Shown: piece after piece, positions 1 to 64,000 of the stretch
How the letters are laid out: every line of letters starts with the position of its first letter
Numbering within the stretch: the first letter of the stretch is position 1
Assembly: GCF_016595235.1 (NCBI RefSeq)
Contig: NZ_JAENHL010000008.1
Location: 2,100,961-2,164,960, forward strand
Source of the DNA: Taklimakanibacter albus
Lineage (GTDB): Bacteria > Pseudomonadota > Alphaproteobacteria > Rhizobiales > Aestuariivirgaceae
Reading direction: 5' to 3'
DNA length: 64,000 nucleotides
Program-made: the position numbers and the translations under genes
The notes under the pieces: generated by a model
The model's database searches: none
What the model saw: only the letters and a program-made list of their open reading frames with translations
Told to the model about the DNA's origin: nothing

Positions 1-167
1 CATTCGGCGAAGGGGACCTTGCAGATCAGGATGACCTGATAGCCGGTCGGGTCGTGACGAAGGATGTTGAGGACGCGCTGCAGGCCGGGACTGTGATGGC
101 CGATCGGTTGCGAACGGAACTCTTCAATGAATTGCCGGTCACGTTCCGCATCGATCTTGTACACCAT
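1..167 (-). CDS. Small conserved protein, C-terminus cut by window edge
   Basis: An open frame of 55 codons begins with ATG at 167 (MVYKIDAERDRQFIEEF) and runs off the left edge. It lies 2 bp after the stop of the HAD gene, so it is the last visible gene of the same operon. The visible part is hydrophilic at first, contains a HHSPGLQRVLN segment, and ends in a hydrophobic strand (YQVILICKVPF). I do not recognise the family with confidence. It faintly recalls short proteins related to the dimethylformamidase small subunit, but that is only an impression. No function is assigned. Confidence 0.6.
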   Translation of the reverse strand, partial: MVYKIDAERDRQFIEEFRSQPIGHHSPGLQRVLNILRHDPTGYQVILICKVPFAE

Positions 168-169
168 GG

Positions 170-838
170 TCAGACCCCGACTGCTCCGCGCTTCTTTTCC
201 GGCCGGTGGGCCGCGAGCACGGATAATATCCGCGACAGATCGTTTGTCACATAGTCCGCATCGGGAAGCTTCGTGCATCCCAGATCATAGGCGATCACCA
301 CGAGACCGGCGGCGCGCGCGGCACGGCGACCGGTGGCGCTGTCCTCGACCGCCGCCACCTGATCGGGCCTCAGCTTGAGACGTGCGGCGCCTGCCATATA
401 GGGTTCGGGATCGGGCTTGCCCTTCGCCACGTCATCGAGGCTCAGCGTGAACTGCATCACATCGGCGAGGCCCAGCGCATCGATATTGGCATCGAGAATC
501 ACGCGGCCGGCATTCGACACGCAGATCTGGGTGATGCCGGCCTCATCGAGCGCCTTGACCGTCTCGAGCGCCAGTGGCATCGGCTTCAGGACCTTGCGGT
601 GGCGCACATAATAATCGTCATTGGCGCGGTTCCACTCGGCCTCGCTGGCCGTGGCCGGCATGCGCGCCGCAATCGCCTTCCACACATCGCCCATATGCAC
701 ACCGCGGAACTCATCGCCCTGGATATCGGAAATATCGACATTCCAGTTGGCGCAGGCGGCCAGCAAGGCATCGTGATGCAAAGGCTCGCTGTCAACCAGC
801 GTACCGTCCACATCCCAGGCTACAGCGCGAATAGTCAT
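170..838 (-). CDS. HAD-superfamily hydrolase (beta-phosphoglucomutase/sugar phosphatase type)
   Basis: The 222-residue protein has all four HAD motifs: DVDGT (nucleophile D9, general acid D11), VSNAG with S108, K141 in GKPDPEPY, and EDS at 165-167. The helical insert between motifs I and II is the C1 cap of phosphatases and phosphoglucomutases that act on small sugar phosphates. Its ATG overlaps the kinase stop by one base (TGATG), so the two are translationally coupled. A cytosolic role on a sugar phosphate made by the neighbouring FGGY kinase is inferred. Phosphatase versus mutase cannot be settled from sequence. Confidence 0.85.
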   Translation of the reverse strand: MTIRAVAWDVDGTLVDSEPLHHDALLAACANWNVDISDIQGDEFRGVHMGDVWKAIAARMPATASEAEWNRANDDYYVRHRKVLKPMPLALETVKALDEAGITQICVSNAGRVILDANIDALGLADVMQFTLSLDDVAKGKPDPEPYMAGAARLKLRPDQVAAVEDSATGRRAARAAGLVVIAYDLGCTKLPDADYVTNDLSRILSVLAAHRPEKKRGAVGV

Positions 839-2346
839 CAGGTCTCCTTGATATCGAGCGCCGCGATCGGCGGATAAAGCTTGCGGAAAGAGGCGTAGCC
901 TTGCGCATAGGCGCCGGCCTTGGCGGGATCGGGCTCAAGCCGGTCGGCATGGCTCACGAAACGCGAGATGGCCGACCAATCGGTGGCGAGGCCCATGCCC
1001 ATCGCCGCCGTGTAAGCGGCGCCGAGACAGGAGCCTGGATGGCCGGCGAGGCGTTGCACCGGCTTCTGCAACACATCGGCGACGATCTGCATCCACACGG
1101 TGCTCTTCGAGCCGCCGTCGGAGGCGAGATAGATCTCGGTGGCATGGCCCATGTCGTTCAACACCTCGATATGATGCGCGATGCCATAGGCATAGGCCTC
1201 GAGCAAGGCGCGCCAGAGATGTTTCGGCTCATGGGCGAGACTCAGTCCCACCACGGCGCCGCGGACATCGGCATCATGGACCGGTGTCTTCTCACCGAGG
1301 AAGTAGGGCAATATCTGCACACCCTGGGCGCCCGGCGGCACTGTTTCCGCCAGACGGTCGAGCCATTGATGCAAAGTGAGGCCGGCGCGTTCCGCCCTGT
1401 CGCGCTCGCCGCCGGCGAAATTGGCGACGAACCAGTTGAGGCCGGAGCCGCCGGTCGCCATGCAGCCATTGGGCACATAGAGGCCGGGCACCAGATGATA
1501 GTCGAGATACATGCGCGGATCGGGCGCCACGCGATCGGTGGCGATCAGCACATCGACCGAGCCGCCGAATTTTAGGAGCACATCGCCGGATTTCGCAATG
1601 CCGGCGGCAAGCGCCGAGGCAATGTGATCGGCAGCGCCGGCGGTCACCGGCGTTCCTTCGAGAAGTCCGGTTTCCTTGGCCGCCTTGGCGGTGAGGCTCC
1701 CCAACCGCTCATGCGAGAGCGTCTTGCGCGGCAGCGCCTGGCGCGGGATGCCGGCCAGCTTCACCAGCTCGTCGTCGATCTCATGGGTCGCGAGATTGAC
1801 GAAGCCGCCTTCCAGCGCCCAGTTCTGCTCGACGGCGCGCTCACCGGTGAGCCGCCAGTTGATATAGTCATAAGAGCCGAAGACCGTGCCGATGCGGGCG
1901 AATATCTCGGGCTCATGCTTCTTGATCCACAGAAGCTTGGCGATGACGAGCTGCTGATTGACGCCATTGCCGGTCTTGCGCGTGAAGGCCTGCTCGTCGA
2001 CCTGCTGGCGCAGCTCGGCCACTTCCGCGGCGCAGCGCGCATCGCTCTGCTGGATGCTGGGGCGCAGCAAGTGGCCCTCGGCATCGAGCAGCACGACCGC
2101 CGGCAGCATGCCGGCGGTGCCGATCGCCTTGATGTCCTGAGGCTTGAGCCCGCCGACCTCCAGCAATTCGCGGGTGATCTCGCAGACATTCGCCCACCAC
2201 TGCTCGGGATTTTCCTCGGCCCCGGCCGGATGCGGCGCGGTCAGCGTCACCGGCCGCGAAGCGATATGAACGATGCGGTCCGGCAATTCGATCAGGATGC
2301 CGATCGTCGAGGTCGTGCCGATATCGAGGCCGATGACGTAAGACAT
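838..2346 (-). CDS. FGGY-family carbohydrate kinase (xylulokinase-like)
   Basis: The 502-residue protein starts with the phosphate-binding loop GLDIGTTST and keeps the usual FGGY length and two-domain layout. The likely catalytic Asp lies in GAADHIASAL near residue 240, and the C-terminal glycine-rich adenosine-binding loop is SDGGSKSTVW. Family members phosphorylate pentoses, pentuloses, polyols or similar sugars with ATP in the cytosol. The gene starts 14 bp after the BtpA-like gene and overlaps the HAD gene, so it is in the core of this operon. Xylulokinase is the nearest recognisable type, but the substrate is unknown. Confidence 0.88.
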   Translation of the reverse strand: MSYVIGLDIGTTSTIGILIELPDRIVHIASRPVTLTAPHPAGAEENPEQWWANVCEITRELLEVGGLKPQDIKAIGTAGMLPAVVLLDAEGHLLRPSIQQSDARCAAEVAELRQQVDEQAFTRKTGNGVNQQLVIAKLLWIKKHEPEIFARIGTVFGSYDYINWRLTGERAVEQNWALEGGFVNLATHEIDDELVKLAGIPRQALPRKTLSHERLGSLTAKAAKETGLLEGTPVTAGAADHIASALAAGIAKSGDVLLKFGGSVDVLIATDRVAPDPRMYLDYHLVPGLYVPNGCMATGGSGLNWFVANFAGGERDRAERAGLTLHQWLDRLAETVPPGAQGVQILPYFLGEKTPVHDADVRGAVVGLSLAHEPKHLWRALLEAYAYGIAHHIEVLNDMGHATEIYLASDGGSKSTVWMQIVADVLQKPVQRLAGHPGSCLGAAYTAAMGMGLATDWSAISRFVSHADRLEPDPAKAGAYAQGYASFRKLYPPIAALDIKET

Positions 2347-2360
2347 GGGGGCGTGATCCG

Positions 2361-3161
2361 TTAACGCAGGGTCGCGACCTTGTCCATGAAGCGCTTGACG
2401 CGGGCAGCGTCGACGGCGTTCCAGGTGTTGCCGTCGACCTTGAAGTGGGTGCCGATGATGACACCGTCGGCGACCGACAGCACGTCGGTGACATTGTCGA
2501 TATTGACGCCGGTATTGGCGAAGACCGGCACATTCTTCAGCGTGTCCTTCACCTTGCGCAGATCGGACTGCACCGCGGGCTCGCCGGTCAAGGGGCCCGA
2601 CACCAGAATGGCATCGGCGAGCGAGGAGAAGACGGCACTCTTGGCGCGCAGCTCGATCGAACGCTGGTCGAGCGAATGGGCGAATTCAGCATTGATGTTG
2701 AACAAAAGCTTCATGTCCGAGCGGCCGAGATTCTTGCGCAAGCGCGCGGCGCCGGCGCAATCGGGCTCCCAGATGCCCATATCGGAGGCGAAGACGCCGG
2801 TGAAGATCTCGCGCACGAAAGCCGCACCCGTGACGGCGCCGATCGCGACGCTGGCCTTGGGATCCCAGAGATAATTGACGCCGAAAGGCACTTTGAGCGC
2901 CGGCTTCACCGCCTGCACGACCGCCGTCATGGCGGCAATGCCTTCATGTGGTGCGGCAAAAACATAAGGACGATCATTCTCATTGCCGAACATGATGGCG
3001 TCGACGCCACCGGCCTGCAGCTTCTCCACATCCTTCAGTACATCGGCGATGAGCTTCTCGACGCCGCCTGCCGCATCATAGAGCGGCGCGCCCGGCAAGG
3101 CCCCGATATGAGCCATGGCGATAACGGGCTTCTTCTTGGCGCCAAAGAATTCGAACGGCAT
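2361..3161 (-). CDS. BtpA/SgcQ-family TIM-barrel protein
   Basis: The start is ATG 3161 (MPFEFFGAKKKPVIAMAH), preceded by a good AGGAGA ribosome site. The frame stays open further upstream, but that part overlaps the regulator gene and is rejected. The 266-residue protein has the BtpA/SgcQ signatures AHIGALPGAP near the start, DAIMFGNENDRPY, and FVREIFTGVFASDMGIWEPD. BtpA was linked to photosystem I assembly in cyanobacteria, whereas SgcQ-like proteins sit in bacterial sugar operons. The context here (DeoR regulator, sugar kinase, HAD) supports the sugar role, perhaps an aldolase or isomerase-like TIM-barrel enzyme. The reaction is not known. Confidence 0.82.
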   Translation of the reverse strand: MPFEFFGAKKKPVIAMAHIGALPGAPLYDAAGGVEKLIADVLKDVEKLQAGGVDAIMFGNENDRPYVFAAPHEGIAAMTAVVQAVKPALKVPFGVNYLWDPKASVAIGAVTGAAFVREIFTGVFASDMGIWEPDCAGAARLRKNLGRSDMKLLFNINAEFAHSLDQRSIELRAKSAVFSSLADAILVSGPLTGEPAVQSDLRKVKDTLKNVPVFANTGVNIDNVTDVLSVADGVIIGTHFKVDGNTWNAVDAARVKRFMDKVATLR

Positions 3162-3193
3162 GATAGTCTGTCTCCTGGTCGTGTAGTGATCGT

Positions 3194-4054
3194 TCAAGAT
3201 GTGATGGTGGCGGGATTGGCGAGACGGATCTCGACATTGGCCTTGGCAAGCGCCTCGGCAAGCTCGCCCGAGGGCGCGGCATCGGTGATCAGCATGTCGA
3301 TGCTGTCGAGGCCGGCGACCTGGACGAGCGACAGGCGATTGAATTTCGCAGAGTCGCAGAGCAGCACCTTGCGGCTGGAGCGACGCAAATAGACGCGCTT
3401 CAGCTCGCTGTCTTCCAGCGAGTAGTCGAAGAAGCCGGCCTCGGTCAGTCCGGCGGCGCCGATGAAGGCGATATCGAACCAGAGCTGCTCGAACTGGGCG
3501 ACGGCGGTCGGTCCGCACATCGACATCTCATCGCCGCGCACCTCGCCGCCCGGCAAATAGACATCGCGTCTTTCGCGCCCCAACAAGCTCGCGACGCGCA
3601 GCGAATTGGTGAAGATCTTGATGGAAGGAAGCGCGCGCAGGCGCGCCGCCAGCACGAAAGCGCTCGAGCCGACATCGATCGCCACCGACTGGCGGGTGCC
3701 GAGAAGGCTCACCGCAACCGTGGCCATCGCTTCCTTGGCGGCATTGTTCTGACGCAGGCGCTGCTCGAAAGCGGGCTCCTCGCGATCGAAAGCGAGTGCG
3801 GCCGTGCCTTCGGGCGCGATGGCGCCACCATGGGTGCGCACCAGCCGGCCCTCGGTCTCGAGATCGATGAGGTCGCGGCGGATGGTCATTTCCGAAACAG
3901 CGAGCGCCGCCGCAACTTCAGCGACGGAAACGAAGCCGGTCTTGCGCAGCTGCTCGATGATATGAGCCTGGCGCAATTCGACCGGCAGGCGCCGGCCGGT
4001 CTCGCTTCGCGATTCTGTGACGTTGGAGTCAGGCGTTTCCGATGGTGACACCAT
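3194..4054 (-). CDS. DeoR/GlpR-family transcriptional regulator
   Basis: The 286-residue protein has an N-terminal winged helix-turn-helix (VAEVAAALAVSEMTIRRDL, then EGRLVRTHGG), the hallmark of DeoR/GlpR. A sugar-phosphate-sensing DeoRC domain follows, with DVGSSAFVLA and a conserved LPGGEVR-type segment. It is the first gene of the minus-strand sugar operon and diverges from a short-chain dehydrogenase gene 139 bp away. Such proteins normally repress their own operon and release DNA when a sugar phosphate binds. Autoregulation and control of the divergent gene are inferred. Confidence 0.9.
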   Translation of the reverse strand: MVSPSETPDSNVTESRSETGRRLPVELRQAHIIEQLRKTGFVSVAEVAAALAVSEMTIRRDLIDLETEGRLVRTHGGAIAPEGTAALAFDREEPAFEQRLRQNNAAKEAMATVAVSLLGTRQSVAIDVGSSAFVLAARLRALPSIKIFTNSLRVASLLGRERRDVYLPGGEVRGDEMSMCGPTAVAQFEQLWFDIAFIGAAGLTEAGFFDYSLEDSELKRVYLRRSSRKVLLCDSAKFNRLSLVQVAGLDSIDMLITDAAPSGELAEALAKANVEIRLANPATITS

Positions 4055-4115
4055 CCGAATCCCCCGGTTTGCGTGAGTTCACGTGTGAGATAACACAAAT
4101 GAGAGAGATATCAAA

Positions 4116-4129
4116 CATATTCGAACATA
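4116..4129. promoter_or_regulatory. Candidate DeoR/GlpR-type operator in divergent promoter
   Basis: In the AT-rich gap between the DeoR-type gene and the SDR gene lies CATATTCGAACATA, a near-palindrome centred on TTCGAA. Its reverse strand, TATGTTCGAATATG, resembles the ATGTTCG half-site reported for GlpR-type regulators. No other comparably symmetric site was seen in the gap. Assignment to the neighbouring regulator is inference. Confidence 0.35.
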
Positions 4130-4193
4130 GTTTACACCATAATTCTGTCACGCTATGTGTATTTCCGAACAAATTGTGGGAATTAAGACTGAG

Positions 4194-4991
4194 ATGCCAA
4201 ATCCAACCGCCCTTCTCGCATCCGATCTCAAAGGCAAGACCGCCATCGTCACCGGCGGCGCCACCGGCATCGGCCGGGCGATCGCCGGCTCGCTCGCGGC
4301 GCATGGGGTGCGGATCGTGCTGGCCGACCTCAATCTGGACGCGGCCAAGAAGGCGGCAGCGGAGCTCAGCCCCGACGCCCTCGCCTTCGGCCTCGATGTC
4401 AGCAAACGCGCCGAGGTGGAGCGGAGCTTCGCGCTCATCGAAAAGACGGTCAGCAATTATGACATCCTGATCGCCAATGCCGGCGTGTCGACGATGAACC
4501 GCGCCATCGACATCACCGATGAGGAATGGGATTTCAATTTCGCGGTGAACATCAAAGGCGTCTTCCTGACCAACCAGGCGGCAGTTCGCTATTTCCTCAA
4601 GACCGAGCGCAAGGGCGTGATCGTCAACACCGCCTCGCTCGCCGCCAAGGTCGGCGCTCCACTGCTCGCGCATTATTCGGCGAGCAAATTCGCGGTGCTG
4701 GGCTGGACACAGTCGCTCGCCCGCGAGGTCGCTCCGCAAGGCATCCGCGTCAATGCGGTATGCCCGGGCTTCGTCAAGACCTCGATGCAGGACCGTGAGG
4801 TCGCCTGGGAAGCGCAACTACGCGGCATCACACCGGAGCAGGTGATCAAGGAATATGTGGGGCAGACACCGCTCGGCCGGCTCGAAACGCCGGAAGATAT
4901 CGCGGGATTGGCGACCTTCCTGTGCTCGGATGCCGCCCGCTTCATGACCGGGCAAGGCATCAATGTCACCGGCGGCGTCTATATGGGGTGA
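4194..4991 (+). CDS. Short-chain dehydrogenase/reductase (SDR)
   Basis: The 265-residue protein shows the classical SDR set: the NAD(P)-binding TGGATGIG at the N-terminus, NAG in IANAGVS, the catalytic Ser in NTASLAAK, YSASK with the catalytic Tyr and Lys, and PGFVKT after it. It is a cytosolic oxidoreductase, probably acting on a sugar, polyol or sugar acid given the operon opposite. ATG 4194 (MPNPTALLAS) leaves the usual short lead before the Rossmann fold. ATG 4155 in the same frame is possible, but neither has a strong ribosome site. The gene stands alone, divergent from the DeoR-type regulator. Confidence 0.9.
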   Translation: MPNPTALLASDLKGKTAIVTGGATGIGRAIAGSLAAHGVRIVLADLNLDAAKKAAAELSPDALAFGLDVSKRAEVERSFALIEKTVSNYDILIANAGVSTMNRAIDITDEEWDFNFAVNIKGVFLTNQAAVRYFLKTERKGVIVNTASLAAKVGAPLLAHYSASKFAVLGWTQSLAREVAPQGIRVNAVCPGFVKTSMQDREVAWEAQLRGITPEQVIKEYVGQTPLGRLETPEDIAGLATFLCSDAARFMTGQGINVTGGVYMG

Positions 4992-5009
4992 AGAGACTGG
5001 AGAAGAGGT

Positions 5010-5429
5010 TCAGGCCTCTTCCTCAACCGTCCAAGTGTGAGTGATCGTCGCCGTTTTGGCGAGCATGATCGAAGCCGAACAATATTTCTCGGCCGACAGA
5101 TCAATTGCGCGCTTCACCGCGGCTTCCTTGAGGTTGCGGCCCTTCAGCTTGTAGGTGAGATGAATGGCGGTGAAGATCTTGGGGTCGGTCGGCGCGCGCT
5201 CGGCGGTCGCCTCGACATCACAACTCGTCACCGCCTCGCGGCCCTTCTCCAGAATATGCACGACATCGAAGGCGGTGCAGCCGGCAAGGCCGACGAGCAG
5301 CATCTCCATCGGCCGGATGCCGAGATTGCGGCCGCCGGCTTCCGGCGCGCCATCCATCACCACGGCATGGCCACTGCCTGATTCACCTACGAAAGTCCGG
5401 CCTTCCAGCCATTGAACGCGCGCCTTCAT
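5010..5429 (-). CDS. OsmC/Ohr-family peroxidase-like protein
   Basis: The 139-residue protein matches OsmC family size and carries its two redox cysteines: C51 in LAGCTAFDV and C117 in EKYCSASIML. OsmC/Ohr proteins reduce organic hydroperoxides with these thiols, using lipoylated or dithiol partners, in the cytosol. The central MEMLLVGLAGC segment fits the YhfA-like subgroup. It lies about 40 bp downstream of the ROK-like gene on the same strand and could be read with it. Confidence 0.88.
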   Translation of the reverse strand: MKARVQWLEGRTFVGESGSGHAVVMDGAPEAGGRNLGIRPMEMLLVGLAGCTAFDVVHILEKGREAVTSCDVEATAERAPTDPKIFTAIHLTYKLKGRNLKEAAVKRAIDLSAEKYCSASIMLAKTATITHTWTVEEEA

Positions 5430-5470
5430 CGTCTTGCCACTCTCTCAATTCAGCTCGCCCGGCTATAAAC

Positions 5471-6352
5471 CTAGAGACGGCCATTGGCCAGCGCCGCGCC
5501 GATCATGCCGGCCCTGCCCTTGAGAAATGACTGGTGGATCTGCACGTCCTTGGCCGGCTGGTGCCAGATACCGAGGCGCGCCGCCTCGCCAAGAGCGCGC
5601 CAATAAGGCCCGTCGAGGCTCGCCAGCCCGCCACCGACGACCACACGCTGCGGATCGAGCATGTTCACCAGAAGCGCAATGGCATTGCCCAGAATATGGC
5701 CACCGCGATGGAGAAGATTGACGGCACCCGGCTCACCTCTCTCGGCGGCGCTCAGCAGGTCACGGGCGGTTTCGACCGCAAGCCCCGACTCGCGCGCCCG
5801 GCGTAGAAGACCGGCGCCGCCGGCGCTGTCTTCTATGACATCGGTGCCGTCATGGCCATTGGCCAGGTCGACCGGGCTCATGCCGAGACAGATGGCCCAG
5901 CCATGAGCGCCATTATAGCAATCCTCGCCCTTCATCAGGACGCTCGATATGCCGGTGCCGGCATTGACATAGACCCATTGCGCCGCATCGCGGCCGGCGC
6001 CGAAGCGGGCCTCGGCCAGAGCCGCGGCGTGAACATCGGATTCGATCACGATCGTCTCGAAGTCGCTGAAGGCCTGGCGCAGCTCCTTCTCGCATACATG
6101 CACGCGATGAGCGCTGACGATCCGCCCATCATTGTCCACAAGCTCGCATATGCCGATACCGATCTTCGAGACTTCCAAACCGGCGCGCAGTTTCGCAACG
6201 CTGTCTTTCAGCTGCGCCAGATAGGCGGAACCCGTTTCGGCAAGCACAGGCGTATCGAGGATCTCCTCGGCGATCACCTCGCCCTTGGCGAGGTCGATGA
6301 GACCGATCGCCGTCTTGCTGCCGCCGATGTCGATGCCGATCGCGCGTGTCAT
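5471..6352 (-). CDS. ROK-like sugar kinase or regulator lacking the zinc motif
   Basis: The start is ATG 6352 (MTRAIGIDIGGSKTA), which overlaps the bicupin stop as ATGA, implying coupled translation. The 293-residue protein opens with the ASKHA phosphate-binding loop GIDIGGSKT, has a second one at VYVNAGTGISS, and an adenosine-binding VVVGGGLAS near the end. No helix-turn-helix is present, so it is an enzyme rather than an XylR-type repressor. The CxCGxxGCxE zinc motif of ROK kinases is missing: the matching stretch reads GWAICLGMSPVDLANGHDG. It may be a divergent glucokinase or N-acetylhexosamine kinase. The substrate is unknown. Confidence 0.8.
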   Translation of the reverse strand: MTRAIGIDIGGSKTAIGLIDLAKGEVIAEEILDTPVLAETGSAYLAQLKDSVAKLRAGLEVSKIGIGICELVDNDGRIVSAHRVHVCEKELRQAFSDFETIVIESDVHAAALAEARFGAGRDAAQWVYVNAGTGISSVLMKGEDCYNGAHGWAICLGMSPVDLANGHDGTDVIEDSAGGAGLLRRARESGLAVETARDLLSAAERGEPGAVNLLHRGGHILGNAIALLVNMLDPQRVVVGGGLASLDGPYWRALGEAARLGIWHQPAKDVQIHQSFLKGRAGMIGAALANGRL

Positions 6353-7206
6353 GGTTTTACCTGATAGTGGGGAGCGACGCCGAAAACGAATTCGGCCGGT
6401 TCCTTGCCCATATTCCAATATTGATGCTTCACGCCGGCCGGAATGAAGAACCCATCCTTGGGATGGATCTCGAACCAGGTCTGGCCGTCCTGCTCAGGCA
6501 CCAGCACATTGAGCGTACCGGAGAGCAGATAGAGACATTCGTCACCATCGTGGACTTGGAGCGAAGAAGCGCGGCCCGGCGCGACGCTGCTGCGACCAGC
6601 GGTCAGATGCTCGGTCGCGGCATAGAGACCCGTCAGCATGCCCTGGTCCTTGCCGTCGAGTTCCCACAGGAGATCAGCATCGCCCATCACCCGCATGGTG
6701 CCCGACTGGCGCCGCTCATCGGCGGCCATCGGCCAGCGGCCGATGAATTCGATCTGCTGGTATTTCGACTGCTCTACATAAGGCCTCGTGCGGGCATAGG
6801 GACCCGATGTGCCGGTCGAGGGCGGTGGTGCGAAATATTCGAGCACCCGCAAAGGCTCATCTGAAAGGCTGAAGCCATGATGCCAGGTGTTCTTGCGGAA
6901 GAAGATCGCCTCGCCCGCTTTCGCCACATGCACTTCGCCGGTCTCGGGATTGGCTGACCCCAGAGTGCCTTCCAATACATAAAGAACCTCATCGGCGCCG
7001 AAGACGGTGGGACGGTCCTTCGAATGACGGAAGGCGCCGCGCGGCGGCAGGCCGAAAACGAGCTGATGGATCTTGTCGGTCGAGGCATAGATCCAGTCAT
7101 CGACGAACCCCGCCTGCTCATCGCCCCAGAGGAAGCGCGTCACCCCGGCATAGGGAATGTGGGTGGCGCCGCTGAAAGTAGGGCGCGGCGAGGATTTATA
7201 GGCCAT
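6349..7206 (-). CDS. Bicupin protein (two cupin domains)
   Basis: The 285-residue protein contains two cupin barrels. The first has DEVLYVLEGT and KNTWHHGF at about residues 75-115. The second has VHDGDECLYLLSGT and PAGVKHQYWN at about residues 215-265. The His/Glu residues in these motifs normally bind a metal ion. Bicupins include sugar isomerases and dioxygenases, as well as binding proteins. It is first in a minus-strand unit with the ROK-like gene, and diverges from a TetR-type regulator across a palindromic site, suggesting ligand-controlled expression. No specific reaction is claimed. Confidence 0.82.
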   Translation of the reverse strand: MAYKSSPRPTFSGATHIPYAGVTRFLWGDEQAGFVDDWIYASTDKIHQLVFGLPPRGAFRHSKDRPTVFGADEVLYVLEGTLGSANPETGEVHVAKAGEAIFFRKNTWHHGFSLSDEPLRVLEYFAPPPSTGTSGPYARTRPYVEQSKYQQIEFIGRWPMAADERRQSGTMRVMGDADLLWELDGKDQGMLTGLYAATEHLTAGRSSVAPGRASSLQVHDGDECLYLLSGTLNVLVPEQDGQTWFEIHPKDGFFIPAGVKHQYWNMGKEPAEFVFGVAPHYQVKP

Positions 7207-7241
7207 GGGTCTCCCGCTTGAATGAAGGCTCTTGATTTTGA

Positions 7242-7255
7242 ACTGACCGGACAGT
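7242..7255. promoter_or_regulatory. Candidate TetR operator
   Basis: ACTGACCGGACAGT is a palindrome (ACTG-A-CCGG-A-CAGT) of the TGACCGGTCA type often bound by TetR-family repressors. It lies between the bicupin start (7206) and the TetR start (7267), so a bound repressor would cover both promoters. It would fall inside the reading frame if the upstream TetR start at 7222 were used, which favours the 7267 start. Confidence 0.5.
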
Positions 7256-7266
7256 ACAATAAAAAA

Positions 7267-7902
7267 ATGGGGAAAGGCAAGACCAAGCGGAATACTCGCG
7301 ATCTCATTCTCGATGCGGCCGAGATTATCGTCGATCGGGATGGCGTGAACTCACTCACCTTCGATGCGCTCGCCGCCGAGGCAGGTGTCAGCAAAGGCAC
7401 GACGCTCTATCATTTCGACTGCAAGGAGGCCCTGACCTCCGCAATGATCGAACGTTTCGTCGCCCGCTTCGACACCGCCTGGGCCGATGCCATCCATGAG
7501 GACAAGGAAACACTCGGGCGCAAGGTACGCGCCTATGTGACGGCGACCTTCAATGGCGAGGCGATCACCGGGAAAACCTTCGACAAGGTCAATGGTGCGA
7601 TCACCGCGGCCTTGACGAATTTCCCCGACCGCGTCGAGCCGGTGCGCCAGCAGGGCCAGCGCCATCAGGCGGCGATCGAGGCCGATGGGCTCGACCCGGT
7701 CTTCGCCACCATCATCCGCATGGCCAATGACGGTCTGTGGTTCGCCGAGAGCTTCAACCTCATGCGCTACGACCCGAAGCTCAAACAGGCGGTGGCCGAG
7801 CGGCTCGTCTCCTGGTCGAAGCTGCAGAACCTGCCGACCGCCGAGACGCGCGGCGGTGGAGACGCGGCGCCCCAGGACAAGAAGCTCGTCGCCGGCGAAT
7901 AG
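7267..7902 (+). CDS. TetR/AcrR-family transcriptional regulator
   Basis: The 211-residue protein has the TetR N-terminal helix-turn-helix: RDLILDAAEIIVDRDG, then LAAEAGVSKGTTLYHF with the typical GT-YYHF-like recognition helix. A helical ligand-binding domain follows, with no clear ligand signature. ATG 7267 (MGKGKTKRNT) is chosen over an in-frame ATG at 7222 because a palindromic operator lies between them. It diverges from the bicupin/ROK unit and is the obvious candidate repressor of it and of itself. Confidence 0.87.
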   Translation: MGKGKTKRNTRDLILDAAEIIVDRDGVNSLTFDALAAEAGVSKGTTLYHFDCKEALTSAMIERFVARFDTAWADAIHEDKETLGRKVRAYVTATFNGEAITGKTFDKVNGAITAALTNFPDRVEPVRQQGQRHQAAIEADGLDPVFATIIRMANDGLWFAESFNLMRYDPKLKQAVAERLVSWSKLQNLPTAETRGGGDAAPQDKKLVAGE

Positions 7903-7905
7903 GCC

Positions 7906-8793
7906 TCAGAGCTTCTGCCCAACTTCCTTGAGGATCCAGTCGCGGAACAGCTGCGTCTTGGTGGGCAGGCGCTTTCCCTCGGGATAGACCAGATAAAAAT
8001 TCGTTCCCGAATTCGCCATGACGTCGAAAGGCTGGATCAATTTGCCGGCCTTGAACTCCTCGGCGACGAAGCTCAGATGCACCAGCGCCAGGCCATGGCC
8101 GGCGCTCGCCAGGACCGCCGCCATTTGCTGTGTCTCGACATCGATGCCGGGCCGCTTGAAGGCGGCCGGCGGTTCGATGCCGGCGGCGGTGAACCAGACC
8201 GGCCACCAGTCGTCGGTCGGCCCGATGAATATGCAGTCGGTCAAATCGGCGGGCATCTTCGGTCTGCCGATGCGCTCATAATAGGCCGGATGGCAGACGA
8301 CGGTGAAGTTGCCGCCGCCGATGCAATGGCTCTCGAGACCCGGCCAGTCCCCCTTGCCGGTGCGGATGGCGATATCGACGCCATCATCATGGAAATTGAC
8401 GAGATGCTGCGAGATATCGAGGCGCACCGCGATCTCCGGGTTCTCCATCTGGAAAGAGCCGAGGCGCGGGGCCAGCCAGTTGGTCGCGAAAGTATGGAGC
8501 GTCGAGATCACCAGGAGATTGGCGGTCTCGGCTCTGGCCGAACGAAAGGCCTGGTTCAGATCACCCAGCGCCTGGCGCACCAGGGGCGCCACGGTGCGGC
8601 CATGCTCGCTCAAAGCGACACCCCGCGCCTCGCGCCGGAACAGAGCAGTGCCGACGAAATCCTCGAGCAGCTTGACCTGATAGCTGACCGCCGACTGGGT
8701 CATGTTCAATTCATTGGCAGCCTTGGTGAAATTCAGGTGCCGGGCCACGGCGTCAAAGACCTTCACGGCCTGTAAGGGAGGGGTTTCAGCCAT
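7906..8793 (-). CDS. LysR-family transcriptional regulator (GcvA/AmpR-like)
   Basis: The 295-residue protein starts PPLQAVKVFDAVARHLNFTK and continues AANELNMTQSAVSYQVKLLE, a textbook LysR winged helix of the GcvA/AmpR subgroup. FRREARGVALSEHGR follows, and then a periplasmic-binding-protein-like effector domain. It converges on the TetR gene with only 3 bp between the stops. Upstream it faces a small DUF1127-like gene, and no obvious metabolic target gene is adjacent, so its regulon cannot be predicted. Confidence 0.9.
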   Translation of the reverse strand: MAETPPLQAVKVFDAVARHLNFTKAANELNMTQSAVSYQVKLLEDFVGTALFRREARGVALSEHGRTVAPLVRQALGDLNQAFRSARAETANLLVISTLHTFATNWLAPRLGSFQMENPEIAVRLDISQHLVNFHDDGVDIAIRTGKGDWPGLESHCIGGGNFTVVCHPAYYERIGRPKMPADLTDCIFIGPTDDWWPVWFTAAGIEPPAAFKRPGIDVETQQMAAVLASAGHGLALVHLSFVAEEFKAGKLIQPFDVMANSGTNFYLVYPEGKRLPTKTQLFRDWILKEVGQKL

Positions 8794-8909
8794 TGTCGAG
8801 CCATCAATACAGTTGATGCCTCATACCAGATTTCGCGTTGGAAATGAAGGGAAATGCGGCTCATATTCAGCATCAGTTCGATGGCTTACAGCAATCCACG
8901 AGGCCCAAA

Positions 8910-9101
8910 ATGACACTCGCGACCCGCTTTTCCCGCTTGTTTTCGCTGGTTCAGACCGGTTCCGCCTCGGGCCGCGCCGTCCCCCGGCTCGACTCGCTGA
9001 GGCTGAGCAATCACGATCTGGCCGACCTGAATCTGCCGCCCCAGTATCGGGCGAGACTCGATGTCGACCGGACCTATGAGATCAACGGCCGGCCCCTGTA
9101 A
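8910..9101 (+). CDS. Small basic protein, DUF1127/YjiS-like
   Basis: A 63-residue frame starts at ATG 8910 with a GAGG ribosome site seven bases upstream, and ends just before a strong terminator. The sequence MTLATRFSRLFSL... with LRLSNHDLADLNLPPQY near residues 30-46 resembles the short helix of DUF1127 proteins (LSDHELRDIGL-type), which are small arginine-rich proteins common in Rhizobiales and linked to stress and RNA turnover. The frame extends upstream to 8838, but the internal start has the better context. The family call is tentative; gene reality is supported by the ribosome site and terminator. Confidence 0.55.
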   Translation: MTLATRFSRLFSLVQTGSASGRAVPRLDSLRLSNHDLADLNLPPQYRARLDVDRTYEINGRPL

Positions 9102-9107
9102 CGCCGC

Positions 9108-9128
9108 AAGGGCCCCTGCGGGGCCCTT
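9108..9128. terminator. Bidirectional hairpin terminator
   Basis: AAGGGCCCC-TGC-GGGGCCCTT forms a perfect 9-bp stem with a 3-base loop, followed by GTTGGTTT. It lies between the convergent stops of the small DUF1127-like gene (9101) and the lytic transglycosylase (9135), so it can end both transcripts. Confidence 0.8.
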
Positions 9129-9134
9129 GTTGGT

Positions 9135-9575
9135 TTAGCGCTTCGACTTCAGCCCGGTTTCGACGAGCAGTCCCTTGCGCTTGGCGATGTAATAATAGCC
9201 GCTCGTATAGTAGCGCAGCGCCTTTTTCTCGTTGCCGCCGGCCACGAGATAGGCGCCCGCAAGATATTTCACGCCATATCTCAGATTGGTGTCGGCATCG
9301 AGCAGGCCCTTGGCAGGACCGCGATAGCCCATGGTGCGGGCGGTCGCGTATTTGATCTGCATGAGGCCCCAATTGCCGCGATGATAGGCGCGTGGATTGT
9401 ATTTGCTCTCGCGCTTGACCACCCGGTGCACCAGCGTTTCCGGCACATTGTACATCGCGGAATATTCGGTGATGGCCGCGCTGATCTCGTCGGTTGCCTG
9501 AGCGCGAACCGGGCTCGAAATGCCCAAAGCCGCCAACAGCACCAGGCCGAGGACGGCCACAATCTTCGGTAACAT
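9135..9575 (-). CDS. Lytic transglycosylase (SLT domain)
   Basis: The start is ATG 9575 (MLPKIVAVLGLVLLAALG), which gives a clean signal peptide cut near SSPVRAQA and has a GAGGG ribosome site. The mature protein is a compact SLT domain with the catalytic Glu in VVKRESKYNP, then NWGLMQIK and the GVKYLAGAY and ALRYYTSGYY segments of family 1 lytic transglycosylases. It cleaves peptidoglycan glycan strands in the periplasm with 1,6-anhydro product formation. At 146 residues it is a minimal version with no extra domains. It appears to be monocistronic. Confidence 0.88.
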   Translation of the reverse strand: MLPKIVAVLGLVLLAALGISSPVRAQATDEISAAITEYSAMYNVPETLVHRVVKRESKYNPRAYHRGNWGLMQIKYATARTMGYRGPAKGLLDADTNLRYGVKYLAGAYLVAGGNEKKALRYYTSGYYYIAKRKGLLVETGLKSKR

Positions 9576-9645
9576 TAACCCTCGCTTGCCCACTGATCCG
9601 TGTCTCCCCATACAAAGAACGAAGACGACCGGCAAGCGCCACACC

Positions 9646-10593
9646 TCAGCCCTTCAGGAAGCGCGAAATCATCTTCTCCTCGCCAAGAAGGCCGCGCGGT
9701 CTCAGCACCAACAGAGCGGCAAGCGCGACGCCGATGAGCACGATCTGCAAGGCGGCGGCGCGCGCCTGATATTCTCCGGGCACGAAGGCGGCGAGCATGG
9801 CGCCGGTGACACTCCACAGGCCCCAGACCAGCACGGCGCCCAGAAGCGCACCGCGATTATTGCCGGAGCCGCCGATGATCAGCATGGCCCAGACCTGGAA
9901 GGTCAGAGTCGAGATGTAATTCTCGGGCGCGATGAAACCGATGAAATGCGCCTGCACCGCTCCCGCCAGCCCCATGATGGCACTGCCCAGCGCGAAGGCC
10001 TGGATGCGGAAGAGATTGGCGTTCTTGCCGAGCGACAAAGCGGCGGCTTCATCCTCGCGGATGGCACGCAGCACGCGTCCCCACGGGCTGCGCACCAGCC
10101 GCTCCAACGCATAATAGAGAAGCGCCGTAACCGCGCCGACCAAAGCGAGATTGGCGAGATTGAAAATGATCGGCCGGTCCTCGAGCCCGCCAAAGGCGCG
10201 CGGGATGAAACCGATGCCGAAGGGCCCGCCGGTCACCGTCTCGGCATTGAGCGCGACGAGCTGGATAGCGATGGCGATGCCGAAGGTGGTGATGGCGAGA
10301 TAATCGGCGCGCAAACGCAAGGTGATGGCGCCGATGAGCGCCGCAGCGGCCCCCGAGACGACCATGGCGGCAATCCAGCCGAACCAGACCGGCAGGCCGA
10401 GGCCGCCGAAGCGGCCAGCGGTCTCCGGTGTGGTGAGCAGCGCCGACACATAAGCGCCAATGGCGACGAAGCCGGCGACTCCGACATTGAAGAGGCCGGT
10501 CTGGCCCCATTGCACATTGAGGCCGAGACAGATGATCCCGTAAGTGAGTGCCGTCACCAGGAAGAAGGCGGCATAGGCAAGGATATCGAGCAT
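9646..10593 (-). CDS. Branched-chain amino acid-type ABC transporter permease (LivM-like)
   Basis: The start is ATG 10593 (MLDILAYAAFFLVTALTYG), sharing one base with the stop of the LivH-like gene. The open frame extends further upstream but lies inside that gene. The 315-residue protein has about eight to ten hydrophobic segments and the LivM motifs GLNVQWGQTGLFNVG and GRVLRAIREDE, the latter being the cytoplasmic loop that contacts the ATPase. It forms the inner-membrane channel together with LivH. It is the last gene of a four-gene minus-strand unit. Confidence 0.9.
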   Translation of the reverse strand: MLDILAYAAFFLVTALTYGIICLGLNVQWGQTGLFNVGVAGFVAIGAYVSALLTTPETAGRFGGLGLPVWFGWIAAMVVSGAAAALIGAITLRLRADYLAITTFGIAIAIQLVALNAETVTGGPFGIGFIPRAFGGLEDRPIIFNLANLALVGAVTALLYYALERLVRSPWGRVLRAIREDEAAALSLGKNANLFRIQAFALGSAIMGLAGAVQAHFIGFIAPENYISTLTFQVWAMLIIGGSGNNRGALLGAVLVWGLWSVTGAMLAAFVPGEYQARAAALQIVLIGVALAALLVLRPRGLLGEEKMISRFLKG

Positions 10594-11498
10594 CAGCTGC
10601 GCCCTCCGAAAAGACCGGAGGGCTTGACCAGCAGCACCGCGATCAGAATGAGAAAGGCGATTGCCGCGCGATAATCGGCGCCGACGATTTGCACCGCAGA
10701 GGCTTCGGCGACGCCGACGATCAGCCCGCCGATCACGGCGCCCGGCACGCTGCCGATGCCGCCCAGTATCGCCGCGGCGAAAAGCGGCAGCAGCAGGTCG
10801 AAACCCATGAAGGGCCGGATCTGCACGGTGATGCCGAGCATGACGCCCGCGGCACAAGCGAGTGCGCCGCCGATCATCCAGGTGGCGCGGATGACATGGT
10901 CGACATCGACGCCCGAGACGCGCGCCAAGACCGGATTCTCCGACACGGCGCGCATGGCGCGGCCGGTCGGGCTCAGCGCCATGAAGCGCTCCATGACGAT
11001 GACGATCACCAGAGTGAAACCTAAAAGAAAGACCTGGTCGGGCGTCAGCCGGATGCCGAGGCCCAAGGGCGAGGCGATCTGGATGTCACGCGAAAAATAA
11101 GCCGGTTCGGAGGTGAAGAGGAATTCGAGCAGGCTGCGGAGCGCCATCGAGGCGCCGAAGCTCGCCATCACCATGACGATGGCATTGCCGCGCTCGCGCA
11201 ATTTGGCGAAGAGGATGCGATCGAGGACGAGAGCCAGAAGACCGGTGAGCACAGCGGCGAGAAGGCCCGCCAGGAGCACCGGCCATCCGAAGGACAAGGC
11301 GCCGATCGTTCCCGACCCGCCGAACATGGCGCCGAAGCCCGAGGCCAGCGCCAAAGTGAAATACGTGCCCCAGGCGAGGAACTCACCATGGGCAAAATTG
11401 GCGAAGCGCAATATCGAATAGGTCAGCGTTACGCCGATGGCGCCGAGGCCGATGAGCGCGCCCATGATGAGGCCGTCGGCGATGAATTGCAGATTCAT
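10593..11498 (-). CDS. Branched-chain amino acid-type ABC transporter permease (LivH-like)
   Basis: The 301-residue membrane protein begins MNLQFIADGLIMGALIGLGAI, continues with GVTLTYSILRFANFAHGEFL (the LivH signature), and contains GRAMRAVSENP as its ATPase-contact loop. It pairs with the LivM-like protein as inner-membrane permease. Its start overlaps the LivF-like stop as ATGA and its stop overlaps the LivM-like start by one base, indicating a tightly coupled operon. The substrate could be an amino acid, urea, amide or aromatic acid, since this family is broad. Confidence 0.92.
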   Translation of the reverse strand: MNLQFIADGLIMGALIGLGAIGVTLTYSILRFANFAHGEFLAWGTYFTLALASGFGAMFGGSGTIGALSFGWPVLLAGLLAAVLTGLLALVLDRILFAKLRERGNAIVMVMASFGASMALRSLLEFLFTSEPAYFSRDIQIASPLGLGIRLTPDQVFLLGFTLVIVIVMERFMALSPTGRAMRAVSENPVLARVSGVDVDHVIRATWMIGGALACAAGVMLGITVQIRPFMGFDLLLPLFAAAILGGIGSVPGAVIGGLIVGVAEASAVQIVGADYRAAIAFLILIAVLLVKPSGLFGGRS

Positions 11499-12232
11499 GC
11501 CGCCCCCTTGACCGGGGCGACGCCCAGATAAAGCTCGCGGATCACCGGATCGGAAGCGATGTCGGCAGACTTGCCTGCATGCGCGGTGCGCCCTTCGACC
11601 AGGATGATGGCGCGGTCGGCGAGCGCCAGCGCCGCCTTGGCATTCTGCTCGACCATCACGATGGTGATGCCGGTATGGCGGATCTCGGCGAGCTTGGCGA
11701 AGACCTGGCCGACGAGCTTGGGCGAAAGGCCGGCGGACGCTTCATCGAGCATCAGGATGCGAGGACCTGAAATCAAGGCACGCGCCACGGCGAGCATCTG
11801 GCGCTGACCGCCCGACAGGCGGCCTGCCGCCAGTTGATGCTGGCGCGCCAGATCAGGGAACAGCGTCAGCATCGCGTCGATCTTTTCCGCGCGCTCAGGC
11901 CTGGGCAGGATATCGGCGGCGAGGCGCAGATTGTCGGTGATCGACATCAGCGTGAAGACATTCTCGGTCTGCGGCACGAAGCCCAGGCCCTGGCGCGCCA
12001 GGAGATGCACCGGACTCTTGGTGATGTCGCGGCCGTCGAGCGTCACGCTGCCGGCAAATTTCGGCACCAGACCGGCGATCGCCTTGATGAAGGTCGATTT
12101 GCCGGCGCCATTGGGCCCGAGAATGGTGACGATCTCGCCTTCGGCGACGGCGAGGCTCACGCCGCGCACGATCGGCGCGCCCGGTTCATAACCGGCTTCG
12201 AGATCACTAATGGCGAGGATCGTCTTCGTCAT
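11495..12232 (-). CDS. ABC transporter ATP-binding protein (LivF-like)
   Basis: The start is ATG 12232 (MTKTILAISDLEAGYEPG), overlapping the LivG-like stop by four bases. The 245-residue protein carries Walker A GPNGAGKST, signature LSGGQRQMLAVARAL, Walker B ILMLDEASAGLSP, and the LivF-type H-loop region VMVEQNAKAAL (Gln/Asn in place of the His-Asp pair, normal for LivF). It couples ATP hydrolysis to import through the LivHM-like permeases on the inner face of the membrane. Confidence 0.92.
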   Translation of the reverse strand: MTKTILAISDLEAGYEPGAPIVRGVSLAVAEGEIVTILGPNGAGKSTFIKAIAGLVPKFAGSVTLDGRDITKSPVHLLARQGLGFVPQTENVFTLMSITDNLRLAADILPRPERAEKIDAMLTLFPDLARQHQLAAGRLSGGQRQMLAVARALISGPRILMLDEASAGLSPKLVGQVFAKLAEIRHTGITIVMVEQNAKAALALADRAIILVEGRTAHAGKSADIASDPVIRELYLGVAPVKGAA

Positions 12233-12987
12233 GTGCTGCCGGTGCCCAGATAGGCGTCGATGACCTCCGGATTCCGGACGACCTCCGACGGCGTGCCTTC
12301 GAACAACATGCAACCCGCCGCCAACACGAAGACATGGCCGCAAAGCCTGGCCACCAGATCCATATTGTGCTCGATGATCAGGAAGGTGATGCCGCGCCGG
12401 TTGATCTCGATGACGCGGTCGATGATCGTGTCGAGAAGGGCGGGATTGACGCCCGCTCCCGGCTCGTCGAGCAGAATGATGCGCGGATCGGCCATCAACA
12501 CGCGGCCGAGCTCGAGCAGCTTGCGCTGGCCGCCCGACAGGACGCGCGCCGGCTCACGCGCGAGACGCGCCAGCCCTAGAAACTCGAGATGCGCCATCGC
12601 CTTCTCGGCATTGGCGCGTTCCTCCGCCGCCACGCGGCGCGGCGTCAGCCAGTTGGCGAAAAGGCTCTCGCCGCGCTGGCCTTGTGCCGCCGCCAGCATG
12701 TTCTCGATGAGCGTCATTTCGGCGAAGGGCTTGGGGATCTGGAAGGTGCGGCCGAGGCCGCGCTTCAGGCGGCGATGCGCCGCTTCCCGGGTGATGGCGG
12801 CACCTTCGAGCAGGATGTCGCCGGACGAAGGTGCGAAGCTGCCGGCGATGAGATTGAAGAGCGTGGTCTTGCCGGCGCCGTTAGGCCCGATGAGCCCGGC
12901 GATGGCGCCCTGCCCGACCCCCAGCGACACATTCGACACCACCTCAGCACCGCCGAAATGCTTCGAGACGGACCGTACTTCCAGCAT
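12229..12987 (-). CDS. ABC transporter ATP-binding protein (LivG-like)
   Basis: The 252-residue ATPase has Walker A GPNGAGKTT, the long LivG-type insert after GLGRTFQIPKPF, signature LSGGQRKLLELGRVL, Walker B IILLDEPGAGVNP and H-loop IIEHNMDLV. It is the first gene of the minus-strand unit (LivG-F-H-M order). It diverges from a plus-strand unit that ends with the matching substrate-binding protein at 14907, so the complete importer is made from two divergent transcripts starting in the 75-bp gap at 12988-13062. Confidence 0.92.
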   Translation of the reverse strand: MLEVRSVSKHFGGAEVVSNVSLGVGQGAIAGLIGPNGAGKTTLFNLIAGSFAPSSGDILLEGAAITREAAHRRLKRGLGRTFQIPKPFAEMTLIENMLAAAQGQRGESLFANWLTPRRVAAEERANAEKAMAHLEFLGLARLAREPARVLSGGQRKLLELGRVLMADPRIILLDEPGAGVNPALLDTIIDRVIEINRRGITFLIIEHNMDLVARLCGHVFVLAAGCMLFEGTPSEVVRNPEVIDAYLGTGST

Positions 12988-13062
12988 ACCCCTTCCTTTA
13001 CAAGACCCTCAGCTGTTATCATTCCTCCTGCTCCATCACCAGCCCACAGGAAGCTTTTTGCC

Positions 13063-13413
13063 ATGGCCGCTGTCGCAGACGACAGTTTCGAGCTTTACGA
13101 CCTGCGCGTCGAGGTCACCGCCCCGGAAGGCGCCAAGATCTATTGCGGCGCCAAGGTGGGCGATTATTTCGAGCTCAAAGGCGAGATGCTCTATCTGCCG
13201 CCGGGCCAAGGCATCTCCATCTATTCGCTCGCCGCGGTGCTGCCGCTGCTCGCCGCCAAGCAGCGCGAGACGCATCCCAATGACTGGATGTCGACCGATG
13301 CCGAGATCGCCTGCCCCGATCCCAATTGCCCGAGCCGCCTGCGCATCATAAGAGGGCCCAAGCGGCGCTTCCGCCATTCCGAAACCACGGCGGTCAAGCT
13401 CGATAAGGACTGA
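13063..13413 (+). CDS. TIGR04076-family protein
   Basis: The frame from ATG 13063 codes for 116 residues: a beta-rich N-terminal half (LRVEVTAPEGAKIYCGAKVG, YFELKGEMLYLP) and a C-terminal DAEIACPDPNCPSRLRI segment typical of TIGR04076 proteins. These are small cytosolic proteins of unknown function that often sit beside oxidoreductases. It opens the plus-strand unit facing the liv-type genes and is followed after 5 bp by an aldo/keto reductase. The single-base-resolution start is uncertain because the frame is open far upstream. Confidence 0.75.
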   Translation: MAAVADDSFELYDLRVEVTAPEGAKIYCGAKVGDYFELKGEMLYLPPGQGISIYSLAAVLPLLAAKQRETHPNDWMSTDAEIACPDPNCPSRLRIIRGPKRRFRHSETTAVKLDKD

Positions 13414-13418
13414 GACGA

Positions 13419-14477
13419 TTGACCAAGACTGAATTCTTCGACCTCCGCCCCGGCTACCAGATCTCGCGGGTCATCCGCGGCGGCTGGCAGCTTGCCGGCG
13501 GCCATGGCGCCGTCGAGCCCCGAGAAGCGGCGGCCGATCTCGCCCTCTTCTGCGACGCCGGCATCACCACCTTCGACTGCGCCGACATCTATACCGGCGT
13601 CGAGGAACTGATCGGCGAATTCAGATCGCAGTATAGGGACAAGCACGGGGCGGAAGCGCTGAAGCGCGTCAAGATCCATACCAAATGCGTGCCCGATCTT
13701 GAGCTCTTGCCGAAGATCAGCAAAGCCCATGTGCAGACGATCATCGACCAATCGCTGCGGCGCTTGCGCATGGAACGGCTCGACCTCGTGCAGTTCCATT
13801 GGTGGGACTACGCAGTCCCGGGTTATATCGAGACCGCTTTGTGGCTCAAGGAGCTGCAACGGGACGGTAAAATCGATCTTCTCGGCGGCACTAATTTCGA
13901 TACACCGCGGTCGGCGGAACTGATCGCGGCGGGTTTTCCGCTCGCCAGCATGCAGGTGCAATATTCACTGCTCGATGCGCGGGCGGAGAACAGCCTCGTC
14001 GCGCTGTGCAAGAAACATGACGTGTATCTTCTCTGCTACGGCTCGGTCGCCGGCGGCTTCCTGAGCGACCAATGGCTCGGCAAGCCCGAGCCCACACCGC
14101 CCTTCGAGAACCGGTCGCTTACAAAATACAAACTGATCATCGATGATTTCGGCGGCTGGGCGCTGTTCCAGGAATTGCTCGCGACGCTGCGCCGCATCGC
14201 CGACGCGCATGCGAGCGACATCGCGACGGTGGCGAGCCGCGCCATGCTGGAGCGCCCGCAAGTCGGCGCCGTCATCGTCGGCGCGCGCAACCGCCATCAC
14301 CTCGCCGCCAACCGCGCCATCTTCGATCTGAAATTGTCGCCGCAAGATCACGCGGCCATCGCAGGCGTGCTCGCGCGACGGCAAGGACCGGACGGCGATA
14401 CCTTCACCCTCGAGCGCGACCGGCATGGCCGGCATGGTTCGATCATGAAATACAATCTCAACCGGGAGGCCTCATGA
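13419..14477 (+). CDS. Aldo/keto reductase
   Basis: The 352-residue protein is an AKR TIM barrel with the catalytic tetrad visible: D53 and Y58 in TFDCADIY, K89 in IHTKC, H127 in QFHWW. It uses TTG as start at 13419, with AAGGA about nine bases upstream. It reduces a carbonyl or oxidises an alcohol with NAD(P)H, with substrate unknown. It is paralogous to the AKR domain of the fusion protein encoded at 16372: both share QFHWW, a Pro-Gly shortly after, and TNFDT. Its last bases overlap the next gene as ATGA. Confidence 0.9.
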   Translation: MTKTEFFDLRPGYQISRVIRGGWQLAGGHGAVEPREAAADLALFCDAGITTFDCADIYTGVEELIGEFRSQYRDKHGAEALKRVKIHTKCVPDLELLPKISKAHVQTIIDQSLRRLRMERLDLVQFHWWDYAVPGYIETALWLKELQRDGKIDLLGGTNFDTPRSAELIAAGFPLASMQVQYSLLDARAENSLVALCKKHDVYLLCYGSVAGGFLSDQWLGKPEPTPPFENRSLTKYKLIIDDFGGWALFQELLATLRRIADAHASDIATVASRAMLERPQVGAVIVGARNRHHLAANRAIFDLKLSPQDHAAIAGVLARRQGPDGDTFTLERDRHGRHGSIMKYNLNREAS

Positions 14478-14869
14478 CACCGCTCGCCGAAGCCGCCGCC
14501 CGCGAGGTGATCGAGCTCCATGCCTTCTTCGTCGAGGCTTTTACCGGCCGCAAGCGGGAGTTCCGCCGCGCCGAGCAGGCCTTTTCACCGGATCTCGTGA
14601 TGGTGAGCCCGGAAGGCCGGCGCGCCAATCGGCTCCAGATCCTGGACGCCCTGGCGAAAGCCCGGGCTCGGCCCGATTTCCGCATTTCGATCCACGACAT
14701 ATGGCCGATCAGCGAGACCCAACACAGCGTCTTGCTCCACTATATCGAGGAACAGTATCGTGACGGCGAGACGTCGAAACGCGTGTCGGTGGCCCTGTTC
14801 GAAGCCGCCCCCGACGCGCCCTGCGGCGTCGTCTGGCGCTATTTGCAGGAAACCTGGATTGCAGTCTGA
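14474..14869 (+). CDS. SnoaL/DUF4440-like protein
   Basis: The 131-residue protein has the alpha+beta pattern of the NTF2-like fold: a helical start (REVIELHAFFVEAF), FSPDLVMVSPEGRRANR, and a C-terminal sheet ending in WRYLQETWIAV. DUF4440 and SnoaL-type proteins include small isomerases, hydrolases and ligand-binding proteins. It overlaps the aldo/keto reductase stop (ATGA) and precedes the substrate-binding protein, so it belongs to the same catabolic unit. The function is not known. Confidence 0.72.
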   Translation: MTPLAEAAAREVIELHAFFVEAFTGRKREFRRAEQAFSPDLVMVSPEGRRANRLQILDALAKARARPDFRISIHDIWPISETQHSVLLHYIEEQYRDGETSKRVSVALFEAAPDAPCGVVWRYLQETWIAV

Positions 14870-14906
14870 CAAGAGGCAGGATGGCCTGCCCTATAGGGAG
14901 GAAAAG

Positions 14907-16172
14907 ATGAGATACGCTCTACTGGCCATGACCGCTCTGGCGGGTCTGGCTTTCACCTCGGCCGCCGGCAAGGCCGCCGATTGCGACATCACCGTCGGGC
15001 TGGTGATGGAACTGACCGGGCCGGCCGGCCAATATGGCCAGGCCGGTGCTAAATCGGTCGAAATGGCCTTCCGCGACATCAATGACGCCGGTGGCGTGAT
15101 CGACGGCTGCAAGCTTCTGACCGACACGCGCGACAGCCAGAGCCAAGGCAATGTGGCGGTCGACGTCGCGGCCCAGCTCGTGCAGGTGAAGAAGGTGCCG
15201 GCGCTGATCGGCGGCATCATCTCCTCGGTATCGATCCCGATCCTCACTTCGGTGACGGGCCCGGCGAAGGTCGTGCAAGTGTCGCCCGCCTCGTCCTCGC
15301 CGACGCTGACGGCGCTCGGGCGCGAAGGCAAGACCAATGGCGTGTTCTTCCGCACCATCACGTCGGACGCGCTGCAAGGTGTGGCGGCGGCCAAATATGC
15401 GCTCGACCAGGGCTTCAAGAAGCTCAGCGTCATCCATGTGAACAACGACTTCGGCGTCAACATGGTGAACGAGTTCTCGAAAGCCTACAAAGCGCTGGGT
15501 GGCGAGATCGTGTCGGTCACGCCCTATAACGAAAAGCAGCCGAGCTATCAGGCGGAAGTCACCGCCGCGATGTCGGGCTCCCCCGACGGACTCTATCTCA
15601 TCTCCTACCCGGTCGACGGCGCCACCATCGCGCGGCAATGGATCTCGCAGGGCGGCACGCCCAAGTTCCTGCTCAATGACGGCATGAACAGCCCGGAATT
15701 CATCACCAATGTCGGCGCCAAATATCTGGACGACGCCTATGGCACCTCGTCCGGCACCAACCCGACGCCGTCGACCGACTACTTCATGAAGAACTACAAG
15801 GAGTTCTCCGGCATCGAGCCGTCCAATCCGGCGGCCGACCGCTCCTATGACGCGGGCGCGATTGTCGGTCTCGCCATCGCACAGGCCGGCAAGGCCGACT
15901 CGGCGGCAATCAAGGACGCGATCAACAAGGTGCTCGATCCCAAGGGCGAGGTCATCCATGCCGGCAAGGACGAGTTCGCCAAGGCGCTCAAGCTCATCAA
16001 GGACGGCAAGCCGATCAAATATGAAGGCGTGATCGGCCCGGTGAGCTTCGATCAATATGGCGACATCACCGGCCCCTTCCGCCTGTGGCGCATCCAGAAG
16101 GGCGAGGTCACGACGGTCGGCGAGATGACCACCGCCGATGTCGACGCGATCAAAGCAAAGATCGGGAATTGA
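14907..16172 (+). CDS. Branched-chain amino acid-type substrate-binding protein (LivK-like)
   Basis: The start is ATG 14907 with an excellent AGGGAGG site. A signal peptide (MRYALLAMTALAGLAF, cut near GKAA) is followed by a type I periplasmic-binding fold: VGLVMELTGPAGQYGQ, VIGGIISSVS and the PAADRSYDAGAIVG hinge region. At 421 residues it is standard for the family. It captures the substrate in the periplasm and hands it to the LivHM-like permeases encoded on the other strand at 9646-11498. It is the last gene of the plus-strand unit and is followed by a GC-rich palindromic repeat. Confidence 0.92.
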   Translation: MRYALLAMTALAGLAFTSAAGKAADCDITVGLVMELTGPAGQYGQAGAKSVEMAFRDINDAGGVIDGCKLLTDTRDSQSQGNVAVDVAAQLVQVKKVPALIGGIISSVSIPILTSVTGPAKVVQVSPASSSPTLTALGREGKTNGVFFRTITSDALQGVAAAKYALDQGFKKLSVIHVNNDFGVNMVNEFSKAYKALGGEIVSVTPYNEKQPSYQAEVTAAMSGSPDGLYLISYPVDGATIARQWISQGGTPKFLLNDGMNSPEFITNVGAKYLDDAYGTSSGTNPTPSTDYFMKNYKEFSGIEPSNPAADRSYDAGAIVGLAIAQAGKADSAAIKDAINKVLDPKGEVIHAGKDEFAKALKLIKDGKPIKYEGVIGPVSFDQYGDITGPFRLWRIQKGEVTTVGEMTTADVDAIKAKIGN

Positions 16173-16194
16173 TGACGTTCACGCGCGATCACGC

Positions 16195-16340
16195 GGCGCC
16201 CCTTCTCCCTCCCACGCGCCGCTTGCGGCGTGGGGGAGGGTGGTCGGAGCGCAGCGTAGACCGGGTGGGGGTCGCCTAATCGTCTGACACCCCACCCCCG
16301 CCCTTCGGGCGTACCCTCCCCGCAAGCGGGGAGGGAGTAA
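16195..16340. repeat. GC-rich palindromic intergenic repeat (REP-like), copy 1
   Basis: Three hairpins fill the gap after the LivK-like gene: one around CCGC-TT-GCGG at 16207-16240, GGGTGGGG/CCCCACCC (16263-16270 with 16290-16297), and a perfect 10-bp stem CCCTCCCCGC-AA-GCGGGGAGGG (16314-16335). The composition and motif (CCCTCCCC...GGGGAGGG) match the elements at 22063 and 51624. These resemble dispersed palindromic elements of Rhizobiales. It may stabilise or terminate the upstream message. Confidence 0.65.
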
Positions 16341-16371
16341 TAATCTTAAATCACACAGAATTGAGTTCCGC

Positions 16372-17826
16372 ATGACCCGTCGTCCCGACCGCTTTACTCT
16401 TGCTCCCGATCTCGAGATCAGCCGATTGCTGGTCGGCCTGTGGCAGATCGCCGATATGGAGAAGGACGGGAGGGTGCTCGACCATCCGGCGCTGGCGCGC
16501 GAGATGAAGGCCTATGCGGAAGCGGGCTTCGATACATTCGACATGGCCGATCACTATGGCAGCGCCGAGGTCATTGCCGGCCATTACCGCGATCTCGACC
16601 GCTCGGGCGTGGTCGCTACCAAATGGTGCCCGACGCCTGGCGCCATGACACCGGAGGTGGTGCGGGCCGCGGTGGACCGCGCGCGTGAGCGCCTCAAGGT
16701 CGACAGGATCGATCTCCTGCAATTCCATTGGTGGATGTTCCAGCATCCCGGCTGGATCGATGCGATGAAGGAGCTCGCGCATCTGAAGAGCCAAGGGCTC
16801 ATCGGCCATCTCGGCACCACCAATTTCGACACCGATCATTTGCGCCTCCTGCATGATCACGGCATTCCGCTGGTCACCAACCAGGTGTGCTTCTCGTTGC
16901 TCGACCGCCGCGCGGCGGGACGGATGAGCGACTTCTGCGCCACGTCAGGCGTCCGGCTTCTCGCCTATGGCACATTGGCGGGCGGGCTTCTCACCGAGAA
17001 ATGGCTCGGCAAGACAATGCCCAGAGACACGCAGAATTGGAGCCTGATGAAATATCTGCGCTTCGTCGAGGCGATCGGCGGCTGGGATGTCCTGCAAGGC
17101 ATTCTCGCCGCCGCCGAAAAGATCGCCCGCAAGCACAAGGTCTCGATCGGCAATGTGGCGACACGCTGGGTGCTGGAGCAGAAGGCGGTCGCCGGCATCA
17201 TCATTGGCGCGAGGCTCGGCGAGCGGGAACACCGCGCCGACAATCTGAAGATCTTCGATTTCGCGCTCGATGCCGAAGATCAACAATTGCTCGACGCCGC
17301 GCTGGCACATTCAAAACCGATCGGCGGCGATTGCGGCGATGAATATCGCAAGCCTCCCTTTCTCACCGCCTCGGGCGATCTCAGCCATCATCTGGCGAGC
17401 TTCCCGAAAGTCTATGCGGCACAGCCGATGCCGGACCGCCCGTCGCGCCTGCGCATCGACACGGGCAGCATCTGGGAACCACTCGCGGGCTACAGCCGCG
17501 CGGTGCGCATCAAGGACCGCATCCTGGTGAGCGGCACCACCGCGACACATGGCCAGGGCGAAGTGATCGCGCTCGGCAGCCCGGCGAGCCAGACCGTCTA
17601 TATTCTCGACAAGATCCGCGCCAGTATCGAAGCCTTGGGCGGCACGCTCGAGGATGTGGTACGCACCCGCGTCTATCTGCGCGACCAGTCCGCCTGCGAG
17701 GAAGTGTCCAAAGCGCATGGCCGCGTCTTCGGTCATATCAGGCCGGCAAACACGCTGCTCGAAATCGGCGCGCTGATCGGCAATTATGATGTCGAGATCG
17801 ACGCGGAGGCTATCGTCGAGGAATGA
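16372..17826 (+). CDS. Aldo/keto reductase fused to a RidA/YjgF domain
   Basis: The 484-residue protein has an N-terminal AKR barrel (about residues 1-335) with tetrad D57 and Y62 in FDMADHY, K84 in VATKW and H119 in QFHWW. A C-terminal RidA domain follows (about 362-484; GYSRAVRIKDRILVSGTTA ... IEALGGTLEDVVRTRVYL). RidA enzymes hydrolyse reactive imines and enamines, but the Arg of the PARS motif is replaced here (RPANTLLEI), so imine deamination is doubtful. The stop overlaps the CocE-type gene start as ATGA. A single reading frame without interruption supports a true fusion. Confidence 0.9.
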   Translation: MTRRPDRFTLAPDLEISRLLVGLWQIADMEKDGRVLDHPALAREMKAYAEAGFDTFDMADHYGSAEVIAGHYRDLDRSGVVATKWCPTPGAMTPEVVRAAVDRARERLKVDRIDLLQFHWWMFQHPGWIDAMKELAHLKSQGLIGHLGTTNFDTDHLRLLHDHGIPLVTNQVCFSLLDRRAAGRMSDFCATSGVRLLAYGTLAGGLLTEKWLGKTMPRDTQNWSLMKYLRFVEAIGGWDVLQGILAAAEKIARKHKVSIGNVATRWVLEQKAVAGIIIGARLGEREHRADNLKIFDFALDAEDQQLLDAALAHSKPIGGDCGDEYRKPPFLTASGDLSHHLASFPKVYAAQPMPDRPSRLRIDTGSIWEPLAGYSRAVRIKDRILVSGTTATHGQGEVIALGSPASQTVYILDKIRASIEALGGTLEDVVRTRVYLRDQSACEEVSKAHGRVFGHIRPANTLLEIGALIGNYDVEIDAEAIVEE

Positions 17827-19841
17827 AGACACGAACCGAGTTTCCGAGCGCCATCCATCTCATCGAGCATGCCGAGATTCCGCTTTCCGACGGGGTCAGA
17901 TTGTCGGCGATGATCTGGCTGCCGAGAGACTCGGAACAGAAACCGGTTCCGGCCATTCTCGAATATCTCCCCTATCGCAAGCGCGACGGCACCACCGAGC
18001 GCGATGCGCTGAACCACCCCTATTTCGCCGGCCACGGCTATGCGGCGATCCGTGTCGATATGCGCGGCGCTGGTGATTCCGAAGGCGTGCTCAAGGGTGA
18101 ATATCTCAAGCAGGAGCAGGATGACGCGCTCGAAGTGCTGAAATGGATCGCAGGCCAGTCCTGGTGCACCGGCTCGATCGGCATGATCGGCATCTCCTGG
18201 GGTGGGTTCAACGGCCTGCAGATCGCGGCGCGCCGGCCACCCGAGCTCAAGGCGGTGATCTCGCTGTGCTCGACCGATGACCGCTATGCCGATGATGTGC
18301 ATTTCATGGGCGGCTGCCTGCTCGTCGACAAATTCGCCTGGGGCTCGACGATGTTCAGCATCAATGCGACGCCGCCCGATCCGCTGCTCGTCGGCGACAA
18401 ATGGCGCGATCTGTGGATGAGCCGGCTCAATGAATCGGGTTTCTGGCTGGAGGAATGGCACCGTCATCAGCGCCGCGACGATCTCTACAAGCACGGTTCA
18501 GTCTGCGAGGACTATGGCGCCATAGAATGCCCGGTCTATCTGGTCGGCGGCTGGATGGACGGCTACACCAATCCGATCTTCCGCATGATGGAGCACCTCA
18601 CCTGCCCCAAGAAAGCGTTGATCGGCCCGTGGGCGCATAAATACCCGAACTTCGCCGAGCCCGGCCCGCGCATCGGCTTCCTGCAGGAAAGCTTGCGCTG
18701 GTGGGACAAGTGGCTGAAGGGCATCGAAACCGGCATCATGGACGAGCCCGCTTTGCGCGCCTGGATCCAGGATCCGGTACCGCCCCAAACGCATTACAAG
18801 GAACGCCCGGGCCGCTGGGTCGCCGAGGAAGCCTGGCCGATCGCCGGTGCGCAACCCCTCACCTTGCGGCTCGGCGAGCATGTGCTCACCGCGCAAGCGA
18901 CGGCGCCCGAGCATCATCTCACCATTTCTTCGCCCGAGACCATCGGCCTCGCTGCCGGCAAATGGTGTCCCTATGGGCTCGAAGCAGATGAGCCGGGCGA
19001 TCAGCGTGAGGAAGCAGGCGGCTCGCTCGTCTTCGACAGCGTACCGATGACCGAGCCGCTCGATCTCCTGGGCGCGCCGGTCCTCCATCTCGATGTCGCC
19101 GCCGACCGGGCGAATGCCTTCGTCGCCGCGACACTTTCGGAAGTCTTGCCCGACGGTTCAGCCACCAGACTTTCCTATGGCCTGCTCAATCTCACCCATC
19201 GTGATGGGCATGTGGATTTGAAGCCGCTCGAGCCCGGTACACGTTATCAGGTGACGATACGTCTCAATGATCTGGGCCAACGCATCGGCGCCGGCAATCG
19301 CCTGAGGCTGGCGCTGTCGACCGCTTATTGGCCGATCGTCTGGCCGTCGCCCGAGAAGACGACGCTGTCGGTCGCCACGACGATAAGCCGGCTCGATCTA
19401 CCGGTGCGCCAGGCACGCCCGGAAGACGATCGATTGCGTGATTTCGAGCCGGCCGAGAATGCGCCGTCCTTGCGCAAGACGGCGCTGCGCCAGGGCGCCA
19501 GCGCTTTCACCGTCACCCGCGATCTCAAGGCCGGCGAGGTCGAGATGTATCGGCTGCAGGATGACGGGCTCAACCAGATCGACGACTTCAACTGGACTTA
19601 TGGGATCCGCGCGGAACGGCGTTACCGCATTCACCCGGACGATCCGCTCTCGGCCAGGGCGGAAACCAGCTGGCGCAAGGAATATCAGCGCGGCGACTTC
19701 CATATCGCCATCGAGACGCATACGACAATGAGCGTGACCGAAACCGATCTCTTGCTGACCGGAAAGCTCACGGCGCGCGAAGGCGAGACAAGCGCATTTG
19801 CGCGTGAATGGTCCTACCGGATCCCGCGCGATCATCTTTGA
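17823..19841 (+). CDS. CocE/NonD-family hydrolase
   Basis: The 672-residue protein matches X-Pro dipeptidyl-peptidase/cocaine-esterase-like enzymes. The alpha/beta hydrolase core has GAGDSEG, the nucleophile Ser near residue 124 in MIGISWGG, an Asp in GGWMDGY and a His in GPWAHKYP. A C-terminal jelly-roll domain follows (LSYGLLNLTHRDGHVDL onward). It hydrolyses an ester, amide or peptide bond. No signal peptide is seen, so it is probably cytosolic. Being coupled to the AKR-RidA gene and followed by a peptide-type importer, it may process an imported amide or peptide-like compound. Confidence 0.88.
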   Translation: MKTRTEFPSAIHLIEHAEIPLSDGVRLSAMIWLPRDSEQKPVPAILEYLPYRKRDGTTERDALNHPYFAGHGYAAIRVDMRGAGDSEGVLKGEYLKQEQDDALEVLKWIAGQSWCTGSIGMIGISWGGFNGLQIAARRPPELKAVISLCSTDDRYADDVHFMGGCLLVDKFAWGSTMFSINATPPDPLLVGDKWRDLWMSRLNESGFWLEEWHRHQRRDDLYKHGSVCEDYGAIECPVYLVGGWMDGYTNPIFRMMEHLTCPKKALIGPWAHKYPNFAEPGPRIGFLQESLRWWDKWLKGIETGIMDEPALRAWIQDPVPPQTHYKERPGRWVAEEAWPIAGAQPLTLRLGEHVLTAQATAPEHHLTISSPETIGLAAGKWCPYGLEADEPGDQREEAGGSLVFDSVPMTEPLDLLGAPVLHLDVAADRANAFVAATLSEVLPDGSATRLSYGLLNLTHRDGHVDLKPLEPGTRYQVTIRLNDLGQRIGAGNRLRLALSTAYWPIVWPSPEKTTLSVATTISRLDLPVRQARPEDDRLRDFEPAENAPSLRKTALRQGASAFTVTRDLKAGEVEMYRLQDDGLNQIDDFNWTYGIRAERRYRIHPDDPLSARAETSWRKEYQRGDFHIAIETHTTMSVTETDLLLTGKLTAREGETSAFAREWSYRIPRDHL

Positions 19842-19853
19842 GGAGGCCGACAC

Positions 19854-20417
19854 ATGAAGCTGATCGCGCTTTCGGGCAGCCTGCGGCACGGGTCTTTCAA
19901 TACGAAGCTGGCGCATGAAGCGGCGCGGCTCGCGCCCGAGGATGTACATGTCACGGTCGAGACAATTCATGGCATTCCGCTCTATGATGCAGATGCTGAA
20001 GTGCAAGAGGGATTGCCCGAGCGCGTGACGGCGCTCAAGAATGCAATCATGGCGGCGGACGGGCTTCTGCTCGTGACCCCGGAATACAACAACTCCATCC
20101 CGGGCGTGTTCAAGAATGCCATCGACTGGCTGTCGCGGCCCGATGCCGATATCAAGCGGGTGTTCGGCGGCAGACCGGTGGCGCTGACGGGCGCGTCGCC
20201 TGGCGGCTTCGGTACGATATTGAGTCAGAATGCCTGGCTTCCGGTCTTCCGTACCCTGAAAGTCAATTTCTGGAGTGGCGGAAGGTTGCTTGTCTCCCGA
20301 GCGCAGGGCGCCTTCGGCGAAAGCGGCACGCTCGCCAATCCGGCGACGGAGGAACAGCTCAAGACCTTCATGGCCGGTTTCGCAGCCTTCATCCGGATGG
20401 CGCAACCAGAACCGTAA
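19854..20417 (+). CDS. NADPH-dependent FMN reductase (SsuE/ChrR-like)
   Basis: The 187-residue flavodoxin-like protein has the FMN phosphate-binding LSGSLRHGSFNTKLA and the active-site TPEYNNSIPGVFKNAIDW, both diagnostic for this family. It reduces FMN, quinones or similar acceptors with NAD(P)H in the cytosol. It starts 12 bp after the CocE-type gene, behind a GAGGAGG site, so it is part of the same unit. It could supply reduced flavin to an oxygenase, but no such enzyme is adjacent. Confidence 0.9.
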   Translation: MKLIALSGSLRHGSFNTKLAHEAARLAPEDVHVTVETIHGIPLYDADAEVQEGLPERVTALKNAIMAADGLLLVTPEYNNSIPGVFKNAIDWLSRPDADIKRVFGGRPVALTGASPGGFGTILSQNAWLPVFRTLKVNFWSGGRLLVSRAQGAFGESGTLANPATEEQLKTFMAGFAAFIRMAQPEP

Positions 20418-20496
20418 GCCATACTCCAGGGTTGCCAAGCCCGCACGACTGAGCGCATCCTGTAGGCCTAATAATCAAAAGCACAGGGAGCGGACC

Positions 20497-22056
20497 ATGA
20501 GTGGGATTAGCCTATCACGCCGTCAGATGCTTGCCGCGCTTGCCGCCGCGGGTCTCTCGCCGGCCTTCTATCGCAGCGCCGCCTTGGCGCAAGGCGGCAA
20601 GGTTCTCAAAGTCAGATCCTATGCCGATATCCAGAATCTCGACCCCGCCTTCCGCAAAGGGGCGCCGGAAGACGATGTGATGCGCAACATCTTCGTCGGC
20701 CTCGCCGACATGACGCCCGGCGACACCTGGAAATGGCGCCTCGATGCCGCGACCAAGCTCGAGCAGACCGATGCGACTCATATCGATTTCACGCTCATGG
20801 ACGGGCTCGTCTGGAGCGACGGCCATGGGCCGGTGACGGCCGACGACGTCAAATTCTCCTTCGAGCGCATGGCCGATCCCAAGCTCGATTCACCTTACAA
20901 GGGCGACTGGGAAGTTCTCGACCATGTCGAGGTGAAGGACGACAAGTCCGGCACCATCGTGCTCAAGGCACCCTTCCCGCCCCTGTGGAATGTCGGTCTC
21001 GTCTTCGGCTCGGGAAAGATCGTGTCGCGCAAGGCGGTCGAGGCCATGGGCGGACGTTTCGACACCAAGCCGCCGGCGCAGAGCGGGCGCTACCTCCTGA
21101 AGGAATGGCAGCCGAAGCAGCGCGTCGTGCTGGCGCGCAATCCCGACTGGAAGGGCGAGGCGCCCTATTTCGACGAAATCCACGTCATTCCGATCGAGGA
21201 TGCGAAAACCGCCGAGCTCGGGCTCGAAGCGGGTGATATCGATTACACCTGGGTCGAGGCGAGCTCCATCCCGCGCTTCAAGAAGACGCCGCCCAAAGGC
21301 GGCAAGCTCGCCGTCAAGCCGTCGCTCGCTTATGTGTGGCTCGGCATGAATGTCGAGGCGGCGCCCTTCGACAAGCTCGAAGTGCGCCAGGCCGTGCAGA
21401 AGGCGATCGACGTGCCGAGCGTGCTGGAAGCCGCCTATTTCGGCGCGGCGGAACCGGCGACCGGCATCATCGCGCCGGGTCTCATCGGCCATCGCGAGAA
21501 GACGCTCTACAGCTACGATCTGGATGCAGCGCGCGAACTTTTGAAGAAGGCCGGCCTGGAATCCGGCTTCGAATGCACATTGTCGATCCTGAACACCACG
21601 GAATTCACCAGCGCGGCGCAGGCGGTGCAGGCCAATCTCGCCGAGATCGGCATCACGGTGACGATCCAGCAATATGACTCCGGCACCTTCTGGAGCCTCG
21701 GCGACCAGAAATCCGGCGACAGCTGGAAGAAGGTGCAGCTCATCATCAACCGCTTCTCGATGCAGCCCGACCCGTCCTTCGCCACCGACTGGTTCACGCC
21801 CGAGCAGATCGGCGTGTGGAACTGGGAACGCTGGAACAGCCCGGAATTCGGTGAGCTGAACAAGAAGGCGAAGATCGAGCTCGATACCCAGAAGCGCAAC
21901 GACATGTATGTGCGCATGCAGGACCTGATGGATGAATCGGGCGCCTATGTGTTCCTCACCCATGGCGCCGTGGGTGTCTGTTACAGCGACAAGATCGATC
22001 CGGCGCTGATGCCCAATGGCAATCCGATCTTCCATGGGTTCAAGGCTACCGCTTAG
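20497..22056 (+). CDS. Peptide-type ABC transporter substrate-binding protein (SBP_bac_5)
   Basis: The start is ATG 20497, after AGGGAG. The first 32 residues (SLSRRQMLAALAAAGLSPAF) form a signal peptide with a twin-arginine-like SRRQML motif. The mature part is the large type II binding fold of DppA/OppA-like proteins: LVWSDGHGPVTADDVKFSFE, VLARNPDW and the C-terminal YVFLTHGAVGV. Length is 519 residues. It binds peptides, opines, nickel chelates or similar in the periplasm. A palindromic repeat separates it from its permeases. Confidence 0.92.
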   Translation: MSGISLSRRQMLAALAAAGLSPAFYRSAALAQGGKVLKVRSYADIQNLDPAFRKGAPEDDVMRNIFVGLADMTPGDTWKWRLDAATKLEQTDATHIDFTLMDGLVWSDGHGPVTADDVKFSFERMADPKLDSPYKGDWEVLDHVEVKDDKSGTIVLKAPFPPLWNVGLVFGSGKIVSRKAVEAMGGRFDTKPPAQSGRYLLKEWQPKQRVVLARNPDWKGEAPYFDEIHVIPIEDAKTAELGLEAGDIDYTWVEASSIPRFKKTPPKGGKLAVKPSLAYVWLGMNVEAAPFDKLEVRQAVQKAIDVPSVLEAAYFGAAEPATGIIAPGLIGHREKTLYSYDLDAARELLKKAGLESGFECTLSILNTTEFTSAAQAVQANLAEIGITVTIQQYDSGTFWSLGDQKSGDSWKKVQLIINRFSMQPDPSFATDWFTPEQIGVWNWERWNSPEFGELNKKAKIELDTQKRNDMYVRMQDLMDESGAYVFLTHGAVGVCYSDKIDPALMPNGNPIFHGFKATA

Positions 22057-22062
22057 ACCAGA

Positions 22063-22215
22063 AATCCCCTCTCCCCCTGCGGGGGAGAGGGTTAGGGTGA
22101 GGGGGAACCGGCAGAAGGGATTTGCGAGATTGAGAAGACGTCGCTGTCAGTTCCCCCTCACCCTCCCATTGCTGCGCAATGGGTCCCTCCCTCTCCCCCG
22201 TTGGGGGCGAGGGTA
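22063..22215. repeat. GC-rich palindromic intergenic repeat (REP-like), copy 2
   Basis: The gap between the binding-protein stop and the first permease holds a perfect 11-bp hairpin CCCTCTCCCCC-TGC-GGGGGAGAGGG (22067-22091), an 8-bp hairpin CCCATTGC-TGC-GCAATGGG (22165-22183), and a CCCTCTCCCCC/GGGGGCGAGGG arm pair at 22188-22214. It has the same style as copies at 16195 and 51624. In this position it can protect the binding-protein message and lower permease expression. Confidence 0.7.
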
Positions 22216-22232
22216 AAAGGCGCGGCGACAGA

Positions 22233-23177
22233 ATGCTCCTCTACGCCCTGAAGCGCTTAGGCTTAGCCCTCATCATCACGGCGGTGGCGCTGATCCTGCT
22301 GATCAGCATGATCCAGCTCATTCCGGGCGATCCGGCGGCGGTGCTTCTGGGCCCCCTCGCCTCGCCCGAGATGCGCGAGATGTTTCGCCAGCAGATGGGG
22401 CTCGACCAGCCGGCGCTGGTGCAGATCGCCCGGTTCTTCGGCCGCGTGCTCACCGGCGATCTCGGCACCGACGTGCTGACCAACCGTTCGGTGCTGGTCA
22501 CGGTCATGGAGCAAGTGCCCTTCACGCTGGCGCTGATCTTCGCCAGCATCACCTGGTCGGCGCTCATCGGCATTCCGCTCGGCTGCTTCGCCGCCCTTTA
22601 TCGCGGCTCGCTCGCCGACCGCATCGTCGGCATCCTGTCGGTGAGCTCGATCGCGCTTCCCTCCTTTGTGATCGCCATCTATGGCCTGCTGCTCTTCTCG
22701 GTGAAGCTCGGCTGGTTCCCGACCATCGGCGCCGGCGACCGCGGCGCACCGCTCGACCAGCTCTATCATCTGGTCCTGCCGTCGCTCGCCGTCGGGCTCG
22801 GCTGGGTCGGCTATCTCGCCCGCATGGTGCGCGCCTCGATGCTCGAGGTCTTGAGCGAGAATCATGTGCGCATGGCGCGTGCCTTCGGCCTCGAGGAACG
22901 CACCATCACCTATCGATATGCGCTGAAGATTGCCATCATCCCGACCGTCGTGCTGCTCGGCATGGGGGTGGGCAACATGATCTCGAGCGCCGTCTTCGCC
23001 GAAATTGTCTTTGCGCGACCAGGTGTCGGCAAGCTGATCTTCGATGCGATCAGCACCCGCAACTATCCGGTGGTGATGGGCGCGGTGATGATCACCACCG
23101 GCTTCTATGTTCTGTGCACCCTGATCGCCGACCTCGTCGCGGCGGGACTGGATCCCCGTGTCCGATCAACCCTTTGA
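22233..23177 (+). CDS. Peptide-type ABC transporter permease (DppB-like)
   Basis: The start is ATG 22233 (MLLYALKRLGLALII), since the upstream frame runs through the palindromic repeat. The 314-residue inner-membrane protein has about six hydrophobic segments, the DppB N-terminal segment LIPGDPAAVLLG, and the EAA loop region ARAFGLEERTITYRYALK. It is one half of the translocation channel. The DppC-like gene begins inside its last codons. Confidence 0.92.
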   Translation: MLLYALKRLGLALIITAVALILLISMIQLIPGDPAAVLLGPLASPEMREMFRQQMGLDQPALVQIARFFGRVLTGDLGTDVLTNRSVLVTVMEQVPFTLALIFASITWSALIGIPLGCFAALYRGSLADRIVGILSVSSIALPSFVIAIYGLLLFSVKLGWFPTIGAGDRGAPLDQLYHLVLPSLAVGLGWVGYLARMVRASMLEVLSENHVRMARAFGLEERTITYRYALKIAIIPTVVLLGMGVGNMISSAVFAEIVFARPGVGKLIFDAISTRNYPVVMGAVMITTGFYVLCTLIADLVAAGLDPRVRSTL

Positions 23178-24024
23178 TACGTTAAGCTTCCGGGACAGCC
23201 GGCTCGGGCGCATACTGCGCGAGCCGATGGGACTGCTCGGCATCGGCCTCGTCCTCCTCATCGTGCTCGGCGCGCTGTTCGCCGGCTTCACCGGCTACAG
23301 TCCCTCGAAGCTCGCGATGCGCGACCGCTTCCACGATCCGAGCTTCGCTCATCTCCTCGGCACCGATCATCTCGGCCGCGATCTCTTCACCCGCGTGCTC
23401 CATGGCGCCCGCATCGCGCTCGGCGTCGCCTTCGTCGCGACCGGCATCTCCTTCATCGGCGGCCTCATCCTGGGCATGATCGCCGGCTACGGGCCGCGCT
23501 GGCTCGATTCGCTGCTGTTGTTGCTCTTCGATTCTCTCCGCGCGTTCCCGACCGTGATGCTGGCGCTGGCGCTCGTCACGCTGACCGGCCCGAGCCTCGC
23601 CGCCGTCGTGCTGGTGGTAGTGCTCGCCACACTGCCCGGCTATGCGCGGGTGGTCCGGGCGCAGACCATGTCGCTCAAGACCACCGAATTCGTGCTGTCG
23701 GCCAGAAGCCTCGGCGCCCCGTCCTGGCGCATCCTCGCCGTCCATATCATGCCCAATCTTATCGGCCCCCTGGTCATCCTCGTCTCGATGGATATTCCGG
23801 TCGTCATCACCATCGAGGCCGGCATGAGCTTTCTGGGACTTGGGGTGAGGCCGCCGACACCCTCCTGGGGTGCCATCCTCAATGACGGCTATGCCTTCAT
23901 TCGCGAAAGCGCGTGGCCCGCCATCGCCGGCGGCCTCCCGATCATCATCGCCACACTCGGCTTCACCTTTCTGGGCGAAACCTTGCGCGATCATCTCGAT
24001 CCGCGACTGAGGCAGGACGGATGA
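23158..24024 (+). CDS. Peptide-type ABC transporter permease (DppC-like)
   Basis: The gene starts with GTG at 23158 (MSDQPFDTLSFRDSR), overlapping the DppB-like gene by 20 bp. The 288-residue membrane protein shows LLGTDHLGRDLFTRVLHGAR, the DppC hallmark, and the EAA loop ARSLGAPSWRILAVHIMPN. It completes the channel. The stop overlaps the next ATPase start as ATGA, keeping the order B-C-D-F typical of dpp/opp operons. Confidence 0.92.
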   Translation: MSDQPFDTLSFRDSRLGRILREPMGLLGIGLVLLIVLGALFAGFTGYSPSKLAMRDRFHDPSFAHLLGTDHLGRDLFTRVLHGARIALGVAFVATGISFIGGLILGMIAGYGPRWLDSLLLLLFDSLRAFPTVMLALALVTLTGPSLAAVVLVVVLATLPGYARVVRAQTMSLKTTEFVLSARSLGAPSWRILAVHIMPNLIGPLVILVSMDIPVVITIEAGMSFLGLGVRPPTPSWGAILNDGYAFIRESAWPAIAGGLPIIIATLGFTFLGETLRDHLDPRLRQDG

Positions 24025-24995
24025 GCCCGCTCCTCGACATCAAAGGCCTGTCGGTCTCCTTCCGCACGCCGCGCGGCGATCTCAAGGCGCTGCGCGACGT
24101 GGCGCTCCAGGTGGGACGCGGCGAGATCGTCGGCATCATCGGTGAATCGGGCTGCGGGAAGTCGACGCTCATCAACGCGATCATCGGCCTCCTGCCGGCC
24201 AATACCGGCGCGGTGAAGGGTCATATCGGCTTCGATGGCCAGGAACTGGTCGGCCTGCCCATAAATGCGATGCGCAAACTGCGCGGCGAACGTATCACCA
24301 CCATTTTCCAGGACCCGATGACGGCGCTCAATCCGGTGCTAACCATCGGCGCGCAAATGACCGCCATCCAATATCGGCGGCGGGCGAGTACATCCGAAAA
24401 GCGGCGGCGCGCCATTGAGTTCCTCGAGAAAGTGCGCATGCCCGATGCGGCGCGCCGCCTCGACCAGTATCCGCATCAATTTTCCGGCGGCATGCGCCAG
24501 CGTATCTGCATCGCCATGGCGCTCCTGACCGAGCCCGATCTGCTCATCGCCGATGAGCCGACGACGGCACTCGACGCCACGCTCGAGGTGCAGGTCATTC
24601 ACCTGCTGAGGGAGCTTCAGCGCGACATCGGATGCTCGGTGCTGTTCATCTCACATCATCTGGGCGCGGTGGCGGAATTGTGTGGACGCGTCGCCATCAT
24701 GTATGCGGGCGAAGTCGTCGAGCAGGGAACGGCGGGCGACATCTTTCGCGATCCGCGCCACCCCTATACACGCAAGCTGCTCGAATGCGATCCCGGCCGC
24801 ATCACCGAGCGGCAGGAGATCCTGCCGACCATTCCGGGTGAACTGCCCGATCTCGTCCATGTGCCACAGGGCTGCATCTTTCGCGACCGTTGCCCCGAAC
24901 GTTTCGCGCTATGCGGCGAGCGGCCGCCCGAAGTGACGGTTCGGCCTGGCCATCAGGCGGCTTGCCACAAAGCCCGCGAGCTCGTCGCCTCATGA
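24021..24995 (+). CDS. Peptide-type ABC transporter ATPase (DppD-like)
   Basis: The 324-residue ATPase has Walker A GESGCGKST, Q-loop IFQDPMTALNP, signature FSGGMRQRICIAMAL, Walker B LLIADEPTTALD and H-loop ISHHLGAVAE, all intact. The C-terminal oligopeptide-transporter domain carries a Cys-containing segment (CIFRDRCPERFALC) of the kind that holds an iron-sulphur cluster in DppD. It energises import together with the DppF-like partner. Start ATG 24021 overlaps the permease stop. Confidence 0.93.
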   Translation: MSPLLDIKGLSVSFRTPRGDLKALRDVALQVGRGEIVGIIGESGCGKSTLINAIIGLLPANTGAVKGHIGFDGQELVGLPINAMRKLRGERITTIFQDPMTALNPVLTIGAQMTAIQYRRRASTSEKRRRAIEFLEKVRMPDAARRLDQYPHQFSGGMRQRICIAMALLTEPDLLIADEPTTALDATLEVQVIHLLRELQRDIGCSVLFISHHLGAVAELCGRVAIMYAGEVVEQGTAGDIFRDPRHPYTRKLLECDPGRITERQEILPTIPGELPDLVHVPQGCIFRDRCPERFALCGERPPEVTVRPGHQAACHKARELVAS

Positions 24996-25960
24996 CGCCG
25001 CTTCTCGAAGTCAGCGACGTCGTCATCCGCTTTCCGATACATAGCCGGATTGCCGCCAGGCTCACCGGCCAACCCTCTTCCATCGAGGCGGTGGCCGGCG
25101 TCTCCTTCACACTGGAGGCCGGCAGCACCTATGCGCTGGTGGGTGAATCAGGTTCCGGCAAGACCACACTGGCGCGCGCCATCACCGGGCTCGTGCCGAT
25201 CGAAGGCGGCCAGGTCGATTTCGCCGGCCGGACGATCTCGGGCCTGAGCGAAGCCGCCTTGCGCGGGGTGCGGCGCGAGATCGCAATGATCTTCCAGGAC
25301 CCGATCGGGTCGCTCAGCCCGCGACTCAGCGTGCGCGCCATCCTCGCCGAGCCCTTCAAGGTGCATGGCGAGACGGCGGATCTCGACGGCAAGATCGCAC
25401 GGCTTCTCGACGATGTGGGCCTCTCACCTCATTTCGCCCAGCGTTATCCGCATCAATTGTCGGGCGGCCAGGCGCGGCGCGTCTCGATCGCCCGGGCTTT
25501 GGCGCTCCGGCCCAAGCTCGTCATCGCCGATGAGCCGACCGCCGGCCTCGATGTCTCGATCCAAGGTGAGATGCTCAACCTGATGCGCGATCTGCAGCGC
25601 AAATTCGGCACCACCTTCCTGATGATCACCCATAATCTCAACGTGGTGCGCCACGTCGCCGACCGCATGGCGGTCATGTATCTGGGCCGCATCGTTGAGG
25701 AAGGCCTGACCGATGATATCTTCAAGGCGCCACGCCACCGTTATACGACGGCGCTGCTGTCCGCCAATCTCAAGGCCGAGCCTGAAGCGGCCTCCTATGT
25801 CATCGAGGCGGAAGGCGAAACACCGAGCCTGCTCAACCGGCCGAAAGGCTGCGAGTTCCACCCGCGCTGCCTGTTCAAACGCGAAGTCTGCCGCACCGCC
25901 ATGCCGGAAGAACAGATGCCGTCGGCCGACCACCGCTTCGCCTGCCACAATCCGGCGTGA
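24992..25960 (+). CDS. Peptide-type ABC transporter ATPase (DppF-like)
   Basis: The 322-residue ATPase has Walker A GESGSGKTT, Q-loop IFQDPIGSLSP, signature LSGGQARRVSIARAL, Walker B LVIADEPTAGLD and H-loop ITHNLNVV. The C-terminal Cys-rich tail (GCEFHPRCLFKREVC) resembles that of DppD/DppF. ATG 24992 overlaps the DppD-like stop (ATGA). It is the last gene of the plus-strand operon and ends 1 bp before the convergent caspase-TPR gene. Confidence 0.93.
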   Translation: MTPLLEVSDVVIRFPIHSRIAARLTGQPSSIEAVAGVSFTLEAGSTYALVGESGSGKTTLARAITGLVPIEGGQVDFAGRTISGLSEAALRGVRREIAMIFQDPIGSLSPRLSVRAILAEPFKVHGETADLDGKIARLLDDVGLSPHFAQRYPHQLSGGQARRVSIARALALRPKLVIADEPTAGLDVSIQGEMLNLMRDLQRKFGTTFLMITHNLNVVRHVADRMAVMYLGRIVEEGLTDDIFKAPRHRYTTALLSANLKAEPEAASYVIEAEGETPSLLNRPKGCEFHPRCLFKREVCRTAMPEEQMPSADHRFACHNPA

Positions 25961-25961
25961 G

Positions 25962-28808
25962 CTATTGGAGCGCGTCTAGAGCGGCATCAATCTCGTCGAT
26001 ACGCGCCTCCAGATGTGCATTCTGGGCTGCATCGCCCATTGGCTTCACGAAGTCGAGAACTGACATCATTGCTGTTCTCGCCTGCTCGAGATCCAGTTTG
26101 CTGCCAATGAGCCGGCCGCGCTCCAGCAACGCATTGCCCAGATAATATTGAGTCTCAACCCAGCCGAGCGGCACGCGCTCACGTGTGTTCTCGGTCAGGG
26201 CATCTCGCAACATGGCGACCGCGCGATCCAAAGACAGGGTATCTCTATCGCGCTTGCCAATCTCCGCGAGGGTGGCCCCAAGATTGGTCGAGGTCGTCGC
26301 CCAGTCGATCGGCAGGCGCTCCCGCGTCGCCTCAGCCAATGCCGCCTCAAAGGCCTGGGCAGCCCGGCGCAGAGACACCGTTCCCGGCTCACGTTGGCCG
26401 AGCGAAAGCAGAGTGGTGCCGAGATTGTTCTGACTTTCCGCCCACTGGAGGGGCACGACCTCGCGGCGACGCTCCTGCAAAGCCAGCTCGAAGGCTGATA
26501 CGGCCTGCATGAGGCTTGCCGGCAAAAGCTCACGCTGGCCCAAACGCAGGAGAACCAAACCGCGATTGTTCTGAAGCGCGGCCCAGTCGAGAGGCACTTC
26601 CTTGCGATCCAGCTCCTCGAGCGCTGCCGAGAAGGCCACAGCAGCTTCGTTGAGCGATTGATTACCCACCTCCCTTTCACCCAGACGCCAGAGCGCCATG
26701 CCGAGATTGCTGGTCGTGCTCGCCCATTGGACAGGCATTTCCCGGCGCGGAAGCATGGCCAAGGCGGTGCGAAAGGCCGTGATGGACTTTTGCAGCGTCT
26801 CGACTCCGCTCTCTCTTTCACCCTTGTAGCGGAGAGCCTGGCCGAGATTATTCTGCGACATGATCCAGTTGTAGGGGGTCTCGGTCTTGTTGAATGTCGT
26901 GAGAGCCAGCTCGAAAGCGTCAATCGCCTGCTCGAGATTCTGCGTTCCACGCTCACGCTGACCAATCGCCATCAACACAACGCCACGATTGTTCTCGATC
27001 AGAGCCCGAGCTGGAGGCGCGTAGCCGGCGGGAAGATCCGTCAAGGCCGACTCATAAACGCCGACGGCGCGCTGCAACGACAGCGTCCCCGCCTCACGCT
27101 CGCCGAGTTTCCACAGCGCGATCGCCAGTTGATTGCGAAGCCCGGCCCGATCAAGAGAGGCATTCTCGAATGTCCTCTTGGAAAGCGTCGTCTCCATGAA
27201 GGCGATAGCTTCCTTCAGCGTCTCGGTATTCGAGTCGCGTTCGCCGAGCGTCTTCATCGCCGAAGCGAGGCCGGTCTGGACTTTCGCCCAGTTTGCCGGA
27301 TCGTCCGCCTCCGAAATTATCCGGTCAGCCTGCCGATAGGCTTCGATCGCTTCCTTGAGGGCTTCGGAATCCGCTCGGTAAAGTCCTTGATTGGTCAGAG
27401 ATTCGCCTTCGAGAATCTTGTATCGCGCGGCACGTTCGATGTCCCAGCGTTCAGCCTGCTCGAAGGCCTTGGCGAAATCCGTGGCCGCGGCAGCGAAATT
27501 GAAGGCCAACACATAAGTTTCGCCGCTCTTGGCGAAGACATTGGCAATCTCGAGCCGCCGTTCCTTCAAGGACGCTTCGGTATCCGCGAGAGCATCGCTC
27601 ACTGTCGTGGCGCGTTGCTTCGCCTGCTCACGGAATGAGACGGCCGTTGCGACCGCGCCTTCGGCCAGAGCGCGATCGGCGAGTGATGAAAGATGCATGA
27701 TCTCCGGATCGGCGCGTTTCAGCACGGCTGTCTCGGCCAGGATCGTCTTGAGCCTTTCCGCCTGGGCGCGCAGAACGCGGTCGAGCTCGGCCGGATCCTT
27801 CGGCGTCGCGGCGCCCATGGCGCGCAGCATGCCGTAAAGCGAATCGAGCGGGACCTGATCCGACTTGGCGATCGCCTCGACCTGGCGGCGGCCCATCTGC
27901 GGCAGGCTGGCGATCGTCAGGAGCAGCTGGCGCCGTTCGCCGGTGATTTGCGCCTCATCCTTGTCGCCCGCTTCCGGCGTCATGCCGAAATAGAGGAGCC
28001 GCCGCATGCTGGCATTGATCCACGGACGCTGGCGCGTTCCGGTGTCGAGATAGACCTCTTCGGTCACCATGGTCATGACATCGCCGAAGGCGGTGCCATT
28101 CGATGCGGAGAGATGGCGCAGCAGGGCCGCCGCATAGGGCGAGTTGCCGTCCTTGGGTCCATCGAGCGCCGCCTTGCCAGGCTCGGCGGCGAAACCCATC
28201 ACTACGCCGACATTCTCGACCGGCGCCGGCTGGTCCTCGATGAGCGCCACGCCCCGCGACGGCATGAGGCCGGTCTGGACAATAGGGGCGGCCGCCGATT
28301 GCGCATCGGGCTTCAGCAGCGCGTTCGCCGGAAAAGGCGAGTTGCGGCAGGCATCGAGGAGAAAGATCACCACCGGCACGGTCTCTTTGAGGCGATCGAC
28401 CATCGGCGAGGCCGCCACCAGGCGCGTGGCCGCGTCATCGAGCGAAGACAGATCCGCATCGACGGGCACGAGCCAGTTCTCACCCGCCGCCTCGATGCCG
28501 TGTCCGGCGTAATAGACGAAAGCAACATCGGCCCCTTCGGCGTCCTCGATGAAACGCTCGATCTCACGCTTCAACGCCTTGGCATTGCGGTCGGGGGCAT
28601 TACGGGTCTCGAAGCCGAGATCGGTCAGAAGCTTGCCGATGGCACGGGCATCCTGGCCGGCATTGGGCAGAGGCTGGATATGGGCATAGGCCGACTGGCC
28701 GATGATGAGGGCGACGCCGCGCAAAGGCTTCACCTCCTCGGCCGAAGCATGGAAGCTGCCCGAGACACAGATCAGGATAAAAATCAGCCAGTGCTTGAAC
28801 GCCGTCAC
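25962..28808 (-). CDS. Secreted caspase-like (peptidase C14) protein with long TPR array
   Basis: From GTG 28808 the 948-residue protein has a signal peptide (FKHWLIFILICVSGSF, cut near HASA) and then a caspase-type domain with catalytic His near 103 in YYAGHG and Cys near 154 in LLDACRNSPF. A helical linker and at least nine TPR-like repeats of about 50 residues follow, with a recurring pattern of P-x-x-W, NNLG, L-x-L-G-x-R-E and A-x-x-A-F-x-x-A-L. The open frame extends to 29783, but that part is antisense to the decarboxylase gene and is rejected. Family members are periplasmic proteins of unclear role, with caspase-like proteolysis plausible. Start choice is uncertain (ATG 28898 is an alternative). 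Confidence 0.82.
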   Translation of the reverse strand: MTAFKHWLIFILICVSGSFHASAEEVKPLRGVALIIGQSAYAHIQPLPNAGQDARAIGKLLTDLGFETRNAPDRNAKALKREIERFIEDAEGADVAFVYYAGHGIEAAGENWLVPVDADLSSLDDAATRLVAASPMVDRLKETVPVVIFLLDACRNSPFPANALLKPDAQSAAAPIVQTGLMPSRGVALIEDQPAPVENVGVVMGFAAEPGKAALDGPKDGNSPYAAALLRHLSASNGTAFGDVMTMVTEEVYLDTGTRQRPWINASMRRLLYFGMTPEAGDKDEAQITGERRQLLLTIASLPQMGRRQVEAIAKSDQVPLDSLYGMLRAMGAATPKDPAELDRVLRAQAERLKTILAETAVLKRADPEIMHLSSLADRALAEGAVATAVSFREQAKQRATTVSDALADTEASLKERRLEIANVFAKSGETYVLAFNFAAAATDFAKAFEQAERWDIERAARYKILEGESLTNQGLYRADSEALKEAIEAYRQADRIISEADDPANWAKVQTGLASAMKTLGERDSNTETLKEAIAFMETTLSKRTFENASLDRAGLRNQLAIALWKLGEREAGTLSLQRAVGVYESALTDLPAGYAPPARALIENNRGVVLMAIGQRERGTQNLEQAIDAFELALTTFNKTETPYNWIMSQNNLGQALRYKGERESGVETLQKSITAFRTALAMLPRREMPVQWASTTSNLGMALWRLGEREVGNQSLNEAAVAFSAALEELDRKEVPLDWAALQNNRGLVLLRLGQRELLPASLMQAVSAFELALQERRREVVPLQWAESQNNLGTTLLSLGQREPGTVSLRRAAQAFEAALAEATRERLPIDWATTSTNLGATLAEIGKRDRDTLSLDRAVAMLRDALTENTRERVPLGWVETQYYLGNALLERGRLIGSKLDLEQARTAMMSVLDFVKPMGDAAQNAHLEARIDEIDAALDALQ

Positions 28809-28991
28809 GATATGCCTGCCGAGATGGTCCAAAACTATCCAAAGCCCCGGTCGCAAGAAAGGCCGGATCGTGGCGGACCCCTGGGAGTGACGGGGCATTT
28901 CAGGACATTGAGTGGCGCCCTCAACGGAAATTGGACAAAAAATCCAGATGGCCGTCATGACCCGGGGCCGACCCTTCCGGCACAAAGGGCC

Positions 28992-30446
28992 ATGCTCCAC
29001 AATCCGCAAAGCTTTCACCCCCTCGAACCGACGCGCGCCCAGCTGGCCGAACTCGGCCATGAAGTCTGGGCCCGCGCCATGGCCTTCACCGAAAGTCTTC
29101 CGGCGAGCCCGGCCGTGCCGAGCGAGGCGCCGCCCGCCGCGCTCATCCAGGCCATGCTCGCGGCCCCGGCCGAGACGCAAGGCGAGATCATCCCCTTGCT
29201 CGACCAGCTCGATGAGGCGGTGAAATATGCCTATGAGCCGGGCAGCCCCGGCATGCTCGCCTACGTGCCGGGTGGTGGGCTCTCGGTCTCGGCGGTGGCG
29301 GACTTTTATGCCCGCATCACCAACCGTTTTGCCAGCATGGCGCGCGTCGCCCCGGCGCTCGTGGCGCTCGAGACCGGCGTGCTGCGTTGGTTCGCCGGAC
29401 TCTGTGGCCTGCCGGAGGGGAGCGGCGGCGTCTTCACCAGCGGCGGCTCGCTGGCCAATTTCTCCGCCATCATCACGGCGCGCCACACACGGCTCGGCGA
29501 GAATTTCTTCGACGGCACGCTCTATATCAGCGCACAGACCCATCATTCGGTGGCGAAGGCGGCGCGCCTCGCGGGCTTCCCTGCCGCCGCCCTGCGCATC
29601 GTTCCGCATCGCAGCGACCTCACCATGGATGACGACGCACTCAGGCGCATGATCGCCGGCGACAGGGCACATGGCAAACGGCCCTTCCTCATCGTCGGGT
29701 CGGCCGGCACCACCAATACCGGCGCGATCGATCCCTTGCCCAGGCTCGCCGATATCGCCCGCGACGAAGATCTCTGGTTTCATGTCGATGCAGCCTATGG
29801 TGGCTTCTTCCGCCTCACCCTACGCGGACACGAACGTCTCTCCGGCATCGAGCGTGCCGACACGATCGCGCTCGATCCGCATAAGACGCTGTTCCAGCCT
29901 TTCGGCGTCGGGGCCCTCGTAGCCCGCGATCCGAAGCTCCTGGCCACGGCGCATGAGGTCGACGGCGCCTATCTGCGCGACATGTCCCACAAGCAGACCT
30001 ATGGCGGTGAGCATCTGCCCGACTTCGCCCATATGGGGCCGGAGCTCACCCGCGACGTGCGCGGCATGCGCATCTGGCTGCCGCTCCATCTTCACGGCGT
30101 GGCGGCCTTCCGCTCGGCGCTCGACGAGAAGCTCGATCTCGCGGCCTATGTCTATGAAAGGCTCGCCGCGGCCCCCCGGATTGAAGTGCCGTGGAAGCCG
30201 CAGCTCAGCACCGTCGCCTTCCGCATGAAGGCACGAAGCAGCAGCGCCGATGATATCCGTGCCGCAAACCAGGCCACCCAGGATTTGCTCGGCCGCATCA
30301 ATGCGAGCGGGCGTATCCTGCTGTCGAGCACCGAAATCGACGGCCGCTTCACCATCAGGGTCTGCATCGTCATGCACCGCGTCCATGCCGACCGCATCGC
30401 CGAAACACTCGACATCATCGCGGCGGCGGTGGCCCAACCTGCCTAA
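28992..30446 (+). CDS. PLP-dependent (aromatic-type) amino acid decarboxylase
   Basis: ATG 28992 with AAAGGG upstream gives a 484-residue group II decarboxylase. It has TSGGSLANFSAI, the PLP-stacking His in AQTHHSVAKAARLAG, the Asp in HVDAAYGG that contacts the pyridine nitrogen, and the Schiff-base Lys near residue 297 in ALDPHKTLFQPFG. Relatives decarboxylate aromatic amino acids, glutamate or diaminobutyrate, and some are aldehyde synthases. The substrate is not clear. It diverges from the caspase-TPR gene and overlaps the convergent wHTH-hydrolase gene by 4 bp. Confidence 0.9.
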   Translation: MLHNPQSFHPLEPTRAQLAELGHEVWARAMAFTESLPASPAVPSEAPPAALIQAMLAAPAETQGEIIPLLDQLDEAVKYAYEPGSPGMLAYVPGGGLSVSAVADFYARITNRFASMARVAPALVALETGVLRWFAGLCGLPEGSGGVFTSGGSLANFSAIITARHTRLGENFFDGTLYISAQTHHSVAKAARLAGFPAAALRIVPHRSDLTMDDDALRRMIAGDRAHGKRPFLIVGSAGTTNTGAIDPLPRLADIARDEDLWFHVDAAYGGFFRLTLRGHERLSGIERADTIALDPHKTLFQPFGVGALVARDPKLLATAHEVDGAYLRDMSHKQTYGGEHLPDFAHMGPELTRDVRGMRIWLPLHLHGVAAFRSALDEKLDLAAYVYERLAAAPRIEVPWKPQLSTVAFRMKARSSSADDIRAANQATQDLLGRINASGRILLSSTEIDGRFTIRVCIVMHRVHADRIAETLDIIAAAVAQPA

Positions 30447-31639
30447 ACATTACCGTCATTCAGGAAGCGGCTGACCTCTTCCTGGAATTTCGACCAGCCG
30501 GGGTCGCCCTCCAGAATGAGATGATTGCGGCCTTCGAGGCCGGCGAAACGGGCGCCCGGAATGCCGGCCGCGATATACATGCCTTCGCTGAAGGGTTGGA
30601 CCGCGTCATCCTTGCAGTGGAGGACGAGGGTCGGCGCCTTCACTTGCGCCAGAAGGCCGCTGACATCGAGCGTGTCGGACACGAAACGCATCCTGACCGC
30701 ATTCTGCGGTGACGCCGTTGCCTTCTGGAGATCGTTGAACCATTGCATTTGCTCCGGCGTCCCGCCGGGCAGGAGCAGCGAGGTGAACATCTGCCGGAAG
30801 GCCGGATTCTCCTGGCCCCAGCCGGTGCGCATCAAGGTGAGCATCGCTTCCGCCTGCTCGATCTCCTCGATCGTGCCGCGGATGCGGCGGCCGCGCGCGA
30901 AGCCGCCATAGAGGACGAGCTTCTCGACACGATCGGGGTGCTTCGCCGCATAAGCGATGGAGACGGCACAGCCTTGCGATATGCCGAACAAGGTGAAGCG
31001 TTCGAGGCCCGAGGCATCGGCGACGCTTTCGAGATCGCGCAGATAGGAGGCGAAGGAGATCTCGGCGACATCCCAGTCGGACAGGCCGTTGCCGCGCGCA
31101 TCATAACGAACGAGCTGATTGTCGGATGCCATCCATCTGAGCAGATGACTCCAGATCGGACTCTTCCAGTCATATTCGAGATGGTTGAGCCAGTTTCCCG
31201 CCTTGAGGATGGGCCGCCCTTTGCCGGCGAGCGCATACGCGATGCGCACATTGTCGGACGTGGTGCAGAAACGAATGTCCTGGGCGTCGGCCGTCTCGAA
31301 TGGCCGCCGCATCTCCATCAGCGGGACCGCCGCCTCACTCACCTCGCCGACGAAACGGAAGCCCTTGCGCTGGATGGTGCGGATGAGCTTCTGCTCGGCG
31401 CCGCTGTCACCGATCGCCGAGCGCGCTGCATTGATGCGGCTCGCCACCGTCGAGAGCGAAACGATCTTGCCCGACCAGATCTCGTCGAGAAGCTCGCTCT
31501 GGCTCACCACGCGGTTACGATGGCTGATGAGATAGACCAGCAGATCGAAGACCTGCGGCTCGACCTTCACCACGTCGCTGCCGCGTTTCACTTCGAACAA
31601 ATCGGTATCAATCTGGTGTTCGCCAAACCGATAGATCAA
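30443..31639 (-). CDS. OmpR/CadC-type winged helix fused to alpha/beta hydrolase
   Basis: The N-terminal 100 residues form an OmpR/PhoB-type winged helix (EPQVFDLLVYLISHRNRVVS, then SRINAARSAIG and TIQRKGFRFVGEV). From about residue 115 on comes an alpha/beta hydrolase with an apparently complete triad: Ser in FGISQGCAV, Asp in HCKDDAVQP, His in EGRNHLIL. I prefer TTG 31639 (IYRFGEHQIDTD), which has GGGGG six bases upstream and matches the usual start of this domain. TTG 31666 in frame is possible. It is a one-component regulator whose sensor is a hydrolase, so it may bind or cleave its inducer. Confidence 0.85.
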   Translation of the reverse strand: MIYRFGEHQIDTDLFEVKRGSDVVKVEPQVFDLLVYLISHRNRVVSQSELLDEIWSGKIVSLSTVASRINAARSAIGDSGAEQKLIRTIQRKGFRFVGEVSEAAVPLMEMRRPFETADAQDIRFCTTSDNVRIAYALAGKGRPILKAGNWLNHLEYDWKSPIWSHLLRWMASDNQLVRYDARGNGLSDWDVAEISFASYLRDLESVADASGLERFTLFGISQGCAVSIAYAAKHPDRVEKLVLYGGFARGRRIRGTIEEIEQAEAMLTLMRTGWGQENPAFRQMFTSLLLPGGTPEQMQWFNDLQKATASPQNAVRMRFVSDTLDVSGLLAQVKAPTLVLHCKDDAVQPFSEGMYIAAGIPGARFAGLEGRNHLILEGDPGWSKFQEEVSRFLNDGNV

Positions 31640-31822
31640 TACGGCCCCCAGCAATTTCCCAGCCAAGACGAGGAGTTGTGATAGTCCAAAACCGCGCTTG
31701 GTTCAAATCACGGTCCAGCGTCCGGATAACCGGATTGTATCCTGACAATAATGCCGGTGAAACAGCCCCCGGCACCCACATATGCGGCAGAATGGTGCTT
31801 TATTCCGGCGCTGGGAGGTGAG

Positions 31823-32632
31823 CTATTTGAGCGCCTGGGCCAAGGCTGCGTCGTAACGGGCCCGCAGGGGCGCGAGCCGGCTCACCAGGTCCATTCCCAG
31901 GACCTTGGCGTAGTCGTCGCCGTCAGGCGACGCCTTCCAGTCGTTCTCGACAAAGCGCGCATCGGCGCGACCGGTGCCGGTCACTTCGACCTTTGCGTCC
32001 TTGAAGCTCGCGGCCGCCTTGCTGAGATCGACGAGGAAAGTCTCGTCGCTGACACCACTGTAAGGCTTGCCCTGCGCATCAGTCACATTGAGGAAAAACA
32101 TCTCCTCATCGAAAGCGGTGAAGCCTTCGCCGAGTGCGGGATTGACGCTTGCCGCATGACGGAAGAAGGAGGCCGCCTCGGCGGCGCCGATCGGATGATC
32201 GAAAGTGACGACGCCATAGGCCGTATCACCCGCGCCTTCCGGTGCAAAGTCGGTGATCAATACACTCCATTGCCGGAAGACATAACCCAAAGACGCCGCA
32301 AAGCGATCGGCCGTCTTGTTGTCCACGTCCATGGCGGATTGCAGCGAGGCATTGGTCTCGAGCTTATAGCCGCCCGGCATCAGCAAGGTGGAGATCTTCT
32401 CCGGAGCGATCTGCAACAGGCCGAGAATTTCCGGAAGCTCGCTCTTGCGCGCCACCTCGGTCAACTCGACGCGCCGTTCATAGGGCATTGTCGCCGGATC
32501 GATCTTGTGAATGTCGAAATTCAACACCTCATAGGAGAAGAGCAATGTCGGACGCTCTTCGGCCATCACGGCCGGAGCGAGGAGACAAAGAAGCACGAAG
32601 CCGAAGGCAAAGGCTTTGAAAAAGGTCCGCAT
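31823..32632 (-). CDS. Secreted protein of unknown function
   Basis: The 269-residue protein has a clear signal peptide (MRTFFKAFAFGFVLLCLL, cut after VMAEE) and no membrane segments later, so it is probably periplasmic. The mature part mixes strands and helices (LLFSYEVLNFDIHKID, YGVVTFDHPIGAAEAASFF, FDEEMFFLNVTDAQG). I do not recognise a family. It stands alone, divergent from the LysE-type exporter gene, with about 180 bp to it. Confidence 0.7.
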   Translation of the reverse strand: MRTFFKAFAFGFVLLCLLAPAVMAEERPTLLFSYEVLNFDIHKIDPATMPYERRVELTEVARKSELPEILGLLQIAPEKISTLLMPGGYKLETNASLQSAMDVDNKTADRFAASLGYVFRQWSVLITDFAPEGAGDTAYGVVTFDHPIGAAEAASFFRHAASVNPALGEGFTAFDEEMFFLNVTDAQGKPYSGVSDETFLVDLSKAAASFKDAKVEVTGTGRADARFVENDWKASPDGDDYAKVLGMDLVSRLAPLRARYDAALAQALK

Positions 32633-32813
32633 GTTCTGGAAATTCCCGAGAAGAGTGACGACGCAAGGCGCAGGTTAGAGACGAGAGTCTGATCCGGCTT
32701 TGATAGTTGTTGGATTTTTCCTTCACGGCGACATGATTCTTCGATGGCGGAATATCCCTCAGGATGACCCGTATGTGAAGGGCCCGAGCCCAATCAGCAA
32801 CGGAAATGTCACC

Positions 32814-33425
32814 ATGACATTGTCAGCCCTCGGATTATTCGCCGCCGCGATCTTCATTCTCGCCATCTCGCCCGGCCCCACCGCGGTGGCGCTCGTTGCG
32901 CGGGTGATCAGTCATGGCGGCTTCAGTTGTCTGCCCTTCACCGCGGCCTTGTGGATCGGCGAAGTTTTCTTCTTCACGGTGGCGGTGCTCGGCCTTTCGG
33001 CTTTGCTCAGCCAGTTCGCCTGGGCGCTGACACTCATCAAATGGGCAGGCGTCTTCTATCTCGCCTTTCTGGCCTATCGATTGTGGTTCGATTTGACGGC
33101 CGCGAAGGGACCACAGCCGGCCGAACGCACCTCACCCGTGAAGCTCTTCCTCGCCGGACTGGCGGTCACCTTCACCAATGCCAAGGTGATCGCCTTCTAT
33201 CTTGCGCTGCTGCCGGCGGTGGTGGACTTTGGCCAGATCTCATTCGCCAGCTGGCTCGAGCTCACTCTCGTCCTGGTCAGTGTGCTGGCCGCCATCGACC
33301 TCGGCTACATTGCCCTGGCAGAGATTGCCCGGCGCCGCCTGGGGTCGCTCGGGCATACGAGAATCCTCAACAAATGCAGCGCCCTGGCTCTGGCCGGCGC
33401 GGCTCTACTGATCGCCGCGCAGTGA
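32814..33425 (+). CDS. LysE-family amino acid exporter
   Basis: ATG 32814 gives a 203-residue membrane protein with six hydrophobic segments and the LysE/RhtB signature FILAISPGPTAVALVARV near the N-terminus. GGFSCLPFTAALWIGEVFF and a second-half VTFTNAKVIAFYLALLP follow. These proteins export amino acids or related compounds through the inner membrane using the proton gradient. Substrate is unknown. The longer frame starting at 32700 lacks support. Confidence 0.88.
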   Translation: MTLSALGLFAAAIFILAISPGPTAVALVARVISHGGFSCLPFTAALWIGEVFFFTVAVLGLSALLSQFAWALTLIKWAGVFYLAFLAYRLWFDLTAAKGPQPAERTSPVKLFLAGLAVTFTNAKVIAFYLALLPAVVDFGQISFASWLELTLVLVSVLAAIDLGYIALAEIARRRLGSLGHTRILNKCSALALAGAALLIAAQ

Positions 33426-33678
33426 ATTCGGCCCCAAGGTCAAGAATAACTCAAGAAGAAATCAAGGTCGTCTTCAAGCAAACCCGGCACCAAGCCCCCA
33501 TAGTGAGCAAGACGGCTGAAAGTCCCATGAGACACGTCGAAATGTCCTGACAGACAGAAATATGTCGAAGCCCGGCATCGCGGCGAACCGCATGCGGCTG
33601 GGCCCCTGCTCCCCCCTTCCACGCACAGGCAACCGGCTTTCCGGCCCCTCCTGCGTCAGCCATGGACGGATACCCCCT

Positions 33679-34254
33679 ATGAATGTCGCCTATCGCACCG
33701 ACTGGACCAACGCCGAAACTCTGCCGCGCGGCTATGCCGATCAGAGGATCGTCGCGGAACTGCCGATGCTCAGAAAATATGCATTGCGGCTCACCAGAAG
33801 CGCGCATCTCGCCGACGATCTGGTGCAGGACTGCGTCGCGCGCGCCCTGAGCCGACGGCATCTCTTCCATAGCGAGGCCAATCTGAGACCGTGGCTTTTC
33901 ACCGTGATGCACAATCTTCATGTCAGCCATTGCCGCCAGATGGCGGTACGCACCACCTATGCCGTGGCGCAGATGAAGGTCGCCACCGAGGGACGCGAGG
34001 CGACGCAGGAACATGTGACGGACCTGAACCGCGCCATTCGCGTCGTCGCCCTCCTGCCCAAGGAGCAGCGCGAAGTCGTGACGCTCGTCACTCTCCAGGA
34101 ACTGAGCTATCAGGAGGCCGCCGACATGCTCGGCATTCCGGTCGGCACGGTCATGTCGCGGCTCGCACGCGGCCGCGACAAGATCCGCGCCCTTCTCAAG
34201 CCCAAAATTCCTGTTGCGCGACGCCGTGACTTGCTTGAAGGACAGGCGGCATAG
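33679..34254 (+). CDS. ECF-type RNA polymerase sigma factor
   Basis: From ATG 33679 the 191-residue protein has sigma region 2 (MLRKYALRLTRSAHLADDLV, QDCVARAL, LRPWLFTVMHNLHVS) and region 4 (LLPKEQREVVTLVTLQELSY, EAADMLGIPVGTVMSRLARG), the whole being a normal ECF sigma factor. No anti-sigma or NepR-like gene is adjacent, unlike most ECF loci. The next gene, a CoA ligase-type enzyme, starts 23 bp downstream and may be cotranscribed. Confidence 0.9.
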   Translation: MNVAYRTDWTNAETLPRGYADQRIVAELPMLRKYALRLTRSAHLADDLVQDCVARALSRRHLFHSEANLRPWLFTVMHNLHVSHCRQMAVRTTYAVAQMKVATEGREATQEHVTDLNRAIRVVALLPKEQREVVTLVTLQELSYQEAADMLGIPVGTVMSRLARGRDKIRALLKPKIPVARRRDLLEGQAA

Positions 34255-34277
34255 ACCTCCCGCCCAACCGGATTTTC

Positions 34278-35753
34278 ATGACGGCCAGAAATCTCTTCGA
34301 CCTCCTGCGTCCCGCGATCGAGGCCAAGCCGGACGCCGTCGCCATCGTCGCGCCGGACGGCCAGGACATCACCTATCAGCGCCTGGGTGAGACCATTGCG
34401 CGCTTCGCGCGTGAGGCGCGCGCCCGTGGTGTCACACGCGGACAATGCATCGCCGTCAGCCTGACGCATCCCGCCGCCATCATCTCGATGGTGACGGCCC
34501 TGTCACGGATCGGCGCCATCGCCGCCATCGGTGACCGCGCCCGCAATATGATCCAGGCCGGGGTCAAGCTCGACGCCATCATCAGCGACAGCCTCGATTT
34601 CGATTCGGGTCCCGAACCGATCCGCTTCGATCAGAGCTGGGCGGCCCAGCCTGGCGAGGAGATCGAACTCGACGACGAAGTTACCCGCGTGCCGGCCGAG
34701 CTGGCGCTGATCTGCGCCTCCTCAGGGAGCACCGGCGAGCGCAAGTTTTTCGCCCTCAATTTCGCGACCCAGATCGCCCGCCTCACCTTGCAGGACGAGA
34801 TGCATGGCGCCGATCACGCAAGACGCCTGATCACGCCCGGCATGGCGGCCCTCTGGGGTTTCCAGAACGGCTTCCGCACCTTGCGTTCCGGCGGACTTCT
34901 CATCTTCCCGGGCCGCAACGCCGTCCACACGATGGCGGAGATCGAACGGCTTGGCATCGAAGAGATCATGACGACGCCCAATCTCCTGGTCGATCTCGTC
35001 AATGCCCGCGAGGCGACAAAGGCGCGGCCGGCTCTCAGGAAGATCATTGTCGGCGGGTCGCAGGTTTCGGCGACGCTCCTCGAGCGCGCCCGCCTGACAT
35101 TGTGCCCGGAGATCGTGGTCGCCTATGGCTCGACCGAAACCGGCCCGACCGTGCTCGGCGATGCCGGTCTGGTTACCGATCAGGCGGGAGCGATCGGCCG
35201 GATCGCGCCCTGGGCCGAGATGCGTATCCTGTCACCCACAGGCGAGGCCCTGCCCGAGGGAGAAAACGGGCGCGTGCAGATCCGCGTCGCCGCAAAACAT
35301 CGCCCCTATGCGCTGATTGCGCAAAGCGGTGTGACATCGCCCTATGACGCCGACGGTTGGTTCGAACCGGGCGATCTCGGACGGATCGAGAATGGTGTCC
35401 TGTTCCTCGATGGACGCTCCACCGATGTCATCAATGTCGGCGGCAACAAGCTGTCCGGGCCAGCACTCGAGGATTTCGCCGCCAAGGCACCCGGCGTAGT
35501 CCAAGCCGCCGTCACCGGCCAGCGCAATGACGCCGGCTTCGAGACGGTCTGCGTGGCGCTCATCACGGGGCCCGACTTCGTTCTTGCGTCTTTCGATGAG
35601 AAATTCTCACGGCGCATCGGCAAGATCACGCCGCGGCGCTATCTGGTCCTCAAGACCTTCCCGCTGCTCGCTTCGGGAAAAGTCGACAAGCAGAAGCTCA
35701 AGGCGCTTTTTGCGACGGTTGCCGATCACGGAAGCCGCGCGCTATCGGGCTGA
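34278..35753 (+). CDS. AMP-dependent synthetase/ligase (ANL superfamily)
   Basis: The 491-residue protein has the ANL core motifs: CASSGSTGERKFF (P-loop, in place of the usual TSGTTG-PK), YGSTETGPTVLGD (A5), GWFEPGDLGRIENGVL (A7), LDGRSTDVINVGGNKLSG (A8), and the catalytic Lys in LASGKVDKQKL (A10). It activates a carboxylic acid as an acyl-adenylate, most often for CoA thioester formation. The divergent P-loop hints at an unusual substrate. Its last 56 bp overlap the convergent TRAP permease gene. Confidence 0.88.
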   Translation: MTARNLFDLLRPAIEAKPDAVAIVAPDGQDITYQRLGETIARFAREARARGVTRGQCIAVSLTHPAAIISMVTALSRIGAIAAIGDRARNMIQAGVKLDAIISDSLDFDSGPEPIRFDQSWAAQPGEEIELDDEVTRVPAELALICASSGSTGERKFFALNFATQIARLTLQDEMHGADHARRLITPGMAALWGFQNGFRTLRSGGLLIFPGRNAVHTMAEIERLGIEEIMTTPNLLVDLVNAREATKARPALRKIIVGGSQVSATLLERARLTLCPEIVVAYGSTETGPTVLGDAGLVTDQAGAIGRIAPWAEMRILSPTGEALPEGENGRVQIRVAAKHRPYALIAQSGVTSPYDADGWFEPGDLGRIENGVLFLDGRSTDVINVGGNKLSGPALEDFAAKAPGVVQAAVTGQRNDAGFETVCVALITGPDFVLASFDEKFSRRIGKITPRRYLVLKTFPLLASGKVDKQKLKALFATVADHGSRALSG

Positions 35754-37596
35754 ACCACAGAGCGACCAGCGCCGCCGCCACAAGGCGCAACCAGTCCGGC
35801 AGCATCGGCCAGACGACAAGGATCGCCAGTCCTGCATAGAGGACCGCTTCCACGAGTCGATCGCGCGTCCTCGCCAGCGCCGCCGAGGCGGCCAGAGCGG
35901 CGGCCGACGCCGTCGCCAACGCCACGAAGATCTGCCAGGCCGAACCGATGAGCAACAAACCCGGATTGTAGATGAAAACGAAGGGGATCCAGAAGATCAG
36001 AACCGAAAACCGCAAGGCTTCGCGGCAGGTGGCCGAGAAGCTGGCGCCGGTCAGGCCGCAGGTCGCGAGGCAGGCGAAGGCAACGGGCGGCGAGATCATC
36101 GATAACATCGCCATGTACAGCACGAAGAGATGGGCGGCCATCACCGGTACGCCCAGCGCCACCAGACCCGGCGCCACCAAGGTGGCGCTGATGACATAGA
36201 CCGCCGCCGTCGACAGGCTGAGGCCCAGAAGATAGCTCGCCGCGGCGGCGACGAGGAGCGACAGGAACAGACCCTTGCCGCCGATCTGCTCGAGGAGAAA
36301 GGCCAGCATCACGCCGAGGCCGGTCGTGTTGATCACCGCCAGCATGATGCCGACGATCGCCGCCGTCACCACCAGCGGCACCAATATCGCCGCCACCTCG
36401 CGCAGCTCACGGCGCACCGCTGTCCAGGCAAGCGCGCGACGGCCACGCGATATTGCGACGAGGCCGCAGAGCAGGATGCCGAGGACCGCCGCCCATTCCG
36501 GCGACCGGCCATACCAGAACAACAGGACGCTCACACCGATGAGGATGAAGGCGAAGATCGCCAGCGACCGCAGCGCGGCGGCGCGATCGACATGCGGCGC
36601 ATCCGCCTCCGCCGGCTTGGCCGTGGCTTTGCCGATGCGATGCGCCTCGACGAGCAGAACGAAATAGAACAGCAGCGCCGGGAGAAGGGCTGCAAGCGCG
36701 ATCTCGGCATAAGGGATACCGGTGAGCTCGGCCATCATGAAGGCGGCGGTGCCCATCACCGGCGGCATCAACTGGCCGCCGGTCGAAGCGACCGCTTCGA
36801 TGCCGCCAGCCGTGGCGGGTCTGACGCCGTAGCGCATCATCAGCGGGATGGTGACGCTGCCGACGGTCAGCACATTGGAGGTGGCATTGCCGCTGATGGT
36901 GCCGAACATGCCCGACGCGAGCACCGCCGTCTTGACTGGTGCGCCGGCATCGCGACCACCGAGCCACAGAGCGAGATCGTTGATCGCCTTGGCGCCGCCG
37001 GCGAGAAGAAAGGCGCGACCGAATAAGACGAAGCAGGAGACCGTCACCGTCACGACGATCAATGTCTGGCCGATGATCGCATCGCTGCCGAAGGTCATGT
37101 AGGTGAGAAAGGTGCGGGTGCCGCCGCCCAGCGCCGAGAAGGTGCTGGGGAAATGCAGGGTCAGGATTCCGTAGAGAAGGAAGAGAGCTACCAGCACCGT
37201 GAGGCCGCGGCCGGCGAGAAACCAGCCGGCGATGAAACAGACCGACATCAACAGAACGGAAAGAACGAGCGTCTCGCTGCGGCCGTCATAGATCGACAGA
37301 GTGAGGTCGGGAAAACGAAGGAAGAGCCATCCGCACAGAACAAGCACGGCCATGACGGCAAGCGCCGCGATGGTCCGGCCGGCCGGCAGCCGCATGAAGA
37401 CCGCCCAGGCCAGGCAGAAGGCCAGCTCCAGCACCGCGAACTGCTCCACCATGAGGTGCGGCTGGATGAGATGGAAAGGATCGAACACCCAGAGCGGCGG
37501 CCAGAGAATGAGGCAGGCCGCCAGGACATCCGAGAAAAACGAACGCCCCCTGTCGGCGCGCGCGACAGCTCCGCCCGTTACGGGCTCGCCGGCCAT
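35698..37596 (-). CDS. TRAP transporter fused permease (TAXI type, DctQM)
   Basis: From ATG 37596 (MAGEPVTGG) the 632-residue protein has an N-terminal part of about five membrane segments (DctQ-like) fused to a large DctM part with many segments and the motifs FGTISGNATSNVLTVGSVTI and GGQLMPPVMGTAAFMMAE, diagnostic for TAXI-type TRAP permeases. It imports organic acids driven by ion gradients, with the binding protein encoded immediately upstream and overlapping by 19 bp. The far upstream part of the open frame overlaps that gene and is rejected. Confidence 0.92.
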   Translation of the reverse strand: MAGEPVTGGAVARADRGRSFFSDVLAACLILWPPLWVFDPFHLIQPHLMVEQFAVLELAFCLAWAVFMRLPAGRTIAALAVMAVLVLCGWLFLRFPDLTLSIYDGRSETLVLSVLLMSVCFIAGWFLAGRGLTVLVALFLLYGILTLHFPSTFSALGGGTRTFLTYMTFGSDAIIGQTLIVVTVTVSCFVLFGRAFLLAGGAKAINDLALWLGGRDAGAPVKTAVLASGMFGTISGNATSNVLTVGSVTIPLMMRYGVRPATAGGIEAVASTGGQLMPPVMGTAAFMMAELTGIPYAEIALAALLPALLFYFVLLVEAHRIGKATAKPAEADAPHVDRAAALRSLAIFAFILIGVSVLLFWYGRSPEWAAVLGILLCGLVAISRGRRALAWTAVRRELREVAAILVPLVVTAAIVGIMLAVINTTGLGVMLAFLLEQIGGKGLFLSLLVAAAASYLLGLSLSTAAVYVISATLVAPGLVALGVPVMAAHLFVLYMAMLSMISPPVAFACLATCGLTGASFSATCREALRFSVLIFWIPFVFIYNPGLLLIGSAWQIFVALATASAAALAASAALARTRDRLVEAVLYAGLAILVVWPMLPDWLRLVAAALVALWFSPIARGFRDRQPSQKAP

Positions 37597-38564
37597 AGAC
37601 CCAGGCTGCGATAGGACTGCTCGGCGGCGGGGTGATAGGGAATGCCGATCTCGCCGACAATCGTCTCGCGTCCAAGCCAAGAGAAGGATGGATAGGCGGC
37701 GACCAGCGTGTCGTGCCGATTGAGCAGAGCGGCAATGAGCGGCGTCACTGCTTCGGCAGGTGCCGCCTCATGCGCATAGAGATAGAAATCATAAGACATG
37801 ATGCGCGTCGGCTTGGCGATGATCTCACCGCCATCCTTGGGATCGAGCAATTCGGTGCGCGCCACCGGCAGCACCGCCTTGATCTTCGCATCGACCTCAT
37901 CGCCCGCCGGCAGCTCAAGCAATCTGACACCGCCGACCTTGCGCGCCAGTTCCTGATCGACGCCCGAGCCGATGATGAAGATCGTCACATCGGTGCGGCC
38001 GTCGATGAAAGCGTCGCGCATCGACTGGAAGTCGGCGATCTTGACCGACTTCACATCCTGATAGGTGAGGCCCGCTGTCGACAGCATGGCGGCGATGAGC
38101 TGCTCGCCGGTCGTCGTGGCGGTGAAGCCCGACGGGATCGTGCGGCCGCGGAGATCGGCGAGGCTTTGGGCCGGATCATCCTTGCGCACCGCAAGAGCGA
38201 GGCGGAAAGGGAAGAGTCGTGCCACGAGGCGCAGCGACTTGGCGTTGCGGTCCTTGAACGCACCAGTGCCGTTCCAGGCGGCGGCGAGCTCGGCGCCGTT
38301 GGAGAGGCCGAAGGGCAATTCCCCGCGATCGACCAGCGGCAGAGCCTGGCCAGTGCTCTTGAATGGCTTGGGCAGGAAATCGAGCCCTGCTTCCTCCTTC
38401 ACCGCTTTGGCGACGGCGAGTGCCATCGCGTAGGACGGCGTGCCGGCCGGCGTAGAGCCGATGCCGATAGGTTCGGCTGCGGAGGCGGCACGTCCACCGA
38501 CGATGATGAAAGCAAAGAGACACAAGGCCCATGCAAGAGCCTTGTGCCGGCAAAATCTGTGCAT
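37578..38564 (-). CDS. TAXI-family TRAP transporter solute-binding protein
   Basis: The 328-residue protein has a signal peptide (ALAWALCLFAFIIVGGRAAS, cut near SAAEP) and the TAXI pattern: IGSTPAGTPSYAMALAVAKA, FGLSNGAELAAAWNG, DLRGRTIPSGF and DFQSMRDAFIDGRTDVTIF. It binds the substrate, such as a dicarboxylate, amino acid or osmolyte, in the periplasm for the fused TRAP permease that follows. Only 12 bp separate its start from the stop of the Omp-like gene upstream on the same strand. Confidence 0.92.
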   Translation of the reverse strand: MHRFCRHKALAWALCLFAFIIVGGRAASAAEPIGIGSTPAGTPSYAMALAVAKAVKEEAGLDFLPKPFKSTGQALPLVDRGELPFGLSNGAELAAAWNGTGAFKDRNAKSLRLVARLFPFRLALAVRKDDPAQSLADLRGRTIPSGFTATTTGEQLIAAMLSTAGLTYQDVKSVKIADFQSMRDAFIDGRTDVTIFIIGSGVDQELARKVGGVRLLELPAGDEVDAKIKAVLPVARTELLDPKDGGEIIAKPTRIMSYDFYLYAHEAAPAEAVTPLIAALLNRHDTLVAAYPSFSWLGRETIVGEIGIPYHPAAEQSYRSLGLWPASP

Positions 38565-38576
38565 CTGTGTGTCTGA

Positions 38577-39242
38577 TCAGAAGGTGAAGAGCAGGCCGCC
38601 GCGGACCGTCACGTCCGACCAGTCGCCGGAATACTGAGTGTTATCACCAAACGTATCTTCGTCACCGTAGTCGTCATAGAGAACCTCGACACGAGCCTTC
38701 AAGAGATCATTGAAAGCCCAATCGACGCCGCCACCAATGGTGAAGCCGGTCAGGGTGGTATTGCGATTCTCGTCGTCCCAATCGATCGACTCGAACTTGG
38801 CGATGGCCAGACCGCCGGCGATGAAGAGATCGATATTATCGACACTGCGACCAACGCGGGCACGAAGATGCGCGTTGTACTTCATGTCCGACCACTGCAT
38901 TTCCTCGGAGACATCATTATCGTCCGGAAAATCGCCAAGCGGTATGCCGATGTCACCTTCGATACCAAAGAGCCAGCCATTGCTGCGCACATCGACACCG
39001 ACAATTGCGCTCAGGATTCCCAAGTCAGCTTTGGTGGTGTCGCTATCGCTCCCGCCGCCCGAATATTCGACCTCGTGTTTCGCGGTGCCCGTCAAATAGC
39101 CGCCGGTGGCGCCGATATAGAAGTTCACATCGTCGAAAGACGATTGAACGTCAGCGTCGGCCGCGAGGGAGGCGGTGGACGAGAGAGCCGTCATGCCGGC
39201 AATGATGGCCGGCGTAGCCGACAGCTTAATCAGCTTCTTCAT
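38577..39242 (-). CDS. Outer-membrane beta-barrel protein (Omp25/Omp31-like)
   Basis: The 221-residue protein has a signal peptide ending near SLAADADV and then an 8-strand barrel pattern: YIGATGGYLTGTAKHEVEY, GWLFGIEGDIGIPLG, LFIAGGLAIAKFE and a C-terminal strand VTVRGGLLFTF ending in Phe, the outer-membrane sorting signal. It resembles rhizobial Omp25/Omp31-type small surface proteins. It is just upstream of the TAXI-TRAP genes and may be read with them, but it could equally have its own transcript. Confidence 0.82.
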   Translation of the reverse strand: MKKLIKLSATPAIIAGMTALSSTASLAADADVQSSFDDVNFYIGATGGYLTGTAKHEVEYSGGGSDSDTTKADLGILSAIVGVDVRSNGWLFGIEGDIGIPLGDFPDDNDVSEEMQWSDMKYNAHLRARVGRSVDNIDLFIAGGLAIAKFESIDWDDENRNTTLTGFTIGGGVDWAFNDLLKARVEVLYDDYGDEDTFGDNTQYSGDWSDVTVRGGLLFTF

Positions 39243-39369
39243 GGAAATCCCCGAATATGCACCCGGCGTGTTTTATAGACTCCGCTGGGTAATAATTCCA
39301 GGGCCAATTTATGATTGTAGTCCTTGGAGCTGGCGGCAACCGGAATTCAATCCATGAGTCACATTACCC

Positions 39370-39384
39370 AATTATCATATAATT
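39370..39384. promoter_or_regulatory. Candidate GntR operator upstream of the GntR gene
   Basis: AATTAT-CAT-ATAATT is a perfect 6-bp inverted repeat with a 3-base spacer, 45 bp before the GntR-type start. A related AT palindrome lies before the neighbouring SDR gene at 40959, which fits control of both by this regulator. The assignment is inference. Confidence 0.4.
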
Positions 39385-39428
39385 AGACATGCTTGCCAAA
39401 AGGGCGGAATCTCCATAACTGCAAGACG

Positions 39429-40166
39429 ATGACCAAGCAGCCAAGGCTCGCGCTGGGGCGGGCACAGAAGCGCAACCTCTTCGCGCATGTCGTCGAGGAC
39501 CTCGGCACCCGCATCATCAAGGGCGACCTCACGCCCGACGATCCCTTCCCGATCGAGGCCGATCTCGGCCGGGAGTTCGGCGCCAGCCGGTCGGTGATCC
39601 GTGAGGCGGTCAAGTCGCTGGCGGCGCGCGGCCTCATCGAATCGAAGACCCGCACCGGCATCAGGGTGATGCCGCCCACGCACTGGAATCTGCTCGACCC
39701 CGAAGTCCTGAGCTGGCGCTACGGGGCCATGCCGCCGGTGCAGTTCTATGGCGAGCTGTTCGAGATCCGCCTGATGATCGAGCCGCAGGCGGCGGCGCTC
39801 GCCGCCGAACGCGCTCACGCCAGCGACATCGCCGAGATCGCCGAGGCCTTCGCCGAGATGACGAAGGTGAGTCCCAACAGCACGGCGGCGATCGACGCCG
39901 ATCTGCGCTTTCACCGCGCCATCCTCGCCGCCGGCAAAAATGCCCTCCTCCACCAGATGGGCCATCTGATCGCCGTCGGTCTCTATATCAGCCACCAGAC
40001 GTCGAGTGACTCCTTCACGGTGTTCCTGCCCCAGCATGGCAAGGTGCTCGACGCCATCCGCGCCCGCGACCCGCAGGCGGCCCGGCGCACGATGGAAAAA
40101 CTCCTGAACGAGACGCGCGAATTCATCACCGGCCACCTGAAGAACGGCCGGAGACGCGCGAAATAG
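39429..40166 (+). CDS. GntR-family regulator, FadR subfamily (FCD domain)
   Basis: ATG 39429 (MTKQPRLALGRAQK) gives a 245-residue protein with the GntR winged helix (TPDDPFPIEADLGREFGASR, SVIREAVKSLAARGLIESK) and an all-helical FCD ligand domain with metal-binding residues (FEIRLMIEPQAAALAAERA, DADLRFHRAILAA, QHGKVLDAI). DgoR-type relatives control sugar-acid catabolism. It converges on the SDR gene with no base between the two stops. TTG 39393 upstream in frame is a weaker start. Confidence 0.88.
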   Translation: MTKQPRLALGRAQKRNLFAHVVEDLGTRIIKGDLTPDDPFPIEADLGREFGASRSVIREAVKSLAARGLIESKTRTGIRVMPPTHWNLLDPEVLSWRYGAMPPVQFYGELFEIRLMIEPQAAALAAERAHASDIAEIAEAFAEMTKVSPNSTAAIDADLRFHRAILAAGKNALLHQMGHLIAVGLYISHQTSSDSFTVFLPQHGKVLDAIRARDPQAARRTMEKLLNETREFITGHLKNGRRRAK

Positions 40167-40940
40167 CTAGCCTAAGGACCAGCCGCCATCGATCAACAGA
40201 TTGGCGCCGGTGATCAGGGAGGCGGCCGGCGAGGCGAGAAAAATCACCGCGCCCACCACATCGATCGGCTCGCCGATGCGGCCCAGAGGAATGTGGTTCA
40301 GCGTCGCGTCGTGAGACTTGGCATCGCTCAGAAAGGGCCGCGTGCCGTCGGTCCAGATGAAGGTCGGGCCGACGCTGTTCACATTGATCCTGTGGCTTGC
40401 CCATTCGAAAGCGAGGCAGCGGGTCAGGTGATTGATCGCCGCCTTGGTCATGCAATAGATCGCTTCGTTGCGCAGAGCGACGGTACCGGCCTGCGAGCTG
40501 ATATTGACGATGCGGCCGCCGCCTTGCGCGATCATCAGCCGGCCGACCGCCTGCGTGGTGAAGAAGGTGCCCTTCAGATTGACATTGACGGTCTCGTCGA
40601 AGCCCTCTTCGGTGACATCCTCTGCCGGCGCCTCGGGGCCTATGCCGACATTGTTGACCAGCACATCGATGCGGCCCATCGCCTGGTGACCGTCGGCGAC
40701 GGCGGCGCGGATCTCGCCGAGGTTGGAGACATCCATGCGTAGCGCCAGCGCCCGCCGGCCGGCCGCTTGCGCCGCACGCACGATGTCGGCGACGCTCTCC
40801 TTGTCGCGCACGCCGAGCAGGAGATCGGCGCCCGAGCGCCAGCAGCCCTCGGCAATGGCGCGGCCGATGCCGCGCGAGGCGCCGGTGATGAGAACGGTCT
40901 TGCCGGCAAGGCTGAAATCCGGCTGCTGCGCGTCGGGCAT
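40167..40940 (-). CDS. Short-chain dehydrogenase/reductase (gluconate 5-dehydrogenase-like)
   Basis: The 257-residue classical SDR has TGASRGIGRAIAEG, VNNVGIG, the catalytic Ser in NISSQAG, YCMTK with Tyr and Lys, and SVGPTFIWT. The C-terminal LLIDGGWSLG is typical of gluconate/sorbose-type dehydrogenases. It is a cytosolic oxidoreductase for a sugar, sugar acid or polyol. Its promoter carries an AT-rich palindrome, and it lies between a GntR gene and a DapA-family gene, an arrangement common in sugar-acid pathways. Confidence 0.9.
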   Translation of the reverse strand: MPDAQQPDFSLAGKTVLITGASRGIGRAIAEGCWRSGADLLLGVRDKESVADIVRAAQAAGRRALALRMDVSNLGEIRAAVADGHQAMGRIDVLVNNVGIGPEAPAEDVTEEGFDETVNVNLKGTFFTTQAVGRLMIAQGGGRIVNISSQAGTVALRNEAIYCMTKAAINHLTRCLAFEWASHRINVNSVGPTFIWTDGTRPFLSDAKSHDATLNHIPLGRIGEPIDVVGAVIFLASPAASLITGANLLIDGGWSLG

Positions 40941-40958
40941 GAAGGCTTCCTTCCCATG

Positions 40959-40975
40959 ATTATATATAATATTAT
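40959..40975. promoter_or_regulatory. Candidate GntR operator upstream of the SDR gene
   Basis: Two overlapping perfect AT palindromes, ATTATATATAAT (40959-40970) and ATAATATTAT (40966-40975), lie 19-35 bp before the SDR start. They echo the AATTAT-CAT-ATAATT site before the neighbouring GntR gene. Low-complexity AT sequence in a promoter is the alternative explanation. Confidence 0.35.
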
Positions 40976-41049
40976 AAGATAAATTGGCCGCCCAATGTCA
41001 AGCCTCTCCCATCAGCGTGACAGGAGAGGCATAGAAAATGCGAGTTGCG

Positions 41050-41988
41050 TCAGGCAGCGCGCGCCAGGCCGACTTCCGGCAGGGACGGCCGGGTGGCCAT
41101 CGCCTTTTCCATCATGACGCGGATCTCGGCCGCTTCGGCCTGAGGCAGCGCCAGGCGCGGCGGACGCGTCAGGGCAGAGCCCCGGCCGGCGATCGCTTCA
41201 CAGAGCTTGATGCATTGGACGAGATCGGGGCGGGCATCGAGATGCAGCAGCGGCATGAACCAGCGATAGATCGCCATCGCCTCGGCGAAACGTCCCTGCA
41301 TCGCGAGGCGGAACAAGGTCTCACCCTCGCGCGGGAAGACATTCGACAGGCCTGACACCCAGCCTTGCGCGCCGACCGCGATGCTTTCGAGCACGACATC
41401 GTCGAGGCCGGCGAACAGGGTGAAACGGTCGCCAGTGAGCGCCTGCAGGTCGATGAAGCGGCGCGTGTCGCCGGAGGATTCCTTGAAGCAGACGATGGTC
41501 TCGACATCGGCGAGGTCGGCGAGCATCTGCGGCGTGACGTCGATCTTGTAGATCGGCGGGTTGTTGTAGACCATGATCGGCAGGCTCACCGCCTGGCCGA
41601 CGGCGCGGTAATGCGCCACCGTCTCGAAGGGCTTGGCGGAATAGACGAGCGCCGGCATGACCATCACCCCGTCGAGGCCGATCTTTTCGGCGGCGCGCGC
41701 CGTCTCGATGGCGAACGGCGTCGTATATTCGGCGACGCCGCCGATCACCGGCACCCGCTTTTTGGCGACCGACTTGGCCATCTCATAGACCGAGCGTTTC
41801 TCAGCTGCGGTGAGCGAGCAGCCCTCGCCGACCGTGCCGCAGATGATGAGGCCCGACACGCCGTCGCGGATCAGGCCTTCGATGACGCGGGCGGTGGCGT
41901 CGAGATCGAGGGTGAAATGCCCATCATCCTTGAACTGGGTGGTGACGGCCGGGAACACGCCCGTCCAGGAACAGCGGCTCGATGTCAT
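41050..41988 (-). CDS. DapA/NanA-family aldolase or synthase
   Basis: From ATG 41988 (MTSSRCSWTGVFPAV), with GAGG upstream, the 312-residue TIM barrel has GTVGEGCSLTAAEK, the active-site Tyr in IMVYNNPPIYKID, and the Schiff-base Lys in CFKESSGDTRR. DapA-superfamily enzymes include dihydrodipicolinate synthase, N-acetylneuraminate lyase and keto-deoxy sugar-acid aldolases or dehydratases. Here the neighbours (SDR, GntR, DeoR) point to sugar-acid catabolism rather than lysine synthesis. ATG 42000 in frame is an alternative start. Confidence 0.88.
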   Translation of the reverse strand: MTSSRCSWTGVFPAVTTQFKDDGHFTLDLDATARVIEGLIRDGVSGLIICGTVGEGCSLTAAEKRSVYEMAKSVAKKRVPVIGGVAEYTTPFAIETARAAEKIGLDGVMVMPALVYSAKPFETVAHYRAVGQAVSLPIMVYNNPPIYKIDVTPQMLADLADVETIVCFKESSGDTRRFIDLQALTGDRFTLFAGLDDVVLESIAVGAQGWVSGLSNVFPREGETLFRLAMQGRFAEAMAIYRWFMPLLHLDARPDLVQCIKLCEAIAGRGSALTRPPRLALPQAEAAEIRVMMEKAMATRPSLPEVGLARAA

Positions 41989-42104
41989 GGCTAACCTCAT
42001 ACAGCGGCGTTTATGGCGCTGCTTCTACCGGAAAGAGCACAAATTGTCTATTGAATATTTTATACAATCTATCTTTCCACGCTAAGCCTTTGATTTGTCG
42101 TGGC

Positions 42105-42899
42105 TCAAACCATCACTTTTACGCCCGAAGCCGCGAAACGCTCGCCGAATTCGGGCGGCGGCGGCTTGTTGGTAACGACTGTAAGCGCATGGTCGAGCGC
42201 ATAGGTCGTGATCGAGGCGCGGCGGCCGAATTTCGAATCGTCAGTGACGATCACCACCGGCTGGGCATTGCCCGCCACGATGCGGCGCAGGTCGCTTTCA
42301 TCCTGGCCGTAATCCATCCAGCCGAATTCGAGATCGCAGGCGGCGATGCCGACGATCGACAGGTCGAAGGCGAAGCGGCGCACATAATCGCAGGTCTCGT
42401 GGCCGACGATGGCATTGTCGTTCTCGCGCAGCATGCCGGGCGTCATGCGCACGCGTAAGCCCTCGGCATGGGCGAGGATCTTGCCGATATCGAGCGAATT
42501 GGTGGTCACCGTGACATTGGCGAAGCTGTGCTTGGCCATCGCCTGGGCGACGGCGACCGGCGTCGAGCCGGTATCCATGAAGACCGACATGCCGTCCTGA
42601 ACCAGGCCGGCGGCGATCTGGCCGATATGGATCTTCTCGCGCGCCTTGACGCGGGAGCGTTCGAGAATGGGCTGCTCGCGATCGATCTCGTGGCGCACCG
42701 CGCCGCCATGGACGCGGCGCAGCTGGCCCCTCGCCTCGAGCTCGCTCAGATCGCGGCGGATGGTCTCTTCGCTTACCCCGAAAGCGGGCGCCAGGGACCT
42801 GACCCTGACCCGGCCGGTCGCCTCCAGCTCACGCAGGATCGATTGATGCCGGATAACGCTCAGCGCTGGCAGGTCCTGGTCGATCATCTCAGCCTTCAC
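42105..42899 (-). CDS. DeoR/GlpR-family transcriptional regulator
   Basis: The 264-residue protein has the DeoR winged helix (RSLAPAFGVSEETIRRDLSE, ARGQLRRVHGGAV) and a DeoRC sensor domain (VFMDTGSTPVAVAQAMA, VTVTTNSLDI, DSKFGRRA). It is the last gene of the minus-strand unit of amidohydrolase and two APH-type kinases, starting 12 bp after the second kinase. It probably represses that unit and the facing ABC importer in response to a phosphorylated intermediate made by the kinases. Confidence 0.9.
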   Translation of the reverse strand: MKAEMIDQDLPALSVIRHQSILRELEATGRVRVRSLAPAFGVSEETIRRDLSELEARGQLRRVHGGAVRHEIDREQPILERSRVKAREKIHIGQIAAGLVQDGMSVFMDTGSTPVAVAQAMAKHSFANVTVTTNSLDIGKILAHAEGLRVRMTPGMLRENDNAIVGHETCDYVRRFAFDLSIVGIAACDLEFGWMDYGQDESDLRRIVAGNAQPVVIVTDDSKFGRRASITTYALDHALTVVTNKPPPPEFGERFAASGVKVMV

Positions 42900-42911
42900 C
42901 CCGCTTCTCGA

Positions 42912-43856
42912 TTATACGAGATGAAGCCAGTTCGTCCATCGCTGATCATCCATGAAAAGCCGGGCGCGCATGAATTTCCAGGCGCCATATTTATGGTAGT
43001 CGAAATCGAGCGACGAGATGCGCTCCTGGACCATGGCCCAGAGCGCCCATTTGAAATCCGCGACGGCGCGCATCACGGTGAGCCGGGCCGGATGCTGGGG
43101 CGACGAGGAGCGGAAATAGCGCCGGGCGATCTCCTCCACCACCGCCTCGCTGTAGAACATCTCGCCGATCCACACGCCCAGATCATAATAACGCTCATTA
43201 TTCGAGGCCCATTCGAAATCGATGAGCTTCACCTGATTGTCGGGCGACAGCAGGAAATTGCCCGGCATCGGATCATTGAAGCAGGACGTGATGTCGAGGC
43301 CCGAGGCGGTGAAGGCGCGTTTGGCGGCGTCATATTTGGCTTTGAGGACGGCGAAGTCGGCCGGCAGGCTCGATTTGAGCTCGGCGGCCTGCTCGATATG
43401 CTCCTCAGTCATGTCGAAGATGGTGCGGGTGATCATCAAAGGCGGGCAGGCGTGAAACTCGCGATAGAGATCGGTCACCCTTCCCCAGATTTCGGAATCG
43501 AGAAAGTCGACATTGGTCGAGGTGCGGTAACCGTCGAGGAATTCAGTAACCTCCAATCCGGAGACCGGATCGAAATAAACGACCTCGGCGCCGACGCCGC
43601 GCTCGAAAGCCAGCCGCGCCGCCTGGTTCGAGGCCTTGCGGTTGATGAAGAGCTCGCTGCCCTTGCCCGGGATTTTCAGGAAATAAGGACGCGTGTCGCC
43701 ATCGACCTCGAAACGCCAGTTCGAATTGGAAAGCCCACCGCTCACCATCGAATAAGAGACAGGGCGGCCGGCGAAAAGCGGAATGGTGGCGATCATCGCC
43801 TCCGCCTCTTTTTCGGCGGCGGTCCGCGCCTGGCCAAATTTGAGTTTCTCGCTCAT
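42912..43856 (-). CDS. APH/choline kinase-like phosphotransferase (1)
   Basis: From ATG 43856 (MSEKLKFGQART) the 314-residue protein shows the protein-kinase-like APH/choline kinase fold: VSGGLSNSNWRFEVD as phosphate loop, the catalytic Brenner-type loop as NDPMPGNFLL, and the metal-binding LIDFEWASNNERYYDLG. The SN-NW and DFEWA features are closest to choline/ethanolamine or thiamine kinases. It phosphorylates a hydroxyl on a small substrate with ATP. It overlaps the second kinase gene as ATGA. Confidence 0.88.
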   Translation of the reverse strand: MSEKLKFGQARTAAEKEAEAMIATIPLFAGRPVSYSMVSGGLSNSNWRFEVDGDTRPYFLKIPGKGSELFINRKASNQAARLAFERGVGAEVVYFDPVSGLEVTEFLDGYRTSTNVDFLDSEIWGRVTDLYREFHACPPLMITRTIFDMTEEHIEQAAELKSSLPADFAVLKAKYDAAKRAFTASGLDITSCFNDPMPGNFLLSPDNQVKLIDFEWASNNERYYDLGVWIGEMFYSEAVVEEIARRYFRSSSPQHPARLTVMRAVADFKWALWAMVQERISSLDFDYHKYGAWKFMRARLFMDDQRWTNWLHLV

Positions 43857-44803
43857 AGACGCCCCAAGCAGGTTTCGAAATCGGGATGCCGCATCGCCAT
43901 GCGGGCGCGCAACAACCGCCATTCGGCGAATTTGAGATATTCGACCGACCGGCGCGGCGACAGATGCGAGGTCAGAAGCCCGATCATGGCCCAGCGCAGA
44001 TCATCGGCGACGCCATAGAGCCGGACGCGCGCGAAGAGCTTCTCATCGGCGCGGCCATGAAACTCCTCGAAGACGGCCGCCATATCGGACGTGAACCAGA
44101 AAGCTTCAACCAGATGCGAGGCGAGATCCTCATAAGGATCGCGATTGGCGGCGAGATCGTAATCGACGAGGCGCGGCGGCTGATCTTCATGGATCATCAC
44201 ATTGGAGGCGTTGCCGTCGCCATGAGAGGGCAAGAGGTCATAGCCGGCGGCGCGAAGGCCCGCGGAGATCCGGCGCGCCTTGCCGATCAGCTCAGGGAAA
44301 TCAGCAGGACGGTAGGCCTCGGCGCCTGCCAGCGCGTCATGCAATTCCTCGATATGAGCACCAACAGTCAGCGTGCGTGGCAGTTTCGGCCCCGCATGCA
44401 GCGCCTTGCGTAGCTTCAGCGCGGCCACACCATATTTACCGCCGGGCGCCATATCAGCGAGCGTCGCGGCGCGCCAGCCATCATCCAGCGCTTCCATGAC
44501 CAGAAGCCCATGCTCGATATCGGCGGCAATGACGCGGGGGCCGACGCCGATCTCGCCGGCATGCCGCGCGGCAGCGACGATCGAGGGCCAATGACCATAG
44601 AGTGATATCTCGCCATGATAGGCCTTGGCGAAAACCGGACGCGCACCATCAAGAAGGATGCCGGTGGCATCGACGCCGCGCCAGCTCGGCGAGGCATGCG
44701 CCGCGCAACCGTCGCGCCAGGCGGGCGACGGGTCAGAGATCTGTGCTAATCGTCGAGCTCGTTCAGCGAGCTTCTCTTTGTCTTGCGCAACCGATGTGAA
44801 CAT
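43853..44803 (-). CDS. APH-like phosphotransferase (2)
   Basis: ATG 44803 has a strong GGGAGG site. The 316-residue protein has the APH catalytic loop SHGDGNASNVMI and the metal-binding RLVDYDLAANRDPYEDLASH. The N-terminal nucleotide lobe is more degenerate (VFAKAYHGEISLYG). It is clearly homologous in fold but distant in sequence from the kinase next door, so the two may form a hetero-pair or act on successive substrates. Overlap with kinase 1 by four bases shows coupled translation. Confidence 0.87.
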   Translation of the reverse strand: MFTSVAQDKEKLAERARRLAQISDPSPAWRDGCAAHASPSWRGVDATGILLDGARPVFAKAYHGEISLYGHWPSIVAAARHAGEIGVGPRVIAADIEHGLLVMEALDDGWRAATLADMAPGGKYGVAALKLRKALHAGPKLPRTLTVGAHIEELHDALAGAEAYRPADFPELIGKARRISAGLRAAGYDLLPSHGDGNASNVMIHEDQPPRLVDYDLAANRDPYEDLASHLVEAFWFTSDMAAVFEEFHGRADEKLFARVRLYGVADDLRWAMIGLLTSHLSPRRSVEYLKFAEWRLLRARMAMRHPDFETCLGRL

Positions 44804-44831
44804 CGATCCTCCCTGTTGCGCGGTATCTATC

Positions 44832-46130
44832 CTAGACACCACCCTTTGTGACCAGAGTCCTGAGCATATTGGTGAGAACATCAAGCCCTAAAGCGAGATC
44901 GGCGGGATCGGTGCGCTCCAGAGGCGTATGACACAGTCCGCCGATGCTCGGCACGGCGATGACGATCGAGGGCGTAAACGGCGCCAGACGCACCGCGTCA
45001 TGGGCGGGAATCGTATCGAGCGCCAGAACATCGATCGCCATGTCCCGGGCGGCGTCCTCGGCAAGCGCGGCAAGTGAGTCCGAGAAGCGGCCGGGCCGCC
45101 GATATTCGTCGCGTTCGATCTCCATCTGCGTCTGGGTCGCCGCGGCGGTCTCGGCGATCTTCGCTTCGAGGCGCGCATAAGCGTCGTCGATCACCTTCTC
45201 ATCGGCCGAGCGCAATTCGATGAAGAGGCGGACGCGGCTCGGCACCACGTTGGGCGAATTCGGCGAGACCTCGATGCGGCCGACGGATGAATGCATCACA
45301 TCCTTCGGCACCAGGTCGACGAAACTCCGGACCGCGGTGATGATCTGCGCCGCCGCAAGGAGCGCGTCGCGCCTTTCGCTCATCAAGGTCGGACCGGTAT
45401 GGGACGGCGCGCCATCGACGCGCAATTCGATCTTGCGGCAACCCCACCAGCGCTTGAAGATGCCGAAGCGCAGATTGCGCCGCTCCAGCACCGGACCACA
45501 TTCGACATGCAACTCGACATAGGCGGAGGGCAGCGCCGGTGCTTCGTCTTCGCCGAGCCAGCCGATTTCGCTGAGCGCGTCACGTACACTGACACCGTCA
45601 CCGTCACGGCGCGCCAATGCGTAATCGAGCTTGAAGTCGCCGACATAAGTGCCGGAGCCAAGCGTCGAAGGCTGCCAGCGGGCGCCCTCCTCATTGGTCC
45701 AGGCGGCGATGCAGAGATTGGCCTTCGGTGCGAGACGCCCGGCGCGGATATCGGCAGCGATAGTTTCGGCGGCGACGCAGCCGGCGACGACACCATAAGT
45801 GCCATCGAGGCAGCCACCATTGGGCTGGCTGTCGATATGGGAGCCGGTCATGATCATCGGCGCGTCGGGCCCGGCGAAATCGACGATGCCGAACATGTTG
45901 CCGATGCGATCGACCACCAGCCGGTAGCCGCGCTGCTTCAGCCAGTCGGCCATGAACTGGCGCGCCTCGCCATTGGCCGGCGTGCCTTCGGGACGGTGGA
46001 TGCCGCCCGCCGCCGTCGCGCCGAAACGCGAGAAGCCGCTGAGCAAAGCATGGAACGAGGCGTGAGGCCCGGAGGTCGGAGTGATATTCACGGAATGCCC
46101 GATAATGTGAGATTTCTTCGAAACAGGCAT
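44832..46130 (-). CDS. M20-family amidohydrolase (hydantoinase/carbamoylase type)
   Basis: From ATG 46130 (MPVSKKSHIIG), with AGAGGG upstream, the 432-residue protein matches allantoate amidohydrolase, N-carbamoyl-amino-acid hydrolase and ureidoglycolate-type enzymes. It has metal ligands in GSHIDSQPNGG and LDGTYGV, the catalytic NEEGARWQP, ELHVECGPVLE (usually EQGPVLE), and a late HTPLERTDPAD. It hydrolyses a carbamoyl or amide bond using two metal ions. It is first in a unit with two kinases and a DeoR regulator, opposite a peptide-type importer. Confidence 0.9.
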   Translation of the reverse strand: MPVSKKSHIIGHSVNITPTSGPHASFHALLSGFSRFGATAAGGIHRPEGTPANGEARQFMADWLKQRGYRLVVDRIGNMFGIVDFAGPDAPMIMTGSHIDSQPNGGCLDGTYGVVAGCVAAETIAADIRAGRLAPKANLCIAAWTNEEGARWQPSTLGSGTYVGDFKLDYALARRDGDGVSVRDALSEIGWLGEDEAPALPSAYVELHVECGPVLERRNLRFGIFKRWWGCRKIELRVDGAPSHTGPTLMSERRDALLAAAQIITAVRSFVDLVPKDVMHSSVGRIEVSPNSPNVVPSRVRLFIELRSADEKVIDDAYARLEAKIAETAAATQTQMEIERDEYRRPGRFSDSLAALAEDAARDMAIDVLALDTIPAHDAVRLAPFTPSIVIAVPSIGGLCHTPLERTDPADLALGLDVLTNMLRTLVTKGGV

Positions 46131-46275
46131 AATCCCTCTTGACCGCTTGTGCAACTGCCTTATAAAAATCTCCAATAATTAAAGGGTAAACGCGTTTTCC
46201 GCCTGAGTTCGCATGCCTCGCGCCACGGCCTCATGTTGGAAAATGTGTGTTTATAACCACATAGGGAGAGAAACG

Positions 46276-47868
46276 ATGACCCTTTCCAAGGGACGGAGTC
46301 TGAGCCGGCGGTCGTTCAACACATTGGCGCTGGGAGGGGCGGCGGCCTCGACACTCGCCACACCCTTCATCCGCCGGGCCTATGCCGACACCCGTAAGAC
46401 CCTCATTTTCGGATCGGGCGAGCCGGTGACGGCGAGCTTCGATCCGACATCCCACACCTCGCTCGCCCAGATCAATCTCGAGGGCTTCATCTTCGGCCAG
46501 CTGTTCCGCACGCCGATGCGCCCCGAAAAGCCGGACGAGATCGTGTGGGAGCTGGCGACCGGGCAGAAGATCATCGACCCCTATACGATCGAATATTCGC
46601 TGCGCGACGGCGTCAAATTCCACGACGGCGCCGCCTTTTCGGCCGAGGACGTGAAAGCCTCGCTCGAATATGCCTCGCAGGCGACACGTCCGGCCGCCTG
46701 GTATCCGGGCCCGGTCGAGGTGCAGGTCGTCGACCGGCTCACCGCGCGTGTTTCGACCAAGGCCGGCGGCTATCCGGCGAGCGCGCTCTATTTCCTCATG
46801 GGCTTCCTGCCGATCATGTCCAAAGCGGATGTGGCGGATCCGAAGCGGCTGCAGGCGCATCCCAACGGCACCGGCCCCTTCCAGTTCGTCAAGCAGGACG
46901 GCAACTCCACCGTTCTCAAGGCCTATGACGGCTTCCAGAACGGCCGGCCGCTGCTCGATGAACTGCGCTTCAGCTATATCGGCGATGCGACCACCCGCGT
47001 CCTCGGCCTGCTCGGCGGCGAGATCGACATCATCGAGCGCCTCGAGCCCGAGCAATATGAGACGCTCGTCTCCGACAATCGGGTCAAGACGCAGCGCACC
47101 ATCTCGACCGAGAACAAATATCTGCATTTCCGCTGCAACAAGCCGCCCTTCGACAATCCGCTGATGCGGCGCGCGGTGGCGCATGCCATCGACCGCGAGC
47201 AGATCATGGGTGTCATGGGCGTCGCCGGCCATGCCTCGTCCAACTACATCTCGCCGCTCAAATTCGGCTATGTCGACCTGCCCGATTATCCGAGCTACGA
47301 CCCGGCGAAATGCCAGGAGCTGCTCAACCAGGCGGGGTATCCCAAAGGCCAGGGCCTGCCCGAGATCGAATATCTGACCGGCACCGGCTTCTATCCCAAG
47401 ACCAAGGAATATGGCGAGGTCATCACCGCGATGCTGCAGGAGCAGGGCATTCCGGTGAAGCTCACGGTGCTCGAAGTGGCGGCGTGGGTCGAGAAGATCT
47501 ACCAGGCCAAGGAAGGCGTGCCGCATGACAACATGGTCGATGTCGGCTGGTCGACCGGCTCGCCCGAGCCCGATCTCGTTCTGCGTTCGATGTTCCACGG
47601 CTCGGCCGGCCCGCAAGGCGGCCTCGTCAACGGCATCCGCGACAAGGAAATCGACGCAGCGCTCGATCTCGAGCGCGGCACCGCCGATCCCGAAGAGCGC
47701 AAGAAGATCATCCAGACGGTGACGACGCCGAAGATCATGGAAAAGCTGCCGTCCTTCTCGCTCTTCACCTCGGTCAACCTGCATGCGATGCGGGCGAGCC
47801 TCGACGGCGCCTATTTCTACCCGAACGGCCCGCTCGACGTGACCAAGGCGCAGTACAGCGCGACCTGA
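46276..47868 (+). CDS. Peptide-type ABC transporter substrate-binding protein
   Basis: ATG 46276, after AGGGAGAG, starts a 530-residue SBP_bac_5 protein with a twin-arginine-like signal peptide (SLSRRSFNTLALGGAAAS, cut near RRAYA). The mature part has GVKFHDGAAFSAEDVKASLE and NPLMRRAVAHAIDREQIMG, both typical of DppA/OppA-type proteins. It binds the imported solute in the periplasm. It diverges from the amidohydrolase unit across 145 bp, and the two units probably share regulation by the DeoR-type protein. Confidence 0.92.
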   Translation: MTLSKGRSLSRRSFNTLALGGAAASTLATPFIRRAYADTRKTLIFGSGEPVTASFDPTSHTSLAQINLEGFIFGQLFRTPMRPEKPDEIVWELATGQKIIDPYTIEYSLRDGVKFHDGAAFSAEDVKASLEYASQATRPAAWYPGPVEVQVVDRLTARVSTKAGGYPASALYFLMGFLPIMSKADVADPKRLQAHPNGTGPFQFVKQDGNSTVLKAYDGFQNGRPLLDELRFSYIGDATTRVLGLLGGEIDIIERLEPEQYETLVSDNRVKTQRTISTENKYLHFRCNKPPFDNPLMRRAVAHAIDREQIMGVMGVAGHASSNYISPLKFGYVDLPDYPSYDPAKCQELLNQAGYPKGQGLPEIEYLTGTGFYPKTKEYGEVITAMLQEQGIPVKLTVLEVAAWVEKIYQAKEGVPHDNMVDVGWSTGSPEPDLVLRSMFHGSAGPQGGLVNGIRDKEIDAALDLERGTADPEERKKIIQTVTTPKIMEKLPSFSLFTSVNLHAMRASLDGAYFYPNGPLDVTKAQYSAT

Positions 47869-47898
47869 TATCGTCGTACCCCTAAGGGAGATCGGCCA

Positions 47899-48885
47899 TT
47901 GGGATTCGTATTCCGGTTTCTGCTGAGACGGGCCTTACAGGGCGTGGTGATCATGCTCCTCGTCTCGATGGCCATCTTCACCATCCTGCGCTGGGACGAC
48001 AGCAAGAAAGACACACCCGCACGGCTGATCCTGGGTCCGATGGCGACCCAGGATTCCATTGACCGCAAGACCGAGGAGCTCGGCTTCAACGATCCGATCC
48101 CGGTGCAGTATCTGGCCTATATCGCCAATGTGTTCCGCGGCGATCTCGGGACCTCCTATATCCGCGCCGAAAGCGGCATGTCGCTCGGCGCCACCCAGGA
48201 CGACATCCAGACCCAGCGCGCCAGCGTCATGCGGCTGATGACCGGCTCCTTGCCGATGACCCTGCAGCTCGCCGCGGTGGCTTTGTTCATCGCCATGCTG
48301 ATCGCGGTGCCGATCGGCGTCGCCGCCGGCCTCAATCAGGGCCACTGGCCCGACCGGCTCGCGGTCTATCTCTCCTCCATCTTCGTCTCGCTGCCGAATT
48401 TCTGGCTCGGCATCGTGCTCGCCTTCCTGCTCACCGCCCAGCTCGGCTGGCTGCCCTCTATCGGCTACAAGGGCTTCGCCTATACGATCCTGCCGGCGAC
48501 GGTGATCGCCATCGAGATGGCGCCGCTGTTCATCCGCTCGCTGTCGGTGTCGATCGCGGCGGCGGTGCGGCAGAATTTCATCGCCCTTGCCCATGTGCGC
48601 GGCATCCCGTCCCACACCATCTTCCTGCGCAATGTGCTGCGCAATATCGCGGTACCCAATCTCAATCTCTTCGGGGTGCAGATCGGCGCCCTGCTCGGCG
48701 GCGTGCTCATCGTCGAGTATATCTTCAACTATCCGGGCTTCGGCCTTCTCACCGTGCAGGCGGTGAGCCAGCGCGACTATCCGGTGATCCAGGGCATCTC
48801 GATCATTTCCTCGGCGATCTTCGTCATCGCCAATATCCTCGTCGACCTGGTGAGCGCCAAGATCGACCCGCGCGTGGAGCTGTGA
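47899..48885 (+). CDS. Peptide-type ABC transporter permease (DppB-like)
   Basis: The gene starts with TTG 47899 behind a GGGAG site. The 328-residue inner-membrane protein has about six hydrophobic segments, a family-typical periplasmic stretch (RGDLGTSYI), and the EAA loop ALAHVRGIPSHTIFLRNVLR. Compared with standard DppB it carries an insert around residues 90-110 (SLGATQDDIQTQRASVMRL). It pairs with the DppC-like protein encoded next, with GTGA overlap. Confidence 0.9.
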   Translation: MGFVFRFLLRRALQGVVIMLLVSMAIFTILRWDDSKKDTPARLILGPMATQDSIDRKTEELGFNDPIPVQYLAYIANVFRGDLGTSYIRAESGMSLGATQDDIQTQRASVMRLMTGSLPMTLQLAAVALFIAMLIAVPIGVAAGLNQGHWPDRLAVYLSSIFVSLPNFWLGIVLAFLLTAQLGWLPSIGYKGFAYTILPATVIAIEMAPLFIRSLSVSIAAAVRQNFIALAHVRGIPSHTIFLRNVLRNIAVPNLNLFGVQIGALLGGVLIVEYIFNYPGFGLLTVQAVSQRDYPVIQGISIISSAIFVIANILVDLVSAKIDPRVEL

Positions 48886-49808
48886 CCAGGGTGACCGACA
48901 CGACCGCAACCTCACTCGCCGCCGCCGGCGCGGCCGCGCGCGGCGCCAGTCCCGGCGCCAGGCTCTGGCGCGAGACCTGGCGGCAGCGCGAGTTCCGCTT
49001 CGGACTCATCGTCATCCTGCTGCTCGTCGCCGCATCGATCCTGGTGCCGCTGCTCACCGGCATCGATCCCGGCAAGATGCAGATCAAGAACAAATATTTG
49101 CCACCGATCTTCCTGCCGGGCGGCGACTGGACGCATATCCTCGGCACCGATCATCTGGGCCGCGACCTCTTCGTACGCTCGCTGATCGGGCTGCAATATG
49201 CGCTCGGCATCTCCTTCACCACCGTGCTCCTGATGTTCTTCTTCGGCTCGGCGGTAGGCCTCATCTCCGGCTATTTCGGCAAGGTGGTCGATGCGCTGCT
49301 GATGCGCCTCACCGATGCGCAGCTCTCGATCCCGCTCATCATCCTCGCCATTACGCTCCTCACCGTGTCGCGCCCGACGGTGCCGCTCATCATCTTCGTA
49401 CTGGCGGTCTCGGGTTGGCCCGTCTATGCGCGGGTGGCGCGTGGCGTGACTTTGAGCGAGCGCAACAAGGAATATGTGCGCGCCGCCCATATTCTCGGTG
49501 CCTCGCACTGGCGCATCATCCTCACCATGATCGCGCCCAATATCCTGCCGCCCATCGCTTTCGTCGCCGTGCTCGATCTCGCCCGCATGATGATCTTCGA
49601 GGCGATCCTCGGCTTCATGAGCATCGGCGTCCAACCGCCGACACCGACCTTCGGCAATATCATCGCCGACGGCCGCAAATATCTCATCAATGCCTGGTGG
49701 ATCGCCACCATGCCGGGCGCCTTCCTGCTGCTCGCTCTGCTGTCCATCAACCTCATGGGAGCCTCGCTTGAACGCGCCCGCAACAAACTTTTCTCCGGCC
49801 AGATCTGA
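48882..49808 (+). CDS. Peptide-type ABC transporter permease (DppC-like)
   Basis: GTG 48882 overlaps the previous stop. The 308-residue membrane protein has ILGTDHLGRDLFVRSLIG and the EAA loop AAHILGASHWRIILTMIAPN, both DppC hallmarks, and an N-terminal Ala-rich cytosolic tail. It completes the permease pair. The next gene, a fused ATPase, appears to start inside its last 41 bp. Confidence 0.9.
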   Translation: MTRVTDTTATSLAAAGAAARGASPGARLWRETWRQREFRFGLIVILLLVAASILVPLLTGIDPGKMQIKNKYLPPIFLPGGDWTHILGTDHLGRDLFVRSLIGLQYALGISFTTVLLMFFFGSAVGLISGYFGKVVDALLMRLTDAQLSIPLIILAITLLTVSRPTVPLIIFVLAVSGWPVYARVARGVTLSERNKEYVRAAHILGASHWRIILTMIAPNILPPIAFVAVLDLARMMIFEAILGFMSIGVQPPTPTFGNIIADGRKYLINAWWIATMPGAFLLLALLSINLMGASLERARNKLFSGQI

Positions 49809-51618
49809 GCGCACGCCGGTGCTCGACGTCGCAGGCCTTTCGGTCGAGCTGGCGCGCGAAACGGAGAGCCGCGTCATTCTGGACGAGGTCAGCTTCAGCG
49901 TGCCGGAGCGCGGCCTCATCGGCATTGTCGGCGAAAGTGGAGCCGGCAAGACGGTGCTCGGGCGCGCCCTCACCGGCTGGGTGCCGGAGCCGCTGCGCCA
50001 GACCGCCGGATCGGTGTCGATCGACGGGCGCGTGCTGACGACGCTCAAACCGGAAGAGCTGCGCCAGATCCGCGGCCGCACCATCGGTTATATCGGCTCC
50101 GATCCGGGCACGTCCTTCGACCCCACCATTCCTATCGGCGTGCAGATCGCCCAGAAGCTGCGCGCCGTCGTGCCCGGGACGAGCCGCGATGCGGCAAAGA
50201 AGCGGGTGCTCGATCTTCTCGACCAGGTGCGCATTCCTTCCGCGGCGCGCCGCTTCGATGAATATCCCTATCAGTTCTCGGGCGGCATGCTGCAGCGCGC
50301 GGCCATCGTCGACGCGCTCGTCGCCAAGCCGAAGATCCTCATTTGCGACAACATCACCCAGCCGCTCGATGTGACCATCGCGGCGCAGATCGTGCGCCTG
50401 CTGCGCGGCCTCGAACGCGATCTCGCCACGGCCATCGTGTTCTTCACCGCCTCGATCCCGGTCGCCAAGGAGCTGATCGACGATCTGCTCGTTCTCGAAA
50501 AGGGGCGCATCATCGAACGCGGCGGCATCGGCGCCGTCATCGCGAAACCGGTCTCGCCCCATACAAAACGATTGATCGACAGCTCGCCGCGCATCTGGGG
50601 GCAGAATGTCGATGTCCCACGGCCCGCCCCAGCCAAGGAGGCCAAGAGCGAACCGCTGCTGCTGGTCGCGGATGTCGTCAAGACCTATCGTGTGCCCGAC
50701 CGCACCCGCTTCACCGGCACGCTCGACGTCAAAGCGGTCCGCGGCGTGACGCTGGAGATCCGGCCCGGCGAAAATGTCGGGCTCGTCGGTGAATCGGGCT
50801 GCGGCAAGTCCACTCTGTCGCGCTTGCTGAGCTGGATCGAGGAGCCCGATGCCGGGCGCATCGTATTCCAGGGCAAGGACATGGCGAGCCTCAGGGGCAA
50901 GGAGCGCCTCGCCATGCGCCGGCGTTTCCAGCTGCTGCTACAGGATCCTTACAACTGCCTGCCGCCGCATCTGTCGGTGGCGCGCACGATCCGCACTTCG
51001 CTCGACATTCACGGCGTCAAGGGTGCGGAAGCGCGCGACAAAGTACGCGCGGTGATGCACGAAGTCGGGCTCAAGGACGAGGATGCCGAAAGGCTGCCGA
51101 TCGGCATGAGCGCCGGGCAGCGTCAGCGCGTCAATATCGCCCGCGCCCTTGTGCTCGAGCCGACATTGCTTATCCTCGATGAAACGCTTTCCTCGCTCGA
51201 CCCCGCCGAGCAGAGCCGACTCATCGACCTGTTCGAGCGTCTGCAGGTGAAACACGGCCTCACCTATCTGGTGATCTCGCACGACCTGGCGCTGGTGCGC
51301 AAAGTCTGCAACCGGGTGGCGGTGATGTATCTCGGCAAGATCGTCGAGAATGCCGGTAATGCGCAGATCTTCGATCAGCCCAGCAATCCCTATACACGCG
51401 CTCTGCTCTCCGCCGTGCCGGTGCTCGACAAGGGTCCGTTCAACCCGGCCGAATGCCTGGTCGAAGGCGAGCCGCCGAGCCCGATCAATGTGCCGACAGG
51501 CTGCTCCTTCGCCTCACGCTGCCCCAAGGCGCAGGATCTGTGCCGGACAGATGAGCCGGCCTTCACGCCACTCGGCGACGGCCGCGGCGGTGTGGCCTGT
51601 CATTTTCCGTTTGTATGA
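49768..51618 (+). CDS. Fused two-domain peptide-type ABC ATPase, first domain degenerate
   Basis: TTG 49768 has GGGAG six bases upstream and gives 616 residues with two DppD/F-type ATPase domains. Domain 1 keeps Walker A GESGAGKT (about 55-62) and signature FSGGM (about 170), but the Q-loop Gln is Ser (YIGSDPG, about 111), the Walker B Glu is Asn (ILICDNITQPLD, about 195), and the H-loop His is lost (FFTASIPVAKE). Domain 2 is intact: GESGCGKST, LLLQDPYN, SAGQRQRVNIARAL, LLILDETLSSLD, VISHDLALV, plus a Cys-containing C-terminal tail. The importer therefore has one catalytic and one probably non-hydrolysing site. Confidence 0.9.
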   Translation: MNAPATNFSPARSERTPVLDVAGLSVELARETESRVILDEVSFSVPERGLIGIVGESGAGKTVLGRALTGWVPEPLRQTAGSVSIDGRVLTTLKPEELRQIRGRTIGYIGSDPGTSFDPTIPIGVQIAQKLRAVVPGTSRDAAKKRVLDLLDQVRIPSAARRFDEYPYQFSGGMLQRAAIVDALVAKPKILICDNITQPLDVTIAAQIVRLLRGLERDLATAIVFFTASIPVAKELIDDLLVLEKGRIIERGGIGAVIAKPVSPHTKRLIDSSPRIWGQNVDVPRPAPAKEAKSEPLLLVADVVKTYRVPDRTRFTGTLDVKAVRGVTLEIRPGENVGLVGESGCGKSTLSRLLSWIEEPDAGRIVFQGKDMASLRGKERLAMRRRFQLLLQDPYNCLPPHLSVARTIRTSLDIHGVKGAEARDKVRAVMHEVGLKDEDAERLPIGMSAGQRQRVNIARALVLEPTLLILDETLSSLDPAEQSRLIDLFERLQVKHGLTYLVISHDLALVRKVCNRVAVMYLGKIVENAGNAQIFDQPSNPYTRALLSAVPVLDKGPFNPAECLVEGEPPSPINVPTGCSFASRCPKAQDLCRTDEPAFTPLGDGRGGVACHFPFV

Positions 51619-51623
51619 AGCTT

Positions 51624-51649
51624 CCCTTCTCCCGCCTGCGGGAGAAGGG
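51624..51649. repeat. GC-rich palindromic intergenic repeat (REP-like), copy 3
   Basis: CCCTTCTCCCGC-CT-GCGGGAGAAGGG is a perfect 12-bp stem, 5 bp after the stop of the fused ATPase gene. It resembles copies at 16195 and 22063 in sequence and in its place behind transporter genes. It may also act as a terminator, although no T-run follows. Confidence 0.65.
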
Positions 51650-51699
51650 GGAGTTAAGGTGAAGAGGAATAGAACTTAGCCTGGGCCGTATGTGTCCCC

Positions 51700-52155
51700 A
51701 TGGATATCGCAAACATCGTTCTCGTGCTGTGGACCGCCCTCGTCCTCTATTGCTTCGGCCAGATCTGGTTCGTGCAGATCGTCATCTATCCGCTGTTCAA
51801 GATGGTGGGTGAGCGGGACTATGTGACCTATCACCATTTCTATGCGAGTCACATTCCACTGCCGGTGATCCTGCCGGGCTTCACCTGCTTCCTGTTTCCG
51901 CTGGCCTTGATCTTCTGGGGACCCGGCTCCGTTCCGGCCTGGCTCTATTGGCTCAATGTCGCGGCGGGCCTCGTCGGTCTCGCGGTGACCTTGTTCCTCG
52001 AAATCCCGCGCCATGCGCTGCTCGAGAAACACGGCAAGGACTTCCAGGTGATCGGCGAGCTCATCCGCTACAACTGGCCACGCACCGCCTCGATCAGCCT
52101 GCAGGCCGTGCTCGCCGCGATCATGCTGACCGATATCGTGACGCCCGTCAGTTAG
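51700..52155 (+). CDS. Small integral membrane protein, unknown function
   Basis: The 151-residue protein has four hydrophobic segments (IVLVLWTALVLYCFGQIWFV, VILPGFTCFLFPLALIFW, WLNVAAGLVGLAVTLFL, ISLQAVLAAIMLTDI) and a short loop with YHHFYASHIPLP. It resembles DUF1772-type membrane proteins in layout only. It ends with an 8-bp convergent overlap with the GMC oxidoreductase gene. No function is assigned. Confidence 0.72.
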   Translation: MDIANIVLVLWTALVLYCFGQIWFVQIVIYPLFKMVGERDYVTYHHFYASHIPLPVILPGFTCFLFPLALIFWGPGSVPAWLYWLNVAAGLVGLAVTLFLEIPRHALLEKHGKDFQVIGELIRYNWPRTASISLQAVLAAIMLTDIVTPVS

Positions 52156-53749
52156 TGTCGCGTAATATCAGGGCGGCGCCCTTCTCACCCACCATGATCG
52201 ACGGCGCATTGGTGTTGCCCGACGTGATGGTCGGGAAGATCGCGGCGTCGATGACGCGAAGCCCGCTGACGCCATGGACACGCAATTGCGGGTCGACGAC
52301 GCTGCTCCGCGGGTCAGGCCCCATGCGGCAGGTGCCGACGGGATGGAAGACGGAATAGGACCGGTTGCGGATGTCATCGGCGAAGGCCTCATCGCTTGCG
52401 ACCTGAGGACCGGGCTTGAGCTCGGTCTCGATTACCGCGGCCAAGCTCGGCGCCTCGCCGAGTCTGCGCAGGAAACGCGCCGCTTCCACCATCACCGCGA
52501 GATCCTCAGGCGCCGACAGATAATTCGGATAGATCGCCGGCGCCTCGCGCGCATCGGATGAGCGGATCTCGAGGTGGCCTGAGCTCTTCGGCTTACAGGG
52601 CGAGATGCTGGTGTAGAAGCCCGGAAAGGGATCGGGATTCATCAAAGGCCTGGTCTTGGGCGGCGCCTTTTCATAAGTGAGCGGCGAAAAATAAAGCTGG
52701 ATGTCGGGTGCGGCGAGACCGGGCTTCGAGCGGTAATAGCCGCCGGCCTGGTTGAGGCTCAGCGACAACGGGCCCTTACGCGTCAGTATATATTGCAGGC
52801 CCACTCTGAGCTTGCCGTGCCAGGGATAAAGCACCGTGTTGAGGCTCGGCGCCGACGTTCTGTAGGTGAAATCATAACAGAGATGGTCCTGCAGATTGCG
52901 CCCAACAGCCGCATTGTCGAGGAGCACATCGATGCCTTGCGCCTTCAGCACCGCAGCCGGGCCGATACCGGAGAGCTGCAGCAGCTGCGGCGAGCCGATC
53001 GAGCCGGAGCTCAGGATGATCTCCCTTGTGGCGCGGGCCTCACGCAACATGTCGCCTTGCCGATAGGTGACACCGACCGCGCGTTTGCCCTCGAAGATGA
53101 TCTTCGTCGCCTGCGCCCCGGTGACGATGTCGAGATTGGGCCGCTTGCGCAAATAGGCGGAGGCGGATGATTCGCGAAAGCCCTTGCGGGTGGTGATCTG
53201 ATAGAGACCGGCGCCTTCGATGGTCGCGCCATTGAGATCGGGGCTGTAGGGAACGCCCACTTCCTCAGCCGCCTTGATGAAGATGCGGCTCAGCGGATGG
53301 GCTTCCTTGTCGATCGTCGTCACATGGAGCGGCCCGCCGGCGCCGTGATGGGGACCGGCGCCCAGATCATGGTCCTCAAGCTTGCGATAGGTTGCGAGCA
53401 CATCGTTCCAGCCCCAGCCTTCATTGCCCAGCGCCTCCCATTCGGCGAAGTCCTGCTCCTGTCCCCTGGAATAGACCATGGCGTTGATCGAGCTCGAGCC
53501 GCCCAGAACTTTGCCGCGCGGCCAATAGCTGATGCGGTTGTTGAAGCCCGGCACCGGCTCCGTCTGATACATCCAATTGACACGGCTGTCATAGAAGGTG
53601 CGGCCGTAACCAATGGGCATCCTGATCCAGACATTGCGGTCGGACGGACCCGCTTCGAGCAGCAGCACGCGATGACGGCCGCTTTCGCTCAAGCGCCCCG
53701 CCACCGCCGAGCCGGCCGAGCCCGCGCCTATGATGATGTAGTCCCACAT
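52148..53749 (-). CDS. GMC-family FAD-dependent oxidoreductase (choline dehydrogenase-like)
   Basis: The 533-residue protein has the FAD-binding IIGAGSAGSAVAGRLSE at its start, the GMC signature GKVLGGSSSINAMVYSRG, and the catalytic His in FHPVGTCRMG with Asn in ITSGNTNAPS near the end. It oxidises an alcohol, such as choline, a polyol or an alkanol, to an aldehyde using FAD. No signal peptide is visible. It is a single gene divergent from the enolase-superfamily gene. Confidence 0.92.
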   Translation of the reverse strand: MWDYIIIGAGSAGSAVAGRLSESGRHRVLLLEAGPSDRNVWIRMPIGYGRTFYDSRVNWMYQTEPVPGFNNRISYWPRGKVLGGSSSINAMVYSRGQEQDFAEWEALGNEGWGWNDVLATYRKLEDHDLGAGPHHGAGGPLHVTTIDKEAHPLSRIFIKAAEEVGVPYSPDLNGATIEGAGLYQITTRKGFRESSASAYLRKRPNLDIVTGAQATKIIFEGKRAVGVTYRQGDMLREARATREIILSSGSIGSPQLLQLSGIGPAAVLKAQGIDVLLDNAAVGRNLQDHLCYDFTYRTSAPSLNTVLYPWHGKLRVGLQYILTRKGPLSLSLNQAGGYYRSKPGLAAPDIQLYFSPLTYEKAPPKTRPLMNPDPFPGFYTSISPCKPKSSGHLEIRSSDAREAPAIYPNYLSAPEDLAVMVEAARFLRRLGEAPSLAAVIETELKPGPQVASDEAFADDIRNRSYSVFHPVGTCRMGPDPRSSVVDPQLRVHGVSGLRVIDAAIFPTITSGNTNAPSIMVGEKGAALILRDTN

Positions 53750-53820
53750 GATGCTGATGGAATTGAGTTTTAGATGACAGGAGCCTATGCCAAGATCGGG
53801 CCTCAGGGAAGTGCAACGGC

Positions 53821-54924
53821 ATGATCATCAGAAAACTCGAGACATTCGCCAATGAGTTCGTCGGCTTCGTCCGCGTGACCGCCGATACCGGCGATCAGGG
53901 CTGGGGCCAGCTCTCGACCTATAATGCCGACATCACCGCCGAGATCTTCCACCGCCAGGTGGCGCGCCATGCGCTCGGCACCGATGCCATCGACTTCGGC
54001 CCGACGCTCGAGCGCATCAATGAAAAGGAGCATAAATTTCCGGGCTCCTATTTGCGGCGCGCCACGACCGGGCTCGATACGGCGCTGCTCGACCTGCGCG
54101 GCAAGCTCGAAGGCAAGCCGGTCGTGTCGCTGCTCGGCGGCAGGCCTAAAAAGATCCGTGCCTATGCCTCCTCGATGAAACGCGACATCACGCCGGAGGA
54201 CGAGGCGCGGCGCTTCCTCAAACTGCGCGATGAAAAAGGCTTCACCGCCTTCAAATGGCGCGTCGGCGCCGAATGCGGCCGCGATGTCGATGAATGGCCG
54301 GGCCGCACCGAGAAGATCGTGCCGCTCGTCTCGCGCGCCTTGGGCGACGGCATCGACAAGCTGGTCGACGGCAATTCCGGTTATTCGCCGAAACGCGCCA
54401 TCGAGGTCGGACGCCTTCTCGAAGATGAAGGCATCGGCCATTTCGAGGAGCCCTGCCCCTATTGGGAATTCGCCCAGACGAAGGAGGTGCGCGACGCGCT
54501 GAGCCTCGATGTCACCGGCGGCGAGCAGGATTGCGAGTTCACCGCCTGGGAGCGGATGATCGAGATGGGTGCGGTCGACATCATCCAGCCCGACGTCATG
54601 TATCTGGGCGGCATGCTGCGCACGCTGCATGTCGCGCGCCTCGGCGCACAAGCGGGGCTGCCCTGCACGCCGCACAGCGCCAATCTCTCGCTCGTCACCT
54701 TGTGCACGATGCATCTCCTCGCCGCCATCGACAATCCCGGAAAATACCTCGAGCTGTCGATCGAAGGCCTCGATTATTATCCCTGGCAGGACGGGCTCTT
54801 CGTCGAGGACCCGTATAAGGTCGTCGACGGCCATGTCGAAATCTCCGACCGGCCCGGCTGGGGTGTCGAGGTCAATCCGCAATGGCTCGACCGCGCCCAG
54901 CACAAGGTCAGCGAACTCGGCTGA
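53821..54924 (+). CDS. Mandelate racemase/enolase-superfamily enzyme
   Basis: The 367-residue protein is an enolase-superfamily barrel: TGLDTALLDLRGKLEG, the KxR-type motif in FKWRVG, metal ligands Asp (LVDGNSGY), Glu (FEEPCPYW) and Glu (TGGEQD), and a C-terminal TPHSAN with the His base. Such enzymes dehydrate sugar acids or racemise alpha-hydroxy acids. Dehydratase activity on an acid sugar would fit the DapA- and SDR-rich surroundings, but the substrate is not known. Confidence 0.9.
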   Translation: MIIRKLETFANEFVGFVRVTADTGDQGWGQLSTYNADITAEIFHRQVARHALGTDAIDFGPTLERINEKEHKFPGSYLRRATTGLDTALLDLRGKLEGKPVVSLLGGRPKKIRAYASSMKRDITPEDEARRFLKLRDEKGFTAFKWRVGAECGRDVDEWPGRTEKIVPLVSRALGDGIDKLVDGNSGYSPKRAIEVGRLLEDEGIGHFEEPCPYWEFAQTKEVRDALSLDVTGGEQDCEFTAWERMIEMGAVDIIQPDVMYLGGMLRTLHVARLGAQAGLPCTPHSANLSLVTLCTMHLLAAIDNPGKYLELSIEGLDYYPWQDGLFVEDPYKVVDGHVEISDRPGWGVEVNPQWLDRAQHKVSELG

Positions 54925-54957
54925 TCCGCTGTTCTTCCCCTGTAAAAGAACAGCGGA
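54925..54957. repeat. 12-bp inverted repeat immediately after the enolase-superfamily stop
   Basis: TCCGCTGTTCTT and AAGAACAGCGGA form a perfect 12-bp stem around CCCCTGTAA, starting at the first base after the stop codon. It can act as a transcript-end hairpin although no T-run follows. The right arm leads straight into a set of short CAGCGGAT/CTACAGGGAT repeats. Confidence 0.65.
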
Positions 54958-55030
54958 ATCTACAGGGGATTAGCAGCGGATCTGCAGGGATCTACAGGGA
55001 TTTCGCGGAAGGCCGCGGAACAGCGGATTT
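54951..55030. repeat. Short direct repeats (CAGCGGAT and CTACAGGGAT words)
   Basis: The words CAGCGGA (54951, 54972 and about 55020) and CTACAGGG or CTGCAGGG (about 54960, 54981 and 54990) recur in an 80-bp stretch between the enolase-type gene and rtcA. No frame through it looks coding. Similar GGGAT-rich intergenic stretches occur near integration or recombination sites in Rhizobiales, but I see no integrase here. Confidence 0.5.
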
Positions 55031-55106
55031 CTCCGTGGCCGCAATTTTGCAATCTCCAATGGCTGTGAGCGGGGATGCAAGGGGGTAGGAGGGAAAGGAT
55101 CGGCAG

Positions 55107-56123
55107 CTACACCACCACCACAATCAACCGATCCCCCTGACGTGTATCCCCGATGGTGATCTCGACGGGCAGGAACTGCTCGATGACCGCGATATTGCTG
55201 CGCGTATGCGGCGTCGGCCGCAAGGTCGTGAAACGACCGCCGCGGGCGAGCGCCAGGGGCATCAGCAGCTGGTCGGCGATATGCGGGCCGACGGCCGCCT
55301 CGCTCGCCATGTATTTCTCAACCTGGCGCGCCACCTTGACCGCGACCTCTTCCGACGTCACGCCGAAGGCGCCATGGGCGCTGAAGATATCGACGGCGCG
55401 CTCATGGCGGATCTCGATCCACAGGATGTTGCCCGGGCCTGAGGATTCGACCTCGCGGATTTTCACCTCGTCCTCGCTCAGCGACAGAAGCCGCGTGAGC
55501 TTGACGGCCTCGCGGCGGGCGATATCGACGGCGAGATTGGCGAAGACGGCCTCGCCCTGTCGCGACAGCAGGGCGCCGCGATCCTCCAGCATGATCTTGG
55601 CGGCGGGGCGCACCGGACCGATCACCGCTTCGAGCTTGCCGCCGCCCGCCGGATGGAAGCCATGCCGGCACAGAGTGAGGCGCGCTTCGAAACCCGTCGG
55701 CCGGACCGCCGGCAGGAAGACACGGTCAAGATATTCGAAGGACGGCGCCGAGATATTATGCGTGCCGCCTTCGATGACGACGCGCGACGGCGTTGCCTGA
55801 CGCGCCAGCGGCAGGAAGATGGTCTGGAAGACGAGGCAGGCGGCGCCGGCCGAGCCGATGGCGAAATGATAGTCACCCGGCGTGATCGTGCCCGGCACGA
55901 AATCGAGCGCCGTCGCGCCGAGCTCGGCGCCCTTTACGTCGCCGCCGCAGATCTGCGCGGCGGCGCGTACCGCCGCCAGATGCTGGCGCAGCAGACCCGG
56001 CTTCGAACGTCCGGCACGGATATTTTCGATGCGGAAGGGTGTTCCCGTCAGCATCGAGAGGGTGAGAGCGGAGCGGAGGATCTGTCCCCCGCCCTCGCCC
56101 TCGGCCCCGTCGATGGTCAGCAT
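55107..56123 (-). CDS. rtcA: RNA 3'-terminal phosphate cyclase
   Basis: The 338-residue protein begins LTIDGAEGEGGGQILRSALT, the RtcA signature, and has the nucleophilic His near residue 306 in TPHTRSNIAVIEQF. GTHNISAPSFEYL and HGFHPAGGGKLE match the four-repeat RtcA fold. The enzyme uses ATP to convert RNA 3'-phosphates to 2',3'-cyclic phosphates through an AMP-His intermediate, preparing ends for RtcB. It is the last gene of the rsr-Y RNA-kptA-rtcB-rtcA operon, 71 bp after rtcB, with a palindromic element in between. Confidence 0.96.
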   Translation of the reverse strand: MLTIDGAEGEGGGQILRSALTLSMLTGTPFRIENIRAGRSKPGLLRQHLAAVRAAAQICGGDVKGAELGATALDFVPGTITPGDYHFAIGSAGAACLVFQTIFLPLARQATPSRVVIEGGTHNISAPSFEYLDRVFLPAVRPTGFEARLTLCRHGFHPAGGGKLEAVIGPVRPAAKIMLEDRGALLSRQGEAVFANLAVDIARREAVKLTRLLSLSEDEVKIREVESSGPGNILWIEIRHERAVDIFSAHGAFGVTSEEVAVKVARQVEKYMASEAAVGPHIADQLLMPLALARGGRFTTLRPTPHTRSNIAVIEQFLPVEITIGDTRQGDRLIVVVV

Positions 56124-56140
56124 AGTCTTGTCCTTTAGTT

Positions 56141-56188
56141 CTGAGGGACGCTTCGAGGCCCGGCTGCGCCGGGCACCTCAGCGTGAGG
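56141..56188. repeat. Palindromic repeat between rtcB and rtcA
   Basis: The gap holds GCCCGGC-TGC-GCCGGGC (56158-56174), a perfect 7-bp stem, flanked by CTGAGGGACGCTTCGAGG and CACCTCAGCGTGAGG. This CCTCAGCGTGAGG plus GC-hairpin pattern looks like a dispersed palindromic element of Rhizobiales. It may modulate rtcA expression relative to rtcB. Confidence 0.6.
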
Positions 56189-56194
56189 TAAAGG

Positions 56195-57430
<1,236 letters not shown>

Positions 57431-57435
57431 CGTCG

Positions 57436-57981
57436 TCAGTCCTTCACAGTCAGATAATGCGGCGCCACGGCCTCAGTCAGCCAGACGCCATTGTCGGCCT
57501 GGTAGAAAAACAGGCCGTCATCCCGCATCCGGCTTGCCGCGACCAGCAGGACGACCGGCTTGCCATGCCGCATGCCGACCTTGCGCGCCGTCTCCCGGTC
57601 GGCGGAGAGATGCACATGCCGGCGCGCCTGCGGCTTCAGGCCCTCAGCCAGGATCTTGTCCAGCACCGCGGCCGCCGTGCCGTGATACAGCACGGCAGGC
57701 GGGGCTGCGGGCGCAAGCTCAAGATCGACCGCCACCGAATGACCTTGCGCCGCCCGGATCCGCATCCCGTTAGGAGATAGCGTGAAGCGCTTCTTGTCAT
57801 TCGTCGCGACGATCTCGCGCAGGATATCCGGCGTCAGATCCTGGCCATTGGCGCGCGCTTTGGCGATGAGATCATCCGTCGCGACCCAGCCGCCCTCGCC
57901 CAGCACGAGGCCGATTTCCTCGGGCGCGTGGCGCAAGACATAGCTCAGGAATTTGCTGAGCCTGGTGATGTTCTTTTCCAT
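57436..57981 (-). CDS. kptA: RNA 2'-phosphotransferase (Tpt1/KptA)
   Basis: ATG 57981 (MEKNITRLSKFLSYVLRH) gives 181 residues. An in-frame GTG 15 bases upstream is possible. The Tpt1 elements are present: SYVLRHAPEEIGL (first Arg-His), LYHGT with the following LAEGLKPQARRHVHLS, and RKVGMRHGKPVVL, forming the R-H-R-R NAD-handling set. Tpt1/KptA transfers an internal RNA 2'-phosphate to NAD. RtcB does not itself leave a 2'-phosphate, so its place here suggests work on ends or junctions made by other enzymes, or on modified RNA. It lies directly after the Y RNA cluster. Confidence 0.93.
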   Translation of the reverse strand: MEKNITRLSKFLSYVLRHAPEEIGLVLGEGGWVATDDLIAKARANGQDLTPDILREIVATNDKKRFTLSPNGMRIRAAQGHSVAVDLELAPAAPPAVLYHGTAAAVLDKILAEGLKPQARRHVHLSADRETARKVGMRHGKPVVLLVAASRMRDDGLFFYQADNGVWLTEAVAPHYLTVKD

Positions 57982-58002
57982 GTTCTTTTTCTTCACTCAA
58001 CT

Positions 58003-58148
58003 AGACAAGGCCCTTACGACAAGGAGGTGATGAAACAACCCGCTCTATCCATCTGAGCTACAGGTCCATAGATGGCGGACCTGGCGGGACTCGAACCCGC
58101 GACCTGGAGATTAACAGTCTGTAGTTCCATCGGCATTCGTAAGGGTCT
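58003..58148 (-). ncRNA. Y RNA module C: YrlA-type RNA with permuted tRNA-like domain
   Basis: On the minus strand a lower helix CCCTTACGA/TCGTAAGGG (58137-58145 with 58011-58019, 9 bp) is followed by an ATGCC loop, then an 8-bp helix GATGGAAC/GTTTCATC (58124-58131 with 58029-58036) and ACTACAG. Inside lie tRNA parts in permuted order: a small AGA-CTGTTAA-TCT loop, AGGTC, T arm GCGGG-TTCGAGT-CCCGC (58084-58100), acceptor 3' strand CAGGTCC, loop GCCATCTAT, acceptor 5' strand GGACCTG (perfect 7 bp, 58061-58083), TA, and D arm GCTC-AGATGGATA-GAGC (58042-58058). The sealed acceptor and Ro stem in place of the anticodon stem match YrlA RNAs. Confidence 0.85.
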
Positions 58149-58168
58149 GTTTCTTCATTAATCCATCA

Positions 58169-58303
58169 GGCGACGAAATTTGCGAGACGTTTCCTGAGCT
58201 ACGACCGGCTTGCGCCGGCGGGAGGATTGCGCCTCCGACCTCCTGTCCATGACAGACAGGCGCTCTACTCTACCTGGTGCTGTAGTCCCGCAGGCATTCG
58301 CCC
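58169..58303 (-). ncRNA. Y RNA module B: complete tRNA-like cloverleaf opened in the D loop
   Basis: Lower helix GGCGA/TCGCC (58298-58302 with 58169-58173), loop ATGCC, and upper helix TGCGGGAC/GTCTCGCA (58285-58292 with 58181-58188) lead into ACTACAG. Next come D-stem GAGC (58262-58265), G, a 6-bp hairpin CCTGTC-TGTCATG-GACAGG (58242-58260), a 5-base variable loop AGGTC, T arm GGAGG-CGCAAT-CCTCC (58221-58236), an acceptor stem sealed by GCAA (58205-58218, CG pairs outside with one bulge), TA, and D-stem GCTC (58196-58199). All cloverleaf parts are present, and the RNA ends leave through the D loop rather than the anticodon stem. Confidence 0.75.
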
Positions 58304-58309
58304 GCTGGC

Positions 58310-58379
58310 GGTGACAAGATCGGACAAGACGGCCTTCCGGCCAGTTGCAGATACCACTGTAGTCCTGTCCGCATTCACC
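58310..58379 (-). ncRNA. Y RNA module A: minimal Ro-type stem without tRNA domain
   Basis: Lower helix GGTGA/TCACC (58375-58379 with 58310-58314), loop ATGC opposite GATCTTG, and upper helix GGACAGGAC/GTCTTGTCC (58362-58370 with 58322-58330, 9 bp with one G-U) are closed by ACTACAG and a small GGCC-GGAA-GGCC hairpin. The two-helix design and ACTACAG match modules B and C, but no tRNA-like part exists. It may be a second Y RNA class, like the shorter companion Y RNAs of other bacteria, or a degraded copy. Confidence 0.65.
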
Positions 58380-58387
58380 AATCCGAT

Positions 58388-58415
58388 GGACTCCGGGGGC
58401 GACGCCCCGAAGTCC
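58388..58415 (-). other. Strong hairpin between rsr stop and first Y RNA
   Basis: The minus strand reads GGACTTCGGGG, loop, CCCCGGAGTCC: 11 pairs including one U-G, 8 bp after the rsr stop codon. No T-run follows, so it is more likely a 3'-end stabiliser or processing boundary separating the rsr message from the Y RNAs than a terminator. Confidence 0.55.
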
Positions 58416-58422
58416 GTTATTG

Positions 58423-59982
58423 TTACAGCTTGATCTTCTCGATCTCGCCGATCCAATGATCCGCACTCAAGCCGTTCTCGGCAAAAGCCTGGATCATCTC
58501 GAAGACCGCGTCGGAGAAACCTCCGACATTCAGAATATCCGCACGCTCCACGGCCTGCGTGGTCGTGTAGGGCTGGATGTCGACGCAGACGAGCTTCGCC
58601 CCAGGGTTCACCCGCTTGACCTTCGACCAGGCCCGCATCGTCGCCGTTCCCGCGTAACCACCCTTGGCGGCATCCACCCAGGATTCGTTATCGGAAACGA
58701 AGACGACGAGGTCGACCTTCTCCTTACGGCGCGCCAGCCGCTCGAGCGGCGCCGAGCAGTTGGTTCCGCCACCGCCGATGCCGGCCAGCTTCTGCGCATT
58801 GGTCAGCACCGTGTCGTGCGGATTGAGGTCGATGTCGACCACATCCTGCTCGAAGGGCAGCACCTCGACCTCGCGGTTGCGGCGCAGGAACGACGCGGCC
58901 ACCAGGGCCGCGACATCGATGCAGCGCACCACGCTCGAAGCACCCTTGCGGTAACCCGTCACCGGCGACGCCATCGAGCCCGAAACGTCCGGGCACACGA
59001 CGATACGCTGGTCGAGCTTCGGCACATTGCCGATGGCGATTTCCATCGCCTCCTGCAAAGCGTTGCGCACGACCTTCGGCACTTCCCCGGCCGAGGCGGC
59101 ATAGGCCGCCATCAGCTGGTAGGGGAAGACCTTGGCGCGGGCGATCGCGTAGGGATCGGCAAGCCGCTCGGCAACACGCTCCGACATGCCGGCAATACCG
59201 AACACGCCGTGGCGCGCGAAGGTATTGAGGCCTTGGCGCAAAGTCTGCCAGGACGCCGTTTCGGCAATCGCCGCCCACTGCTTCTGCGTCAGCGGAAGCG
59301 CGGTCAGCAACTGGAACGGCACGTCGGGTACCGGCAGCGTCGGGTCGCGCTTGAAGGCTTCCAGGTCCTTCACGATCTGCGGCAATTGGGCGACGTCATA
59401 AGGACGGCCGACCACATAGCCATAGAGCGCTTCGCGCGTCTTCGACTGCGGCTTCGGATGCGCCATGCGGATGATATCGGCCAGCGAGGGATCGTTGCCG
59501 ATGCTCGCCCGCAAGATCTCTTCATCCGAGGCCTGGGCCAGCCAGGCGAGGATCAGCCGCTTGGGCCGCGAACCAAAGGACTTGCGGCCGACCGCGCCCG
59601 AGCGGATGACCTGCGCGAAGTTGCGCAGCATCCGACCGTTCACCACGACACGCGGAAACGCCTTGGCGAAATCACCCGTGTCGAGCGTGGCGAGGATGGC
59701 CAGCAGCGCCGCCGGCATGTCCTTCATATGACCCTTTTCGCGCGCATAGATCGCCGTCTTGGCGATGAAGGCGGCATCGACGAAACGGGCCAGCTTCAAG
59801 ACCTCGGCGAGCTGCTCCCGCGGCTCGGCATAGAAGGTCCGGTTGAAGGTCCCGGTGGCGGCCAGTTGCGCCAGCGCGGCGCGCGGCTCCAAGCCATAGG
59901 CCGGGGCTTTCTCGCGGTTCCAGGCATTCGCACGCGGAAGCAGCTTTCCGATCGTCGATGCAAACACGGATTTGCTTGCCAT
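58423..59982 (-). CDS. rsr: Ro60-like TROVE-domain RNA-binding protein (Rsr)
   Basis: The 519-residue protein is a Ro60 orthologue. An N-terminal all-helical TROVE domain (ARFVDAAFIAKTAIYAREKG, DMPAALLAILATLDTGDF, IRSGAVGRKSFG) forms the RNA-binding ring. A C-terminal von Willebrand A domain follows, with the metal site DVSGSM near residue 326 and a second acidic loop FVSDNESW. Ro60 binds misfolded RNA ends through its central hole and Y RNAs on its outer face, and in bacteria works with exonucleases such as PNPase. Start ATG 59982 has AAGGA upstream and lies just after a sigma-54 promoter. It is first in the RNA-repair operon. Confidence 0.95.
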   Translation of the reverse strand: MASKSVFASTIGKLLPRANAWNREKAPAYGLEPRAALAQLAATGTFNRTFYAEPREQLAEVLKLARFVDAAFIAKTAIYAREKGHMKDMPAALLAILATLDTGDFAKAFPRVVVNGRMLRNFAQVIRSGAVGRKSFGSRPKRLILAWLAQASDEEILRASIGNDPSLADIIRMAHPKPQSKTREALYGYVVGRPYDVAQLPQIVKDLEAFKRDPTLPVPDVPFQLLTALPLTQKQWAAIAETASWQTLRQGLNTFARHGVFGIAGMSERVAERLADPYAIARAKVFPYQLMAAYAASAGEVPKVVRNALQEAMEIAIGNVPKLDQRIVVCPDVSGSMASPVTGYRKGASSVVRCIDVAALVAASFLRRNREVEVLPFEQDVVDIDLNPHDTVLTNAQKLAGIGGGGTNCSAPLERLARRKEKVDLVVFVSDNESWVDAAKGGYAGTATMRAWSKVKRVNPGAKLVCVDIQPYTTTQAVERADILNVGGFSDAVFEMIQAFAENGLSADHWIGEIEKIKL

Positions 59983-60015
59983 TGGTCTTCGTCCTTCTGT
60001 TGACGAAAACCTCTA

Positions 60016-60033
60016 TTGCAGCGCGCGTGCCAA
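60016..60033 (-). promoter_or_regulatory. Sigma-54 promoter of the RNA-repair operon
   Basis: On the minus strand TTGGCACGCGCGCTGCAA matches the sigma-54 consensus TGGCACG-N4-TTGCA except one base, with the invariant GG (60030-60031) and GC (60018-60019) exactly 10 bases apart. Transcription would start near 60005, about 25 bp before the rsr ATG. The facing gene encodes the sigma-54 activator RtcR. Confidence 0.88.
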
Positions 60034-60058
60034 CCGGTTCTGGCCGCGTGATATTTTT

Positions 60059-60075
60059 TATATCCCATTGATATA
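60059..60075. promoter_or_regulatory. Candidate RtcR upstream activating site (1)
   Basis: TATATC-CCATT-GATATA is a perfect 6-bp inverted repeat about 30 bp upstream of the -24 element, in AT-rich DNA. It could be an RtcR or IHF site. No RtcR consensus is known to me that would decide. Confidence 0.4.
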
Positions 60076-60129
60076 ACTGGTGATTTATTTTTCCGAACTT
60101 TGATTTTGGATAAACGATCTACCTGAACT

Positions 60130-60156
60130 CCAATACTATTGGATAGTAAATTATCC
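60130..60156. promoter_or_regulatory. Candidate RtcR upstream activating site (2)
   Basis: Two overlapping inverted repeats, CCAATA-C-TATTGG (60130-60142) and GGATA-GTAAAT-TATCC (60141-60156), lie about 100-125 bp upstream of the -24 element, the normal distance for a sigma-54 enhancer, and just before the rtcR start codon at 60173. They could serve both activation of the rtc operon and autoregulation of rtcR. Confidence 0.45.
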
Positions 60157-60172
60157 TATCGTATAATTCCTT

Positions 60173-61774
60173 ATGACCAAGAAGAACGTCGTCATCGGCT
60201 TCGTGGGCACGACGCTCGATACCGGCAAATGGGAGAGCCGCTGGGAGCGCTGGCGGCCGACCATCGCCGTGTGCCAGCAGGAGGACTTCATCGTCGACCG
60301 GTTGGAGCTCATCCATGATCATCATGCGGCCGGCCTGACCGAGAGGCTCACACGCGACATCGCCCAGGTCTCGCCCGAGACCCAGGTGGCACCCGTCATC
60401 ATCAATCTGAAAGACCCGTGGGATTTCGAGGAGGTCTATGGCGCGCTGCATGATTTCTCCCGCGGCCACCACTTCGACACCGAGAACGAAGACTATTTCA
60501 TCAACATCACCACCGGCACGCATGTGGCGCAGATCTGCTGGTTCCTGTTGGCCGAGACGCGCCATGTGCCGGCGAAGCTCATGCAGCTCTCACCGCCCCG
60601 CAAAGCGCGCGGCGACATCACGAGCCCGATGCGCATCATTGATCTCGATCTGTCGCGGTATGACCGCATCGCCACCCGTTTCAGGGCAGAGCAGCGTGAC
60701 GCCGCTTCTTTCCTCAAATCCGGTATCGCCACGCGCAGCCCGGCCTTCAACCGGCTGATCGACCGCATCGAGCAGGTCGCCATCAATTCCAGGGCGCCGT
60801 TCCTTCTCATGGGTCCGACGGGCGCGGGCAAATCGCACTTGGCGCGGCGCATCCATGAGCTCAAGAAGAGCCGCCATCAGATCGAAGGCCCGTTCGTCGA
60901 CGTCAATTGCGCCACCTTGCGCGGCGACACCGCGATGTCCTCGCTGTTCGGCCATGTGAAGGGCGCCTTCACCGGCGCGCAATCGGCGCGGCCGGGCCTG
61001 CTCAAATCGGCCGATGGCGGGCTCCTGTTTCTCGACGAGATCGGCGAGCTCGGCCTCGACGAGCAGGCGATGATCCTGCGCGCCATCGAGGAGAAACGTT
61101 TCCTGCCCGTCGGCGCCGACAAGGAAACAGCGAGCGACTTCCAGCTCATCGCCGGCACCAACCGCGATCTCAACGAAGCGGTGCGTCAGGGACGATTCCG
61201 CGAGGATCTCCTGGCGCGCCTGAACTTGTGGACCTTCATGCTGCCGGCGCTGAAGGAGCGGACGGAGGATATCGAGCCTAATATCGATTTCGAGCTCGAG
61301 CGCCATGCGCGCGACGACGGTGCCAAGATCACCTTCAACAAGGAGGCGCGCGCCCGCTTCGTCACTTTCGCCACCTCGACCCAAGCGGAATGGAGCGCCA
61401 ATTTCCGCGACCTCTCCGCCTCGATCACCCGCATGGTGACGCTGGCGCCCAAGGGCCGCATCGACGAAGAGACCGTCACAGAAGAGATCGGACGGCTGAA
61501 AGACCTGTGGTCCGGTGGCCGGCGCGGCCAGCTCAGCGACATATTGAACGAGGTTTTCCCCGAAGGGCGCCTTGCCCGCATCGATCTCTTCGACCAGGCG
61601 CAGCTCGCGCAAGTGATCACGGTGTGCCGCGACAGCGCGTCGCTCAGCGCCGCGGGCCGCCGGCTCTTCGCCGCGTCCCGCGCCACCAAGACCAGCGGCA
61701 ACGATGCCGACCGCCTGCGCAAGTATCTCGCCCGCTTCGATCTCGACTGGGCCACGGTGAGCGGGAAAGGGTGA
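60173..61774 (+). CDS. rtcR: Sigma-54-dependent activator RtcR
   Basis: The 533-residue protein has an N-terminal CARF-like domain (about 1-180; VVIGFVGTTLDTGKW, NITTGTHVAQICWFLLAET) that in RtcR senses damaged RNA. A sigma-54 AAA+ domain follows: Walker A MGPTGAGKSHLARRI near 220, GAFTGA in HVKGAFTGAQ, Walker B LLFLDEIGELGLDEQ, and the Arg-finger region RFREDLLARL. A C-terminal helix-turn-helix ends the protein (LAQVITVCRDSASLSAAGRR). It faces the rtc operon and should activate its sigma-54 promoter when RNA ends with 2',3'-cyclic phosphate accumulate, as reported for enterobacterial RtcR. Confidence 0.96.
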   Translation: MTKKNVVIGFVGTTLDTGKWESRWERWRPTIAVCQQEDFIVDRLELIHDHHAAGLTERLTRDIAQVSPETQVAPVIINLKDPWDFEEVYGALHDFSRGHHFDTENEDYFINITTGTHVAQICWFLLAETRHVPAKLMQLSPPRKARGDITSPMRIIDLDLSRYDRIATRFRAEQRDAASFLKSGIATRSPAFNRLIDRIEQVAINSRAPFLLMGPTGAGKSHLARRIHELKKSRHQIEGPFVDVNCATLRGDTAMSSLFGHVKGAFTGAQSARPGLLKSADGGLLFLDEIGELGLDEQAMILRAIEEKRFLPVGADKETASDFQLIAGTNRDLNEAVRQGRFREDLLARLNLWTFMLPALKERTEDIEPNIDFELERHARDDGAKITFNKEARARFVTFATSTQAEWSANFRDLSASITRMVTLAPKGRIDEETVTEEIGRLKDLWSGGRRGQLSDILNEVFPEGRLARIDLFDQAQLAQVITVCRDSASLSAAGRRLFAASRATKTSGNDADRLRKYLARFDLDWATVSGKG

Positions 61775-62055
61775 GCGCTTTGCTGTCATCAAGGGCTACG
61801 GATCACTTCGCCTCGAAGACCGGCGAGGTGCGGTCCGGATTTCCGTCAAAACTGCTGCACTTACAGGCCTGTCCGTCTCTGGGGCACAGCTCATGGATCG
61901 GATTGAAACAACTCCCTGCTTCCAGCGAAGCGCTGCTGTGACTTAAAGGCCACAGTCGGCCAGAATCCTCTCATCCTGGGCGAAGACCGGATCAACTCCA
62001 AATTACCCTGTGTTACAAAACCTTACGGAGAGGCCATTCAACGGGGACAACCACT
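61775..62055. other. Intergenic region without recognised genes
   Basis: The 281 bp between rtcR and the Omp25-like gene hold no convincing coding frame, hairpin or repeat. The last 30 bases contain a ribosome-site-like AACGGGGACAACC before ATG 62056. A promoter for the outer-membrane protein is expected here but not assigned. Confidence 0.5.
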
Positions 62056-62793
62056 ATGAAGAAACTCCTTCTTGCCGCCGCTGCCACATGCGCGATGCTT
62101 TCGGCGGCGCAGGCGGCCGATATCATCGAACCTGCCGCCTATGACTGGACCGGACCCTATGTCGGCCTGCAGGCCGGCTATGGCTGGGGCGACAACGACG
62201 TCAAACCAGAAGGGGAAGAACAAGCCGCTTTGGCGGCCAGGGCAGTAACTTTTCACCCGTTGGATGACGGCTCGATCAAGATGGATGGCTTCCTCGGCGG
62301 TCTCCATGCCGGCTACAATTGGCAATCCGACAGCCTGGTTCTCGGCGTCGAGGGCGACATCGAATATGCCGACCTTGACGGCGATACCGACATCATCCAC
62401 TCCGACGATGGTACGACCAACGAAGATGTCGGCGACGCGCGCCAGGAAATCGACTGGCTCGGCTCGCTGCGGCTGCGCGCCGGTTTCACCTTCGATCGTG
62501 CCCTCATCTACGCCACAGGCGGCCTTGCGGTCGGCGGGGTCGAAGTCTCCGCTTTCATAGACGAGTCGGACTTCGATAACTCGAACTCGGATACCGAATG
62601 GGGATGGACCCTCGGCGGCGGCCTCGAATATGCCTTCACCGACGAGTTGAGTGCCCGGATCGAATATCGCTACACCGATCTCGGCAACACGGATGTGGAA
62701 GCAGGTGGTGTGGAGACGCCGATCGAAAAGCTCGAATTCGAGAACACTTTCCACGCCGTGCGCGCGGGCTTGAGCTGGCACTTCTCTCCGTAA
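62056..62793 (+). CDS. Outer-membrane beta-barrel protein (Omp25/Omp31-like)
   Basis: The 245-residue protein has a signal peptide (MKKLLLAAAATCAMLSAAQA, cut before ADI) and the Omp25/Omp31 opening YDWTGPYVGLQAGYGWGDN. Strand pairs GLHAGYNWQSDSLVLGVEGD, GSLRLRAGFTFDRALIYATG and ARIEYRYTDLG follow, and the final AVRAGLSWHFSP is a typical C-terminal strand. It is an 8-stranded surface protein common in Rhizobiales. A single gene with no operon partners. Confidence 0.9.
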   Translation: MKKLLLAAAATCAMLSAAQAADIIEPAAYDWTGPYVGLQAGYGWGDNDVKPEGEEQAALAARAVTFHPLDDGSIKMDGFLGGLHAGYNWQSDSLVLGVEGDIEYADLDGDTDIIHSDDGTTNEDVGDARQEIDWLGSLRLRAGFTFDRALIYATGGLAVGGVEVSAFIDESDFDNSNSDTEWGWTLGGGLEYAFTDELSARIEYRYTDLGNTDVEAGGVETPIEKLEFENTFHAVRAGLSWHFSP

Positions 62794-62826
62794 GGCCGCG
62801 GCGCGCCGGCGCCGTCCCTTCACGCA

Positions 62827-63891
62827 TCACTTCACCTCGAATATCGGCCGGAACCAGGCCGGCGCCAGGCTGTTGCCGGCGTCGATGTGCTTGAGGCTCG
62901 CCTGATCGACGATCTCGATCCGGGGGCCGACATGGCGTGCCGACAGCGTGCCTTCGAGCGCGCGCACCGCCTGGTCTACAGCGATGCGGCCCTGCATCAC
63001 CGGCTGATCGGTGGGGGCCGCGATCACCTTGCCGCGTTTGATGGCGCGATAGGTGCTGTGGGTGAAATAGTCGGCGAGGATGCCGATGCGGCCGGTCAGA
63101 TTCTTGGCGCGGAACAGGCTCACCGCGGCGTCGGCGGTGACGGCGCTGCCGATCACATAATCAATGTCGGGATATTCCTCGATCACTTCCTCGAGCAGAA
63201 GCAGCTGCGCCTCGAAACCGGTATCTCCCCATTTGACCGCGACGATATTGGCCGAGCTCTTCGCGAGAGCAGGCTCGATGCCGCGGCGCACGAAATCGAC
63301 CCAGCCCGCTCCCTTGGGACCGGGGAACCAGGCGACCTTGACCGGCTTGCCGCCTTTGGGATGCAACCGCGTGAAATAATCACCGATGGCGGCGCCCATG
63401 GCGATCCAGGAGACGCCGGACTTGGCCGAGATGCCCCTGCTGTCAATGTCGTTCACCGCGGCAATGACCGGCATGCGGCGGGCAAGATCGCGGATTTCCG
63501 GCGTGAGCCCATCATACGAGACGGTGCCGACGATCAGCGCATCGGCCTTGGCGGCACATTGGGCGATCTGCGCCTTCTGGCGCTCCAGATTGGGATAACC
63601 GCCCGCCTCCACCACTTCGAGCCGCACTTGGAGGCGGCGGGCCTGCTCGACCATGCCGTAATTGACGGAAAGCCAATAGGAATCCTTGAGATGCGGGTAG
63701 GAGGCGCAGATGCGCCAGGGCCTTTCGGCGGCGGTGAGCGGTGCATAAGAGTAGGTCTCGGCCGTGCCGCCATAATCGAAAGCCGGCGTCCAACGGTCGA
63801 CCTGCCAGACCTCCTGCCCGCCCGCAGGCGACAGCGAGAGAAACGGCACCAGGACCGCAGCCAGCAGAGTTTTCTTTCTTAGGAGCCTCAT
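62827..63891 (-). CDS. torT: TMAO-type periplasmic sensor protein TorT
   Basis: ATG 63891 (MRLLRKKTLLAAVLVPFLSL) starts a signal peptide cut near AGGQE. The 354-residue protein is a type I periplasmic-binding fold with the TorT pattern: PWRICASYPHLKDSYWLSVN, YGMVEQARRLQVRLEVVEAG, ADALIVGTVSYDGL, YVIGSAVTADAAVSLF. In E. coli TorT binds trimethylamine N-oxide and signals through the TorS sensor kinase. The divergent gene at the right edge begins like TorS. Whether the ligand here is TMAO is not certain. Confidence 0.88.
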   Translation of the reverse strand: MRLLRKKTLLAAVLVPFLSLSPAGGQEVWQVDRWTPAFDYGGTAETYSYAPLTAAERPWRICASYPHLKDSYWLSVNYGMVEQARRLQVRLEVVEAGGYPNLERQKAQIAQCAAKADALIVGTVSYDGLTPEIRDLARRMPVIAAVNDIDSRGISAKSGVSWIAMGAAIGDYFTRLHPKGGKPVKVAWFPGPKGAGWVDFVRRGIEPALAKSSANIVAVKWGDTGFEAQLLLLEEVIEEYPDIDYVIGSAVTADAAVSLFRAKNLTGRIGILADYFTHSTYRAIKRGKVIAAPTDQPVMQGRIAVDQAVRALEGTLSARHVGPRIEIVDQASLKHIDAGNSLAPAWFRPIFEVK

Positions 63892-63949
63892 CACGCTATC
63901 ATGAGCCCTTCGGTCATCTTCTCGCAGCAAAACTTCCGGTGGAGCGGCA

Positions 63950-64000
63950 ATGCTGTCAAGATTGGGAATTGGCGCGCGTCTGTTCTTCGCCTTTCTGGGC
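63950..64000 (+). CDS. Probable TorS-type sensor kinase, only first 17 codons in window
   Basis: ATG 63950, with GGTGGAG upstream, starts MLSRLGIGARLFFAFLG, which matches the N-terminal cytosolic edge and first membrane segment of TorS-like hybrid histidine kinases. It diverges from torT across 58 bp, as expected for a sensor pair. Only 51 bases are visible, so the call rests mainly on context. Confidence 0.55.
   Translation, partial: MLSRLGIGARLFFAFLG

Follow-up and report, generated by a model that had tools for sequence, protein, structure and literature searches.

YrlA is described as a circularly permuted tRNA mimic carried on a large basal stem, with its gene beside rsr in the RtcR/RtcB operon (PMC11472068, PMC8394870, PMC7790460). 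The arms that it is said to mimic are D, T and acceptor; DusA and TruB are named as enzymes that use it as a substrate, and PNPase as a protein that it binds (PMC8394870). Broken tRNAs activate the operon in Salmonella, where YrlA is also suggested as a possible competitive inhibitor of the nuclease (PMC7790460). PrrC cuts tRNA-Lys (PMC10264068) and colicin D cuts tRNA-Arg (PMC7790460). One type I permuted tRNA gene of the red alga Cyanidioschyzon merolae has its junction in the D loop, at 20/21 (PMC3978253). Both a D-loop-permuted tRNA gene (PMC3978253) and YrlA as a permuted tRNA mimic (PMC11472068) are already known. Two-piece (permuted) tmRNA is likewise a tRNA-like bacterial RNA made from a permuted gene, with its break downstream of the tag coding region (PMC3978253). 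A Y RNA opened in the D loop was not found in the literature searched, whose partial coverage leaves room for an earlier description.

The window, the whole 64-kb stretch of DNA that was analysed, contains the following features around rsr:

60173..61774, plus strand: rtcR, sigma54 activator (Pfam PF06956, PF00158)
60017..60032, minus strand: sigma54-type promoter-like site TGGCACG-N5-TGCA, 34 bases upstream of rsr
58423..59982, minus strand: rsr (Ro60; Pfam PF25045, and weakly PF05731, 24.4 bits against a cut-off of 23)
58309..58380, minus strand: module C, a short Y RNA that shares the Ro-type stem of modules A and B (sequence and outer-stem pairing)
58167..58304, minus strand: module B, an entire Y RNA of the D-loop-open type, modelled at 138 nt (full-length match of 112.2 bits to covariance model R1, whose seed includes this copy)
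58013..58143, minus strand: module A, a tRNA-like Y RNA opened in the 5' strand of the anticodon stem (Rfam YrlA, 66.9 bits, slightly below the cut-off of 69)
57436..57996, minus strand: kptA/tpt1, RNA 2'-phosphotransferase (Pfam PF01885)
56195..57430, minus strand: rtcB, RNA ligase (Pfam PF01139)
55107..56123, minus strand: rtcA, RNA 3'-phosphate cyclase (Pfam PF01137)

The order on the minus strand is rsr, a 426-base gap, kptA, rtcB and rtcA, and rtcR runs in the opposite direction. The promoter-like site is the sole mismatch-free match in the 64 kb to the sigma54 consensus; with up to one mismatch, two sites are found in the window and 2.96 are expected by chance. The gap holds three tandem Y RNAs in the order C, B and A, and by sequence reading each carries the stem motifs GAAUGC...ACUACA...T(T/C)GUC. 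A motif test finds no T arm in module C. ARAGORN calls no tRNA in the window, and no Rfam model matches it at the gathering cut-off. In a sister genome (L006), 193 bases (5816-6008) separate B from A, compared with 23 in the window; by eye this stretch resembles a small repeat element.

The earlier note had read module B as a whole tRNA cloverleaf permuted at the D loop. All the elements it named (both D strands, the hairpin, the AGGTC variable loop, the T arm, the GCAA-sealed acceptor and the TA of positions 8-9) are present on the minus strand, listed here from the 5' end of the RNA:

58285..58304, minus strand: 5' side of the Ro-type stem, with outer CGGGCGA, AUGCC and inner UGCGGGAC, pairing with 58188-58167
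58266..58284, minus strand: UACA linker and 3' part of the D loop, with GG (18-19), A21 and a TAGAG duplication (sequence reading)
58262..58265, minus strand: 3' strand of the D stem, GAGC (tRNA 22-25), followed by one base, G
58242..58260, minus strand: anticodon-like hairpin CCUGUC-UGUCAUG-GACAGG (helix 4, covarying)
58237..58241, minus strand: variable loop AGGUC (sequence)
58221..58236, minus strand: T arm of 5 bp, GGAGG/CCUCC, with a degenerate 6-nt loop CGCAAU (pairing)
58202..58220, minus strand: acceptor stem CGCCGGC-GCAA-GCCGGUCG, sealed by GCAA, without free ends or CCA (stability and folding)
58196..58201, minus strand: U8-A9 and the 5' strand of the D stem, GCUC (58199-58196; U8 conservation)
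58189..58195, minus strand: 5' part of the D loop (A14, G15), exit into the Ro stem (conservation)
58167..58188, minus strand: 3' side of the Ro-type stem (pairing and covariation)

The proposed exit of both RNA ends through the D loop into a Ro-type stem is borne out, the 3' side of this stem following GCUC. The window copy is the least canonical and most degenerate of the 28 distinct members described below. Its T loop has 6 nt (7 nt in the other 27), six bases separate GG from A21 (one or two in other members), and its acceptor stem consists of 6 bp plus unpaired bases. The TAGAG duplication allows two registers of the D stem. The minimum free energy (MFE) fold uses the first TAGAG copy and pairs GAGU with GCUC at a probability of 0.59-0.62, compared with 0.08 for GAGC/GCUC; the cloverleaf with GAGC/GCUC has -51.1 kcal/mol and the MFE fold -58.1 kcal/mol. 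One relative, L007, lacks the duplication and shows neither the long GG-A21 spacing nor the short T loop, its T loop being TTCGTTT. The window copy of B may be drifting. Its anticodon-like loop contains UGUCA, as in tRNA-Asp; an Asp-anticodon reading of B is rejected, as the loops of the relatives differ and mostly have 4 nt. A purpose-written descriptor of the B topology, pure structure, fits 15 of 16 curated members and also 9 of 2000 dinucleotide shuffles of the 138 nt of B, so that the sequence by itself is only modestly improbable and the comparative evidence settles the matter.

A DNA search with B gave matches in only 4 of 150 genomes, including its own (G000) and one match of 34 bases (G102), and for this reason a covariance model was needed. 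The model, R1, was built from 10 members. Protein similarity was used to collect rsr loci in genomes, plasmids and phages, and the DNA 3' of rsr was then read; the plasmid sample comprises 11 of 77 rsr-matching records and the phage sample 2 of 355. This search for the B topology at rsr loci, which the earlier note had suggested, recovers a conserved class. Across 33 sources the scores fall into two groups, 17 matches at 84.6-122.7 bits and the rest at or below 59.5. Altogether there are 28 distinct D-loop-open RNAs at 84.6-122.7 bits (seed included, and L006 left out since its B is identical to that of the window), and other Y RNAs stay at or below 59.5. Six non-seed loci with a sequence of their own are recovered at 84.6-120.7 bits. 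Strong matches occur in 16 of 30 non-phage rsr loci, namely the window, L006, L007, L009, L016, L018, L019 (two), L020, L024-L029, L031 and L032; this is not a frequency, because 11 of 77 plasmids were sampled, L006 has the window sequence and L025-L029 are close relatives. The hosts are Alphaproteobacteria, among them Hyphomicrobiales, Emcibacter and Novosphingobium. In the two phage loci examined, R1 gives one match of 27.3 bits over positions 20-110 (L035) and none (L036). Among viral contigs scanned for Rsr, 8 stretches matched and none is a relative.

Against 385 Alphaproteobacteria genomes, R1 has some match at E <=0.01 in 353, and among the matches listed the background reaches about 46 bits at most. 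Scores above 47 bits are found, among the matches listed, in G000, G191, G148 and G488, all with rsr, and scores of at least 84 bits only in G000 and G191, both rsr-positive. Seven of the 385 genomes are rsr-positive, and strict B is present in two of these seven. In the family of genome G770, 9 of 247 genomes have matches at E <=1e-9, 15 matches in all, 14 of them at 91.9-119.5 bits, and rsr adjoins the matches in 8 of the 9. The exception is G981. Here rsr was found neither within 5.5 kb around the Y RNA array nor genome-wide (where an empty search does not by itself show absence). The array (L084 879-1534) consists of two B members and three weaker matches, followed by an RtcB-like gene, with AIPR and DUF4420 genes of defence type upstream. 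Thus 26 of the 28 members adjoin rsr and the other two both lie in the G981 array; the claim that every strong B match sits at rsr failed in this genome, which weighs slightly against the preferred reading of B given below.

The helices of B are conserved by compensatory change. In the 28 distinct members, 97.6% of cells are paired and 22 of 31 pairs change on both sides. None of 500 shuffles reaches the observed value on any of five measures; the alignment was fitted to the model, and the shuffles keep the relatedness of the sequences in place. A control with slid partners gives 2 to 7 pairs changing on both sides, and an alignment of 10 sequences built independently of the model has 16 such pairs out of 31. 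In the Ro-type stem 11 of 15 pairs change on both sides (outer 5/7, inner 6/8), with 94.4% of cells paired in the outer and 99.1% in the inner part (n = 28). The corresponding counts are 1/4 for the D stem, 6/6 for the anticodon-like stem, 3/5 for the T stem, which is 100% paired in the 28 sequences, and 1/1 for the first acceptor pair. Beyond this pair the acceptor hairpin varies in length and was assessed by stability instead. Folded alone, it is matched in stability by 304 of 8400 letter shuffles, 154 of them among the 300 for L070, where it is no better than shuffles; for the anticodon-like arm the number is 84 of 8400. A lack of covariation in the D, anticodon-like or acceptor helices, which the earlier note had named as speaking against the topology, is not what the homologues show, the acceptor being upheld mainly by its stability. 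Because the homologues covary in the D, anticodon-like and T helices, and with the D strands flanking the module, the D-loop opening is supported as a recurrent permutation distinct from that of YrlA.

At the level of aligned sequences, the topology of B, its helices, its conserved tRNA core and its place in Y RNA arrays are established. Single-sequence folding leaves the cloverleaf fold itself unproven. Partition functions give strong Ro stems for 15 of the 16 curated members, the outer stem of L007 being at 0.0. The D stem stays below 0.5 in 9 of the 16, the window copy included, with values of 0.03-0.44 in 8 of the other 15. The anticodon-like arm is weak in L007, L018 and L024 (0.10-0.15), and the T arm in L007, L028 and L029 (0.05-0.18). 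These secondary-structure energies are blind to tertiary contacts.

The positions that make up the tRNA core are kept almost throughout. Among the 28 members, A14, GG18-19, A21, purine 26 and C48 are present in all, and U8 and G15 in 27 each. In the 27 members with a 7-nt T loop, T54 is found in 26, T55 in 25, C56 in 27, purine 57 in 27 and A58 in 26. Since these positions are retained, the Ro stem appears to enter the naturally variable part of the D loop. The D strands are GCUC/GAGC in 22 members and GCGC/GCGC in 6, and the variable loop has 5 nt in 27 of 28. The ends of the tRNA body are less uniform. GCAA seals the acceptor in 7 of 28, and the seals are mostly short loops without CCA. The anticodon-like loop has 4 nt in 19 of 28 and 7 nt in 2 of 28 by MFE. 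The hairpin that the earlier note described at the anticodon position is therefore real and covarying, but it does not mimic an anticodon; with a 4-nt loop in most members, B mimics the tRNA body.

When the order of a tRNA is restored, ARAGORN calls a tRNA in 17 of 28 members with the best of four join lengths (17, 17, 16 and 15 for single lengths), compared with none of the 28 as encoded. No call is made for the window copy, for L024 and L009, or for a further eight members. With the D strands, anticodon arm and acceptor shuffled, calls drop to 0 of 560 for one join length and 10 of 560 for any of four. Shuffling the 5' strand of the acceptor alone still leaves 111 of 560 called, and the acceptor therefore adds little to this test.

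Taken together, B probably belongs to a separate, conserved class of Y RNAs, as a complete class I tRNA cloverleaf permuted at the D loop that would serve as a Ro60 adaptor with a tRNA-shaped body. The closest described RNA is YrlA (Rfam RF02553; Salmonella YrlA, PDB 6CU1), and B shares with it the place beside rsr in an RtcR/RtcB operon, the large basal stem, the T arm, the D arm, the acceptor and the fact of permutation. It is very unlikely that B is simply an ordinary YrlA of described topology with an extra hairpin. The two do have the same Ro-type stem, T arm and sealed acceptor, and on the Rfam model with relaxed limits B scores 27.5 bits, a weak match that does not reach the gathering cut-off of 69; its stem part aligns at high posterior, identifying the basal stem as common to both. 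B is, however, opened in the D loop and has an anticodon-like arm. The contiguous D arm that lies 3' of the acceptor in the YrlA model and in module A is absent; instead the D strands flank the module and a hairpin occupies the anticodon position. On YrlA, B scores 32.7-33.4 bits in 3 of 10 loci scanned (E <=0.01; unlisted in the other 7), against 84.6-122.7 bits for the members on the D-loop-open model (seed included).

That B resembles a tRNA by chance, or is what is left of a tRNA gene, is highly improbable. The degeneracy of the window copy and the fit of the bare descriptor to 9 of 2000 shuffles would agree with it, yet 28 distinct covarying members exist, 26 of them beside rsr, and chance as the origin of the class is rejected on covariation (0 of 500 shuffles). 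Just as hard to credit is the idea that B is a precursor in permuted order from which processing and joining make a functional tRNA, as with the type I genes of a red alga. The C. merolae gene with its D-loop junction at 20/21 is a precedent for the break (PMC3978253), and RtcB is encoded in the operon. The C. merolae permuted genes, however, make tRNAs via a BHB motif, whereas B has a conserved Ro-type stem joining its ends at the break, a sealed acceptor, mostly closed by short loops without CCA, and no anticodon. The working anticodon loop and CCA end of the algal genes are not found in the B class, in which only 2 of 28 anticodon loops have 7 nt by MFE. Two-piece tmRNA, for its part, is not known to have a Ro stem. 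A further reading makes B a competitive inhibitor of anticodon nucleases, with the body bound and no anticodon to cut. It is possible, if rather unlikely: the tRNA core is kept while the loop is reduced to 4 nt in 19 of 28, and activation of the Salmonella operon by broken tRNAs, together with the inhibition suggested there for YrlA, fits such a role (PMC7790460), but B would go unrecognised by nucleases whose target is the anticodon loop itself.

For the preferred reading, a Ro60 adaptor with a tRNA-shaped body, the following mechanism is proposed. B would be made with the repair operon under RtcR and sigma54 control; mitomycin C is an inducer of the Salmonella operon. In the permuted topology its ends pass into the Ro-type stem from the D loop, roughly between positions 15 and 18. 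This opening falls in the variable part of the loop and spares the tRNA core, and a short loop seals the natural tRNA ends. Ro60 would bind the basal stem, and the module would fold into a tRNA-like L. B would then act as a tether or adaptor that presents acceptor-like and anticodon-like arms with neither CCA nor anticodon, so that a protein that recognises tRNA could be recruited to the Ro60 particle or kept occupied there. A sealed acceptor and a short anticodon loop make aminoacylation, decoding and anticodon cutting unlikely for B, and recognition of the tRNA body is its likely role. The D-loop-open design seems to offer a second route to a Y RNA that mimics tRNA. It points to more than one permutation among the tRNA mimics of bacterial Y RNAs, and shows that such mimics may have an anticodon arm. 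The well-formed members in soil and plant-associated bacteria, for instance in Rhizobium etli (L025) and in laboratory strains like R. etli CIAT 652 and Methylosinus trichosporium OB3b, offer test cases for the role of Y RNAs in RNA-repair operons.

Module A shares with B the Ro-type stem and a whole tRNA cloverleaf. It differs in that its opening splits the anticodon stem, between nt 28 and 29, and in that it keeps a 7-nt loop of anticodon type. Two of its elements are relevant here:

58120-58108, minus strand: module A hairpin AGA-CUGUUAA-UCU (sequence)
58075-58073, minus strand: encoded CCA within the acceptor-sealing loop of module A (sequence)

A CCA in this loop is also seen by eye in several, not all, Hyphomicrobiales relatives. 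The description of A as a YrlA-like copy beside B holds in that it comes near YrlA in score (66.9 bits); it needs amending in that the anticodon stem is kept, split by the Ro stem at 28/29. In this copy and in many relatives nothing of the anticodon arm is missing: the Ro stem separates 3 bp plus the 7-nt loop from the other 2 bp. Units with a contiguous D arm number 42 in the sample, counting one B RNA picked by mistake, and the copy in L016 is missed by the pattern. Plain A copies exist as well; 10 of the 42 have no anticodon hairpin by the criterion used, one of these being a false pick. Covariation was assessed in 30 units (24 distinct) at fixed spacing, L007 and L092 being among those left out. 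In the 24 distinct units the two parts of the split stem pair in 70 of 72 and 48 of 48 cells, and none of 2000 shuffles reaches either value. U33 is present in 17 of the 24. The loop triplets are GUU (7), GUC (4), UUU (3), AUC (2) and one each of CUU, CCG, CAU, CCU, UUG, UAU, UGC and AGC; no probability is attached to this tally because the sequences are related. GUN is the target set of colicin E5.

Modules A and B form natural pairs in which one and the same tRNA body would be held on Ro60 at different corners. Being opened at the anticodon stem, module A would hang the other way round, with its elbow exposed, and we propose that its faces are complementary to those of B. Type A could be a bait, as its loops (most often GUU, GUC and Lys) match tRNAs hit by anticodon nucleases, and type B, having lost the anticodon, could be an uncuttable body mimic. 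In its full form this proposal is speculative and may well be wrong: Alphaproteobacteria Ro60 operons would carry two complementary whole-tRNA permutations, A a cuttable, sensed bait and B an uncuttable body mimic, with several tRNAs captured on the B scaffold. Such capture of several tRNAs onto one D-loop-open scaffold is suggested by the occurrence of GAGC-type, GCGC-type and class II forms. The class II versions, with a variable arm and a GCG/CGC D stem, are found in L013, where the anticodon arm is not resolved, and in L018, L019 and L021. We take the class II versions to be like tRNA-Leu and the GCGC type to be Pro-like.

Other Y RNA forms occur at the collected loci. The Y RNAs of L008, L012, L014, L023, L030, L031 and L033 that combine a T arm with a GGTA-like piece, and in which no D stem is seen by eye, are possibly reduced D-loop-open forms. 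The Emcibacter rsr locus (L009) has an ordinary tRNA gene between its Y RNAs (5811-5882; 71.2 bits, anticodon GUU by eye). L016, L031 and L032 contain a further form whose D strands are AAGC/GCTT and whose anticodon side carries a long insert. A third form, with a D-arm-like element CTCTCTGGCACGAG (or near it) and a small acceptor, is present in L018, L019, L020 and L025-L030.
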